Source: Marinobacterium litorale DSM 23545
Lineage (GTDB): Bacteria > Pseudomonadota > Gammaproteobacteria > Pseudomonadales > Balneatricaceae
Assembly: GCF_000428985.1 (NCBI RefSeq)
Contig: NZ_AUAZ01000003.1
Span: forward strand, 1-53,313
DNA: 53,313 nt
Direction of reading: 5' to 3'
Below the pieces are notes generated by a model. That model searched no databases, was not told the origin of the DNA, and worked only from the letters and a program-made list of their open reading frames with translations. The position numbers were made by a program, and so were the translations under genes. Positions 1 through 53,313 of the stretch are shown here, piece by piece (position 1 is the stretch's first letter; the number at the start of each line of letters is the position of its first letter).

Positions 1-309
1 ATAGCAAGCATCGATATTTCGACAGTATCGGGTGCTCAGAAGGCCATTGGCGCGATCGACAACGCACTGGATACCATCAACTCAACCCGAGGTGATCTCG
101 GTGCGGTGAACAACCGTCTGGACTTCACCATCAACAACCTGTCCAGCATCTCCGAGAACGTGTCTGCTGCACGGTCTCGAGTAGAGGATGCGGACTTTGC
201 GAAGGAATCTGCAGCGCTGTCCCGCTCTCAGGTTCTGCAGCAGGCCGGTACTGCAATGCTGGCCCAGGCTAATGCCGCACCGCAGCAGGTACTGTCACTG
301 CTGCAGTAA
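1..309 (+). CDS. fliC: Flagellin, C-terminal part only (5' end lies before the window)
   Basis: The first 309 bases are open in frame 1 and encode the last 102 residues of a flagellin, ending in LLQ and TAA. This is the C-terminal D1-D0 helical region that packs into the filament core: it has the [14 protein letters not shown] stretch and the [13 protein letters not shown] stretch typical of Pseudomonas-type FliC. Its last 70 or so residues differ at only about five positions from the end of the large flagellin encoded at 3622-6657, so the two could copolymerise. A terminator follows within 25 bases, so the gene looks monocistronic. Start, promoter and variable domain are outside the window. 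Confidence 0.95.
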   Translation: MASIDISTVSGAQKAIGAIDNALDTINSTRGDLGAVNNRLDFTINNLSSISENVSAARSRVEDADFAKESAALSRSQVLQQAGTAMLAQANAAPQQVLSLLQ

Positions 310-333
310 GATTCAGGCTGATACCCTGATAAC

Positions 334-360
334 AAGACCGCTCCCAGGGGGGGCGGTCTT
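334..360 (+). terminator. Intrinsic terminator of the flagellin gene
   Basis: AAGACCGC (334-341) pairs with GCGGTCTT (353-360), extended inside by a C-run facing a G-run. The stem lies 25 bases after the flagellin stop and before the flaG ribosome site. The T-run after it is short, so some read-through into flaG is possible. Confidence 0.75.
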
Positions 361-380
361 CCTGAATCCGAGGTAAGGTT

Positions 381-746
381 ATGAGTATCGAAACCTCTGG
401 TTTGCCTCCGCAAACCCCAATGCAAGGTTCATCTTCCCGCCAGTTGCCTGATGTGCAGGCTCAGGAAGTGGCTCAAGCGGCTCAAGCCAACGCTCAAAAA
501 AACGCTGAGCAGACGGAGCTTTCGGTAGAGAAACTGCAGGCTGCTGTCGAGAAAATGAACGAATTGATGCAGAACGGCCAACGTTCTCTTAATTTCTCTG
601 TCGATGACTCGACGGACCAGGTTGTGGTCAAGGTGCTGGATACCAGTACCGATGAAGTGGTTCGCCAAATACCCTCAGAGGAAACTTTGAAATTCGCCGA
701 GTACCTGGAAGGGATGGTCGGCCTGATCTTTGACCAGCAGGCCTGA
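381..746 (+). CDS. flaG: FlaG family flagellar protein
   Basis: 121 residues. The first 60 or so are Gln/Ala-rich and probably flexible. The second half (NFSVDD, then VKVLD, VVRQIPSEE and a final EYLEGMVGLIFDQQA) is the conserved FlaG domain. FlaG is a small protein of polar-flagellated bacteria encoded beside flagellin and fliD. It affects filament length and appearance; its exact biochemistry is not settled. The ATG at 381 is preceded by GAGGTAAGG. It lies between the flagellin terminator and fliD, as in Pseudomonas and Vibrio. Confidence 0.93.
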   Translation: MSIETSGLPPQTPMQGSSSRQLPDVQAQEVAQAAQANAQKNAEQTELSVEKLQAAVEKMNELMQNGQRSLNFSVDDSTDQVVVKVLDTSTDEVVRQIPSEETLKFAEYLEGMVGLIFDQQA

Positions 747-757
747 CGGCCGCGGGT

Positions 758-799
758 CGGTTTCTGCTAGACTTAGGCGTATAGATTCAGTAGAAACCG
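758..799 (+). other. Imperfect inverted repeat between flaG and fliD
   Basis: CGGTTTCT (758-765) is repeated inverted as AGAAACCG (792-799), with 26 bases between. A weak GG-N10-GC spacing (754-767) falls in its left arm and could be a poor sigma-54 site for fliD. No T-run follows, so it does not look like a terminator. Role unknown. Confidence 0.3.
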
Positions 800-849
800 G
801 TCCCTGACCCCATTCTCAAACAGGGCGGCATTATCGTGAGGCCAAGCCC

Positions 850-2886
850 ATGTCCAATATAATCTCTTCACTTGGTGGTGGTTCCGGCGTCGACACTACC
901 AGCTTGGTTTCCAGCCTGGTTGAGGCTGAGCGTGCACCCCAGGAAAGCCGTCTGGATCGTCGGCAGGACAAGCTGGAAGCCCAGATCTCCGCCTACGGTA
1001 CCCTTAAAAGCGCACTTTCAGAGTTTCAAGGGGTGCTCTCGCCCCTGGCAAATGCAGATACCTTTAATGCGCGTTCTGTGGCTTTCCCGGAAACGGATAT
1101 TATTACCCCCAACTCCTTGGATGCGGGCGCACAGACTGGCAGCTATCAGATAGAAGTATTGGATGTGGCCAGTGCGCAAACCTTGGTGATGGGCAGTAAC
1201 AGTGACCAAAAGGCCGCGCTTGGGGCTAGTGGCGAGCTGAATATCCAGTTCGGTGCCTGGACCTACACCGGTAGTGATCCCACAGGCTTTGCCGTCAATG
1301 ACGGTAAAGCTGCATTGAATATTACCATCGAGGCATCGGATTCACTCAAGACGATTGCTGACAAGATCAATGATACTGACTCTGGCATCCAGGCCAGCGT
1401 TATGAAGGTGGATGATCAGTATCAGTTGATGCTGACTGCCCCCTCGGGCGAGGACAACGCACTTCAGATTACCGGTAATGACCCTTCTCTGTCAGGCTTT
1501 GAGTTTAATAGCGGCAGCTTTGCCTCTGTTACCGAAACCCAGCAGGCCAGTGATGCGCGTCTTAAGGTCAATGGTCTTGAGGTACGCCGCCAAACCAATG
1601 AAATCGACGATGTGATCACCGGTTTCAACTTTACGCTCAATAAAGCAGCGGAAGGCGAGAAGCTGAACTTCTCGGTGGATGCTGATACCGCAGTCGCGGA
1701 GCAGGCCATTCGTGATTTTGTCGAGGCATATAACAGCCTTTACGAAACCACCAAAAACCTGACCGGTTACTCCAAGGATGAGAACAACAATACCGTTCGG
1801 GGCGATTTGGCAACGGATGGCACCGCCAAGGCGCTTATTCGTCAGCTCCGTAATATGGTTGGTACACAGGTGCCGGGCGTAGAATCCGGTTTTACCGCAT
1901 TGACCAATGTGGGCATACGCACCGAATTGGATGGCACACTCTCCATTGAAGAGGATGAGTTCAGTGCGGCGATCAGCCAAAACTTTGAAGAGGTTGCCAA
2001 TCTCTTTGCTCAAAATACCAGCAGCGGCAACAACTACGTTGATGTAGGTACAGGAACACGTATTACCGGGACTAAAGCCGGTAACTACAACGTAGAGATT
2101 ACTCAAGACCCATCGAAAGGTTTTGTAACGGGTAATGCCATTGTAGGCACTCTGTTTGATACACCGCTGGATACCAGCGCTGGTGACTACAGTTTTCAAA
2201 TCAGTGTAAACGGGACGAAGTCCGACACCATTACGCTGAGCGGTACCTACAACTCTGCGGATGAGGTGCGCGCAGAGCTTCAGTCGCTGATCAATGGTGA
2301 TGCTAAGTTAAAAGCGGTGAACTCTGCCGTGGATGTAAGTTACGATAGCGATACAGGTACATTCAGCTTCATCTCCCGCGAATATGGTAGTTCATCGAAA
2401 GTGAGCTTCTCAAACGTGGGTGCGGATATGGCCAATCTAGGCGTAACCGATGCATTGAGCGGCACTGTCGGTAAGGATGTGGTCGGTACCATTAATGGCC
2501 AGGCCGGTTTTGGGGCGGGTGAAGTATTGCTGCCGGATCTGGAAAGCGACGCCTACGGGCTTAACCTCTCAATAAGACCCGGTGCGGCTGCTGAAGGTGC
2601 TTTTCAGATCAATTTCTCGCGCGGTATGGGTGGTGAGCTTACCCGGCTGATTGATCGGTTCCTGGCCAGCGATGGTGTTATCGCCAGCCGGGAAGATAAT
2701 ATCGACAATCAACTTGACGGTATTCAGGATGACCGGGAAGAATTGGATCGTAAAATTGCGATTTATGAAGAGCGTCTTACCGCTCAGTTCCTCGCGATGG
2801 AGCAGGTGGTTTCCAGTCTGAATGCAACCGGTGATTCACTGGACGGTATTCTTGATCGTTTACCCTGGACAGCCCAAAACGGCTAA
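850..2886 (+). CDS. fliD: Flagellar filament cap protein FliD
   Basis: 678 residues. FliD forms the pentameric cap at the filament tip, folds incoming flagellin and in some bacteria acts as an adhesin. The N-terminus (MSNIISSLGGGSGVDTTSLV) and the C-terminal coiled-coil segment, about residues 605-660 (IDNQLDGIQDDREELDRKI, then a helix ending near FLAMEQVVSSLN), are typical FliD_N and FliD_C. The centre contains at least one flagellin-hook IN type repeat (around residues 405-520). The protein is some 200 residues longer than Pseudomonas FliD, with the extra length in the exposed middle. The start is supported by GTGAGG about ten bases upstream. fliS follows 54 bases downstream. Confidence 0.95.
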   Translation: MSNIISSLGGGSGVDTTSLVSSLVEAERAPQESRLDRRQDKLEAQISAYGTLKSALSEFQGVLSPLANADTFNARSVAFPETDIITPNSLDAGAQTGSYQIEVLDVASAQTLVMGSNSDQKAALGASGELNIQFGAWTYTGSDPTGFAVNDGKAALNITIEASDSLKTIADKINDTDSGIQASVMKVDDQYQLMLTAPSGEDNALQITGNDPSLSGFEFNSGSFASVTETQQASDARLKVNGLEVRRQTNEIDDVITGFNFTLNKAAEGEKLNFSVDADTAVAEQAIRDFVEAYNSLYETTKNLTGYSKDENNNTVRGDLATDGTAKALIRQLRNMVGTQVPGVESGFTALTNVGIRTELDGTLSIEEDEFSAAISQNFEEVANLFAQNTSSGNNYVDVGTGTRITGTKAGNYNVEITQDPSKGFVTGNAIVGTLFDTPLDTSAGDYSFQISVNGTKSDTITLSGTYNSADEVRAELQSLINGDAKLKAVNSAVDVSYDSDTGTFSFISREYGSSSKVSFSNVGADMANLGVTDALSGTVGKDVVGTINGQAGFGAGEVLLPDLESDAYGLNLSIRPGAAAEGAFQINFSRGMGGELTRLIDRFLASDGVIASREDNIDNQLDGIQDDREELDRKIAIYEERLTAQFLAMEQVVSSLNATGDSLDGILDRLPWTAQNG

Positions 2887-2906
2887 TGAATACTCACTAA
2901 CCCTCT

Positions 2907-2923
2907 CGCGGAGTCGGTCCGCG
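2907..2923 (+). other. Small hairpin between fliD and fliS
   Basis: CGCGGA (2907-2912) pairs perfectly with TCCGCG (2918-2923) around a five-base loop. No T-run follows, so it is not a normal terminator. It could act in mRNA processing or in setting the fliS level relative to fliD. Confidence 0.4.
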
Positions 2924-2940
2924 TAATTGGTGGAATAGAT

Positions 2941-3348
2941 ATGAATATTAACGCGCTCAAGCAGTACAAAAATGTGGATTTGAATGTAGCAGTGGAGAAT
3001 GCAACGCCCCACGAGCTGGTTTCAATGATGTTCAAGGGCGCGCTGGAGGCGTTGGCCAAGGCTAAGGGTGCGATTGAGCGCAACGACATCCAGTTACGTA
3101 CACAGCAGATCAACAAAACCACCGAGATTATTGTTAACCTCAAGGGTACATTGAACTTTGAGCAGGGTGGTGAGATTGCTGAAAACCTGGATGCGCTCTA
3201 CGACTATATGATCCGTACGCTGATGCAGGCGAACCGTGAAAACAGTGGAGAGAAAGTGGCTGAGGTTGCCGAGCTGGCGTCGGAAATCTTCCAGGGGTGG
3301 GCGGGTATCCCGCCGGAAGAGCATCACAAGTCTTCGTTTGTAGAATAA
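2941..3348 (+). CDS. fliS: Flagellin export chaperone FliS
   Basis: 135 residues. FliS binds the C-terminal disordered segment of flagellin in the cytoplasm, stops early polymerisation and delivers it to FlhA. The sequence has the FliS hallmarks: an N-terminal ALKQYKNVDLN segment, then ATPHELVSMMFKGALEAL, the middle helix with LNFEQGGEIAENLDALYDYM, and a final helix ending in WAGIPPE. ATG at 2941 follows a weak ribosome site (TGGTGGAATAGAT). It is the last gene of the flaG-fliD-fliS group. No fliT-like gene follows; the strand then switches to the protease-bearing flagellin. Confidence 0.95.
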   Translation: MNINALKQYKNVDLNVAVENATPHELVSMMFKGALEALAKAKGAIERNDIQLRTQQINKTTEIIVNLKGTLNFEQGGEIAENLDALYDYMIRTLMQANRENSGEKVAEVAELASEIFQGWAGIPPEEHHKSSFVE

Positions 3349-3368
3349 TTAAACGCTTTCAGGTATTT

Positions 3369-3494
3369 CCCGGCATCTGCCTTCGGCTCCTGCCGGGCTA
3401 CCTATTCCCGCCATATGATCAACACCCCGTAGCCCGGCACCCCACCGCAGTATCACCATTCCATAGCCTGGCAGCAGCGAAGCGAATCCCGGGA
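3369..3494. repeat. REP-like palindromic intergenic repeats
   Basis: The gap between fliS and the convergent flagellin (3349-3621) has no gene. It holds CCCGGCA (3369-3375) facing TGCCGGG (3391-3397), and TGCCGGGCTAC (3391-3401) repeated inverted at 3429-3439. At 3464-3494 is a segment beginning TAGCCTGGCAGCAGCGAAGCG, the kind of sequence common in REP elements of Gammaproteobacteria. A 20-base block at 3384-3403 recurs with one mismatch at 15970-15989. These look like dispersed repeats that also form hairpins at the end of convergent units. Confidence 0.6.
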
Positions 3495-3562
3495 CTTATT
3501 CGCCTGCGATTCCCTCCACTTCACGCTTAAGCTCGCAACCCTTTAGCCAAGGCTATAAAAAT

Positions 3563-3591
3563 AAGGCGGGATCTTCGTGAAATCCCGCCTT
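3563..3591 (-). terminator. Intrinsic terminator of the protease-bearing flagellin gene
   Basis: A perfect 10-base stem, AAGGCGGGAT (3563-3572) against ATCCCGCCTT (3582-3591). Read on the - strand it is followed by ATTTTTATA, so it terminates transcription from the gene ending at 3622. It lies 30 bases past the stop. Confidence 0.85.
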
Positions 3592-3621
3592 CTATTCAGG
3601 AAGTGAAAAGCTGGTAATCCG

Positions 3622-6600
3622 TTAACGAAGCAGTGACAGTACTTGCTGTGGCATGGCATTGGCCTGCGCCAGCATGGCGGTTCCGGCCTGTTGTAACACC
3701 TGAGCCCGTGACAGCGTCGCAGACTCTTTTGCAAAATCCGCATCCTCAACGCGAGAGCGCGCCGCGGAGATGTTCTCGGAAATGCTGGAGAGGTTGTTGA
3801 TAGTAAAATCAAGGCGGTTGTTTACCGCACCGAGCTGAGAGCGGAACTGATCGATCTGCTCCATGGCGTTATCCACCGAGCTTATCGCTTTTTGGGCACC
3901 TGCGACTGTACTGATATCCAGCCCACTCAAGGTGCTTCCACTGATCCCGCCTTGGGCGCTGTTGACTTCCAGCCAGCCGGTTGTGCCGACCGGTGTATTC
4001 CCCAGCTCCAGAGAGATGGCTGAACCATCAAGGCTGCGTAGAGAAATTCCGGCTTTGGCACTGGTCCCGTCCTGGACATCGGTTGCTTCGCCGTTAGCCG
4101 CTTCTGTCGCCGAAGAGATAAACTTGGCGCCGCCACCGCTGGGGTGTCCAAAAGCCAGCGCGGCGGTAGGCCCTAAATCGGGTACGTCCGAAAAGGTAAT
4201 AGGCGCATTTCCTTCCAGAATAATATCGTTTCCGTGGATGCGAGCGCTTATTCCTGTATCTCCGGTAAAGCTGTTAAACGTCTCTGCCAGTTCCTGAATG
4301 CTGGCATCATTACCAATCCCGGTCATCACAACACCGTTGAGTGCAAAATCCCCCCAGCTGTTGTTGGACCAGGTATCGTAATCAAATCCGCCCAGCTTGA
4401 GTGTGCCGGATGAGTAGAGGCTGGCGACCACGCCGGTTTCATCGGAGATGGCGTTGATAGCATCTATTTTACCGTAGAAGGTGTCGGTATCCGTTACATC
4501 CACTTCGACCCCGTTGATTTCTATTTGGCCCTTCTCCCAGGCCGTGTTGGGCTCGGTAAGACCCACACCGTTGATGACACCGGGGTCCGGGCTTTCACGA
4601 AAACCCAGAAAGGCAAGATCAGCCAGGGTGCCGGTTAAACCACGCTCAACGGTAATGGTTTCTCCTCTGTCTGAGGAGAGCACCAGTTGTGCGCTGGCAC
4701 TGATGGTGCCCGTGCTATACCCATCGGGTAGCTGAAGATCGAAATTAATGGGTCCGCCCGTGGCTGTGTTAGGCAGTACCGAGGTGGCGGTGAGTATAGA
4801 GCCCCCGACGTAGTCGGCACCTGCGATACTACCGGTATCGGTGTCGCCGCTTTGCAGGTTCATGGAGACTGTCCCAAGGCCTGAATAGGTGGCGCTTCCG
4901 GTCACGGCTTCAGTCAGATAGTCTTCAACGTTTGCGTAGTAGAATGTTTCAAATGCGGTCAGGCCTGTACCGGTTCCCCAGTTTACTCCGGAGTTAACCA
5001 ATGCTGCGTCGAGGTTGAAACCCACTTCTAAATCATCAAAAATGTCGCTAATGCTTTGACCTCCGGCGCTGGCTAATCCATCCTCCATCATTTTCAAGGC
5101 AACATAGCCTGCCGAATAACCGAGGCTATCAGAGGGTGAGCCGCTCGTCATTTTCAGAACGCCGGGGTCTGCAAAGGCAGCAATGCCGTCGGCTAGCGTC
5201 CCTGCAGGAGGAATATTCGCGGAGATATCTCCCAGTACACGGCTGTCTGCACCGTGTAAGAGTTCTGAAACGCCCTCAGTAAAGAAGCCGGGCAGGGCGG
5301 TGTTGACGAGTGCAGGAATCTTCGCTGCCATTACAGCGTGTACCATTTCATGAGCTATGATGCGGTCATTGTAATAAGGGTCAGAGCCTTCCAGGCTCAC
5401 GAAGTCCGCCATATCAACAACCAGCTTTAAATCACCTGAGCCGCTCCAAACGGCTGCTATCCGACCGCTGGCTCCATCTGAACGAAGATCGTCTAGGTTT
5501 CCCACGAAATCTGAAAGGTCGCCAGTCAGCGTCCCGTCAGTTTCCGCGAATATTAGATCTATCGGCGTGTCGTTTCCCGCAGTTAGCCCAAAGTAATCGG
5601 TGATCAGCGTCTCTGCTTCTCTGATCCAGTCCTGGGACAGGCGATCAATAATATTTTGATGGATCGAGCTACCTGCGCCGGTGCCGGCGGTAATACCGGT
5701 TGCGCCGGAACTATCGGTAACGGATAGGGTCGCTAAGCCTGTGCCTGAGAGCATCAAGCGGCCATCGTCAGTGATATCGGCCGCCAGGTTGCCCCCGGAT
5801 TTCTCTACGATGGCATCGGCGAGTTCTTGCAGAGAGTTTGTGTTGTTGACACTGATAGATACCTGCTCGCCGGTTGCGAAGCGGTAGGTGATATCCACGC
5901 TATCGCCGCCACTTAATATGCCGCTGCCTCCGGCGCTAGCTTCCAGCTCAACATAGGCCTCGGCGGTAACCCCGGATATGGAGTTGGTGATTTTATCGAT
6001 AAGCGTTTGGACGCTGTCGCCACTGGCTATGCGTTCAATACTCTGTCCGTTGATCTTGAGGTCACTGGGCAGTATGGAGTTTGCGATCTCGCCATTACTA
6101 TTCAGGGTGATCGCGCTGCTTACCAGATCTCCGCTTAAGCCCCTCAGGCCAAGTTCGCTGGAGTGGGTGGATTGCAGTTCCAGTCCTATTAGCTCGTTTG
6201 CCGACGCGCCCACCTGCAGGTCAAGTTTGTCTGTTTCACCGCTGAGTAGTTTCAGGCCGTTAAAGGTGGTGGTTTCGGAGATTCGGTCTAACTCTTTCAC
6301 CAGTTGCTGTACTTCGGCATTGAGGGTGGAGCGGTTGCCGTCGGAATAAGTGCCGTTGGCGGATTGGATAGAGAGCTCACGGATGCGTTGAAGAATATTG
6401 GTGGACTCGACCAGCGCCCCTTCCGCTGTTTGAATCAGGGAGATACCATCATTGGCATTGCGAACCGCTTGATTGAGGCCCCGGACTTGAGACGTCATCC
6501 GGTTAGCGATCGCGAGCCCCGCCGCATCATCCGCAGCATTGTTTATGCGTCGGCCAGAGGTCAGACGCTCCATAGCGGTATTTAACGACTCAGCATTACT

Positions 6601-6657
6601 GGCCAACTGACGTTGGGCGTTCAGCGAGCTGATATTACTGTTAATGATAAGCGCCAT
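3622..6657 (-). CDS. Flagellin with inserted zinc-metallopeptidase domain (flagellinolysin type)
   Basis: 1011 residues. The start is the ATG at 6657 ([16 protein letters not shown]); an in-frame ATG five codons upstream would spoil the conserved flagellin N-terminus. Residues 1-170 are D0-D1. Residues about 205-330 contain flagellin-hook IN type repeats. Residues about 345-575 form a gluzincin-like protease: H436-E-M-V-H440 with a probable third zinc ligand E461 in [12 protein letters not shown]. Residues about 580-900 are further variable domains with IN repeats, and about 910-1011 are D1-D0, nearly identical to the flagellin ending at 309. Known family: flagellinolysins, flagellins that build a filament with proteolytic surface. 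Export and co-assembly with the plain flagellin are inferred. It has its own sigma-28 promoter and terminator and is convergent with fliS. All catalytic residues appear intact. Confidence 0.92.
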
Positions 6658-6729
6658 GTGTGGCCCATCCATCTGTCCGAGCCCGTTTGAGCGGGCTGCT
6701 AACGACTGCGAATAAATTCCTACTTTTTG

Positions 6730-6756
6730 ATATCGGCCGGATGTGAGAGCTCTTGA
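6730..6756 (-). promoter_or_regulatory. Sigma-28 (FliA) promoter of the protease-bearing flagellin
   Basis: On the - strand TCAAG (6756-6752), exactly 14 bases, then GCCGATAT (6737-6730). This fits the flagellar sigma factor consensus TMAAG(TTT)-N11-GCCGATAA with correct spacing. The transcript would have a leader of about 65 bases before the ATG at 6657. FliA is encoded at 45138-45848. Confidence 0.85.
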
Positions 6757-6762
6757 GGTTTT

Positions 6763-6790
6763 TTGGTTTTTGTTTGGAGATAACTACGAT
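6763..6790 (+). promoter_or_regulatory. Possible sigma-70 promoter of rlhA
   Basis: TTGGTT (6763-6768), 16 bases, TACGAT (6785-6790), in the divergent region between the flagellin promoter and rlhA. The match is modest. The remaining bases up to 6910 show no gene. Confidence 0.3.
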
Positions 6791-6910
6791 CCTGCATATG
6801 GTTCATCGAGCACCCGGTTAGGGTTTCTCCACAAGAGCGGTTAGAATTCCCGCATCCTGTTACCCAAACGAAGATGTAACCGGCCGTTATGGCGGTTGCC
6901 GGTGAACCCC

Positions 6911-8905
6911 ATGCTCAAGAAAAACCAGCTCGAACTCCTAAGCCCCGCCCGTGATGCCGGTATCGCCAGAGAAGCAATCCTTCACGGTGCCGATGCTGTG
7001 TACATTGGGGGCCCTGGCTTTGGCGCCCGCCACAATGCGGCTAACTCCGTTGAGGATATTGCCGCTTTGGTGGGGTTTGCTCATCAATATCACGCCAAGG
7101 TGTTTGTTACGCTCAATACCATTCTCCACGATGACGAGCTGGAGCCTGCGCGGGCGCTGATTCACCAGTTATACAACATCGGCGTGGATGCCTTGATTGT
7201 GCAGGATATGGGCATCATGGAGATGGATATCCCGCCGATTGAGATCCACGCCAGTACCCAGTGTGATATTCGCCGGCAGGAGAAGGCGGAGTTTCTGTCA
7301 CAGGCCGGTTTCTCGCAGATCGTGTTGGCTCGCGAGCTGAATTTGCAGCAGATTCGGGAGATCAGCAACAGCGTTGATGCCGCTGTCGAGTTTTTTATTC
7401 ATGGCGCCCTCTGTGTGGCGTTTTCGGGGCAGTGTAATATTTCCCATGCCCAGACCGGCCGCAGCGCCAATCGGGGTGATTGTTCCCAGGCGTGTCGTTT
7501 GCCCTATACCCTGAAAGACGACAAAGGGCAGGTGGTGGCCTATGACAAGCACCTGCTTTCGATGAAGGACAACAACCAGACCGATAATCTGCGTGCACTG
7601 GTCGATGCCGGTGTGCGGTCGTTTAAAATCGAAGGACGTTACAAGGACGTCGCGTACGTTAAAAACATCACGGCGCATTACCGCAAACTGCTGGACGAGA
7701 TTCTGGCGGAACGTACCGATCTTGAAAGAGCATCCAGCGGTGTGACTGAACACTTTTTTCAGCCGGACCCGGATCAGACCTTCCATCGCGGCAGTACCGA
7801 TTATTTCGTGTCAGACCGCAAAATCGATATCGGTGCCTTCGACTCTCCCAAGTTCGTGGGGTTGCCTGTCGGTGAGCTGATCGGTGTGGGTAAAAAAGAC
7901 CTTACGGTTCAGACCACCACAGAGCTTAACAACGGCGACGGCCTCAATGTGCTGGTGAAACGCGAGGTTGTCGGTTTTCGGGTTAACAATGTTTACCCGC
8001 TGTGTGATTTTCCCTCCGGTGAAGATGACGGTGTGCATTACTGGCAGTACCGCGTTGTGCCCAATGAGATGCCGGCAGAGCTGGCTAAGGTTCGCCCGCC
8101 GCTTAAGCTTAATCGCAACCTGGACCATGACTGGCAGCAGGCACTCACCAAGACCTCGGCAGAGCGCAAGGTACTGGTAAACTGGCAGCTGGAGTGCAGC
8201 GCAGAAAGCCTCAGTGCATCGGTCGTCAGTGAGGAAGGTATAGAGATTTCTGCCGAGCTGGAAGGTCCGTTCGATGCAGCAAAAAACGTCGAAAAAGCGC
8301 AGCAGCAACTGCGCGACAGCTTTGCCAAGTTGGGCAATACCATCTATCACGTGGAAAATTTCAGCATGACTGGAGACGCTCGGTTTATTCCGGGCTCACA
8401 ACTCAAAGCCCTGCGCAGGGAGATGATCGAACAGCTGTCAGAGGCTCGACTAAAAGCACACCCGAGAGGGATGCGTAAAGCGGTCAGTGATCCCGCCCCT
8501 GTGTATCCCGATACTCAGCTGTCGTTCCTCGATAACGTCTATAACGAAAAGGCGCGCGCCTTTTACAAACGCTTTGGTGTGCAGCTGATTGAAGCGGCAT
8601 TTGAGGCCCATCAGGAAACCGGAGATGTACCGGTGATGATCACCAAGCACTGCCTGCGTTTTTCGTTCAACCTGTGTCCCAAGCAGGCTAAGGGTGTGAC
8701 GGGTGTGAGAACCAAGGTCAGTGATATGCAGCTGGTCCATGGCGATGAAGTCCTGACGCTGAAGTTCGATTGCAAACCCTGTGAAATGCACGTGGTCGGT
8801 AAGATTAAACCGCATATTTTCAATAGCGTATTGCCCGGCAGTAATGCCGGTGGAGGCGCTCATAGCTTTGATCCTGCCAGTTTGATTGCTGTTAGCCGCG
8901 ATTGA
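6911..8905 (+). CDS. rlhA: 23S rRNA 5-hydroxycytidine C2501 synthase (peptidase U32 family)
   Basis: 664 residues, close to E. coli RlhA (YdcP). It is a U32-family protein that hydroxylates C2501 of 23S rRNA; despite the family name it is not expected to be a protease. The sequence follows RlhA from end to end: LELLSPARDAGIAREAILHG at the start, the cysteine-containing segment FFIHGALCVAFSGQCNISHA, GDCSQACRLPY, then DAGVRSFKIEGRYKD and a C-terminal region with CLRFSFNLCPKQAKG and KFDCKPCEMHVVGKIK. ATG at 6911 is chosen because GGTGA lies five bases before it; an in-frame TTG at 6896 lacks a ribosome site. It is a housekeeping gene between flagellin and fleQ, with no evident functional tie to motility. 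Confidence 0.9.
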   Translation: MLKKNQLELLSPARDAGIAREAILHGADAVYIGGPGFGARHNAANSVEDIAALVGFAHQYHAKVFVTLNTILHDDELEPARALIHQLYNIGVDALIVQDMGIMEMDIPPIEIHASTQCDIRRQEKAEFLSQAGFSQIVLARELNLQQIREISNSVDAAVEFFIHGALCVAFSGQCNISHAQTGRSANRGDCSQACRLPYTLKDDKGQVVAYDKHLLSMKDNNQTDNLRALVDAGVRSFKIEGRYKDVAYVKNITAHYRKLLDEILAERTDLERASSGVTEHFFQPDPDQTFHRGSTDYFVSDRKIDIGAFDSPKFVGLPVGELIGVGKKDLTVQTTTELNNGDGLNVLVKREVVGFRVNNVYPLCDFPSGEDDGVHYWQYRVVPNEMPAELAKVRPPLKLNRNLDHDWQQALTKTSAERKVLVNWQLECSAESLSASVVSEEGIEISAELEGPFDAAKNVEKAQQQLRDSFAKLGNTIYHVENFSMTGDARFIPGSQLKALRREMIEQLSEARLKAHPRGMRKAVSDPAPVYPDTQLSFLDNVYNEKARAFYKRFGVQLIEAAFEAHQETGDVPVMITKHCLRFSFNLCPKQAKGVTGVRTKVSDMQLVHGDEVLTLKFDCKPCEMHVVGKIKPHIFNSVLPGSNAGGGAHSFDPASLIAVSRD

Positions 8906-8918
8906 GCCTGTCAATTCC

Positions 8919-8946
8919 TTGACATTCGTCTGAGGTTGAGTACCTT
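8919..8946 (+). promoter_or_regulatory. Probable sigma-70 promoter of fleQ, with small palindrome
   Basis: TTGACA (8919-8924), 16 bases, TACCTT (8941-8946). GTCAG-AATA-CTGAC (8947-8960) overlaps the expected transcription start and could be an operator. In Pseudomonas fleQ is transcribed by sigma-70, which fits. Confidence 0.45.
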
Positions 8947-8977
8947 GTCAGAATACTGACGCAACCCGGATTAACCG

Positions 8978-10420
8978 ATGCACCATAGCGGTTCTACTAT
9001 ACTGATCATCGATGATGCCCTGGAGCGACGCGCTCATCTGCAAGGGATCTGCGAGTTTCTGGAGCTCCAGTGTCATGTTTTTGACTTTGTGACCTGGCTG
9101 CAGGAAGGCAAGCGTTTTCCGTTAGCCGGTGTCGGCGTTATTTTTCTTGGTGAAAGTAGCCTTCCGATCTCTCTGAGCAAGCTGGTGGCGGAGCTTGATC
9201 TGCCAGGCCAGGTGATGCCCAAGGTACTTGTCAGCCGCCAATCGGAATTGGCCGGCGAGAGTGATCAAACGCCGGGGCTGTTTGGGCCGTTGTCGGAGCC
9301 CTACCGCTACACTGAGATGCTGGATATTCTGCATCGCTGTTCGCTGTTTGTGTCGCAGCAGGGAGGCGATCCCGTTCCTGAGCTGGATATGCTGGTTGGG
9401 CAAAGCCCCCCGATTCAGGAGGTTAAACGGCTGATCGCGCAAGTGGCGCAACGTGATATCAGCGTGATGATCACCGGCGAATCTGGCACCGGTAAAGAGG
9501 TCGTCGCGCGCTGCCTGCATGAGCAGTCGCTGAGGGCTGAGGGGCCTTTTGTACCGGTTAATTGCGGTGCGATCCCGGGAGAGTTGTTGGAAAGTGAACT
9601 GTTTGGCCACGAGAAAGGGGCCTTCACCGGCGCAATTTCCAGCCGCGCAGGGCGCTTTGAGCTGGCTCAGGGCGGCACGCTGTTTCTGGATGAAATAGGC
9701 GATATGCCTTTGCCCATGCAGGTCAAGTTACTCCGCGTGCTGCAGGAGCGCCAGTTCGAACGGGTGGGGGGCACCAAAACACTTGAAGCCGATGTGCGTA
9801 TCATCGCTGCGACCCATAAGGATCTTGAGTCGATGATTGCGGCCGGCGACTTCCGGGAAGACCTTTACTACCGCTTAAACGTTTTCCCCATCGAAATGCC
9901 CGCTTTGCGCGAGCGTCTGGATGACTTACCGCTGCTCGTAAATGCTTTGCAGTCCCGGCTTAAGGAGGAGGGCATTGGTAGTTTTCGGTTTCATCCCTCT
10001 GCGCTGGAGTCGTTGCTGAAACACCCCTGGGATGGCAACGTTCGCGAACTCTCCAATCTGATGGAGCGGTTGGCGATTATCTATCCGGATGCGGTGGTGG
10101 GCGTGTCGGAGCTCCCAGCCAAGTTTCGCCATGTTGCAGAGCCAGATCCCGAGCGTTACGCGTCTCAGGGGCCCACCAGGACCGACCCGATCTCTGATCA
10201 TCCTCTGTCCCAGCAGGTTCAGCCGTTCACGCCGGGCGGGGTCCAGCTTCCGGAGGAGGGCATAAAGCTTAAACCCTATCTTGAAGAACTTGAGCAGTCG
10301 CTGATCAACCAGGCGTTGGATCGATGCGATTACGTGGTTGCCCGTGCAGCCGATGAGTTGGGGGTGCGGCGTACCACGCTGGTGGAGAAAATGCGCAAGT
10401 ATGGAATTTCCCGGCAATGA
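8978..10420 (+). CDS. fleQ: Flagellar master regulator FleQ (sigma-54 activator)
   Basis: 480 residues. FleQ is the top activator of flagellar genes with sigma-54 and, in Pseudomonas, binds c-di-GMP and represses or activates biofilm genes. Residues 1-125 are the degenerate receiver-like FleQ domain; residues about 140-370 are the AAA+ domain with Walker A GESGTGKE and the sigma-54 contact motif GAFTGA. The C-terminus (about 430-480) is a Fis-type helix-turn-helix ending in [15 protein letters not shown]. Length is close to P. aeruginosa FleQ (490). The ribosome site before 8978 is weak. fleS overlaps its end by four bases, so fleQ-fleS-fleR can be cotranscribed. Likely targets in this window are fliE and flhA, which have matching promoter elements. 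Confidence 0.95.
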
Positions 10421-11520
10421 GCAAAACAGAACTGGCCGCGTTGCGGGAAGAGCGAGACCGGCTGGCTGCGCAGGTCGAAAAGCTCGAGCAGGAGGGCGTG
10501 GCAGCTCAGCGGCTGAGGCGCTTGATCGACCAGATGCCCAGTGGGGTTCTGGTGATCGATAACCGCGGTATCATTACCGAACATAACCCTGCCGCTCAGG
10601 TGTTGCTGGGCACTGAACTGGGCCTGCAGCGTTGGGTGGATGTGATCAACGCCTGTTTCGCCCCCCGGCCTGATGATGGTCATGAGGTGTCCCTGAAAAA
10701 CGGTAAACGCATTAGCCTGGCGACACGCGCCCTGGAAGGGGAGCCCGGGCAGTTAGTCTTTCTCTCCGATCAAACGGATACCCGGCTGCTTCAGTCCAAG
10801 CTTCATCACTATCAGCGGCTGTCTGAAATGGGGCGGATGATGGCATCGCTGGCTCATCAGGTCAGAACGCCGCTTTCCACGGCGCTGCTTTATGCCAGCC
10901 ACTTGATGAGTGCGGACCTGACCGAGGAGCAGCGGATCCGGTTTGCCTCCAAGGTTAAGTCTCGCCTGACGCACCTGGAGCAACAGGTGCGCGATATGCT
11001 GATTTTTGCTCGCGGTGAAACCAAGCTGGAAGATCGTGTGAGTGCGCGTGAGCTTGAGACGAGGATCGATGACCTGCTCGATACGCCCCTGGCTCAGGCA
11101 GATGCCGACTGCCAGTTGATCAATGAAGCGCCCGATCTAATCATTCAGTGCAATGTAGAGGCGCTGACAGGTGCCATACTGAGTTTGATCACCAATGCGC
11201 TCCAGGCCTGTGGCGAGGGCGCTGAATTAACACTCAGGCTGGTCGCCGAGGGGAGCTTCCTGCGCATCGACGTGATCGATCAGGGGCCGGGTATGAGTGA
11301 AGAACAGGTGGTCCAGGCGCTGGAGCCATTTTACACCACTAAATCCCATGGTACGGGGCTGGGGCTGGCGATAGCCCAGGTGATTGCCCGAGCACATCAT
11401 GGGGAGTTTCAGCTGCGCTCAATCAAGGGGCAGGGAACCTGTGCCACCTTTTTGCTACCTTCTCTGAGAGCAGAGTCACACAACGCTGCAGACCAAACAA
11501 CGGATGGACGGGAATCATGA
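10417..11520 (+). CDS. fleS: Flagellar sensor histidine kinase FleS
   Basis: 367 residues, cytoplasmic (no membrane segment seen). An N-terminal coiled coil (about 1-35) is followed by a PAS domain (about 35-130), a HisKA domain with the phosphate-accepting histidine in [19 protein letters not shown], and a HATPase domain with [19 protein letters not shown] and [12 protein letters not shown]. FleS phosphorylates FleR, which turns on the middle (hook-basal body) genes. The ATG overlaps the fleQ stop (ATGA), and its own stop overlaps the fleR ATG the same way, showing tight translational coupling. Confidence 0.94.
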
Positions 11521-12887
11521 GTGTACGTGTCTTGATCGTGGAGGATGACCAAGAGTTGCGCGAAGCGCTGGTCGATACGCTGGAACTCTCCGGTATCGAT
11601 CACCTCCAGGCGGCCAATGGTGAAGAGGCAGTGGTTGTGATGCGTGATCAGGGGGCCGATATGGTCATCAGTGACGTCAACATGCCGGGCATGGATGGGC
11701 ACGCGTTGCTGGCTCATCTGCGCCAGAACTATCCGGCGGTGCCGGTGGCGCTTATTACGGCTTTTGGACAGGTGGAGAAGGCAGTGGAAGCGATCCGCTC
11801 CGGAGCCGCGGACTACCTGATGAAACCCTTCGAGCCCGATCAGCTGGTGGACTTGGTACGCTCACACGTGGGAGCAGGCGGCAAAGCACTGGCCGGGCGG
11901 GATGAGCCGGTGGCGGAGTCAGCCGGCAGTCGTCAGCTGTTACAGCTGGCGCAACGTGTTGCTCAGACCGATTCGACCGTCCTGATAACCGGTGAGTCTG
12001 GCACCGGCAAAGAGGTGTTGGCACGCTATATTCACGACCATTCAGCGCGCGCCGGTGCGCCTTTTGTTGCGATTAACTGTGCCGCGATTCCTGAGAATAT
12101 GCTGGAGGCTACGCTGTTTGGTCATGAAAAAGGCGCCTTTACAGGTGCGTATGCCAGCGCGCCCGGGAAGTTCGAGCAGGCAAATGGCGGTACCCTGTTA
12201 CTCGATGAAATCAGCGAAATGGACCTGGGCCTTCAGGCCAAGCTATTGCGGGTACTTCAGGAGCAGGAAGTGGAGCGTATTGGTGGACGCAAAACCATTT
12301 CACTGGATGTTAGGGTGCTGGCGACCAGTAACCGCAAGCTGGAAGAGTATGTGGCGCAGGGGAGCTTCCGTGAGGATCTTTACTACCGCTTAAATGTATT
12401 CCCGCTGCAGTGGCAGCCTCTGCGAGAGCGGCGTGACGATATCGTGCCGTTGGCGCGCCGAATCCTGGCCAGGCACAGCCAAAAAATGAAACGCAGTGCT
12501 GCACGTTTTTCCGCCACAGCGGAGGCGGCACTGAGAGAACATGACTGGCCCGGCAATGTTCGCGAGCTGGATAATGCGATTCAGCGCGCGCTGATTTTAC
12601 AGCCGGGTAGCCTGATCGATTTGCAGGATCTGCATCTGGCCGGGGGCGCGATACCGCTGCACACATTATCCACACCCGAGCCGGCGGAGCGTGTCCCGGA
12701 GTCTGAGCCGGAGGAGACTCCCGGGGTTCTGGGGCAGGATCTGCGGCAACGGGAGTACCAGCTGATTCTGGATGCGCTTAACGCTTGTGGGGGGAGTCGC
12801 AAGGACGCCGCCGAAAAGCTGGGAATCAGTCCTCGAACCCTGCGATACAAGCTGGCGCGAATGCGCGAAGAGGGTATCGAGTTCTGA
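11517..12887 (+). CDS. fleR: Flagellar response regulator FleR (sigma-54 activator)
   Basis: 456 residues. Receiver domain (about 1-120) with the phosphorylation site in MVISDVNMPGMDG and the conserved Lys in LMKPFEPDQL; AAA+ domain with GESGTGKE and GAFTGA; Fis-type helix-turn-helix at the end (GISPRTLRYKLARMREEG). It is an NtrC-class activator phosphorylated by FleS. In Pseudomonas it activates class III genes such as flgBCDE, flgFGHIJKL and fliK; here a sigma-54 promoter lies right before fliK. The gene ends the fleQSR unit, and the acetate island begins after it. Confidence 0.94.
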   Translation: MSVRVLIVEDDQELREALVDTLELSGIDHLQAANGEEAVVVMRDQGADMVISDVNMPGMDGHALLAHLRQNYPAVPVALITAFGQVEKAVEAIRSGAADYLMKPFEPDQLVDLVRSHVGAGGKALAGRDEPVAESAGSRQLLQLAQRVAQTDSTVLITGESGTGKEVLARYIHDHSARAGAPFVAINCAAIPENMLEATLFGHEKGAFTGAYASAPGKFEQANGGTLLLDEISEMDLGLQAKLLRVLQEQEVERIGGRKTISLDVRVLATSNRKLEEYVAQGSFREDLYYRLNVFPLQWQPLRERRDDIVPLARRILARHSQKMKRSAARFSATAEAALREHDWPGNVRELDNAIQRALILQPGSLIDLQDLHLAGGAIPLHTLSTPEPAERVPESEPEETPGVLGQDLRQREYQLILDALNACGGSRKDAAEKLGISPRTLRYKLARMREEGIEF

Positions 12888-12955
12888 TCATTGCATAAAA
12901 ACCTTCAATATTCGTGACTATACTCTGAATTGGAGCTGAAGCGGGTGGTGAACAC

Positions 12956-12996
12956 CTGTAGCGTGTGTGAGTGGTTACACACCCCGCAGGCTACAG
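12956..12996. other. Extended hairpin between fleR and acs
   Basis: CTGTAGC (12956-12962) pairs with GCTACAG (12990-12996). Inside, GTGTGT (12963-12968) pairs with ACACAC (12977-12982), plus two more pairs, leaving a GTGG loop and a seven-base bulge on one side. No T-run follows. It may end fleR transcription through another mechanism, or be a regulator site upstream of acs; the inner TGTGA-like half sites loosely recall CRP but the spacing is wrong. The rest of 12888-13167 holds the acs control region described separately. Confidence 0.45.
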
Positions 12997-13016
12997 TGCT
13001 TTAGTCGAATAGCCGA

Positions 13017-13030
13017 TAGACCAATGTCTA
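13017..13030. promoter_or_regulatory. Palindrome TAGAC-N4-GTCTA upstream of acs, inferred CrbR site
   Basis: TAGAC (13017-13021), CAAT, GTCTA (13026-13030). Nearly the same palindrome lies upstream of the symporter operon at 20053-20066. Both end two bases before a -35-like hexamer, the place for a class II activator. The CrbR regulator is encoded next door. Confidence 0.6.
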
Positions 13031-13032
13031 AT

Positions 13033-13061
13033 TCAGTGACGGAGCACCGCTTCTGTATAAC
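13033..13061 (+). promoter_or_regulatory. Probable acs promoter
   Basis: TTCAGT (13033-13038), 17 bases, TATAAC (13056-13061). The -35 is weak and abuts the CrbR-type palindrome, as expected for an activator-dependent promoter. The leader before the acs ATG would be about 100 bases. Confidence 0.5.
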
Positions 13062-13167
13062 TCTACGCAGATTGAGATATTCAGGCGGCCGGACGCCAAA
13101 ATAAGAAAAGAGGCCGTTTTTTCGCTAACTTTTATAAAAACAATTTACCAAGGCTAGGGGCATCCCA

Positions 13168-15123
<1,956 letters not shown>

Positions 15124-15167
15124 CGGGCCGTTTGTGCCGCCGGGCTTAAGGCCTTGCGGAAGTCAAT

Positions 15168-15205
15168 AAAACGCCCTGTCGGGTTAATCCCGGCAGGGCG
15201 TTTTT
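15168..15205 (+). terminator. Strong intrinsic terminator of acs
   Basis: AAAACGCCCTG (15168-15178) pairs with CAGGGCGTTTT (15194-15204), with a further CGGG/CCCG inside and a TTAAT loop, followed by a T-run. It separates acs from crbR. Confidence 0.95.
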
Positions 15206-15281
15206 GTTTGAATACTGTTATGATTCGGCACTGGAATCAGTCAAAGTCCAACATGGATCGCAGGCAGGGGGGATATTTCGC

Positions 15282-15947
15282 ATGCAGCTGGCCCAGAAGA
15301 TTATTATTGCCGATGACCATCCTTTGTTTCGTGCCGCTCTCAAGCAAGCGGTGTCTCAGGCAGTTCCCGGCGTAACCATTCTTGAGGCCGATACGCTCGC
15401 CGCCGTGCAGGAGTGTGTGGACTCCCATGGTGATGCTGATCTGGTATTGCTTGATATCCACATGCCGGGCGCTCAGGGCTTCTCTGGCCTGGTTTTCCTG
15501 CGTGGCCAACACCCGGGCATTCCCGTGGTAGTCGTATCCGGCAGTGAAGAGCCTCAGGTAATGAAACGCGCGCTTGATTACGGTGCCTCCGGCTTTATTC
15601 CCAAATCCGCACCGCTTGAGATTATCTCCGAAGCGATCACGGCTGTTCTTCAGGGGGAGGAGTGGCTTCCCCAGGAAATCTCCGAAAACCTGGATGATAT
15701 TGTCACCGAAGAGGATCAGCAGTTCGCCGCAGCATTGGCGTCATTGACCCCTCAGCAGTTTCGCGTTTTAACCATGCTCACGGAAGGTTTGCTGAATAAG
15801 CAGATCGCCTACGAGCTGAGCGTGTCCGAGGCGACGATCAAGGCCCATGTCACCGCCATTCTACGCAAGCTCGGCGTCCATAGCCGCACACAGGCGGTTA
15901 TAGCTGCTCAGCGTTTGGGTGTTGAGCCTCCCAAAACCGATATGTGA
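15282..15947 (+). CDS. crbR: LuxR/NarL-type response regulator, CrbR (ErdR-like)
   Basis: 221 residues. Receiver domain (about 1-125) with acidic pair ADD, phosphorylation site in DLVLLDIHMPG and Lys in GFIPKSAP; GerE/LuxR helix-turn-helix (about 150-215) with LTPQQFRVLTMLTEGLLNKQ and the recognition helix SEATIKAHVTAILRKLG. ATG at 15282 is chosen since G6 (15267-15272) forms a ribosome site eight bases before; the longer reading frame starts inside the acs terminator. Position between acs and the CrbS kinase marks it as CrbR, the activator of acs and acetate uptake genes (inference by family and context). The gene ends about 60 bases before convergent crbS. Confidence 0.8.
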   Translation: MQLAQKIIIADDHPLFRAALKQAVSQAVPGVTILEADTLAAVQECVDSHGDADLVLLDIHMPGAQGFSGLVFLRGQHPGIPVVVVSGSEEPQVMKRALDYGASGFIPKSAPLEIISEAITAVLQGEEWLPQEISENLDDIVTEEDQQFAAALASLTPQQFRVLTMLTEGLLNKQIAYELSVSEATIKAHVTAILRKLGVHSRTQAVIAAQRLGVEPPKTDM

Positions 15948-15969
15948 TTCCCGAGGCTCTTCCGCCTTA

Positions 15970-15989
15970 CGGCTTCTGCCGGGCTACCT
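15970..15989. repeat. Second copy of the REP-like block
   Basis: This 20-base block, ending CTGCCGGGCTACCT, matches 3384-3403 at 19 of 20 positions. It lies between the convergent crbR and crbS genes, a usual place for REP elements. Confidence 0.55.
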
Positions 15990-15993
15990 CTCT

Positions 15994-16020
15994 CTAGCTT
16001 CTCGCCCTCTAGCTTCTCGC
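15994..16020. repeat. 12-base direct repeat over the crbS stop codon
   Basis: CTAGCTTCTCGC occurs at 15994-16005 and again at 16009-16020. On the - strand the duplication repeats the final ARS codons and the TAG stop, so a second in-frame stop with the same context follows the first. Confidence 0.7.
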
Positions 16021-19000
16021 TGTCGCGATCAGCTTATTGATCAGTGCCCGCAATGCAGCGGGCTTTACCGGCTTGGTCAGCAAATGGGCACCCGACGCCT
16101 GTATTTCCTGTTTCACTTCGTCGGTGCGGTCTGCCGTAATCACCACGGCAGGCACCGGTTTACGCCATAGGGTGGAGAGCTCGTTCAGGGCCATCAGTCC
16201 GGTTTCTGTTTCACCCAGGTGATAGTCGGCCAAGATGATGTCTGGCTCCCAGCACTCAGTGTTAACCTTATCCTGTGCTTCTGCGCTGGACAGGGCGGTC
16301 ATAACTTCACACGACCAGCCTTTGAGCAGTGCCGACATGCCTTCGATAATCTTCGGTTCGTTGTCGATCACCAGAACGCGAATGCCGTTGAGTCCTTTGC
16401 TGCGAATCCAGCCGCGCTGCTCCGGTTTTGGTTTCTGAGCAAGTGATGCATCACCCAGGGGAACCTCGATCGAGAATACCGTACCTTTGCTCGGCCAGGA
16501 GCGCACGTTCAGCTTGTGTCCCAGCATACGCGCGATGCGTTCGGTGATCGCCAGGCCAAGACCCAGGCCTTTTACCTCGCTGTGCTTAGGGTTATCGATG
16601 CGTCTGAACTCTTCAAATACTTCGCTCAGTTTGCTTTCGGGTATGCCGACACCGGTATCCCAGACTTCCAGCCGCAGACGGTTGTCTCGACGCCGGGCGC
16701 CCAGCAACACTTTGCCCTTGGCTGTGTAGCGAATGGCGTTGGAAAGAAAGTTCTGCAGGATGCGTCGCAGCAACGCCTGGTCGGAGTAGATCACCTGTTT
16801 GCAGTTGACGTGATGGAACGCCAGCCCTTTTTCCCGGGCCACCGCGGTAAACTCGGCGGTCAAGTGCTGGAACATGGCATCAAGCGCGAAATGGCTCAGG
16901 TTGGGTTCAAACGCACCGGCGTCCAGCTTGGAGATGTCCAGTATGGCCGTAATCAATTCCTCGCCGGCACGTAGCGCGTTGTCCAGATTCTCGACCAATT
17001 GAGTTGTTTCTGGTTCGTGTGATTGCTGGGCCAGCGCCGATGTGAACAAGCGGGCGGCATTGAGGGGCTGCAGGAGATCGTGGCTGGCCGCAGCCAGAAA
17101 GCGTGTTTTGCCGATGTTGGCAGCTTCTGCATCGGATTTCGCCTGGCGCAGCTCATCTTCCATCAGGGCGCGGATGGTGTTCTCTTTGCGCAGCTCCTTG
17201 TTGACCACCGACAGGGCGTGGGTACGCTCACGAACACGTTGCTCCAGGTTCTCATTGGTTTCCTGAAGTGCGATCTCGGCTTTGCGCCGCTCGGTAATGT
17301 CCTGGTATAGCGTGAAGTAACCGAGGATGTCGCCATATTCACCAATGTGCGGGATGTAGGTGACCTCGGCGTAGCGGGGCTCGCCGTTACGGCTGGGCAT
17401 CTGTGTTTCGAACCGCTGGCGCTCGCCCGCCAGCACTTTACGAATGTAGTGCTGGCGCTGCTCATGCTCCTCTTTGGGCAGTATTTTGTGTGACGGGGTG
17501 CCTGCGATGGTGCGCCGATCGATGCCGAAAGCATCGGCGTACGCTTTGTTCACAAAAAGGAAGTTGCGTTCCGGGTCGAGATAAGCGATCAGCACCGGCA
17601 CGTTATCGGTGTAGATACGTATGTTCTGCTCGCTCTCCCTAAGCGCTTCTTCGGTCCGTTTATGTTGAGTGATGTCCATATAGGTGTTGACGTAACCACC
17701 ATTGGGCATCGGGTTGCCGCGAACTTCCAGTACCGTGCCGTCCGGACGGTAACGCTCAAACGCATGGGGTTCACCCGAGCTGATCAGGCGCAGACGCTCT
17801 TCGACCTGTTCATCGACCCCGCCGCTGCTCAGGCCATATTCACCGCGGACCGCGTTATAGCGGAAGATCTCTTCGATAGGGCGGCCCACACATACCAGCC
17901 CTTCCGGGTAACCGAACATATCCACATAACGCTGGTTCCAGGCCACAAGCCGCATCCGTTGATCCACAACGCTGATTCCCAGACCGATATTCTCGATAGT
18001 GGACTGCAACAGCGAGCGGTTGAAACGCAGGGCCTGGGACGCTTCATCAACGATGGCGACCACATCGCCAATCTCCATCTCCTTTCCCCTGAGGGTGGAG
18101 TCCATGACGATGCGTGCCGAGGACGCACCAATCGCGCCGGCCAGCAGTCGTTCGGTATGCTGAATCAGGTCCGGCGTGGCTTTCGCCGCAGGTAGAGCGG
18201 GCTCTTCGCCCCGTTGAAACGCGTAATCGGTAAAGGCATGTTGTGTGCGGCTGATGCCGAGAAAACGTTCCGCAAGTATCTGCAGGTCGCCCACCGTGAC
18301 CTGGCTGATCAGGCGGCCGGGCTCGGAGAATCCTTTGGCATGCACCGTGGTGAAAGCACTGGCCTGGATGCGGTCAACCAGGCGTTGATTGGTGAGGCTG
18401 GAAATCAGGATATATAGGCCGATATTAAGGGTCAGACTCCAAACTACGCCGTGAGTCAACGGGTCCAGTAACTCAAAGCCAAACAGCGCGGTCGGGTTGA
18501 GCCAGCTTGGCGTCGTCCAGCCTGGAAGCAGGTAGGTTGGTATCAGGTGGGCGGTTTGCATGGAGGGTACAACCAGCGTGAATACCCAGATCGTAAAACC
18601 CGCCACTAACCCGGCCAGTACACCGTGCCGGTTACCGCGCTTCCAGTAGATCCCGCCGATTATGGCTGGCAGGAATTGTATGGCTGCGACAAAAGCAAGC
18701 AGGCCGAATGATGCCAGTGAACCCTGCTCGCCCAGAATTCGATAATAGAAATACCCAAGAAGCAGGAGTGTGAAGATGGTTATCCGGCGTACGCGCAGCA
18801 GTAACGAGCCCAGGTCGCCCGACTCCGACAGGCGTAACCGGGGGATTCTGAGCAGTACCGGTATAACGATGTCGTTACAGACCATTGTCGCCAGGGTGAT
18901 GCTGGCGACAATAACCATGCTGGTGGCCGCGGACAGGCCGCCAATAAAGGCGAACGTGGTGAGGTATTCACGGCCGGCCTCCAGAGGGAGCATCAAGACA

Positions 19001-19938
19001 TAGGTGTCTGCGTCAACACGGGTCTGATCGAGGAAGAGCAGGCCGCCGGTTGCGATTGGCAGAACGAAAATTGACAGTAGGATCAGATAGAGAGGGAACA
19101 ACCAGCGCGCCGTTTTCATGTTGTCCGGTCGCGAGTTCTCCACGATGGTGACATGAAATTGACGAGGCAGACAGATAGCGGCACCGCAAGCCAGAACGAC
19201 CTCTGTCAAAAAACTGCCGCTCAGCGGGCTGGCAAAATTGGTATTGAAGCGAAGCTGGGAGTGGACGTTTGCGATCAGTCCCTCCACGCCACCAAACAGT
19301 TCGAACGTAACGAACAAGCCGACGGCGAAAAAGGCAGTCAGCTTGACGATCGATTCAAAAGCGACTGCCAGTACCAACCCCTCATGATGCTCGGTGGCAT
19401 CGATGTGGCGTGTGCCAAAAAGGATGCCAAAGACAGCCATGGCAAGCGCCACAAATAACGCCGTGTCGCTGCCCTTGCTCAGCGCCTCGGTGGCCCCGGG
19501 GGCTAATGCGTTGTAGCTGATTGCAACGGCTTTTAGCTGGAGCGCGATGTAGGGGATGGTGCCGAGTACAGCAATGACCGTGACCAGTACGGCCAGGCTC
19601 TGGCTTTTGCCGTAGCGTGACGAGATAAAGTCCGATATCGAGGTGATATTCTGCTGCTTGCTGATCAGGATAATCTTTTCAATCACCCGCCAGGCAAAGA
19701 GAAAGACAAGTACCGGCCCGAGATAGGTGGCCATAAACTCCCAGCCTGTTGAAGCAGCACGCCCCACCGAACCGTAAAAGGTCCACGATGAGCAGTAAAC
19801 CGCCAGCGACAGCGAATAGACAACCGGGTTGCTGGCCCACTTCTTACCTGCACTGCTTTTATCGCCGTAGTAAGCGAGAGCGAACAGCAGGCAAAGATAG
19901 CCCAGAGAGATGGTGATTATCGTCCAGCCGGAGAGCAT
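16009..19938 (-). CDS. crbS: Symporter-domain hybrid sensor histidine kinase CrbS (MxtR-like)
   Basis: 1309 residues. Residues 1-500 are a multi-helix sodium:solute symporter domain. After a linker come two PAS domains (about 645-765 and 775-890), a coiled coil, a HisKA domain with H953 in AAASHDLLQPLNAA, a HATPase domain with GLGLGLAITERI, and a C-terminal receiver with a probable D1238 in IILADYHLGE. This fits CrbS/MxtR, the kinase that controls acs through CrbR; the symporter part is thought to sense or carry a substrate linked to acetate metabolism. ATG at 19938 follows GGGAAGG. It is convergent with crbR and divergent from the symporter operon, sharing the 316-base control region with it. 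Confidence 0.85.
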   Translation of the reverse strand: MLSGWTIITISLGYLCLLFALAYYGDKSSAGKKWASNPVVYSLSLAVYCSSWTFYGSVGRAASTGWEFMATYLGPVLVFLFAWRVIEKIILISKQQNITSISDFISSRYGKSQSLAVLVTVIAVLGTIPYIALQLKAVAISYNALAPGATEALSKGSDTALFVALAMAVFGILFGTRHIDATEHHEGLVLAVAFESIVKLTAFFAVGLFVTFELFGGVEGLIANVHSQLRFNTNFASPLSGSFLTEVVLACGAAICLPRQFHVTIVENSRPDNMKTARWLFPLYLILLSIFVLPIATGGLLFLDQTRVDADTYVLMLPLEAGREYLTTFAFIGGLSAATSMVIVASITLATMVCNDIVIPVLLRIPRLRLSESGDLGSLLLRVRRITIFTLLLLGYFYYRILGEQGSLASFGLLAFVAAIQFLPAIIGGIYWKRGNRHGVLAGLVAGFTIWVFTLVVPSMQTAHLIPTYLLPGWTTPSWLNPTALFGFELLDPLTHGVVWSLTLNIGLYILISSLTNQRLVDRIQASAFTTVHAKGFSEPGRLISQVTVGDLQILAERFLGISRTQHAFTDYAFQRGEEPALPAAKATPDLIQHTERLLAGAIGASSARIVMDSTLRGKEMEIGDVVAIVDEASQALRFNRSLLQSTIENIGLGISVVDQRMRLVAWNQRYVDMFGYPEGLVCVGRPIEEIFRYNAVRGEYGLSSGGVDEQVEERLRLISSGEPHAFERYRPDGTVLEVRGNPMPNGGYVNTYMDITQHKRTEEALRESEQNIRIYTDNVPVLIAYLDPERNFLFVNKAYADAFGIDRRTIAGTPSHKILPKEEHEQRQHYIRKVLAGERQRFETQMPSRNGEPRYAEVTYIPHIGEYGDILGYFTLYQDITERRKAEIALQETNENLEQRVRERTHALSVVNKELRKENTIRALMEDELRQAKSDAEAANIGKTRFLAAASHDLLQPLNAARLFTSALAQQSHEPETTQLVENLDNALRAGEELITAILDISKLDAGAFEPNLSHFALDAMFQHLTAEFTAVAREKGLAFHHVNCKQVIYSDQALLRRILQNFLSNAIRYTAKGKVLLGARRRDNRLRLEVWDTGVGIPESKLSEVFEEFRRIDNPKHSEVKGLGLGLAITERIARMLGHKLNVRSWPSKGTVFSIEVPLGDASLAQKPKPEQRGWIRSKGLNGIRVLVIDNEPKIIEGMSALLKGWSCEVMTALSSAEAQDKVNTECWEPDIILADYHLGETETGLMALNELSTLWRKPVPAVVITADRTDEVKQEIQASGAHLLTKPVKPAALRALINKLIATARS

Positions 19939-20052
19939 AGAGTCGCCTTCCCGTATTCAAAGAAACTTCATCTGGTGAGTGTAACCTGACTTGGCGTTCA
20001 TCGGCAGGTGGCAGGCGTTCGTCAGGCTGTCCTGCCTGAATGAAAATCCTGT

Positions 20053-20066
20053 AAGACCTTGGTCTA
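20053..20066. promoter_or_regulatory. Palindrome AAGAC-N4-GTCTA upstream of the symporter operon, inferred CrbR site
   Basis: AAGAC (20053-20057), CTTG, GTCTA (20062-20066); the other strand reads TAGACCAAGGTCTT, which matches the acs site TAGACCAATGTCTA at 12 of 14 positions. It is the main recognisable element in the 316-base gap between crbS and the DUF4212 gene (19939-20254), so it could serve both directions. Confidence 0.6.
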
Positions 20067-20068
20067 GG

Positions 20069-20098
20069 TTGTATTTCCAGGGTCTGCACCACTATTGT
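20069..20098 (+). promoter_or_regulatory. Probable promoter of the DUF4212-symporter operon
   Basis: TTGTAT (20069-20074), 18 bases, TATTGT (20093-20098). The -35 begins two bases after the palindrome, as at acs. The leader to the ATG at 20255 would be about 150 bases; no gene is seen in it. Confidence 0.45.
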
Positions 20099-20254
20099 GG
20101 AGCTGACTCGGCGGGATACGGGCGCTTGCGCGTTGCTGTCTTGCCCGAACACAGTATGAATCAGACTAAAGTCGGGATGCTATTTCTCGCTTTATTTCTG
20201 CAATATCACTGTGGAACAACTCTCGGCTCCAATAACAAGAAAACGGAGATCACC

Positions 20255-20515
20255 ATGGCAGACGATAAATCTAAAGCTGCTCAATACTGGACGACGAACC
20301 TTCGTCTGATCCTAGGAAGTCTGGCTGTCTGGGCATTCGTGTCCTACGGCTGTGGAATCCTGTTCCGTCCTCTCCTCTCTGGTATCAGTGTCGGCGGTAC
20401 CGATATCAGCTTCTGGTTTGCACAGCAGGGCTCAATCCTCACGTTTATCGGCATCATCTTCCACTACGCGTGGCGCATGAACAAGCTCGATAAAGAGATG
20501 GGTCTGGAGGAGTAA
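20255..20515 (+). CDS. DUF4212 small membrane protein, symporter partner
   Basis: 86 residues. Two predicted membrane helices (about 17-37 and 54-72) with a short acidic-basic tail (MNKLDKEMGLEE). DUF4212 proteins are nearly always encoded right before a VC_2705-type sodium:solute symporter and are taken to be its small subunit; direct biochemical proof is limited. ATG at 20255 is selected by the ribosome site CGGAG ten bases upstream. The symporter ATG follows the stop after six bases, so the two are cotranscribed and probably translated together. Confidence 0.88.
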   Translation: MADDKSKAAQYWTTNLRLILGSLAVWAFVSYGCGILFRPLLSGISVGGTDISFWFAQQGSILTFIGIIFHYAWRMNKLDKEMGLEE

Positions 20516-20521
20516 TAAACG

Positions 20522-22276
20522 ATGGATCAGTTTTATATTAACCTGCTGTTCGTAGGTGCGTCCTTCGCACTCTACTTCGGCATCGCGATCTGGGCTCGCG
20601 CCGGGTCCACTAAAGAGTTCTACGTGGCAGGCGGTGGTGTTCATCCGGTTGCCAACGGTATGGCGACGGCAGCTGACTGGATGTCGGCGGCGTCGTTCAT
20701 CTCCATGGCAGGTCTGATCGCTGCCGGTGGTTATGCTAACTCGACCTTCCTGATGGGCTGGACCGGCGGTTATGTACTGCTGGCGATGCTGCTTGCGCCT
20801 TATCTGCGTAAGTTCGGTAAGTTCACGGTGCCTGACTTTATCGGTGATCGTTTCTACAGCAGAACAGCGCGTCTGGTGGCGGTTGCCTGTCTGATCGTTG
20901 CATCTGTTACCTATGTTATCGGTCAGATGGCCGGTGCTGGTATCGCCTTCTCCCGCTTCCTGGAAGTGGACAAGGATACCGGTCTGATCATCGCGTCTGT
21001 GGTTGTATTCTTCTACGCCGTACTCGGCGGTATGAAAGGTATCACCTACACTCAGGTGGCTCAGTACTGCGTACTGATCGTGGCTTACACCATTCCGGCT
21101 ATCTTCATCTCTCTGGAGCTGACCGGTAACCCGATTCCGCCGCTGGGTCTGTTTAGCGATCACACTGCATCCGGTATGCCGCTGCTGGCTAAGCTGGATC
21201 AGGTTGTTCAGGAGTTGGGCTTCGCGGCCTACACGGCTGACGTGCCGAATAAACTGAACATGGTTCTGTTCACGCTGACTCTGATGATCGGTACTGCGGG
21301 TCTGCCGCACGTTATCATCCGCTTCTTCACCGTACCGAAGGTGGCTGATGCGCGCTGGTCTGCCGGTTGGGCTCTGATCTTCATCGCGCTGCTGTATCTG
21401 ACAGCTCCGGCTGTTGCTTCCATGGCGCGTATGAACCTGATCGATACCGTGTACCCGAACGGAACTGATGCTCCCTCTATCCAGATCGATGAGCGTCCTG
21501 AGTGGATGAAGACCTGGGAAGAGACTCAGCTGATCACCATTGAAGACAAGAACAACGACGGTCGTATCCAGTTCTACAACGATAAGGCGGATATGTCTGA
21601 TCGGGGCTGGCAGGGTAACGAGCTGACCTATAACCGCGACATCCTCGTACTGGCGAACCCTGAAATCGCACAGCTGCCGGGTTGGGTTATCGGTCTGATC
21701 GCAGCGGGTGGTCTGGCGGCAGCACTGTCGACCGCAGCAGGTCTGTTGTTGGCGATCTCGTCAGCGGTCAGTCATGACTTGATCAAGAATGCGATCAATC
21801 CGGAAATCAGTGAGAAAGGCGAGTTGATGGCGGCGCGTGCCTCCATGACCGTGGCCATCGTCATTGCGACCTATCTGGGGATGAACCCGCCGGGCTTTGC
21901 GGCCCAGGTTGTGGCGCTTGCCTTCGGTATCGCTGCGGCTTCCATCTTCCCGGTTCTGATGATGGGTATCTTCTCCAAGCGTATCAACAACAAGGGCGCC
22001 GTTGCCGGTATGCTCGCGGGTCTGGTTGTCACCCTGGTGTACATCTTCATGTACAAGGGTTGGTTCTTCATCCCGGGTACGGCCAACCTGCCGGACAACG
22101 TTGATAACTGGATTCTGGGTATCTCTCCGCTGTCCTTCGGTGCCATCGGTGCGATCATCAACTTCGTGACTGCATTCGTTGTCTCCAATGCGACTGAAGA
22201 GCCGCCGGTTGAGATCCAGGAGCTGGTGGAAAGCGTTCGCTACCCGAAAGGTGCTGGCGGTGCTGTAGACCACTAA
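20522..22276 (+). CDS. VC_2705-type sodium:solute symporter (acetate/monocarboxylate, ActP-like)
   Basis: 584 residues, about 13 membrane helices. N-terminus starts FYINLLFVGASFALYFGIAI and continues with the typical STKEFYVAGGGVHPVANGMA and ADWMSAASFISMAGLIA of the solute-sodium symporter family. A hydrophilic insert with acidic residues lies at about 315-370, a feature of the VC_2705 subfamily. The likely substrate is acetate or another short monocarboxylate, from the neighbours acs and CrbR/CrbS; this is inference. The codons are strongly biased (CTG, GGT, CGT), like acs, suggesting high expression. A clear terminator follows. Confidence 0.9.
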   Translation: MDQFYINLLFVGASFALYFGIAIWARAGSTKEFYVAGGGVHPVANGMATAADWMSAASFISMAGLIAAGGYANSTFLMGWTGGYVLLAMLLAPYLRKFGKFTVPDFIGDRFYSRTARLVAVACLIVASVTYVIGQMAGAGIAFSRFLEVDKDTGLIIASVVVFFYAVLGGMKGITYTQVAQYCVLIVAYTIPAIFISLELTGNPIPPLGLFSDHTASGMPLLAKLDQVVQELGFAAYTADVPNKLNMVLFTLTLMIGTAGLPHVIIRFFTVPKVADARWSAGWALIFIALLYLTAPAVASMARMNLIDTVYPNGTDAPSIQIDERPEWMKTWEETQLITIEDKNNDGRIQFYNDKADMSDRGWQGNELTYNRDILVLANPEIAQLPGWVIGLIAAGGLAAALSTAAGLLLAISSAVSHDLIKNAINPEISEKGELMAARASMTVAIVIATYLGMNPPGFAAQVVALAFGIAAASIFPVLMMGIFSKRINNKGAVAGMLAGLVVTLVYIFMYKGWFFIPGTANLPDNVDNWILGISPLSFGAIGAIINFVTAFVVSNATEEPPVEIQELVESVRYPKGAGGAVDH

Positions 22277-22327
22277 GTGATAATATCCGCACAGGCAGGG
22301 GGTAACTCCTGTCACGGATGATCCAAA

Positions 22328-22358
22328 TCGGGCTTCCATATGGAAGCCCGACTTTTTT
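22328..22358 (+). terminator. Intrinsic terminator after the symporter
   Basis: TCGGGCTTCCA (22328-22338) pairs perfectly with 22341-22351 and is followed by CTTTTTT. An apparent ATG at 22340 falls inside the stem, which argues against it as the next gene's start. Confidence 0.95.
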
Positions 22359-22369
22359 GGGAAGTAACT

Positions 22370-22882
22370 ATGATCTGGAACCTGGTAGCCACCCTTTTTG
22401 CCGGCCTTGGCGCCGCTGGTATTGCGCTGATTCTGCGCTCCCTAAGTCGAAAAAAACTCCCCAAGTGGATAATTCCCGTCTTTGCCGGGGCTGGGATGCT
22501 CGCCTACTCAATCTACATTGAATACACCTGGTTTGAATTTAAATCCTCTAAACTGCCGCAGGGGGCTGTTGTGGTCGCTGAAAACGCGCCTGCGATGCTG
22601 TGGCGGCCGTGGACCTATCTCTTTCCGATGACTTCCGGGTTTACTGTACTCGATACCAACAGTGTCGCGGTGAAGGAGATCGCCGGTGATCCGGTGGCGC
22701 AGTTTACACTTTATCGATTTGAGAAAGCTCATGTTGATCAGGTGCGTCATGATCCCTATCTGCTTAATTGCGCAAAGCGGGAGATGGTGCGTCTGAATGA
22801 AGAGGGGCAACCCATGGCGGGTAGTTTGAAGCAGCTCCCGGCTAATGACCGGTTGCTTACCGAGGCTTGTAAAGGCGCATGA
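22370..22882 (+). CDS. Small membrane protein of the acetate island, function unknown
   Basis: 170 residues. Two membrane helices near the N-terminus (about 3-22 and 31-51), then a hydrophilic, probably periplasmic or cytoplasmic domain with WRPWTYLFPMTSGF near the middle. I do not recognise a family with known role. The ATG at 22370 (MIWNLVATLF) comes twelve bases after the terminator T-run; an upstream in-frame ATG lies in the terminator stem. Its place between the symporter and the DUF294 gene suggests a link to the acetate genes, nothing more. Confidence 0.75.
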   Translation: MIWNLVATLFAGLGAAGIALILRSLSRKKLPKWIIPVFAGAGMLAYSIYIEYTWFEFKSSKLPQGAVVVAENAPAMLWRPWTYLFPMTSGFTVLDTNSVAVKEIAGDPVAQFTLYRFEKAHVDQVRHDPYLLNCAKREMVRLNEEGQPMAGSLKQLPANDRLLTEACKGA

Positions 22883-22927
22883 GGCCGGGCGCTCGACTAA
22901 AGTCGGGGCATTCAAGCAGGGAGCGGT

Positions 22928-22957
22928 TTGTTAGATTTTTCAGTGCTGATTTATATA
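22928..22957 (+). promoter_or_regulatory. Possible sigma-70 promoter of the DUF294 gene
   Basis: TTGTTA (22928-22933), 18 bases, TATATA (22952-22957), in an AT-rich stretch 75 bases before the gene. A good ribosome site (GAGGAGAGG) follows at 23021-23029. Confidence 0.4.
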
Positions 22958-23032
22958 TAACAATAATAACCCGCAAGAGGCGCGCCTTTTTCGGGCAGGG
23001 AAGGCGGGGAAGTACGCCCGCGAGGAGAGGCG

Positions 23033-24853
23033 ATGACTGATTCGTTCAAGATGGACAATATCCCGTTTAGTTTGCTGGACCAGCAGGAACAGGCTCTGGT
23101 GGCGTCAAACCTGGATCTGGGGTATTACCAGGCGGGTGAAAAAATCATCACCGCCGGCGAAGCGCCTGAAGGGGTTTACATTATCCTTAAGGGGCGGGTC
23201 AGTGAAATTGATGTGGGCGAGGACAAACAGCAACAGGTCTTCGTTCATTACGAAAACGAAGATTACTTTGGTGGTTGGTCAGCCCTGCGGGGAACAGCTA
23301 TTCACGACTTTGTGGCAGAAGAAGAAACCATCTGTCACATCATGCCGACTCGAATTCTGGTCGAGTTGATACAGAGTAACGCTCTATTTGCGGACTATTT
23401 TCAGCAGAACCTGGCGGCCAAAAGTGAAATTGTCGCGCAGCACGGCAAAGGCCAGGACATGGCTGAGTTCATGTTGGCCAAGATCACCAGTGCGACGGTA
23501 CGGGATCCTCTGATTGTAGAGGCTGGTACCAGTATCCGTGATGCGACGCGCAAAATGCGAGAACTTAAAGCGGATTGTGTGCTTGCCCGCAAGGGCGGAC
23601 GCTACGGTATGGTGACCGGCACTGACCTGCTTGATGCCGTTGTGCTCAAGGGGTTGGATTTAGAGACCGATGTCTCCGAAATTGCCTCCTATCGATTGGT
23701 GACGGCCGACCCAGAGGATTACCTGTTCAACGCACTGGTAACGATGACGCAGCAGCAGATCGAGCGCGTTGTTGTGATGCAGAAGCAGGAACTGGTAGGT
23801 GTTGTTGAGCTGACCGATGTGCTTAGTTACTTCTCCAGTCACTCCCATGTCATCGGTTTGCGCATTGAGCGCGCTTCTTCCATCGATGATTTGAGGGAAG
23901 CGGCTCAAGGGCTGAATTCTCTGATTAAGGCGCTGATATCGACCGGCGTCAAAATTCGATTCACCATGGATCTTCTGGCAGCTATGAATGGGCGGATTAT
24001 CGCCAAGCTGTTTGATCTGGTGATTCCGCCTGATATGCAGCCCCATGTTTGTCTGATCGTAATGGGCTCTGAAGGGCGCGGTGAGCAGATAATGAAGACC
24101 GACCAGGATAATGCGCTGATTTTTCGGGATGGTTTGTCATGGCCTGGGATGCAGGAAACCATGAATCAATTCACCGAACAGTTGATCTCGTTCGGTTTTC
24201 CACCCTGTCCGGGCAATATCATGGTGTCGAATCCCGAGTGGGTGAACTCTGTGGGAGACTGGACCCAGCGCCTGAGTGACTGGGCAGAAACCTGCGAAGG
24301 CAATGCGCAGATGAATCTGGCTATTGCGGTAGACGCTAAACCGGTAGCGGGGAATCAGGCGCTGTTTAAGGTCGCGCGTAATTGGTTTCTACGTCATCTT
24401 CGGAACAACGATGTCTTTTTCTCTCATTTCGCACGTGCGTCGGTTGAGTTTGATACGCCGTTGACATTTTTCGGCAATATCAAAGACAAAGGCGAGCTCG
24501 ACATCAAGAAAGGCGGGATTTTTCCCGTTGTTCACGGTATTCGCACCATGGCGCTGGAGCATAGGGTCCTGGCGACAAATACCTTTCAGCGTATCCAGGC
24601 GCTGGTCGAAGCGGGTCAGCTCCGTGATAAGGAGGGGCAGGACCTGGCGGAAGCGCTTTCGCTATTTATTCAGCTCCGGCTACGTCAGCAGATGCGCCGA
24701 GTGGAATCCAGTGAAGATGGATTCGATCCTACACCGAATGTGATTGAACTCGCACTGCTCAACAAAATGGAGCGAGACCTGTTGAGGGATGCGCTGCAGA
24801 TCGTCAAGTGGTTTAAAAAGCATTTGGCGAGTCGCTTTCATCTCGGAGGCTAA
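23033..24853 (+). CDS. cNMP-binding / CBS / DUF294 nucleotidyltransferase-like protein
   Basis: 606 residues. Residues about 10-130 are a cyclic-nucleotide-binding domain (cupin-like, GRVSEIDVG and DYFGGWSAL), 150-270 are a pair of CBS domains, 290-430 are a DUF294 putative nucleotidyltransferase with GSEGRGEQ and TDQDNAL (the G-S and D-x-D pattern), and the rest is DUF294_C. The family is thought to modify a protein or nucleotide target under nucleotide control; targets are not known. Proteins of this type often sit beside the symporter and the exonuclease found here, as in Pseudomonas and Vibrio. The exonuclease gene starts six bases after the stop, so they form an operon. Confidence 0.88.
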   Translation: MTDSFKMDNIPFSLLDQQEQALVASNLDLGYYQAGEKIITAGEAPEGVYIILKGRVSEIDVGEDKQQQVFVHYENEDYFGGWSALRGTAIHDFVAEEETICHIMPTRILVELIQSNALFADYFQQNLAAKSEIVAQHGKGQDMAEFMLAKITSATVRDPLIVEAGTSIRDATRKMRELKADCVLARKGGRYGMVTGTDLLDAVVLKGLDLETDVSEIASYRLVTADPEDYLFNALVTMTQQQIERVVVMQKQELVGVVELTDVLSYFSSHSHVIGLRIERASSIDDLREAAQGLNSLIKALISTGVKIRFTMDLLAAMNGRIIAKLFDLVIPPDMQPHVCLIVMGSEGRGEQIMKTDQDNALIFRDGLSWPGMQETMNQFTEQLISFGFPPCPGNIMVSNPEWVNSVGDWTQRLSDWAETCEGNAQMNLAIAVDAKPVAGNQALFKVARNWFLRHLRNNDVFFSHFARASVEFDTPLTFFGNIKDKGELDIKKGGIFPVVHGIRTMALEHRVLATNTFQRIQALVEAGQLRDKEGQDLAEALSLFIQLRLRQQMRRVESSEDGFDPTPNVIELALLNKMERDLLRDALQIVKWFKKHLASRFHLGG

Positions 24854-24859
24854 CCGATA

Positions 24860-25489
24860 ATGATAATTCCAAGAACGATCCGCCGTATGCAGGATCGGCG
24901 GCACCACAAGGAAGGTCCCTGGGCTGAGCTTTTCGAACCCTATAAAGGAGATGAGGTTATCTCGCTGGACTGTGAAACCACCAGTCTGGATGTCAGCAAA
25001 GCGGAAATCCTGTCGATCGGTGCTGTGCGCATCAAGGGTAAAAAGGTGATGACCAGTGATCGCCTTGAGCTGCATCTCAAGCCGCCTGCGAGCTTGTCTG
25101 AGGAATCCATTAAAGTCCATAAACTGCGCGTTCAGGATCTGAGTAACGGGCTTGAGCTGGAGGATGCTTTCGAGCAGTTGCTGCAGTTCATCGGGAATCG
25201 GCCTATTTTGGGTTACTACGTCAATTACGATATCCGTGTCATCGATAAATTCTTGCGCCCCATGCTTGGGTTCGGACTGCCCAACAAGGCGATTGAGCTT
25301 TCTCACGTCTATCACAGTATTATCAAGTGGAAGCATGTGGGCGGCGAAGTGGATCTCCGGTTTGATACGATTGCCAGTCGGCTGGATATTCCGATTATCC
25401 AGCGTCATACAGCGCTAGGGGACGCGATTACGGTAGCGCTGATGTATATCCGACTGAAGCACGGACTGACACCCAATAACACACACTGA
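24860..25489 (+). CDS. DEDDh-type 3'-5' exonuclease (DnaQ-like)
   Basis: 209 residues. The exonuclease motifs are: ExoI in SLDCETTSLD (D and E metal ligands), ExoII in GYYVNYDIRVID, and ExoIII in RHTALGDA with the His and Asp of the DEDDh class. It resembles the epsilon subunit of DNA polymerase III but lacks the polymerase-binding tail, so it is probably a stand-alone exonuclease. ATG at 24860 has GGAGG about ten bases upstream. It is cotranscribed with the DUF294 gene; the pair is a recurring neighbour of acetate symporter genes. Terminator follows. Confidence 0.87.
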   Translation: MIIPRTIRRMQDRRHHKEGPWAELFEPYKGDEVISLDCETTSLDVSKAEILSIGAVRIKGKKVMTSDRLELHLKPPASLSEESIKVHKLRVQDLSNGLELEDAFEQLLQFIGNRPILGYYVNYDIRVIDKFLRPMLGFGLPNKAIELSHVYHSIIKWKHVGGEVDLRFDTIASRLDIPIIQRHTALGDAITVALMYIRLKHGLTPNNTH

Positions 25490-25515
25490 AGCATCTCTTT
25501 CCGTGTCAAATATCC

Positions 25516-25538
25516 AGCGGGCCAATGGCCCGCTTTTT
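25516..25538 (+). terminator. Intrinsic terminator closing the acetate island
   Basis: AGCGGGCC (25516-25523) pairs with GGCCCGCT (25527-25534) around AAT, followed by a T-run (25534-25538). It insulates the fliE promoter from the island. Confidence 0.93.
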
Positions 25539-25577
25539 GCTTGTTTATCAAAGGCTGGTGTTTTACGCCGGTAAAAC

Positions 25578-25591
25578 GACGGTAAATTGGC
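25578..25591. promoter_or_regulatory. Possible upstream FleQ-like box before fliE
   Basis: GACGGTAAATTGGC shares the TAAATTG core and 10 of 14 positions with the FleQ consensus GTCANTAAATTGAC. Just before it, TTTTAC-GCCG-GTAAAA (25561-25576) is a perfect palindrome of unknown role. Confidence 0.35.
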
Positions 25592-25603
25592 ATTTTTAGC
25601 CGG

Positions 25604-25620
25604 TGGATGGTTGATGGCAA
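25604..25620 (+). promoter_or_regulatory. Candidate sigma-54 promoter of fliE (overlapped by a sigma-70-like one)
   Basis: TGG (25604-25606) and GGCA (25616-25619) give the GG-N10-GC spacing of sigma-54 promoters. A good sigma-70 pattern overlaps it: TTGATG (25611-25616), 16 bases, TATAAT (25633-25638). Both are possible; in Pseudomonas fliE is FleQ/sigma-54 dependent. Confidence 0.45.
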
Positions 25621-25638
25621 TTTGTCGACGTTTATAAT

Positions 25639-25652
25639 GTCAAAATATTGCC
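25639..25652. promoter_or_regulatory. FleQ-like box in the fliE leader
   Basis: GTCAAAATATTGCC: the outer GTCA-N6-TGAC of the FleQ consensus matches at 7 of 8 positions. It lies about 10-20 bases downstream of the sigma-54 start, where Pseudomonas FleQ is known to bind at some promoters. Confidence 0.4.
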
Positions 25653-25671
25653 GTGCTGGTTGGGGGATGTC

Positions 25672-26031
25672 ATGATCGATAGAGCGGATATTAATGGCGT
25701 TTTGGCGCAGATGCGTGAACTGAAGGCTCAGGCCCAGCAGGGTGCGCGCCAGATCGAAATGCCAGAGCCGATCGCTCAGGACGTCCAAAAGACCCGGCGT
25801 GTTGAGGAGAACGACTTCGGGGATCTGTTCAAGCGCGCCATCGACACGGTTAATGGTCATCAGGCGGAAGCCAAAAAATTGGCGACTGCCTACGAGTTGG
25901 GAGATCCCAGCGTGGATCTGCCACAGGTCATGATCCAAGCGCAGAAAGCGTCAGTGTCTTTCCAGGCGATGACCGAAGTGCGTAATCGGCTTGTGAAATC
26001 CTACGAAGATATAATGAATATGGCGATTTAA
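25672..26031 (+). CDS. fliE: Flagellar hook-basal body protein FliE
   Basis: 119 residues. FliE sits between the MS ring and the proximal rod and is the first rod-type substrate of the flagellar export gate. The C-terminal half shows the family pattern (DFGDLFKRAIDTVNGHQAEAK, VDLPQVMIQAQKASVSFQAM, and VRNRLVKSYEDIMNMAI at the end). The ATG at 25672 is preceded by GGGGGAT; an in-frame TTG eight codons earlier lacks support. First gene of the fliEFGHIJ operon; fliF follows 30 bases later. Confidence 0.95.
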   Translation: MIDRADINGVLAQMRELKAQAQQGARQIEMPEPIAQDVQKTRRVEENDFGDLFKRAIDTVNGHQAEAKKLATAYELGDPSVDLPQVMIQAQKASVSFQAMTEVRNRLVKSYEDIMNMAI

Positions 26032-26061
26032 TCGTCCGTTTATCTATTGGCTTGAGGCTGC

Positions 26062-27747
26062 ATGGAAAATTCGGCAGGACAAATCGGCACCCGGGGCGGT
26101 TGGATGTCAGGCTTCAACAGCCTGGGAATTCTGAGGCAACTCGGTCTGATGGTGGGCTTAGCCGCCAGTATCGCCATCGGCTTCGCGGTCGTGCTGTGGT
26201 CACAGGAGCCGGATTACCGGGTGCTGTTTTCTAATCTGAGCTTTGCCGATGCCAATGAGGTGATTGAGCAGCTCGATCAGCTTCAGATTCCGTACGAGTT
26301 CGATACCGCCGGGCGCGCGATTCTCGTGCCGCAGGAGCAGGTGCATCAAGCGCGCTTGAGACTGGCAGCCGAGGGTTTTACGAACGATAAAACCGTGGGT
26401 TTTGAACTGTTACAGCAGGATCAGGGGCTTGGAACCAGTCAGTTCATGGAAACCGCGCTGTATCGCCGGGGGCTGGAAGGTGAGCTGGCTCGCACGGTGG
26501 CGAGTATGGTCGCCGTGCGCACCGCGCGTGTTCACTTGGCAATTCCCAAGGAGTCAGTATTTATCCGTGATCCTCGCAAGCCGCGAGCCTCCGTCTTTGT
26601 TGAGCTGTTCTCAGGCCGCACGCTGGAGCGCAATCAGGTGGCTGCGATCGCCAATCTGGTCGCTTCCAGCATTCCTGAGCTCGATGTCAAAGACGTGACG
26701 GTTGTTGACCAGAAAGGGCGTTTGTTGAATACGCGTGATTCGGATACCGATGTGGTTCTGGCCGCCAAGCAGTTGGAGTACACGCGTAGTGTGGAGGATA
26801 CGCTGCTCAATCGCGTTAACAGTATTCTGCAGCCGGTGGTTGGATTGGGTAATTTCCGCGCTGAGGTTTCAGCCGAGATCGACTTTACCCAGATTGAACA
26901 GGCTGATGAGATGTACAACCCGGATCTGCCAGCTCTGCGAAGCGAGAAAACCATGGAGGAGACTCGTGCAGCAGGGGCTGAAGGGGTCGGAGGTGTCCCG
27001 GGTGCTTTGTCCAATCAGCCGCCGGGCCCGACCGCGGTGCCGGAACAGGTGCAGGCGGGAGGTGCAAACGGTGCCGGTGCGGGAACCGGTGTAAGTGGCT
27101 CCAGTCGCGAGCAGGCGGTGCGTAACTATGAGCTGGATCGATCAATCAGCTATACCAAGCACCAGCAGGGCCGTGTTAAGCGTCTGAGCGTTGCCGTGGT
27201 GGTGGATGACTTGGTCAGCATCAATCCTCAGGATGGTAGCCAGGCGCGAGCAGAGTGGTCGCAAAGTGAACTGGAGCGCTTGCAGATACTGGTGCAGAAC
27301 GCGGTGGGTTATTCGGCGGTACGCGGTGACAGTGTTACAGTGGTGAACTCCCCCTTCGTGCCGCCGGAGCAGGTTCAGGAGGAAGAGGTGCCCTTCTGGC
27401 AGCAGGAGTGGTTGTGGGACCTGGGTAAACAGTTGATGGCTGGCCTCTTTGTTTTGGTCCTGGTGTTGGGTGTGCTGCGTCCTATAATGAAAAACTTGGC
27501 CAATGCCGGGTCTGGAAGGGATGAGAGTGAGCTGGGGCCGGCCGGTGATGTCTCTGCAGAGCTTGAAGGGCTGGAGGGTGGTGATGTCGCAGACGATAAA
27601 GTCACTTTCGGGAGTATTGATAGTAGCATGATGGCGACACCCAATGAGAGCTTCGAATACCAGCTCAACGCCATTCGCAGTATGGTCGCGGAAGACCCCG
27701 CTAAAGTCGCGCAGGCGGTTCGGCAGTGGGTAGTGGACCGTGAGTGA
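26062..27747 (+). CDS. fliF: Flagellar MS-ring protein FliF
   Basis: 561 residues. FliF forms the membrane MS ring, the base on which the rotor and export gate are built. Two membrane helices (about 25-50 and 455-480) flank a large periplasmic region with YscJ/FliF ring-building domains (about 50-230) and the FliF C-terminal domain. The cytoplasmic tail ends in a FliG-binding segment (FEYQLNAIRSMVAEDPAKVAQAVRQWV). A Gly/Ala/Pro-rich loop lies at about 310-345, typical of the beta-collar insertion. The stop overlaps the fliG GTG by eight bases. Confidence 0.96.
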   Translation: MENSAGQIGTRGGWMSGFNSLGILRQLGLMVGLAASIAIGFAVVLWSQEPDYRVLFSNLSFADANEVIEQLDQLQIPYEFDTAGRAILVPQEQVHQARLRLAAEGFTNDKTVGFELLQQDQGLGTSQFMETALYRRGLEGELARTVASMVAVRTARVHLAIPKESVFIRDPRKPRASVFVELFSGRTLERNQVAAIANLVASSIPELDVKDVTVVDQKGRLLNTRDSDTDVVLAAKQLEYTRSVEDTLLNRVNSILQPVVGLGNFRAEVSAEIDFTQIEQADEMYNPDLPALRSEKTMEETRAAGAEGVGGVPGALSNQPPGPTAVPEQVQAGGANGAGAGTGVSGSSREQAVRNYELDRSISYTKHQQGRVKRLSVAVVVDDLVSINPQDGSQARAEWSQSELERLQILVQNAVGYSAVRGDSVTVVNSPFVPPEQVQEEEVPFWQQEWLWDLGKQLMAGLFVLVLVLGVLRPIMKNLANAGSGRDESELGPAGDVSAELEGLEGGDVADDKVTFGSIDSSMMATPNESFEYQLNAIRSMVAEDPAKVAQAVRQWVVDRE

Positions 27748-28735
27748 GCTCTCCGATATTGAAAAAGCTGCAATCCTGCTAATCAGCCTGGGGGAGTCCG
27801 ATGCCGCTGAGGTGCTCAAGCACCTGGGGCCCAAAGAGGTCCAGCGTATCGGGGAGGCGATGACCAAACTCGATAATGTGCCTCAGTCCCGTGTCGAGTC
27901 GGTGGTGACCGATTTTTTGGGTGTCGTGGGCGATCAAACCGGCATCGGTATCAACAACGACCGCTATATCAAGGCGATGCTTAATCAAGCATTGGGCGAA
28001 GAGAAGGCAAAAACCCTGATCGATCGTATCCTGATGACGACCAATACGTCAGGGCTGGATACGTTGCGCTGGATGGAGCCGCGTCAGGTGGCGGAAATCC
28101 TCCGTTATGAGCACCCCCAGATTCAAGCGGTGGTTGTCGCCTATCTCGATCCGGATCAGGCGGCCAGCGTGCTGAGCTTCTTCGATGACAAAGTGCGTAT
28201 CGAATTGGTGATGCGAATCGCGGCATTGGATCGTATCCAGCCCCAGGCGCTGCAAGAGCTCAATGATATGCTTGAGACCCAGTTTACCGGCACGCGTACC
28301 AGTCAGACGACCACCCTTGGAGGCGTGCGCCAGACCGCCGATATCATGAACTATCTGGAGAGCACCATCGAGGCAGAGTTGATGGATGCCATCAAGGATA
28401 CCGACGAAAATCTGGCGCAAGAGATCCAGGATCTGATGTTTGTCTTCGATAACCTGCTGGATGTGGATGACCGCAGTATCCAGGTTATTCTGCGTGAGAT
28501 CTCCACCGATGTTCTGGTGGTTGCGCTTAAGGGCGCAGATACGGCGTTGCAGGAAAAAATCTTCAAGAATATGTCCAAGCGGGCCGCTGAGTTGCTGCGC
28601 GATGATCTGGAGGCTAAAGGGCCGGTTCGGGTTAGCGAAGTTGAGGGTGCTCAGAAAGAGATTCTGTCGGTTGCCAGACGTCTGGCTGATGAAGGCGAGA
28701 TTGTCCTTGGCGGCGGCGGCGAGGATATGATTTAA
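27740..28735 (+). CDS. fliG: Flagellar motor switch protein FliG
   Basis: 331 residues, the usual length. FliG is the rotor protein that contacts the stator and transmits the CheY-P signal from FliM. The N-terminal FliF-binding domain begins SELSDIEKAAILLISLGESDAAEV, the middle domain has EHPQIQAVVVAYLDPDQAA (EHPQ motif), and the C-terminal torque helix carries the charged residues in DRSIQVILREI and LRDDLEAKGPVRVSEVE. The start is GTG at 27740, overlapping the end of fliF, so translation is coupled. Confidence 0.96.
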   Translation: MSELSDIEKAAILLISLGESDAAEVLKHLGPKEVQRIGEAMTKLDNVPQSRVESVVTDFLGVVGDQTGIGINNDRYIKAMLNQALGEEKAKTLIDRILMTTNTSGLDTLRWMEPRQVAEILRYEHPQIQAVVVAYLDPDQAASVLSFFDDKVRIELVMRIAALDRIQPQALQELNDMLETQFTGTRTSQTTTLGGVRQTADIMNYLESTIEAELMDAIKDTDENLAQEIQDLMFVFDNLLDVDDRSIQVILREISTDVLVVALKGADTALQEKIFKNMSKRAAELLRDDLEAKGPVRVSEVEGAQKEILSVARRLADEGEIVLGGGGEDMI

Positions 28736-28739
28736 GTCT

Positions 28740-29519
28740 ATGAAGCCTGAATCCAAGACTCCGGTACGTATTCGGGCGCGGGATGTGCGTGAGGTGAATC
28801 CCTGGCGACTGCCCGATATGAGCGATGAGGAGCGCGAGCAACTGGTTGCGCTGGCCCAGAAAAAACGGGAGCCCGAACCTGTTGAAGAGGTGCAGGTTGT
28901 CGAGGAAGAAGTATACGCCGAAAAATTGACGCTGGCTCAATGGGAGGCGATTTACGAAGAGGCCCGTCAAGAGGGTATTGAGCTGGGGAAAAAGGAGGGC
29001 TACGAGGCCGGTTATAAAGAGGGTGTTGCCAAAGGACAGGAGGATGGGCTCGCTTCGGGTGCTGATGTGGTTAATGGTCATATTGAACGGCTGGTAGCGA
29101 TCCTCGAAGAGCTAAAGGCACCTCTCGACCATCAGAGTGAAGAGCTGGAGCGCCTGGTTGTCTCTATGGTCATAGAATTGTCCAGGTCCGTGGTTCAGGC
29201 GGAGCTGTCAACGCGTCCTGAGCTACTGCATCGTGCAGTGGCCGATGCGCTGGCCTGTGTACCTCCTTCCAGCGAAACCCCGGTATTGAAGCTCAATCCG
29301 GATGATTGTGAGCTTCTAGAGGAAGCCGCTGAAGAGCAGGGCTGGGACCTTGTTCCAGATCACAGTTTGGCGGCCGGCGGCTGCATTGTTCAGGCGGGCA
29401 GCTGTCGAGTTGATGCAAGTGTTAAAACACGCTTCGCTCAAGTCGCGGACCAGTTGTTGTCTTTGCTGCAGCCTGGCAGTGATGATCAGGAGATCGAGGG
29501 CGATGAGCGCGCTGACTAA
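28740..29519 (+). CDS. fliH: Flagellar export apparatus protein FliH
   Basis: 259 residues. FliH regulates the FliI ATPase and links it to FliN at the C ring. The N-terminus holds [10 protein letters not shown] with the Trp/Pro-rich motif thought to meet FlhA or FliN; the middle has GxxxG-like helical repeats ([20 protein letters not shown]); the C-terminal domain (about 135-250) is the FliI-binding region. Four bases separate it from fliG, and its 3' end overlaps fliI by 17 bases. Confidence 0.93.
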
Positions 29520-30891
29520 ACGGCTTGGTCGTTACGCGCATGTTCCCTATGCTGCGCCCAGGCCGGTCACTGAGGGGCAGGTGACCCGTTTGATCGGTCT
29601 GACACTGGAAGCTGTCGGTCTCAGGGTTGCCTTGGGCGACTACTGCCTGGTGGAGGTGGCGCCGGGGCAGCAGGCTGAGGCTGAGGTGGTCGGGTTTGCT
29701 GGTGGCCGCATCTATCTGATGCCATTGCACAGCGTCGAAGGACTCAGTCCGGGGGCACGCGTTACACCTCGAGTAGGGGCAAGTTTGGTACCTGTTGGTA
29801 TGAACCTGCTAGGCCGTGTGATCGATGGTATTGGCCGCCCGCTCGATGGCAAGGGGCCGTTGCAAGCGGAGCAGATGGTTTCTCTCGCTGGCGAGGTAAT
29901 CAATCCCTTAAACCGTCATCCGATTGAGCAGACGCTGGATGTGGGGGTGCGTGCTATCAATGGCCTGCTCGCTGTTGGTCGAGGGCAGCGATTAGGGCTC
30001 TTTGCAGGGAGTGGCGTGGGTAAGTCGGTGCTGCTGGGTATGATGACGCGTTTTACCGAGGCGGAGATTACCGTTGTTGGCTTGATCGGTGAGCGTGGCC
30101 GGGAGGTCAGAGAGTTTATCGAGCACAGCCTCGGTCCGGAGGGGATGGCGCGTTCCGTTGTTGTCGCCTCACCTGCGGATGATTCCCCATTAATGCGCTT
30201 GCGCGCCGCCCAGCTATCCACTCGCATCGCCGAATATTTTAGGGCTCAGGGGAAAAATGTGCTGCTTCTGATGGACTCGCTGACGCGATATGCGCAGGCT
30301 CAGCGTGAAATCGCACTGGCTGTCGGTGAGCCACCTGCCACCAAAGGCTATCCACCTTCGGTTTTTGCCAAGCTGCCCAAGTTGGTTGAGCGTGCGGGTA
30401 ATGGCGAAACGGGTGGAGGGTCGATAACAGCCTTCTATACTGTTTTAACTGAAGGTGATGATCAGCAGGATCCCGTTGCTGACTCTGCGCGTGCGATCCT
30501 GGATGGGCACGTAGTGCTTTCCCGAGATCTCGCGGAGCAGGGGCACTATCCGGCCATTGATATTGAAGCGTCTATCAGTCGAGCGATGCCACAGATTGTT
30601 GATCAAACGCATCTTCAATTTGCCCTGCAGTTGAAGCGTAGCTGGGCTCGATACCGGCAAAACGAAGACTTGATAGCGGTTGGCGCTTACGCGCGCGGTT
30701 CTGACCCGGAAACTGACCGCGCGATCGATTTGATGCCTGCACTGCGTGCCTATCTGCAACAGGGTATGAATGAACCGATGCCTATGAAACGCTCAATTCA
30801 GGAGCTGGCGATGATTATGCAAGCGCCGCCGGACAATAAACAGCAAGCGGGGCAGGGGCAGCCCGCCGGGCAGCTCAGGAGACAGCCCTAA
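29503..30891 (+). CDS. fliI: Flagellum-specific ATPase FliI
   Basis: 462 residues. Cytoplasmic ATPase of the flagellar type III export system, related to F1 beta. Walker A AGSGVGKS is at about residues 168-175, Walker B in [19 protein letters not shown], with [10 protein letters not shown] before it. The start is ATG 29503 ([11 protein letters not shown]), with GAGGG upstream; the longer reading frame upstream is only a shifted reading of fliH. fliJ begins right after the stop. Confidence 0.96.
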
Positions 30892-31341
30892 GTGTCGGCG
30901 AGAAAGAAAATTCAGCGCTTTGAGCTGTTGGTTAAGCTCGCGGAACGCAAGCGAAAAGAGGCTGAGCGGCTGCTGGCCGAAACGCAGCAGCGTGTTCGTC
31001 AGGCCGAGACGGGTCTGCAGCAGCTTAAAACTTACCAACTTGAATATCAGCAGCAGTTTACGCAGGCCGGCCAAGGCGGGCTGAGTGCCGGACAGGTCCA
31101 AACGCATCAGGCATTTATCGGCCGCCTGAATGGGGCTCAGCAACAGCAACAGGAGGCTCTGGTGCAAAGCCGCGCTCAGCTTGAGCAGGTAGAACAGTAC
31201 TGGCGTCAGGCTTTGGCTCATCAGAAAGCGATGCAGAAGCTACTCGATAAAGCCATTGAAGAGCTTGCTCGTTTTGAGGATAAGCGTGACCAACAGCTGC
31301 TCGATGAGCGTGCCCAACATACCCGTCCGACTTTTATCTAA
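30892..31341 (+). CDS. fliJ: Flagellar export chaperone FliJ
   Basis: 149 residues, almost entirely coiled coil, rich in Gln and Leu, with the conserved start SARKKIQRFELLVKLAERKRKEA. FliJ is the stalk of the FliI hexamer and helps couple it to FlhA. The start is GTG 30892, directly next to the fliI stop, with GGAG upstream inside fliI. It closes the fliEFGHIJ group; a sigma-54 promoter follows for fliK. Confidence 0.92.
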   Translation: MSARKKIQRFELLVKLAERKRKEAERLLAETQQRVRQAETGLQQLKTYQLEYQQQFTQAGQGGLSAGQVQTHQAFIGRLNGAQQQQQEALVQSRAQLEQVEQYWRQALAHQKAMQKLLDKAIEELARFEDKRDQQLLDERAQHTRPTFI

Positions 31342-31355
31342 TCTCATGGTTTAAT

Positions 31356-31372
31356 CTGGCCTTTTTCTTGCT
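31356..31372 (+). promoter_or_regulatory. Sigma-54 promoter of fliK
   Basis: CTGGC (31356-31360), then TTGCT (31368-31372), with exactly ten bases between the GG and GC pairs. This is a close match to YTGGCACG-N4-TTGCW. The start of transcription would be near 31383, 29 bases before the fliK ATG. No FleQ-like box was seen; in Pseudomonas fliK belongs to the FleR class. Confidence 0.7.
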
Positions 31373-31411
31373 TCCTTGATGCAGAACCTGTGTTGTTTCG
31401 AGGACAGCCAT

Positions 31412-34400
31412 ATGCCGGCTCCAACTGTAAATCTATCGCTCGCAGCCATTTCCGGGCCCGCACCAAAAGCCTCTGGAGGTGCCGCAGTAGCTTTGAATGC
31501 GCCTTCCGGTGGGCAGGGGATAAGCTTTGGGCAGTGGATGCAGCAGATGTCCGATTCTGCTGGGCAGTCCAGTGGGTCTAGAGGACAGAACTTGCCGCCT
31601 GAGGGACGAGAAGGAAAAGTTTTGCCGGGAACGGCGGGGCAGAGCTCGACGGCCTCTGAGGCAGAAGCTTCGCCGCGGGCAGGAAGCGGAATTGAAACAG
31701 GTAGGTCGTCCGGCGCTGGTGCAGAGGGGGAAGATGCTGTGGGATCAGCGGATGCCCGCGTGCGCGAAACTCGGGAAGAGTGGGGAAATGGCAACGCGCA
31801 TCGAGTTCAAGGTCAGAGCCCGGCGGAAGCTGAAACCGCGCAGGCGAGAGATCGGGTACCAACCACCAATCCATCACCCGAACAGCAGTCAACGGCGCAA
31901 GGGCAGCGACCAGTAGCTGTTAGTGAACCCCATCCCTATATTGTCAATAACTCCGAATACAACACTCAGCCTACTGTGCAGCATGTTGATAGTCTGGCTG
32001 TGTCTAAAGTGTCGCCCGCTACAGGTAATCAGACCCGTGGATCGAACGATGTTTCGTCTAAGGGAGTGGGCTCTGTAGCTGGTGCCAGTGCAGAGGGGGC
32101 GGGTGTTATTGATAGGGCAGGCACAACGCATACGGGCAAAGAGGGCGGTGCAGATAATGGCGCAATCGAGAGTAAGTCTCCTGAAAAATTGGTGCTAGCT
32201 GAGGATAGAGCAGTCGCTTCCTCGGGTGATTCGATAGAGGATGAGCACGAGCGAGAAGTGCCTCGAGAGGGGCGTGCAACTGCCGCGGAGATAGATGGTC
32301 GGCAGGTTGCGGCGCTAATTGCCAGTCAGCCTAGCAGGACCGCTGAGCATTCGCGTGGTAGCTCGGAGCAGCAGGCTGATATAGCTCAGGCTCAGGTGCG
32401 GGCTCCGAAAGGTTTGAGCTCAGCTGAGGTGGATGAACCTCTTGCTCGAAGTCAAAGAGGGGGGGGGGACAGTGGTTCTGCTGGGGCGGGCCCTGCTTCC
32501 AATGGTGGGTTGGAGCGCCCGCTCATGGGCAGTGATGGAGCGGGAAAGGCCGATCAGCGCGGGGAAAAAGCCGATATCCAGGTTACAAGGCCGGTTCCCA
32601 ATCGAGTGGGCCGGAAGTCTGAGGCTTCAGCTTCTTCTAAAGCGGCGGATGCTAACCTTTCAGCGCGTGTTGGTGACGGTGGTGCCTTCGGGCAAAGTCA
32701 GTTCAGGGCAACAGTCTCTGCGGTAGGTGGGCAAGCGAGCGCACAGCGCACTGATGCTGTGCCTCAGGCTAGTAATCGGTTCACTCAGCAGAAGCCTGTT
32801 GCAAGCGGTTCTGTCGCTAGTGATGTCACAGAGAGTCGTCGCCAGTCAAACCGTGCCCCGGAGAGGACTGTCCTGAGTAGTGGTAAGGTTCAGGTAATTG
32901 AGTCCGAACATATGTCTGCTTCCGCGCAAAAGCAAGCTTCTTTAGGGGGGGCATCAGGTAAATCTGCTGAGCAGCCGACGGGAAACGCTGAGCTTACGCC
33001 AAGTGATACCCGTCAAACTTCAACCGGTGTATCTACTGATCAGTCGTTGGCAGGTGCTGAACATAGGCTAAACAACGGCCGCCAAACTTCATCAGGTATG
33101 TCTCCTGAGCGGCCGGCGGTAAACGCTGTACATGCGCCAAACAATACGCGTCAAGCTTCATCCGGTAAATCTGCTGAGCAGCCGACGGGCAACGCTAAGA
33201 TTACGCCAAGCAATACGCCTCAAACCCCATCCGGTAGATATAATGATCAGCCGTCGGTGAACGCTGGACGTACTACAATCTACACGCGTCAAACTTCATC
33301 AGGTATGTCTACTGATCCGCTGTCGGCAAATGCTGAACGTACTACAAACAATACACGTCAAACTTCATCAGGTAGATTTACAGAGCAGCCGACGGGAAAC
33401 GCTGAGCGTACGCCAAATAATGCCCGTCAAACTGGTAACGGGTTAGGTTCTGCGGACAGAGCAGTGCAGACTCAAGAAAGTGGCTCGGTGCCGGTCTCGC
33501 TGAGAGTTGAAGGTCGGATGGGTGTGCAACCCGCAGAAGTCGTATCTGCTTCTTCGGTAAGCGCTCGTGAGGATAAATTAGCCCAAAAGATTCAGGGTCA
33601 GAGTAATGCGGTTGAAACCGTATCCCGTCCAGCTGCGGCTGCGCAAGCCGAGCGGTTCGTCGATGCTTCTCGGAATGAGGGCGTATTGGCACCAATGACA
33701 GAATCTGAGGCTAAATATGCTCGTCCTGACGTTTCGGGCAATTCGGCGAAACATGTTACTGAGGAGCTGGCGACTCAGTCGCGAGGTCAGAGTAAGGACA
33801 ATAACGACAGTAGGGTGTCTGCTGATCGGGCACAGTCCGAGGTTCTTCTTGGCGAGTCTCCGAGAGGAGCTAAGGCAGAACCGGAGGCTAGGTCGGCGGC
33901 ATCTTCATCTGTTGAGGCTAAGTCTGAGACGCCTGATTTGGCTAGGCGATCCTCCGAGGTCGGTAGTGTCAGTTTTGAAGACGCATCTCGTGTTGTTCGA
34001 GCGGGAGGTGGAGATGAGCAATCTACCAGGGTCGAGAGGCGTGAGCCAGATACTGCAGCACTGAAGCCTGAGGAGAGATCGACAGCAAACCCGGTAGCGG
34101 AGGTGGAGTCAGCGCAAAATGAGCAGCAGGAATCTGTGGTGCTACAGGGAAGGCCTGATGTGAATCATCAATCCTCCTCTTCTACCCAAAAGGATGAGCG
34201 GCCAACTAGCGTGTCTGCCGTGCAGGTATCTAAAGATGGCGCTGCTATGGGCATATCGTCAGAGCGTTCTTTGACCGCTAGGGATACGGTTGTAAACAAT
34301 TTAGATCAGCTTGCTAGAGCGCCGGTGAATACAAACCAGTCTGATTCGGGCGGTAGTCATCGTCAGGCAAATGTTGGTGCCTCTCAGCAAGTCGGGACGC

Positions 34401-35053
34401 GCCCCTCAGTTGATCCTCAAGGTCCCTCGACGCCGGGAGTGCCCGCATCAGTGGCGAATGATGGCGAACCGTCTACTTCCGCTGCTCAGCCTGGCCGCAC
34501 GGTACCTAGTCTTGGTGGCGAGGCTCGGCAGATAAATGAAAGCACTGCCAGCCTCACAGCTCAGCAACAGGCGTCCAATTCGGCTCCTGCCCTTAGCCAA
34601 AGGGCTGAGGTGGCGGCTGGTACTTTAGCGATGGCCCAGCGTCTCCAAGACCCGGCCTGGGGGCGGGCAATGGGGCAGCGTGCGGTCATGATGGCCCAGT
34701 ACGGCCCGCGTTCGGCCGAGATACAGCTTGATCCTCCGGAGTTGGGTGCAATGCAGATCCGGGTTCATATTGGTCACGGTGATCAGGTTAGTGTGACCTT
34801 TACCTCGCCGAATGCGGCTGTGCGGGATGCACTCGAGCAGCAGATGCCCCGGCTGCGGGAAATGTTTTCGGAGCAAGGGTTGGATTTGAACCAGTCGACG
34901 GTATCCGACCAGTCTACCCGGGAACGCAATGACGACTCTCCTGATCGGCGGGGCGGTGGTCGAGGTGGGCAGTACGCGGGCGATGAAGGCGCTGCAGACG
35001 TCCCGGCCACTGCGCAGTCTGTACCGGTCGGCTTGGTAGACTATTACGCCTGA
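31412..35053 (+). CDS. fliK: Flagellar hook-length control protein FliK, greatly enlarged
   Basis: 1213 residues, two to three times the usual FliK. It is exported and measures the hook, then switches the export gate from hook to filament substrates through FlhB. Only the C-terminal region (about 1070-1185) is well conserved: QLDPPELGAMQIRVHI and LEQQMPRLREMFSEQGLDL are the Flg_hook domain. The first 1000 or so residues are Ser/Ala/Gln/Thr-rich and likely unfolded. They contain seven 23-residue tandem repeats (about 514-674) and a run of ten G bases (residues 350-352). ATG 31412 (MPAPTVNLSL) follows GAGGA; earlier in-frame starts are at or before the sigma-54 start. The large spacer should matter for the ruler function. 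Confidence 0.93.
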   Translation: MPAPTVNLSLAAISGPAPKASGGAAVALNAPSGGQGISFGQWMQQMSDSAGQSSGSRGQNLPPEGREGKVLPGTAGQSSTASEAEASPRAGSGIETGRSSGAGAEGEDAVGSADARVRETREEWGNGNAHRVQGQSPAEAETAQARDRVPTTNPSPEQQSTAQGQRPVAVSEPHPYIVNNSEYNTQPTVQHVDSLAVSKVSPATGNQTRGSNDVSSKGVGSVAGASAEGAGVIDRAGTTHTGKEGGADNGAIESKSPEKLVLAEDRAVASSGDSIEDEHEREVPREGRATAAEIDGRQVAALIASQPSRTAEHSRGSSEQQADIAQAQVRAPKGLSSAEVDEPLARSQRGGGDSGSAGAGPASNGGLERPLMGSDGAGKADQRGEKADIQVTRPVPNRVGRKSEASASSKAADANLSARVGDGGAFGQSQFRATVSAVGGQASAQRTDAVPQASNRFTQQKPVASGSVASDVTESRRQSNRAPERTVLSSGKVQVIESEHMSASAQKQASLGGASGKSAEQPTGNAELTPSDTRQTSTGVSTDQSLAGAEHRLNNGRQTSSGMSPERPAVNAVHAPNNTRQASSGKSAEQPTGNAKITPSNTPQTPSGRYNDQPSVNAGRTTIYTRQTSSGMSTDPLSANAERTTNNTRQTSSGRFTEQPTGNAERTPNNARQTGNGLGSADRAVQTQESGSVPVSLRVEGRMGVQPAEVVSASSVSAREDKLAQKIQGQSNAVETVSRPAAAAQAERFVDASRNEGVLAPMTESEAKYARPDVSGNSAKHVTEELATQSRGQSKDNNDSRVSADRAQSEVLLGESPRGAKAEPEARSAASSSVEAKSETPDLARRSSEVGSVSFEDASRVVRAGGGDEQSTRVERREPDTAALKPEERSTANPVAEVESAQNEQQESVVLQGRPDVNHQSSSSTQKDERPTSVSAVQVSKDGAAMGISSERSLTARDTVVNNLDQLARAPVNTNQSDSGGSHRQANVGASQQVGTRPSVDPQGPSTPGVPASVANDGEPSTSAAQPGRTVPSLGGEARQINESTASLTAQQQASNSAPALSQRAEVAAGTLAMAQRLQDPAWGRAMGQRAVMMAQYGPRSAEIQLDPPELGAMQIRVHIGHGDQVSVTFTSPNAAVRDALEQQMPRLREMFSEQGLDLNQSTVSDQSTRERNDDSPDRRGGGRGGQYAGDEGAADVPATAQSVPVGLVDYYA
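32459..32468 (+). repeat. Poly-G tract (G10) inside fliK
   Basis: Ten consecutive G, coding for Gly-Gly-Gly plus the first base of Asp. Loss of one G would shift into a frame that stops at 32726; gain of one G would stop at 32533-32535. Both remove the Flg_hook domain, so this is a candidate slippage switch. Confidence 0.85.
32951..33433 (+). repeat. Seven tandem 69-base repeats in fliK
   Basis: Seven contiguous, in-frame units of 69 bases (23 residues) with a pattern like SSGxSxxQPxxNAxxTxNxTRQT. Each unit ends in a Gln preceded mostly by Arg (RQT or RQA; PQT in unit four). Units one, four and seven share EQPTGNA. Divergence between units shows it is not a very recent expansion. No spacers, so not a CRISPR. 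Confidence 0.9.
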
Positions 35054-35147
35054 GGCTTCAGCACTAAAAACAGTGTGTTATATTAGTCCCCTGATTTGAG
35101 CGGGCGGTCAATTGTGCCGTGTGCTAAGAAGGTTCTACGAGGGGATT

Positions 35148-35666
35148 ATGGCTGAAGAAGCTGAAAAGGACTCGGCCGAGCAGGGCGGCGGGAAGTCGAA
35201 GAAAAAGCTGATCATTATTATCGTGCTGGCGCTCTTGATTGTGCTCGGGGGTGGTGGAGCTGCGGCATTTTTCCTGTTGGGTGGAGATCCGTCGCCAGAG
35301 GAGACGGCATCGGCTGAGCCTGCGCGTAAGGATGCAATCTATACCAAGATTCGGACACTGGAAGGCAAGCCGATGTTTGTCGTTACGCTGCAGTCTGATG
35401 ATGAGGCTCGCCATTACATGCAGGCCTATGTCGAGGCCAAGAGCCGGGATCAGGAAGTGGTTGATGCGCTTGAATTGCATATGCCGCTGGTCGTGGCGCG
35501 ACTTAACACACTGTTCTCGACTCAGAAGTTTGAAACGCTGATGACAATTGAGGGCAAGCGGGCTATGCGTGAGCAGGCCACCCAAACGGTTCAGTCGATC
35601 ATGCAGGACAAGATTGGTCGTCCAGGCATTGAAACGATTCTCTTTACCAACTTAGTAATGCAGTAG
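35148..35666 (+). CDS. fliL: Flagellar basal body protein FliL
   Basis: 172 residues. Short cytoplasmic N-terminus rich in charged residues, one membrane helix (about 24-47: LIIIIVLALLIVLGGGGAAAFF is its core region), then the periplasmic stomatin-like FliL domain. FliL sits around the stator and supports torque under load. The start is ATG 35148 behind CGAGGGGA; upstream in-frame codons in the 94-base gap have no ribosome site. It starts the fliLMNOPQR-flhB run. No sigma-54 pattern was found just upstream, so it may be read from the fliK promoter. Confidence 0.93.
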   Translation: MAEEAEKDSAEQGGGKSKKKLIIIIVLALLIVLGGGGAAAFFLLGGDPSPEETASAEPARKDAIYTKIRTLEGKPMFVVTLQSDDEARHYMQAYVEAKSRDQEVVDALELHMPLVVARLNTLFSTQKFETLMTIEGKRAMREQATQTVQSIMQDKIGRPGIETILFTNLVMQ

Positions 35667-35680
35667 GCGGAGCGGAAGCG

Positions 35681-36664
35681 ATGTCAGTCAAAGATCTGCT
35701 GTCACAGGACGAGATTGATGCCCTTTTGCATGGCGTCGATGATGGTGACGTAGAAACGGCTGACGAGGAGGCCCCGGAAGATGAAGACGGGGTCCGCAGT
35801 TATGATTTAGCGAGCCATGAGCGTATTGTCCGTGGCCGGATGCCAACGCTCGAAATGATCAATGAGCGTTTTGCCCGTCATACCCGTATCAGCCTGTTTA
35901 ACCTGTTGCGCAGAACGGCTGACGTGACCGTTAGTGGTATACAGGTTATGAAGTATGGGGACTATATCCATACGCTTTACGTGCCGACCAGTATGACGCT
36001 GGTAAAAGTGAACCCATTGCGCGGGACCGGCCTGTTCATCATGGATGCCAAACTGGTTTTCAAACTGGTTGACCAGTTTTTCGGTGGTGATGGTCGGCAT
36101 GCCAAAATCGAAGGGCGTGAGTTCACGCCTACAGAGACGCGTTTGGTTTACAAGACGCTGATGCAGCTGTTTGTGGACTTGGAAGAAGCCTGGAAACCGG
36201 TCCTTGATATTAAGTTCGAGCACGTTGGTTCCGAGGTTAACCCGGCGATGGCAAATATCGTCAACCCCACAGAGGTGGTTGTGGTCAGTACCTTTCAGGT
36301 CGATCTGGAGGGGGGCACCGGGGAGCTCCATGTTACCCTGCCCTATGCCATGCTGGAGCCGTTGCGCGAGGTATTGGTGTCAGGGTATCAGAATACCGAG
36401 GACCACCAGGATGAGCGTTGGCGTACTGCGTTGAACCGGGATGTGATGCTGGCCCCCCTGGATGTCAATGTCGTGGTTGCAGAGCGCGAAATGACGTTGC
36501 GAGATGTTATGGAGTTTGAGGCGGGCGACATTATTCCGGTGGAAATGCAGGAAAAGCTGGTGATGTATGCCCACGGTGTGCCTATCTATAACTGCCAGCT
36601 GGGTACCTCTCGTGGTAATCTGGCACTCAAAATTCTGGATAAGCATCAACAGCAGCCCGAGTAA
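35681..36664 (+). CDS. fliM: Flagellar motor switch protein FliM
   Basis: 327 residues. FliM is the C-ring protein that binds CheY-P and changes rotation. The N-terminal CheY-binding peptide is present: LLSQDEIDALLHG at residues 6-18. The middle domain includes FARHTRISLFNLLRRTADV and the loop RGTGLFIMDAKLVFKLVDQFFGG (GGXG-type segment for FliG binding is in this region), and the C-terminal SpoA domain ends with GTSRGNLALKIL. The acidic segment after the peptide (DDGDVETADEEAPEDEDG) is a linker. ATG at 35681 has GGAGCGGA upstream. Confidence 0.97.
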   Translation: MSVKDLLSQDEIDALLHGVDDGDVETADEEAPEDEDGVRSYDLASHERIVRGRMPTLEMINERFARHTRISLFNLLRRTADVTVSGIQVMKYGDYIHTLYVPTSMTLVKVNPLRGTGLFIMDAKLVFKLVDQFFGGDGRHAKIEGREFTPTETRLVYKTLMQLFVDLEEAWKPVLDIKFEHVGSEVNPAMANIVNPTEVVVVSTFQVDLEGGTGELHVTLPYAMLEPLREVLVSGYQNTEDHQDERWRTALNRDVMLAPLDVNVVVAEREMTLRDVMEFEAGDIIPVEMQEKLVMYAHGVPIYNCQLGTSRGNLALKILDKHQQQPE

Positions 36665-36688
36665 GCGTCGTCTGCGGAGATTTATAGC

Positions 36689-37114
36689 GTGAGTGACGAA
36701 AATAACGATCAAGATCAACAGGCGTTGGCTGACGAGTGGGCCGCAGCTCTGGAAGAGCAAACCGGAGATGCCAGTGAGGGCGAGGCGATCAGTGATGAGG
36801 GTGCCCAGCCTGTCGACCTGGATGAACTGAAAGATGAGTCGATCCCGGTCAACGACCCGAAGCTTGACGTCATTCTGGATATCCCGGTCCGGATGACCAT
36901 GGAGGTTGGTGGAACGGAGATACCGATTCGAAATCTGCTCCAGCTTAATCAAGGGTCCGTGATCGAGCTTGATCGTGTGGCGGGTGAGCCGCTGGATGTG
37001 AAAATTAATGGTACCCTCATCGCCCATGGCGAGGTCGTGGTGGTGAATGATCGCTATGGCATTCGTCTGACCGATGTGATCAGCCCCCAGGAACGGATTC
37101 GGCGGCTCAAGTGA
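36689..37114 (+). CDS. fliN: Flagellar motor switch protein FliN
   Basis: 141 residues. FliN forms the base of the C ring with FliM and docks FliH-FliI. The N-terminal 60 residues are acidic and include DEWAAALEEQ; the C-terminal SpoA domain is LDVILDIPVRMTMEVGGTEI through GEVVVVNDRYGIRLTDVIS. The start is GTG at 36689 with GGAG upstream. Its stop overlaps the fliO ATG (TGATG). Confidence 0.96.
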   Translation: MSDENNDQDQQALADEWAAALEEQTGDASEGEAISDEGAQPVDLDELKDESIPVNDPKLDVILDIPVRMTMEVGGTEIPIRNLLQLNQGSVIELDRVAGEPLDVKINGTLIAHGEVVVVNDRYGIRLTDVISPQERIRRLK

Positions 37115-37536
37115 TGCGGTATGGAGCGTTTCTGATCGCTTTATTCATACCGCTTGCCCGCGCGGCGGAAAAAGAGCAGGGAGCACCGACCGGTATGCCC
37201 GAGCCAGTCAGTTCGTTGGCCGTGCTGGAGATGGTACTGGGGTTGGGTGCTGTCGTTGCACTGATTCTGGTGCTGGCTTGGCTGGCCCGTCGTATCAACC
37301 TCGTACCGGGCCAGCGGTCGGGCATGCAGGTAGTGGCTGTTTTACCCCTGGGGCAGCGGGAACGCGCCGTGCTTATACAGGTGGGCGAAGAGCAGCTTTT
37401 GCTGGGTGTCAGTCATCAGCAGGTGACGCTTTTGCAGCGTTTTGATTCCCCGGTTATCGAACCCCGCAAAGCGCCGGAGGGTGCGTTCTCCAAACGTCTG
37501 GCCGAGGTCGTAAAGCAGCGGAGCGGTAAGCCATGA
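37114..37536 (+). CDS. fliO: Flagellar biosynthetic protein FliO
   Basis: 140 residues. Signal-like N-terminus ([21 protein letters not shown]), one membrane helix (about 33-58: [21 protein letters not shown] is inside it) and a small cytoplasmic FliO domain with [22 protein letters not shown] around residues 70-95. FliO helps assemble the FliP pentamer and is not in the final gate. Start ATG at 37114 overlaps the fliN stop; a GTG one codon upstream is an alternative. Ends in the fliP ATGA overlap. Confidence 0.92.
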
Positions 37537-38270
37537 GAGCGTCGCTGGCTGTCTTGTTTTTAATGCTCAGCACGAGTGTCCTGGGCGCTGAGCAAGGAGT
37601 ACCGGCGGTTACGATGGTGACCGGCGAGGATGGCACGACCAACTACAGCGTGACCATTCAGATCCTTGCGCTGATGACGCTGCTGACATTTCTGCCGGCG
37701 GTGGTTTTGATGATGAGTTCGTTCACGCGCATCATCATTGTATTATCGATTCTCCGGCAGGCGCTGGGCCTTCAGCAGACGCCCTCTAATCAAGTTTTGA
37801 TTGGTCTTGCACTGTTTCTGTCGCTATTCATCATGACTCCTGTTCTGGATCGAGTGAATGAGCAGGCGGTTCAGCCTTACTTGAATGAAGAGTTAAGCAC
37901 CATGGATGCGCTCCGGGCGGCGCGTGCGCCTTTTCACCAATTCATGATCGGCAACACCCGGGAAAACGACCTGGATCTTTTTATGCGTATCTCTGATACG
38001 CCGGCTGTGGAATCGACTGATGATATCCCGCTAACTGTCCTGGTGCCGGCATTTGTGACCAGCGAGTTGAAGACTGCCTTTCAGATCGGCTTCATGTTGT
38101 TCATACCTTTCCTGGTTATCGATCTTGTGGTGGCCAGTGTTTTGATGGCGATGGGGATGATGATGTTGTCCCCGGTTATTATTTCTCTGCCGTTCAAAAT
38201 CATGTTATTCGTCTTGGTCGATGGATGGGCTATGGTGATGGGGACGTTGGCCGCAAGTTTCGGCGTATAG
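37533..38270 (+). CDS. fliP: Flagellar export gate protein FliP
   Basis: 245 residues. FliP forms, with FliQ and FliR, the export gate inside the MS ring. A cleavable signal peptide ([21 protein letters not shown] region) precedes four membrane helices. The family signatures [20 protein letters not shown] and [12 protein letters not shown] are present. ATG overlaps the fliO stop. FliQ starts nine bases after its stop, behind a run of seven G. Confidence 0.96.
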
Positions 38271-38279
38271 GGGGGGAAT

Positions 38280-38549
38280 ATGACCACCGGTGCGGTTCTG
38301 GATCTTTTTGGAAGTGCGATTTGGACGGTGGTGCTGATCGTTTCCGCTATCGTTGTTCCCGGTTTGATTGTTGGTCTGATCGTTTCTGTTTTTCAGGCCG
38401 CGACTCAGATTAACGAGCAAACCCTCAGTTTTCTTCCCCGTTTGATTGTGACTCTGCTTGCCTTGATGGCGTTTGGTCCTTGGATTGTGATCAAGTTGAT
38501 GGACCAGTTTGAATTTCTCTTCATGAATATTCCCAGGCTAATAGGCTAG
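38280..38549 (+). CDS. fliQ: Flagellar export gate protein FliQ
   Basis: 89 residues, two membrane helices (about 13-37 and 53-77), with the conserved VGLIVSVFQAATQINEQTL and LPRLIVTLLALMAFGPWI. Four copies surround the FliP-FliR core in the export gate. The ribosome site is the G7 tract at 38270-38276. fliR starts four bases after the stop. Confidence 0.96.
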   Translation: MTTGAVLDLFGSAIWTVVLIVSAIVVPGLIVGLIVSVFQAATQINEQTLSFLPRLIVTLLALMAFGPWIVIKLMDQFEFLFMNIPRLIG

Positions 38550-38552
38550 GCC

Positions 38553-39338
38553 GTGGAGTTTGGCCTGGCCGATCTGGAGCAGCTTGTGGCGCAAGCGCTC
38601 CTGCCGCTGTTTCGAATTGCGTCGGTACTCATGACAATGCCGATGATCGGCACCCAGCTGGTGCCGGTGCGTATCCGCCTGGGACTCGCTTTGGCGATGA
38701 CTGCTGTGCTATTCCCGGTATTACCCGTGGTTCCCGAGTATGATGGTCTGTCAGGGCAGGTATGGGTGCTGATTGCGGAGCAAATTGTCATCGGTACGGT
38801 CATTGGCTTTACCCTGCATATTCTGATGGAAACTTTTGCGGTAGGGGGGCAGTTGATCGCCAACCAGATGGGTCTGGGCTTTGCATCGATGACCGATCCG
38901 GCCAACGGTACATCGGTGGTGGTGCTGGGGCAGTTTTACCTGATGATGGTGATGTTGCTGTTCTTGGCGATGGACGGTCATTTGGTGATTTTTGAAATCC
39001 TTGCCATGAGTTTTGAGGTGTTACCGATCGGTGATGCGTTGCCGCTATCGAACCTTTACCGCATAGCGCTGGCCGGTGGCTGGCTTTTTTCTGCGGGGAT
39101 GCTGATGGCTTTGCCGGCGATCACGTCGCTTCTGGTGGTTAACTTTGCATTTGGAATCATGACCAAGGCGGCTCCCCAACTGAATATTTTTGCCATTGGT
39201 TTCCCGTTCACGATGGTGCTGGGTATCTTCATTGTCTGGGCGTCTCTGACCGGCTTTGGCAGCCAGTATGCCGGGTTTGCCGAAGCGGTGCTGGAGCTGA
39301 TTGGTAACGTGATTCGGGAGGCCGGTCGCGGTGGCTGA
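38553..39338 (+). CDS. fliR: Flagellar export gate protein FliR
   Basis: 261 residues, about six membrane helices. It contributes the single extra subunit to the FliP5-FliR1 gate and contacts FlhB. Characteristic segments: PLFRIASVLMTMPMIGTQLV near the start, ANQMGLGFASMTDPANGTS in the middle, and NFAFGIMTKAAPQLNIFAIGF. The start is GTG at 38553. Its end overlaps the flhB GTG by eight bases. Confidence 0.95.
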   Translation: MEFGLADLEQLVAQALLPLFRIASVLMTMPMIGTQLVPVRIRLGLALAMTAVLFPVLPVVPEYDGLSGQVWVLIAEQIVIGTVIGFTLHILMETFAVGGQLIANQMGLGFASMTDPANGTSVVVLGQFYLMMVMLLFLAMDGHLVIFEILAMSFEVLPIGDALPLSNLYRIALAGGWLFSAGMLMALPAITSLLVVNFAFGIMTKAAPQLNIFAIGFPFTMVLGIFIVWASLTGFGSQYAGFAEAVLELIGNVIREAGRGG

Positions 39339-40476
39339 AGAAACGGGTCAGGAAAAGTCGGAAGAGCCGACGGCCAAGCGGCTCCGTGAGGCCAGGGAAA
39401 AGGGTGACGTTCCCCGATCAAAAGAGCTGACTACAACCGTTCTTTTGATGGCTGCTGCGGCTTCGGCCTATATCTTTGGCGAGCAGGTGGCACGGCAGAT
39501 GGCCGCCATGATGATCTTCAACTTTGACCTCGATAAGCAGACAATCAGCGATCCTTCTCAGATGGTCGCCTATCTGGTGCAGTCGCTTTTTGAGAGCTTT
39601 CTCAGTCTGTGGGGATTGTTCCTGTTATTGGTTATCGCGGCTTTGGTCGGCCCGATAGCGCTTGGTGGCTGGAACTTCAGCGGTCAGGCGCTGCAGCCTA
39701 AGGGGAGTCGCATCAACCCACTGTCCGGCCTCAAGCGGATGTTTTCGCTGAATGCGCTGGCCGAGCTTTTCAAGGGGCTGGCCAAGTTTTTGGTGGTTGG
39801 CACCGTCGCGGTGGTTGTTCTGTTGATGGATCGGCCGGAACTGACCTCATTGGCCAAACAAAATATCGAACTGGCGATGGTCCATGCAGTGGATATCCTG
39901 GCCTGGTCTTTCTTGCTGATGAGTGCGGCAATGATTCTGATCTCGGTCGTGGATGTGCCTTTTCAGGTCTACAGCTATACCAAGAAGCTGAAAATGACGC
40001 TGCAGGAAGTCAAGGATGAAATGAAAAACACCGAAGGTAAGCCTGAGGTTAAAGGGCGCATTCGTCAGCTGCAGCGGGAGATGTCTCAGCGGCGCATGAT
40101 GCAGGACGTGCCGGAGGCTGATGTGGTGATTACCAACCCGACGCATTACTCCGTGGCGGTGCGCTACGACCAGGCGAGAGGGAATGCGCCCTATATCGTC
40201 GCCAAGGGAGTGGATTTTGTCGCCCTGAAAATTCGCGAATTGGCGCAGGAGCATGATGTGCCGATACTTGTGTCGCCGGCATTGGCCCGGGCCCTCTATC
40301 ACGCCTCCGAGGTGGGGGATGAGGTGCCCGTAGGGCTTTATAAATCAGTCGCTCAGGTTCTGGCCTACGTGTATCAATTGCGCCGCTACAAAGATCGTCT
40401 GGAGGACGACGAGCCAGCGCCGCCTGGCGATGATGAGATCGAGATCCCGGACTCACTCAGAGTGGATCCGGAATAA
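39331..40476 (+). CDS. flhB: Flagellar export switch protein FlhB
   Basis: 381 residues. Four membrane helices, then a cytoplasmic autocleavage domain with N269-P270-T-H, the site where FlhB cuts itself to allow the hook-to-filament switch controlled by FliK. N-terminus EETGQEKSEEPTAKRLREA is typical. The start is GTG at 39331, supported by GGGAGG. The acidic, Pro-rich tail (LEDDEPAPPGDDEIEIPD) is the variable end. The operon probably ends here; a 144-base gap with new promoter elements follows. Confidence 0.96.
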   Translation: MAEETGQEKSEEPTAKRLREAREKGDVPRSKELTTTVLLMAAAASAYIFGEQVARQMAAMMIFNFDLDKQTISDPSQMVAYLVQSLFESFLSLWGLFLLLVIAALVGPIALGGWNFSGQALQPKGSRINPLSGLKRMFSLNALAELFKGLAKFLVVGTVAVVVLLMDRPELTSLAKQNIELAMVHAVDILAWSFLLMSAAMILISVVDVPFQVYSYTKKLKMTLQEVKDEMKNTEGKPEVKGRIRQLQREMSQRRMMQDVPEADVVITNPTHYSVAVRYDQARGNAPYIVAKGVDFVALKIRELAQEHDVPILVSPALARALYHASEVGDEVPVGLYKSVAQVLAYVYQLRRYKDRLEDDEPAPPGDDEIEIPDSLRVDPE

Positions 40477-40493
40477 CTGGTGTCAATTTTGCA
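40477..40493 (+). promoter_or_regulatory. Sigma-54 promoter of flhA
   Basis: CTGG (40477-40480) and TTTTGCA (40487-40493) with ten bases between GG and GC; a close match to YTGGCACG-N4-TTGCW at the -12 side. Expected start near 40504, giving a leader of about 117 bases. Confidence 0.7.
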
Positions 40494-40520
40494 TAACCTA
40501 CCGTTGATCGATCTATAAGT

Positions 40521-40534
40521 GTCAAAAAAATGAT
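40521..40534. promoter_or_regulatory. FleQ-like box in the flhA leader (first)
   Basis: GTCAAAAAAATGAT matches the GTCA-N6-TGAC frame of the FleQ consensus at 7 of 8 outer positions and lies about 18-31 bases downstream of the expected start. Confidence 0.5.
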
Positions 40535-40592
40535 GATTTTAAGCACCTGAACCGTCTATACGCGTGGTCGGTTTGATTTTTTTTGGTGTTTC

Positions 40593-40606
40593 GTCATTTT
40601 TTTGAC
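40593..40606. promoter_or_regulatory. FleQ-like box in the flhA leader (second)
   Basis: GTCATTTTTTTGAC has the full GTCA-N6-TGAC frame of the FleQ consensus. It lies 15 bases before the flhA start codon, in a T-rich stretch. Confidence 0.5.
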
Positions 40607-40620
40607 TTTTTGGGGGCGCT

Positions 40621-42732
40621 TTGGACCGCACTGTCTTAATCAATAATGCGCGCAGTTTGACGCAGGGGAATCTCGGTATCCCTCTGTTGCTGCTTGTCGT
40701 GTTGGCGATGGTGACGCTGCCGATGCCGCCTTTCCTGTTGGACGTTTTCTTTACGTTCAATATCGCACTCTCCATCGTCGTACTCCTGGTTGCGATCTAC
40801 GCGCTGCGCCCGCTGGACTTTGCGGTGTTTCCCACGGTATTGCTGGCAGCGACACTGCTGCGATTAGCGCTCAATGTCGCTTCGACACGTGTGGTGCTTC
40901 TCTATGGTCATGAGGGTACGGGAGCGGCCGGTAAGGTTATCCAGGCCTTCGGCGATGTGGTGGTCGGCGGCAACTATATCGTCGGTGTCATCGTGTTCAT
41001 GATTTTGCTGATCATTAACTTTGTGGTGGTGACCAAGGGTGCGGGGCGAATTTCGGAGGTGAGTGCCCGCTTTACCTTGGACGCGATGCCCGGCAAGCAG
41101 ATGGCGATTGATGCGGACCTTAATGCCGGTCTGATCAGCCAAGATGAGGCCAGGGAGCGGCGCGCCGACGTAACGCAGGAAGCTGACTTTTACGGTGCCA
41201 TGGACGGTGCGTCAAAGTTTGTGCGCGGGGATGCGGTTGCCGGGATCCTGATTCTGGTGATCAATCTGTTTGGCGGCTTTGGCATCGGCATGTTGCAGCA
41301 CTCACTGAGCTTTGATCAGGCGGTGCAGTTCTATGCACTGCTGACCATCGGTGATGGTCTGGTTGCGCAGATACCCTCCCTGTTGCTCTCTACCGCTGCT
41401 GCGGTCATGGTCACCCGGGCGAACTCGTCCGAGGCGATGGGGCAGCAGGTGTTTCGTCAGATGTTTGCGTCTCCCAGGGCGCTTTATGTTTCAGCGGCGA
41501 TCCTCACCATTATGGGTGTCGTGCCGGGGATGCCGCATTTTGCGTTCCTTTCCCTTGCTGCAGTGGCTGTTGGCATCGGCTGGTATATCAATTATCGCGA
41601 CCGCCAGTCAGCGCTGGAACAGCAGGAATCTGAGGCTTTGCCTGAGCAGGCGCAGGAGGACACGCAGGAGGAGGCCAAAGAGCTTGGCTGGGATGATGTG
41701 ATGCCGGTCGATATGCTGGGGCTGGAGGTCGGTTATCGCCTGATTCCGATGGTCGACAAGATGCAGGGCGGGCAATTGCTCAGTCGTATCAAAGGTGTGC
41801 GTAAAAAAATGTCCCAGGAACTGGGTTTTTTGGTGCCCTCAGTGCATATCAGGGATAATCTGGATCTATTGCCCGGTGCCTACCGGATTACGATGATGGG
41901 CGTTATCGTTGGTGAGGCGGAGGTGTATCCGGACAGAGAGCTGGCGATTGATCCTGGGCAGGTTTTCGGTAAAGTCGAGGGTATTGCCGTCAAAGATCCG
42001 GCATTCGGGCTCGATGCTATCTGGATTGAAAAGTCGCAGAAGGAACGTGCGCAGACGCTGGGGTATACCGTGGTTGATGCCAGCACCGTAGTGGCTACGC
42101 ATATCAACAAGGTACTGCAAAGTCATGCTCACGAGTTGTTGGGACACGAGGAGGTCCAGCAACTGCTTGATATGCTGACCGAGAAATCGCCGAAGCTGGT
42201 TGAAGAGCTGGTGCCCAAGAAGCTTTCGATCAGTGTGCTGTTAAAAGTGCTGCAGAATCTGCTGATGGAGCAAGTGCCGCTCAAAGATTTTCGCACGATC
42301 ATGGAATCGCTTGCTGAGGCGATCAACCGGACTCAGGATCCGCTGGCGCTGACAGCGGCGGTCCGCATGTCGCTGGCTCGATTGATCGTCCAGACAGTCA
42401 ATGGTTCCGGGGATGATATGCCGGTGATTACGCTCGACCCGCAGCTGGAGCAGATGTTACTCAGTTCCATGCAGCAGCGTCAGCAGGGTGAGGATGGGCT
42501 TGTGCTTGAACCGGGGATGGCGGAACGGCTGCAGAAGTCGCTGTCGCAGGCGGCTCAAAACCAGGAAATGAAAGGGCAACCCTCTATACTTCTGGTGTCG
42601 GCGCCCATTCGTCCGTTGTTGGCGAAGTTTGTCCGATATGGGGAGCAGCAGATACATGTGCTCTCTTATCAGGAGATACCTGAGAACAAGAATGTCACCA
42701 TAGTAGCGACGGTTGGGGGGCAAAATGGCTAA
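40621..42732 (+). CDS. flhA: Flagellar export gate protein FlhA
   Basis: 703 residues. FlhA is the main export gate component and docking platform. Eight membrane helices fill the first 330 residues, with the FHIPEP region marked by LRLALNVASTRVVLLYGHEG and RISEVSARFTLDAMPGKQMAIDADL. The cytoplasmic domain (about 355-700) binds FliI, FliJ and chaperone-substrate pairs. The start is TTG at 40621 with GGGGGC before it; comparison with the Pseudomonas N-terminus (MDR...) supports it. A rare start codon may limit translation. flhF follows after 34 bases. Confidence 0.96.
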   Translation: MDRTVLINNARSLTQGNLGIPLLLLVVLAMVTLPMPPFLLDVFFTFNIALSIVVLLVAIYALRPLDFAVFPTVLLAATLLRLALNVASTRVVLLYGHEGTGAAGKVIQAFGDVVVGGNYIVGVIVFMILLIINFVVVTKGAGRISEVSARFTLDAMPGKQMAIDADLNAGLISQDEARERRADVTQEADFYGAMDGASKFVRGDAVAGILILVINLFGGFGIGMLQHSLSFDQAVQFYALLTIGDGLVAQIPSLLLSTAAAVMVTRANSSEAMGQQVFRQMFASPRALYVSAAILTIMGVVPGMPHFAFLSLAAVAVGIGWYINYRDRQSALEQQESEALPEQAQEDTQEEAKELGWDDVMPVDMLGLEVGYRLIPMVDKMQGGQLLSRIKGVRKKMSQELGFLVPSVHIRDNLDLLPGAYRITMMGVIVGEAEVYPDRELAIDPGQVFGKVEGIAVKDPAFGLDAIWIEKSQKERAQTLGYTVVDASTVVATHINKVLQSHAHELLGHEEVQQLLDMLTEKSPKLVEELVPKKLSISVLLKVLQNLLMEQVPLKDFRTIMESLAEAINRTQDPLALTAAVRMSLARLIVQTVNGSGDDMPVITLDPQLEQMLLSSMQQRQQGEDGLVLEPGMAERLQKSLSQAAQNQEMKGQPSILLVSAPIRPLLAKFVRYGEQQIHVLSYQEIPENKNVTIVATVGGQNG

Positions 42733-42766
42733 CGGTTTTCCACCTGGCGGCCGATAAGGGACTGTT

Positions 42767-44284
42767 ATGAAGGTAAAGCGCATATTTGCACCGGACATGC
42801 GTCAAGCGATGCGCCGGGTTCGCGAAGAGATCGGGCCTGACGCTGTTATCGTTTCCAACCACCGTGTTGCCGGCGGCGTGGAGATCGTTGTTGCCCGGGA
42901 GGAGGAGTATGAGGCCGCGCAAAGCGAGATGAAGCGCGAACGTGATCGGCGTCGGGACGAGCAGGTGCGCATTCTGACTGGCCAGAAAGAGCGTCAGAAT
43001 GAGATGCTTGCGGCTGAACTGGAGCGCGCACGCCTCGATATAGCGAAGGCGCAGGAGGGAGTTGCATCGTCCGAAGTGACACGTAGCGCGAATCGTCAGC
43101 TGGAAGCCGAGGACGATAACGAGCTTGAGTCAATTCTCGAATCTTTGCGTGCGCGCCAGCGGGAGCGTGCAGCCGCCGGGCTCGATGACGACATACCTTC
43201 GCCGCCGCCACGTCGGCGATCAGAATCCGTGCGGGCTCCACAGCTTGAGCCGTCTCGCAGCCAGGCTTTGGAAACGTCTGGCGATCATCTCTTGATCCGA
43301 AATATGCAGGATGAAATACATCAGCTCAGGGCGATGCTCGAGCAGCAGCTTTCTGCGCCAGCCGCGCCACCGGCGTCGGTAAGCGCGCCAGTGGCACGGC
43401 GTGCTCCTGCAGAGGTCGAGAGTGATCTTGGCGTGTCTGATCATCAGGTATCAGGGGGAAACAAAGAGCAGCTCGAGCGTCGCTTTGAACGGCTTGGCTT
43501 AGGTGGCAGGCTGTCCCGCTCTCTGCTGGCTTCCATTGAGCCGGACTTAAGTATCGATAAGGCATGGCGTAACTCACTGGCACGGCTGGCCGAGTCGATT
43601 CCAGTGGTTGGCGAGGAGCTGATCGAGCGGGGTGGGATGCTGGCGTTTCTAGGTCCGACCGGGGTTGGCAAAACAACGACGATCGGAAAGTTGGCAGCGC
43701 GATATGTGTTGCAGCACGGCAGTTCAAGTTTGGCGTTGGTGACCACTGATAGCTTTAGAATTGCAGCGCACGAGCAGCTCAAGACCTTTGGGCGAATTCT
43801 TGATGTGCCGGTCCGTGTTGTCGATGAAAACCACAGCCTGGAAGAGGTGTTGCAGTCGCTGCGCGGTAAACGTTTGGTATTGATCGATACGGCCGGAATG
43901 AATGCGCAGGACCCAGCCGGACAGCTGCAGCTGGAGATGCTTGAAAGTGTCTCGGTTCGGATCAAAAAATTGCTGGTGCTTTCCTGCTCCAGTCAGCGTC
44001 AGTTGCTTGAAAATGCCTGGCAGGCATACTCGGGGTTGGGTCTTCATGGGTGTGTGCTAAGCAAGCTGGATGAGTCGGGTAGTTTGGGTGAGGCATTGAC
44101 GCTGGCGGTGGAAAAGCAGTTACCCGTCGCCTATGTGGCAGATGGTCAGAAAATCCCAGATGATATTGGTCTGGCCCGGCGCCACGACCTGGTCAGCCGC
44201 GCGGTGGTTACCGCGCAAAAAGAGACCGAGCGCAACCGGGCCGGCGGTAAGGGAAATAAAGGTCGCCTGTTCCGGGCAGGCTGA
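42767..44284 (+). CDS. flhF: Flagellar placement GTPase FlhF
   Basis: 505 residues. SRP-type GTPase that marks the cell pole for flagellum assembly. The N-terminal B domain starts MKVKRIFAPDMRQAMRRVREEIGPDAVIVSNHR; a long charged and coiled linker spans about 50-235; N and G domains follow, with G1 GPTGVGKTTTIGK starting at G296, TTDSFRIAAHEQL (G2), LIDTAGM (G3) and SKLDESGSLGEAL (G4-G5). The linker is Arg/Glu-rich with the Pro stretch PSPPPRRR. It overlaps fleN by one base (TGATG), so the place-and-number pair is coupled. Confidence 0.95.
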   Translation: MKVKRIFAPDMRQAMRRVREEIGPDAVIVSNHRVAGGVEIVVAREEEYEAAQSEMKRERDRRRDEQVRILTGQKERQNEMLAAELERARLDIAKAQEGVASSEVTRSANRQLEAEDDNELESILESLRARQRERAAAGLDDDIPSPPPRRRSESVRAPQLEPSRSQALETSGDHLLIRNMQDEIHQLRAMLEQQLSAPAAPPASVSAPVARRAPAEVESDLGVSDHQVSGGNKEQLERRFERLGLGGRLSRSLLASIEPDLSIDKAWRNSLARLAESIPVVGEELIERGGMLAFLGPTGVGKTTTIGKLAARYVLQHGSSSLALVTTDSFRIAAHEQLKTFGRILDVPVRVVDENHSLEEVLQSLRGKRLVLIDTAGMNAQDPAGQLQLEMLESVSVRIKKLLVLSCSSQRQLLENAWQAYSGLGLHGCVLSKLDESGSLGEALTLAVEKQLPVAYVADGQKIPDDIGLARRHDLVSRAVVTAQKETERNRAGGKGNKGRLFRAG

Positions 44285-45114
44285 TGCAGAGTATGAATAT
44301 GAAGCAGTCACACCCGGTCAAGGTCGTTGCGGTTACAGGTGGTAAAGGCGGGGTTGGTAAAACCAACGTGTCGGTAAATCTGTCTGCGGCATTGGGCGAG
44401 ATGGGGCGACGCACCGTGTTGATGGATGCGGATCTGGGGTTGGCCAACGTCGATGTGATGCTGGGCTTACGTCCGAAGAAGAATATTGCGGATGTTCTGG
44501 AAGGGAGCTGCTCGCTCAGCGATGTTTTAGTAGAGGCGGGTGAAAACTTCTGGATTGTGCCCGCGTCCTCGGGTACCCAGGAAATGACAGCTCTCAGTGC
44601 TCATCAGCATGCTGAGCTGATTCATGCGTTCAATGATATCGCTGATGATCTGGATGTTCTTATCGTGGATACGGCGGCCGGTATTTCGGACTCCGTGGTC
44701 AGCTTTATTCGGGCGGCGCAGGAAGTGCTGGTGGTCGTTTGTGATGAGCCGACCTCCATTACCGATGCGTACGCGTTGATCAAATTGCTCAGTCGCGATT
44801 ATCGTATGAGTCGATTTCGAGTGTTGGCGAATATGGTTGCCACCGAAGCGGAAGGACGCAATATGTTCAGCAAACTATTGACGGTGACGGATCGGTTCCT
44901 TGATGTCACGCTTCAATACCTCGGCTCAATACCTTATGATGAGTCAGTGCGCAAAGCTGTACAGAAGCAAACGCCTGTTTTAAAAGCGTTTTCGACAAGT
45001 AAATCAGCACTCGCATACCGGCAGCTCGCCAACAAGGTTGACGAGTGGCCCGTCTCGACAACGTCGCGGGGTCACTTGGAGTTTTTTGTTGAGCGACTGG
45101 TTCAAGGGGTTTAA
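44284..45114 (+). CDS. fleN: Flagellar number regulator FleN (FlhG, MinD-like ATPase)
   Basis: 276 residues. MinD/ParA-type ATPase that binds FleQ and keeps flagellar number to one. Deviant Walker A GGKGGVGKTN is near residues 19-28, then LMDADLGLANVDVMLGLRPK and LIVDTAAGISDSVVSF (switch and Walker B). C-terminal GHLEFFVERLV is typical of FleN. ATG at 44284 overlaps the flhF stop; two ATGs follow within four codons and are alternatives. fliA starts 23 bases after the stop. Confidence 0.95.
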   Translation: MQSMNMKQSHPVKVVAVTGGKGGVGKTNVSVNLSAALGEMGRRTVLMDADLGLANVDVMLGLRPKKNIADVLEGSCSLSDVLVEAGENFWIVPASSGTQEMTALSAHQHAELIHAFNDIADDLDVLIVDTAAGISDSVVSFIRAAQEVLVVVCDEPTSITDAYALIKLLSRDYRMSRFRVLANMVATEAEGRNMFSKLLTVTDRFLDVTLQYLGSIPYDESVRKAVQKQTPVLKAFSTSKSALAYRQLANKVDEWPVSTTSRGHLEFFVERLVQGV

Positions 45115-45137
45115 GCAAACGGCGCGCAGAAGCCTTC

Positions 45138-45848
45138 ATGTATAACCAGCTGGAATTCAGGTCAGGTCAGGAACTGGTGGAGCAGTATGCGCCATTGGTA
45201 AAGCGGATTGCGCGTCATCTCATGGCCCGTTTACCGTCCAATGTGGTGCTGGAAGACCTGGTGCAGGCGGGCATGGTTGGATTGCTGGAGGCTCTGGGTA
45301 AATATGACCCGGGCAAGGGCGCAAGCTTTGAAACTTATGCCGGGATTAGGATTCGGGGTGCCATCATCGATGAAGTGCGTCGAGGAGATTGGACCCCCAG
45401 ATCGGTTCACCGAAACGGCCGACGTATCAGTGAAGCGATTGCGCAGGTTGAGGGACGTACGGGTCGGGATGCCACTGATACGGAAGTGGCCGCCGAGCTG
45501 GGCGTGAGCATGGACACTTATCACGGCTTATTGCAGGATTCTGCAGAGAGTCGCTTGTTCAGTCTTGATGAGTTGACGGAGTCCGGCGATGATGCTCCGG
45601 GGGAGCAGTTCGCTGGAGAGGAGCCGGAGCCCGGGGAGGCGTTGCAGGGCAGCGCTTTCAGGGTTGCGTTGGCTGGGGCGATTGAAGGATTGCCTGAGCG
45701 TGAAAAGTTGGTACTGGCGTTGTACTACGATGAAGAGCTCAATCTCAAAGAGATTGGGCAAGTGCTCGGAGTGACCGAGTCGCGAGTAAGCCAGATTCAT
45801 AGTCAGGCCGCAGCCCGGCTTCGATCCAGGTTGCGGGATTGGCGATGA
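45138..45848 (+). CDS. fliA: Flagellar sigma factor FliA (sigma-28)
   Basis: 236 residues. It directs transcription of late flagellar and chemotaxis genes once the anti-sigma factor FlgM (not in this window) has been exported. Region 2 starts YAPLVKRIARHLMARLPSNVVLEDLVQAGMVGL and includes FETYAGIRIRGAIIDEVR; region 3 follows from WTPRSVHR; region 4 has LPEREKLVLALYYDEELNLKEIG and the recognition helix ESRVSQIHSQAAARLRSRL. A target promoter is seen at 6730-6756. It is the last gene of the flhA-flhF-fleN-fliA group; the chemotaxis genes follow. Confidence 0.97.
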   Translation: MYNQLEFRSGQELVEQYAPLVKRIARHLMARLPSNVVLEDLVQAGMVGLLEALGKYDPGKGASFETYAGIRIRGAIIDEVRRGDWTPRSVHRNGRRISEAIAQVEGRTGRDATDTEVAAELGVSMDTYHGLLQDSAESRLFSLDELTESGDDAPGEQFAGEEPEPGEALQGSAFRVALAGAIEGLPEREKLVLALYYDEELNLKEIGQVLGVTESRVSQIHSQAAARLRSRLRDWR

Positions 45849-45905
45849 GAGGTCTATGACTTCTCGGGCGCTGATGAGTAGTGTTAATAACCGGGGGAAC
45901 CTGTC

Positions 45906-46292
45906 TTGAAGAAAGACATCAAGATTCTTGTCGTCGATGATTTTTCTACGATGAGACGCATCATCAAAAACCTGCTGCGTGATCTGGGGTTCACCAACGT
46001 GGATGAAGCAGATGACGGCAAAACGGCGCTGCCCATACTCAAACAGGGGCGCATCGATTTCCTGATCACTGACTGGAATATGCCAGGCATGACCGGTATT
46101 GATCTGATCAAAGAGGTCCGTGCTGATCCAAACCTGGCTCACATCCCCGTATTGATGGTGACAGCCGAAGCCAAGCGCGAACAGATCATTGCCGCCGCCC
46201 AGGCCGGCGTGAACGGCTACGTAGTCAAACCGTTCACGGCGGCGGTTCTCAAAGAGAAGATCGACAAGATCTTCGAGCGCCTGCAGGACTAA
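45906..46292 (+). CDS. cheY: Chemotaxis response regulator CheY
   Basis: 128 residues, a single receiver domain. Acidic pair D11-D12, phosphorylation site D56 in [12 protein letters not shown], Thr in MVTAEAK and Lys in YVVKPF. CheY-P binds FliM and changes rotation. The start is TTG at 45906 with GGGGGAA as ribosome site; no ATG fits better. cheZ follows 22 bases later. The N-terminal [21 protein letters not shown] matches single-polar-flagellum Gammaproteobacteria. Confidence 0.97.
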
Positions 46293-46314
46293 GCAAAAAG
46301 CTGAGGAGCGCTTG

Positions 46315-47136
46315 ATGGCAGAGCAGGATATCGCAGTTGACCTCGATGGATTGGAGGAGCTGCTGAAACAGAAAGCCCAAGAGCTGGTTGCCGCGTTGGA
46401 AGCCGGGCAGTTGCCTCGGGCGATCGAGTTGATCAATCAGTTGCAAACGGCACGTCACGAAGTGTTTTACAACGAAGTCGGTCATCTGACGCGTGGCTTG
46501 CATGAAGCAATTAAGTCCTTTTCCACTGATGTGGGCGGCCACCTTGATGGCGGTAAAGCGGACAGCGATGCCTCTTCAGGCGCGGCCATGAGCGACGCAT
46601 CGGACAGGCTTTCCTATGTGATCGATCTGACCGAAGAAACAGCCCATAAAACAATGGATCGTGTCGATCACTCGCTGACATTGGTGGATCGGCTGGATAC
46701 TCAGAGTGAGCGCTTTCGCGATCTGCTGATGTTGGTGGGGCAGCTCGAAGGCGAGTTCGAAGCTCTGAACGGTGTCTATGACCGTACGTGTACGCTGAAG
46801 GACGAATCCGAGAAAACCATCGAAGAGCTGCGTACTGCGCTGACAGATATTCTCGTCTCGCAGGGGTTTCAGGATATTACCGGTCAGCTGATTCGACGTG
46901 TTATCACCCTGTTGACGCAGGTGGAAGGGCAGCTCGTCAAGCTGATGGATATGGCGTCCAAGGTTGAGCGGCTCAGCGGTATCGAGACCAGCGTGCTTGA
47001 TGACGGCGGCAGTGAAAAAGAGACTAAGAAAAAAGAAGACGTACAGGCTGAAGGGCCCCAGATTCCTAAAGGTGATAAGAACGTTGCCTGCGATCAGGAT
47101 GATGTGGATGAGTTGCTTTCGAGCCTTGGGTTTTGA
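46315..47136 (+). CDS. cheZ: CheY-P phosphatase CheZ
   Basis: 273 residues. Long helical hairpin that dephosphorylates CheY-P. The catalytic segment is around ALTDILVSQGFQDITGQLI (family Gln in SQGFQDITGQ). The N-terminal part is helical, with an acidic and Lys-rich low-complexity spacer at about 225-255. The last residues, QDDVDELLSSLGF, are the CheY-binding helix. ATG at 46315 has GAGGAG upstream; a TTG one codon earlier is unlikely. cheA follows 13 bases after the stop. Confidence 0.95.
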   Translation: MAEQDIAVDLDGLEELLKQKAQELVAALEAGQLPRAIELINQLQTARHEVFYNEVGHLTRGLHEAIKSFSTDVGGHLDGGKADSDASSGAAMSDASDRLSYVIDLTEETAHKTMDRVDHSLTLVDRLDTQSERFRDLLMLVGQLEGEFEALNGVYDRTCTLKDESEKTIEELRTALTDILVSQGFQDITGQLIRRVITLLTQVEGQLVKLMDMASKVERLSGIETSVLDDGGSEKETKKKEDVQAEGPQIPKGDKNVACDQDDVDELLSSLGF

Positions 47137-47149
47137 TTAGGAGCACCCT

Positions 47150-49279
47150 ATGAGTTTCGATGTCGATCAGGAAATTCTCGAAGACTTTCTCGTTGAAGCG
47201 GGAGAGATCCTTGAGCAGCTGTCGGAGCAGCTCGTCGATCTTGAACAGCGTCCTGACGATAAAGATTTGCTCAATGCAATCTTTCGCGGTTTCCATACCG
47301 TAAAAGGCGGGGCTGGCTTTCTTCAGCTTGAAGCGATGGTCGAGTGCTGTCACAAGGCTGAGAACCTGTTTGATCAGCTCCGTAACGGCGAGTTGGTAGT
47401 CACCTCTGACTTGATGGATGTCGTGCTGCAGGCGTTGGATGCAGTCAACTCCATGTTTGACTCCGTTCGTAACGGAATTGAGCCCGAGCACGCCGACCCG
47501 GCATTGCTCCAGCGACTGGCTGATTTTGCTGAAGGGCGTGGTGGTGCCGTGACTGCGGGCCCTGCGCCAACGCCGAAGCCGGCAGAGCCGCCCAAAGCGG
47601 CACCCAAACCGGCCCCTGCTGCGCAAGAGCTGCCAGCTAATCCAAATACTCCCAATGATGATTTCGAATCCTTGATGGGCGATCTGGCGGGCGCCTCCAG
47701 TGAGGCCGCAAGTGACGGTGGTGGTAAGATTGATGACGACCTCATTACCGAGGATGAGTTTGAAGCGTTGCTTGATGATCTGCATGGTCCAGGGGGCGCG
47801 CCCGGCAATGAAAAAGACGATGCTGTAGCCAGTCACGCAAGCGCGCCCGAGGGCGGCGAAAGCACGGGTGGTAGTGACCTCATTACCGATGACGAATTCG
47901 AGGATCTGCTCGATCAGCTTCAGTCGGAAGGCAAGGGGGCGTTTGCGTCCTCGCCGGCTGAACCAGCCGCAGCACCCAAACCGGCAACCGCGGTGAAAAA
48001 GGCGCCTGATCCTGTGCCTGCGCCGGCTCCCGTGGCTGAGCAAACACCAGAACCAGCCAAAGCAGCTGCCGCCGCCCCCGGCGGCCGTGCAGGGGGTGGG
48101 CAAAAGGCTGCGCCGGAAACCAACGTCCGTGTGGATACCCGACTGCTCGACAAGATCATGAACATGGTTGGCGAGCTGGTTTTGGTCCGTAACCGCCTGG
48201 TCCGGCTCGGTGTAACCCATGAAGATGAAGAGATGGGCAAGGCGCTGGGGACGTTGGATATGGTCACCGCAGACTTGCAGTCTTCGGTGATGAAAACCCG
48301 GATGCAGCCGGTTAAAAAGGTGTTTGGTCGTTTCCCACGCCTGATCCGTGACCTGTCGCGCAACCTCAAAAAAGAGGTGAAACTCGAGCTGCGAGGCGAA
48401 GAAACCGATCTTGATAAGAACCTGGTCGAGGCCTTGGCTGATCCGCTTATTCACTTGGTCAGAAACTCGGTTGATCATGGTATCGAGTCGCCTGAAGAAC
48501 GTGTAAAAGCCGGCAAGCCTCGCGAAGGTCATGTGCTGCTGTCAGCCGAGCAGGAAGGGGATCATATTCTCCTGATCATTCAGGATGACGGCGCGGGCAT
48601 GGATCCCGAAAAGCTGCGTAACCTGGCCGTCAAACGCGGCATGCTGGATTCAGAATCGGCGCGCCGTTTGACGGATCAAGAGTGCTTTAATCTGATTTTC
48701 CAGGCGGGCTTTTCCACCAAAACCGAGGTCTCCGATGTTTCTGGCCGCGGTGTGGGCATGGATGTGGTTAAGACCAAAATTACCCAGCTTAACGGCACAC
48801 TCAGTATCGACTCGGTGATCGGCCAGGGTACACGAATAGCGATTCAGGTTCCGCTGACGCTGGCTATTATGCCCACACTGATGGTAATCCTCGAGGGACA
48901 GGCGTTTGCGTTGCCGCTGGTTAACGTGAACGAGATATTTAACCTGGATCTGACCAAAACGAATATTGTGGACGGGCAGCAGGCGATTATTGTGCGTGAG
49001 CAAGCGTTGCCGCTATTCCACCTAAAGCGCTGGCTGGTCAATGGTCACGAGGCGGCTCCGCTTCCCGAGCAGGGGCATGTGGTCATAGTTACCGTGGGTA
49101 CAACGCGTGTTGGCTTTGTCGTTGATCAACTGGTGGGTCAGGAAGAGGTGGTTATCAAACCGCTGGGTACTATTTTGCACGGTACGCCGGGTCTTTCTGG
49201 CGCCACCATTACCGGTGATGGTCGTATCGCACTTATTATCGATATTCCGAACCTGCTTAAACATTATGGGCAGAACTGA
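47150..49279 (+). CDS. cheA: Chemotaxis histidine kinase CheA
   Basis: 709 residues. Hpt (P1) domain with H49 in FHTVKGGAGF; a linker rich in Ala/Pro (about 125-325); dimerisation P3 (VDTRLLDKIMNMVGELVLVRNRL); ATPase P4 with LIHLVRNSVDHGIE, DDGAGMD and GRGVGMDVV; and CheW-like P5 at the end (VPLTLAIMPTLMVILEGQAF onward). No folded CheY-binding P2 domain is visible; the linker instead has two copies of a short acidic motif, at 47738-47782 and 47876-47920. ATG 47150 has AGGAG upstream. CheB follows after 33 bases. Confidence 0.95.
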   Translation: MSFDVDQEILEDFLVEAGEILEQLSEQLVDLEQRPDDKDLLNAIFRGFHTVKGGAGFLQLEAMVECCHKAENLFDQLRNGELVVTSDLMDVVLQALDAVNSMFDSVRNGIEPEHADPALLQRLADFAEGRGGAVTAGPAPTPKPAEPPKAAPKPAPAAQELPANPNTPNDDFESLMGDLAGASSEAASDGGGKIDDDLITEDEFEALLDDLHGPGGAPGNEKDDAVASHASAPEGGESTGGSDLITDDEFEDLLDQLQSEGKGAFASSPAEPAAAPKPATAVKKAPDPVPAPAPVAEQTPEPAKAAAAAPGGRAGGGQKAAPETNVRVDTRLLDKIMNMVGELVLVRNRLVRLGVTHEDEEMGKALGTLDMVTADLQSSVMKTRMQPVKKVFGRFPRLIRDLSRNLKKEVKLELRGEETDLDKNLVEALADPLIHLVRNSVDHGIESPEERVKAGKPREGHVLLSAEQEGDHILLIIQDDGAGMDPEKLRNLAVKRGMLDSESARRLTDQECFNLIFQAGFSTKTEVSDVSGRGVGMDVVKTKITQLNGTLSIDSVIGQGTRIAIQVPLTLAIMPTLMVILEGQAFALPLVNVNEIFNLDLTKTNIVDGQQAIIVREQALPLFHLKRWLVNGHEAAPLPEQGHVVIVTVGTTRVGFVVDQLVGQEEVVIKPLGTILHGTPGLSGATITGDGRIALIIDIPNLLKHYGQN

Positions 49280-49312
49280 GCGGCTGCGTTTGCCGGTGTT
49301 CGGGAGCGGTAA

Positions 49313-50584
49313 ATGACGATTCGGGTATTGATCGTTGATGATTCCGGTTTTTTTCGCCATCGTATCGAAGAGATATTACGAGACGAAAAGCGTATCGAGG
49401 TGGTCGGAAGTGCCGTCAATGGCAAGGAAGCCGTCGAAAAGGCTAGGGCTTTAAAACCTGATGTGATCACTATGGACGTTGAAATGCCACAGCTTAATGG
49501 CATCGATGCGGTCCGGATAATCATGCGGGAGTGCCCCACTAATGTCCTGATGCTTTCATCCCTGACCCATGAAGGCGCTCGGGTGACGCTGGAAGCCCTT
49601 GAGGCGGGTGCAGCTGACTATCTGTCCAAGGATATTCGAGCGTGGATGGACAAAAGTCAGACTATTCGGCGTCAGCTCATCGACCGGATTCTGGCGCTTG
49701 GTAGTTCACGTCGGTTCCGTTCAGGTTCGGTTTTTGAGCATCGATATCCGAAATCTCGGGCAGCGACCGGCTCTACGATGGTGTTTCGGCCTGACGAGCC
49801 CTCAAGGCCCGAACGGACGCAGCCAAGGAGTACAACCGGAGCCCCATCCGCGTCGGACAGTACGCGACGGCCTGTGTCGCGGGGGCGTTCTGAATCCGTT
49901 ACACCGGCTCGTGCGAGGACCGAGGCGCCGGCTTCGCCGGCATTGCGTCCCCGGGGAGCTACTGCAGAACGAGACGTAAAAACCGATAGTCCCTCCCGAG
50001 TCAGTTTTCCAGATTGTCGAATTGTTGTCATCGGTACGTCTACCGGAGGACCGGCTGCGTTGCAGCGCATATTGACGCAGATACCGGCGGATTTCCGATA
50101 CCCGATCCTTCTTGTGCAGCACATGCCCAAGACCTTTACCCAGGTGTTTGCGGAGCGGCTGAATCAGCAGTGCAAGATATCGGTGAAAGAGGCGGAAGAT
50201 GGTGACCGGCTCAAGCCGGGCCTTGCATTGCTTGCACCTGGCGGGCTTCAGATGATGATCGATCCACGTCAGTCAGACCGTGTCAGGATTCTTGAAGGGG
50301 ATATGAAACTCACCTATAAGCCCAGTGTGGATGTGACCTATGCGTCGGCGGCCCGGGCTTATGGTTCAAAGGTACTCGCGTTGATACTCACGGGCATGGG
50401 GGCCGATGGGTGTGATGGCGCTCGCTTGCTCAAGCGCGAAGGCGCAACGATTTGGGCCCAGAATCGTGAAAGTTGTACGATTTATGGCATGCCCCAAGCG
50501 GTAGTAAACGCCGGACTCGCCGATGCAGTGCTTGATCTGGACGATATTGGTCCCCTCTTGGCGCAGCAGCGAAGGCAGGGCTGA
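49313..50584 (+). CDS. cheB: Chemoreceptor glutamate methylesterase CheB
   Basis: 423 residues. Receiver domain (about 1-120) with phosphorylation site D55 in TMDVEMPQLNG, a long Arg/Ser/Pro-rich linker (about 150-225), and the methylesterase domain with the catalytic Ser S243 in GTSTGGP, His in QHMPKTFTQVF and Asp in GADGCDGARLL. It demethylates or deamidates receptors for adaptation. The linker is longer than in E. coli CheB and like that in Pseudomonas. The stop overlaps the motC ATG (TGATG). No cheR is in this window. Confidence 0.95.
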   Translation: MTIRVLIVDDSGFFRHRIEEILRDEKRIEVVGSAVNGKEAVEKARALKPDVITMDVEMPQLNGIDAVRIIMRECPTNVLMLSSLTHEGARVTLEALEAGAADYLSKDIRAWMDKSQTIRRQLIDRILALGSSRRFRSGSVFEHRYPKSRAATGSTMVFRPDEPSRPERTQPRSTTGAPSASDSTRRPVSRGRSESVTPARARTEAPASPALRPRGATAERDVKTDSPSRVSFPDCRIVVIGTSTGGPAALQRILTQIPADFRYPILLVQHMPKTFTQVFAERLNQQCKISVKEAEDGDRLKPGLALLAPGGLQMMIDPRQSDRVRILEGDMKLTYKPSVDVTYASAARAYGSKVLALILTGMGADGCDGARLLKREGATIWAQNRESCTIYGMPQAVVNAGLADAVLDLDDIGPLLAQQRRQG

Positions 50585-51345
50585 TGTTCGGTTTTCTGGG
50601 TATCTTGCTCGCCCTGGCGGCTATCATTGGCGGCAACTACATTGGTGGTGGCCAGCTGGAGGAGCTCTACAACCCGACTGCGGCATTGATCGTGGTCGGA
50701 GGGACGCTTGCGGCCTCTGTTATTCAGGCACCGCGAGAGGACTTTAACCGTGCCTGGCGGCTGTTTGGCTGGGCTTACCGCAGTGAACAGCCGGATTTTC
50801 GGGATGGGATGGAAAAGCTCCGAAGCTGGTGCTTGCTCGCTCGCCGAAAGGGGTTGATTGCACTCGAAGCGGAGTCGTCTCGTCAGGATGATCTGTTCGT
50901 CGCCAGCGGGCTGCAGTTGTTGGCCGACGGAAGACCACCGGAAATGATTCGGTCTGTGCTGGAAGTCGAGTTGATTGCGCGCGAACAGCGAGACCTGCGG
51001 GCGGTAAAGGTGATCGAGAGTCTGGGCGGGTACGCGCCCACATTGGGCATTATCGGTACCGTGCTGGGTCTGATCCAAGTCATGGCAAACTTAAGCTCTC
51101 CGGATACGCTGGGCCAAGGTATCGCGACGGCTTTTGTCTCCACAATCTATGGCGTCGGGGTAGCGAACCTTCTGTTGATACCGACAGCCAACAAGATCAA
51201 GCGGCTGGTGGAAGAACGTTCGCAGTATCACGAGATGATGATGGATGGGTTGGTCTATGTGGCCGAAGGACAAAACCCTGAAGTGATTCGGCAACGGCTG
51301 CATGGTTACCTGGAGGCTGGCTATGCCCAGGCGTCGACCTCCTGA
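50584..51345 (+). CDS. motC: Flagellar stator protein MotC (MotA/PomA family)
   Basis: 253 residues, four membrane helices: about 1-20, 33-53, 145-170 and 180-205. The cytoplasmic loop (about 60-145) carries the charged residues that meet FliG. The segment VKVIESLGGYAPTLGIIGTVLGLIQVM with the conserved Pro (APTLGIIGT) and the following GIATAFVSTIYGVG are MotA family hallmarks. With MotD it forms the second stator of Pseudomonas-type flagella. Start overlaps the cheB stop; its end overlaps motD by 23 bases. Confidence 0.94.
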   Translation: MFGFLGILLALAAIIGGNYIGGGQLEELYNPTAALIVVGGTLAASVIQAPREDFNRAWRLFGWAYRSEQPDFRDGMEKLRSWCLLARRKGLIALEAESSRQDDLFVASGLQLLADGRPPEMIRSVLEVELIAREQRDLRAVKVIESLGGYAPTLGIIGTVLGLIQVMANLSSPDTLGQGIATAFVSTIYGVGVANLLLIPTANKIKRLVEERSQYHEMMMDGLVYVAEGQNPEVIRQRLHGYLEAGYAQASTS

Positions 51346-52237
51346 GTCAGGCCCCCCTCTTGATCGTTGGGTGTTGTCCTGGGCCGATTTTCTCACGCTG
51401 CTGTTCGCGCTGTTTGTGGTGATGTATGCCATCTCTTCGGTTAATGAAGAGAAGTATAAGTCGATGGCAGAGTCACTTTCAGAAGTGTTTTCAGGGCCTG
51501 GGCGAGGGCAGGGCAGGCTGCCGGCGTTGGAGGGTGGCGGCGGTGTCCTGGAGGGAGGAGAATCCCTAAAGGAATCGGAAGCGGTCAAGGTTGAACCTGC
51601 CAGTGAGCAGGCAACCTCGCAGCTGATTTCCTTGCGAGCGTTGATGGAAAGCGATTTCATCGATCAGATAGACGATGGGCAGATTGAAATATCGGGTAAC
51701 GACCTTTGGTTTGCCATCGAGTTGCGCTCGAGTTTGTTGTTCGAGAGTGGCGGCGCAATACCTGCGATCGCTGCAGACCGGATTCTCGCGGCGATTGCAC
51801 ATCGGCTCCAGAACAAGGAAAACCCGATTCATGTAGAGGGGTTTACCGATAACGAACCGATAGCGACTGATCAGTTCCCGTCGAACTGGGAGCTTTCGGC
51901 TGCCAGAGCGGCGGCTGTAGTGAGGCTGCTGGAATTGAATGGCGTAGATCCCAGGCGGATGGCAGCCGTTGGTTACGGCGAGTACCAGCCCGCCTACAGC
52001 AACCGTACAGCGGAAGGGCGGCGCTTGAATCGTCGTATTGTGATCGTGGTGTCCCGAGATGAAAAAGTACGTCGGGCAGTGTCGTCCTACGGCAGTGACC
52101 GGGTCAGTGAAGACGCGGTTAATACCATGCTGACCGAGCCGGAGTCGGGTCAAAGCGGGCCTCCGGTGCTTGAGCAGATCGAGACCGAAGGCGGCATACT
52201 GTTTCGCCAAGCCAGACCGGAACAAGAACAGGAATAG
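51323..52237 (+). CDS. motD: Flagellar stator protein MotD (MotB family)
   Basis: 304 residues. One membrane helix near the N-terminus (about 20-40) with the proton-binding Asp in WVLSWADFLTLLFALFVVMYA, a plug and linker region rich in Gly/Glu, and the C-terminal OmpA/MotB peptidoglycan-binding domain (about 125-255) with EGFTDNEPI, NWELSAARAAAVVRLL and GYGEYQP, NRRIVIVV. Start ATG 51323 is picked since GGAGG sits six bases upstream; the ATG at 51302 has none. Partner of MotC. Confidence 0.94.
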   Translation: MPRRRPPESGPPLDRWVLSWADFLTLLFALFVVMYAISSVNEEKYKSMAESLSEVFSGPGRGQGRLPALEGGGGVLEGGESLKESEAVKVEPASEQATSQLISLRALMESDFIDQIDDGQIEISGNDLWFAIELRSSLLFESGGAIPAIAADRILAAIAHRLQNKENPIHVEGFTDNEPIATDQFPSNWELSAARAAAVVRLLELNGVDPRRMAAVGYGEYQPAYSNRTAEGRRLNRRIVIVVSRDEKVRRAVSSYGSDRVSEDAVNTMLTEPESGQSGPPVLEQIETEGGILFRQARPEQEQE

Positions 52238-52243
52238 CTATCT

Positions 52244-53024
52244 ATGCAGGTGTGGGCAGTTGCTAACCAAAAAGGGGGCGTCGGTAAAACAACAACCGTC
52301 GTCACTTTGGCCGGTCTGTTGGCCGAAATCGGTTACAAGGTTTTATTGGTCGATCTTGACCCCCATGGATCGCTGACCAGTTATTTCCGATATGATCCGG
52401 ATGAGCTGGAGCATAGCGTTTACGACCTCTTTGAACAGTTACAGATTGATGAATCGCTGACGCGCAGTCTGATCGTCAACACGACCCAGGAAGGGATAGA
52501 CCTTATTCCGGCATCCACCGCCTTGGCAACGCTTGAGCGGCGGGCAGTGGGTAAGGAGGGGATGGGGCTGCAGGTGGCTAAAGCTCTGGCAACGCAAAAG
52601 CGCGACTATGATTTTGTATTAATTGATAGCCCGCCGGTTCTGGGCGTTTTGATGGTCAATGCTTTAGCCGCCTGTAGCCATTTGCTGGTTCCGGTGCAAA
52701 CTGAATTTCTCGCACTCAAAGGCTTGCAGCGCATGGTGCGCACCATCGAGATGGTGAACAGGGCGCGCAGGAATAAACTGGAATACACGATCATTCCGAC
52801 CTTTTATGATCGCCGGACGCAAGCCTCCGTGAGTAGTCTTCGTGAACTGCATAATCGTTACGAGGAGCGAATTTCTAATGCCGTAGTTCCCGTCGACACC
52901 AAATTCCGCAACGCAAGTCTGAAGGGGTTGGTTCCCTCGTCGATGGATGCCGGCAGCCGTGGCGTGCATGCGTATGCCAAGCTCTTGCGTAGTCTTCTGG
53001 AGCGGCGTAGACAGGTGAAAGCTG

Positions 53025-53032
<8 letters not shown>
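52244..53032 (+). CDS. ParA/Soj-family ATPase for chemotaxis array placement
   Basis: 262 residues. Deviant Walker A KGGVGKTT at about residues 11-18, VDLDPHGSLTSYF (Walker A' region) and FVLIDSPPVLGVLMVNAL (Walker B). It is not a chromosomal ParA: no ParB gene is near. In Pseudomonas and Vibrio the ATPase at this position, after motD and before CheW-domain genes, is the one that keeps chemoreceptor arrays at the pole (ParC in Vibrio). ATG at 52244 has a weak ribosome site. The next gene overlaps its end by eight bases. Confidence 0.9.

Positions 53033-53313
<281 letters not shown>

Follow-up and report, generated by a model that had tools for sequence, protein, structure and literature searches.

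A long-form flagellinolysin of Marinobacterium litorale with a zinc protease set in its outer region, and occurrence of the same protease domain on giant proteins and phage tails

Known flagellinolysins and the Marinobacterium protein

Flagellins with a built-in zinc protease have been published as active, filament-borne enzymes (PMC5595980; PMC7643111); as a kind they are already known, and the protein studied here is another member, in a rare long form. In Clostridium haemolyticum, FliA(H) has flagellin ends round a gluzincin insert with the HExxH...E signature, is active and EDTA-sensitive, and occurs in filaments (PMC5595980). HgrFlaMP of Hylemonella gracilis is a Gram-negative flagellinolysin with the same motifs, and its recombinant form, refolded with zinc and calcium, is an active protease (PMC7643111). 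One such relative degrades the flagellin of another species (PMC7643111), and it is therefore worth asking how the plain flagellin of the host escapes. Identity to collagenase is reported to be only about 13%, and that a flagellin gained the protease by itself, through insertion, is an earlier proposal (PMC5595980).

We analysed a stretch of 53,313 nucleotides of Marinobacterium litorale DSM 23545 (contig NZ_AUAZ01000003.1, positions 1 to 53,313), hereafter the window, in which one minus-strand gene encodes a protein of this kind (table 1). The product shares with FliA(H) its flagellin ends and gluzincin insert and with HgrFlaMP its motifs, yet it departs from both. FliA(H) is a 60.9-kDa protein with HExxH at residues 233-237 and its third zinc ligand 29 residues past the first His, whereas the window protein has 1011 residues, HExxH at 436 and the third ligand 25 residues past the first His; unlike FliA(H), it also has a Ser in place of the "basement" Ala, and its protease is nested in an IN-rich outer region (PMC5595980). 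HgrFlaMP has 565 residues and is encoded outside the flagellar cluster, whereas the window gene lies between fliS and a U32 family gene, near a fleQ-like gene; the C. haemolyticum flagellinolysin gene is likewise part of a flagellar cluster (PMC7643111). The insertion point of the window protein recurs in four long flagellinolysins, namely G085, L111 (from a Gammaproteobacteria MAG), L070 (Oceanospirillaceae MAG) and L054 (Cellvibrionaceae MAG), with protease identities to the window protein of 38-42%.

Table 1. Features of the flagellinolysin gene and its surroundings in the window
Feature	Position	Strand	Remarks
Plain flagellin gene, 3' end	1..309	plus	cut by contig start (102 aa)
flaG, fliD, fliS	381..3348	plus	downstream of plain flagellin gene (Pfam)
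Intrinsic-terminator-like hairpin	3563..3591	minus	12 pairs, past stop codon
Flagellinolysin gene (flagellin with protease insert)	3622..6657	minus	1011 aa plus stop; alternative in-frame ATG at 6672
D1/D0 C-terminal half	3625..3927	minus	residues 911-1011; 80% identical to plain flagellin
Outer (IN-type) domains after protease	3928..4689	minus	residues 657-910; homologous to plain flagellin outer region, as far as present
Protease cassette	4690..5682	minus	residues about 326-656; plain flagellin lacks it at the same point
E461	5275..5277	minus	third zinc ligand by alignment
HEMVH	5338..5352	minus	residues 436-440; two predicted zinc His and predicted general base E437
D415	5413..5415	minus	candidate calcium-site Asp; D in 46 of 59 aligned rows
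Outer domain (IN type) before protease	5683..6237	minus	residues 141-325; in plain flagellin too, 36% identical
D0/D1 N-terminal half	6238..6657	minus	residues 1-140; 85% identical to plain flagellin
FliA (sigma-28) type promoter-like site	6730..6756	minus	TCAA-N15-GCCGATAT, 10/12, 72 bp before ATG 6657
U32 family gene	6896..8905	plus	also at empty site in two genomes

The 1011 codons run without interruption from the ATG, while the plus strand of the same interval, in frame 1, is packed with stops; the product holds no cysteine. Pfam Flagellin_N matches residues 5-141 (158 bits) and Flagellin_C residues 926-1010 (98 bits), both over their cut-offs, which bears out a preliminary description of the locus that had seen intact flagellin D0-D1 ends round an insert. 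Three further stretches match Flagellin_IN.

Protease signatures and fold

HEMVH at residues 436-440 is followed by E461, 21 residues past H440, just as first described. With the NCBIfam flagellinolysin model NF033876 the protein scores 218.4 bits (E 2e-64) against a cut-off of 205; this model is not specific to flagellins, a piece of the giant RTX protein L051 passing at 221.1, and it is incomplete, the long flagellin L111 just missing the cut-off at 203.8. H436, E437, H440, E461, G462, E465, Y514, D607 and G609 are invariant in 59 of 59 rows of an alignment made of the window protein and 58 of 77 listed loci (named or viral), and since these key residues never vary, chance falls far short of explaining the HExxH. 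Second His and Glu are 21 residues apart in 37 of the 108 rows with the Glu pattern (110 rows examined, locus copies and one fragment left out).

An AlphaFold2 model of residues 326-656, built with 59 sequences, reached a pLDDT of 82.8 and a pTM of 0.86. In model numbering, three strands (41-46, 76-81 and 84-90) are followed by one helix with HExxH (105-121) and another with the Glu (132-143), an order of elements that is expected of a zincin. The structure prediction and the comparison with known flagellinolysins that had been proposed as checks both came out in favor of a zinc protease, the former through the order of elements in the modelled residues and the latter through the NF033876 score and the invariant residues. 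A Foldseek search against the PDB gave no hit at E≤0.001, the best being MMP-11 (E 0.19, probability 0.63). This last result would suit a chance HExxH in the outer domain of a long flagellin that holds no protease, but the NCBIfam E value, the unbroken conservation of the key residues and the zincin order in a confident model all argue to the contrary; we regard such a coincidence as exceedingly improbable, and in practice the model score and the conservation refute it.

Searched with the family profile, the PDB returned weak matches to glutamyl aminopeptidase (E 0.0037) and to the collagenases ColT (E 0.0052) and ColH (E 0.0085). With the clostridial collagenases (M9) the window protein shares the gluzincin motif and these last two weak matches; unlike them, it is built on a flagellin scaffold, and in the 1011-residue protein no Pfam M9 family matches at E≤1. 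Membership of M9 was thus rejected. Judged from its sequence, the protein belongs among the true flagellinolysins (MEROPS M101) and adds a member of rare long type to this known family.

Some positions depart from the family pattern. Three residues past the distal Glu, at a position whose Ala has been called a hydrophobic "basement" residue (PMC5595980), the window protein has S464, where 57 of 59 rows have Ala; residue 458 is Phe, in place of a Trp that is nearly invariant in the other aligned rows. Since all other features are present and the score lies over the curated cut-off, S464 is treated as an accessory departure, not one that defines a flagellinolysin. In the region before HExxH an Asp has been given a calcium role (PMC5595980); D415 lies in a column that is mostly Asp and may be the counterpart of Asp206 of FliA(H).

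With S464, Phe458 and a protease branch of length 1.02 in the tree described below, a reduced or shifted activity of the window protease is possible. A stronger version, in which the protease has decayed or altered so that fold and motif persist with poor activity and the chief use of the insert is now its bulk on the surface, where it changes the thickness, stickiness or antigenicity of the filament, draws on the same two substitutions and the same long branch, as well as on the outer domain before the protease, which is down to 36% identity with plain flagellin. We nevertheless hold it to be unlikely: all zinc and catalytic residues are retained together with G462, E465, Y514, D607 and G609, the 1011 codons remain open, and the promoter-like site is kept.

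Insertion point, origin of the parts and filament assembly

The plain flagellin of the same genome delimits the insert. The ordinary flagellin first described as ending at 309 does exist, but the contig begins inside its gene and the window has the 3' part only; a 415-residue N-terminal flagellin piece runs off the end of contig C28, with no exact overlap with the piece on C3, and the 415- and 102-residue pieces are most likely one plain flagellin gene. That gene is apparently broken by an assembly gap between C28 and C3. Flagellin_N matches three places in the genome: the 1011-residue gene, the plain flagellin piece and an adjoining 555-residue frame on C28, which is probably FlgL. The alignment with plain flagellin covers residues 1-325 of the window protein at 57% identity and picks up again at residue 657; therefore the cassette comprises about residues 326-656, and the IN regions on either side are of the host flagellin type. 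The idea that the IN-type domains past the protease are additions which govern its display finds no support: homologous domains form the outer region of plain flagellin in the host, and this flagellin has the part preceding the protease as well. Similarly, the C-terminus, previously called almost the same as that of plain flagellin, is indeed similar, but at 82 of 103 positions (stop included; 80%) it is not almost the same. The full-length model, weak overall (pLDDT 72.9, pTM 0.44), has the protease between strands 308-315 and 651-662.

The distance between the Flagellin_N and protease HMM matches is 193-194 residues in the window protein, G085, L070, L111 and L054; by this measure, the window protein and its four relatives have a single shared insertion point. 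Relatives number at least 127. Among the matches listed, 68 of 80 named loci have both flagellin ends round the protease, 7 the N end only, 1 the C end only and 4 neither, some of the incomplete ones being cut by contig ends. Only 3 of the 68 among the matches listed (L054, L070 and L111) are of the long type, in which an outer domain comes ahead of the protease; L121 is long in another way.

Two genus mates, G002 and G003, have fliC, flaG, fliD, fliS, U32 and fleQ in this order and lack the protease flagellin. The gap between the fliS and U32 matches is about 190 bp there vs 3.5 kb in the window, where it holds the reversed gene. In G001 and G007 the filament genes adjoin fleQ in another order and U32 is absent; the stretches read in G005 and G006 have fleQ and fleR matches only, and in G004 the contig ends. 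None of the seven genus mates searched has the protease domain, which was found in 10 of 144 relatives searched and in 9 of 369 genomes sampled across the class (each count includes the genome studied here). Seven domain-carrying genomes from the same family or order (G085, G074, G065, G044, G094, G014 and G012) were read over 18-20 kb round the domain, and neither flaG, fliD, fliS, U32 nor fleQ had a match there; therefore, among the genomes read, the site beside the filament genes is particular to this one. The U32 gene was considered as a linked "second protease" and rejected, being present at the empty site too, with 93.5 and 94.0% identity. This identity to the two genus mates compares with 51-77% for the fliC pieces, flaG, fliD and fliS. 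In G012 (L007/L050) the flagellinolysin frame is only 309 residues long, without the flagellin N end, and looks like a disrupted gene; a transposase-like frame, recognised by eye, lies alongside, and a separate flagellin C-end match lies about 1.2 kb off.

Shell and cassette have apparently different affinities. The N-terminal domain is 85% identical to plain flagellin vs 73% to the G085 flagellinolysin, and the C-terminal one 80% to plain flagellin. In a tree of N-domains (37 rows) the window sequence is sister to plain flagellin (support 93/97, not starred). Forcing the N-domains of four long flagellinolysins into one clade was rejected (AU p 0.0057, for a group named only after the tree was viewed); those of G085, L111 and L054 thus do not form one clade with that of the window protein. 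The protease tree was made by a quick method from the 105 rows that were left once same-locus copies, fragments, identical phage rows and all rows scoring below 110 bits had been removed. It places the window protein with three giant proteins and the long flagellinolysins (SH-aLRT 89, not starred), although its row is one of ten long ones and its position is unsure. Grouping of its protease with the other long-flagellin proteases is thus moderately supported. Most simply, the long flagellins have the protease in common and the filament-forming ends are local, either because the protease was inserted into a copy of the resident gene or because gene conversion followed later. Composition does not point to foreign DNA of recent origin: the cassette has a GC3 of 0.541 vs 0.583-0.632 in the other parts of the gene, but fliD has 0.542.

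Upstream of the gene stands a FliA-type promoter-like site (table 1); with the consensus used, nine places in the whole window, both strands counted, reach 10/12 or better. For comparison, plain flagellin has a weaker site (9/12) in this genome and one of 12/12 in G003. The hairpin past the stop codon is a weak sign, four terminator-like sites occurring in the stretch vs 3.3 expected from shuffles. Also in the window are fliA (45138-45848) and flhF (42767-44284), each of which exceeds its NCBIfam cut-off. From gene order, we take two regulators of sigma-54 type and a kinase to be FleQ/FleS/FleR; these match the right NCBIfam superfamilies and stay under every named cut-off. The flhF gene and the FleQ/FleS/FleR-like genes would fit a polar filament. 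At 31376-35053 on the plus strand lies a FliK-like hook-length protein of 1225 residues, seemingly unusually long, whose family match is confined to the C-terminal part.

Domain order, motifs, insertion point, empty site, the D0/D1 match to the host flagellin and the promoter-like site can all be read directly in the DNA. We consider it very probable that the protein is an M101 flagellinolysin of the rare long type, co-polymerised with plain flagellin and displaying its protease on the filament surface. In such a scheme, a gluzincin-type zinc protease of about 330 residues would occupy a loop in the outer part, where the IN domains lie, of a flagellin that is normal in other respects; the gene would be expressed with the late flagellar genes from the FliA promoter, and its product exported through the flagellar channel and polymerised with plain flagellin via the similar D0/D1 ends. 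Every copy would then put a protease outward on the filament surface, with H436, H440 and E461 holding zinc and E437 activating the water that cleaves the peptide bond. The swimming filament is thus probably coated with enzyme, and the earlier proposal of a flagellinolysin design that mixes with plain flagellin finds support in the NF033876 score, the motifs, the D0/D1 ends and the FliA-type site. Mucus or the surfaces of host and prey would be candidate substrates, as first proposed, and the enzyme may serve nutrition, matrix digestion or attack on competitors. Conceivably, the protein is instead a secreted or minor flagellin that is exported, seldom enters filaments and cleaves as a loose protease; the filament of C. 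haemolyticum does consist mainly of the structural flagellin, with less of the flagellinolysin, but the latter is spread throughout it (PMC7643111), and the D0/D1 ends of the window protein are 85% and 80% identical to those of plain flagellin. We judge a loose protease improbable, much as we do a decayed one. Taken as a filament-borne flagellinolysin, the window protein offers a clean natural case of an enzyme put on a bacterial filament, with one insertion point, an empty-site control within the genus and ends that match the host; therefore both co-assembly and dose are directly testable.

The same domain outside flagellin

The protease domain is not confined to flagellins. Giant frames carry it at L051:936-12530 (3865 residues), L052:1495-12726 and L056:1465-12078, the latter two over 3500 residues and reaching the end of their stretches; RTX and Ig-type repeats are present in all three proteins (Cellvibrio and a gammaproteobacterial MAG). 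The piece of L051 passes the flagellinolysin cut-off though the protein is no flagellin, and automatic naming could mislead here. At L105, the domain lies in a 417-residue frame without a flagellin end.

On viral contigs, some of them near-identical, the domain lies outside flagellin in 25 of 25 loci (L131-L155). In 24 of these, HExxH and WF.EG are both present, at the 21-residue spacing and close to the C-end of a protein some 690-725 residues long, whereas the DTGxI motif is found in only 11; the exception for WF.EG is L138, a 917-residue frame cut by the contig. Each of the 12 tail-type proteins scanned, L014/L133 and L015/L134 among them, matches PHROG 1887 ("tail protein") within its first 400 residues. 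Two viral proteins were scored with NF033876, and both fall below its cut-off, at 184.7 and 109.9. At L133:8711-10840, the tail protein with the domain is neighbored by a tape measure protein, a tail fibre protein and an endolysin. A viral fold search gave nothing at E≤0.001, and the protease domain of one viral locus found no match by tblastn among 50,697 phage records. Two whole tail proteins, on the other hand, matched 11 and 18 GenBank phage records, always within query residues 1-401 and never in the protease. GenBank phages thus have the same tail part without the protease, which therefore looks like an add-on there too.

The module is recognisable on all three scaffolds: flagellin loops, giant RTX/Ig-repeat proteins and phage tails. 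Our tentative reading, to which we would grant not quite an even chance, is that M101 is a portable protease for surface display rather than a flagellin invention. On a tail, its target at entry may be a protein of the host surface, be it S-layer, wall protein or flagellin; the direction of M101 transfer, like the function on the tail, is something that we infer. The words "phage", "adhesin" and "RTX" are absent, even inside longer words, from the main texts of PMC5595980 and PMC7643111, and a literature search of titles and beginnings of abstracts returned nothing on a fusion of phage tail and flagellinolysin, which is no proof of novelty. The occurrence on phage tails is a more surprising lead than the flagellinolysin itself: together with the giant RTX proteins it suggests a shared display module, and it provides phage biologists with a candidate tail protease. 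As a further observation on the domain, in G541, a genome from the phylum of Oceanobacillus, two adjoining frames carry it (G541:C31:28113-30131; L202 and L205), perhaps as tandem flagellinolysins.
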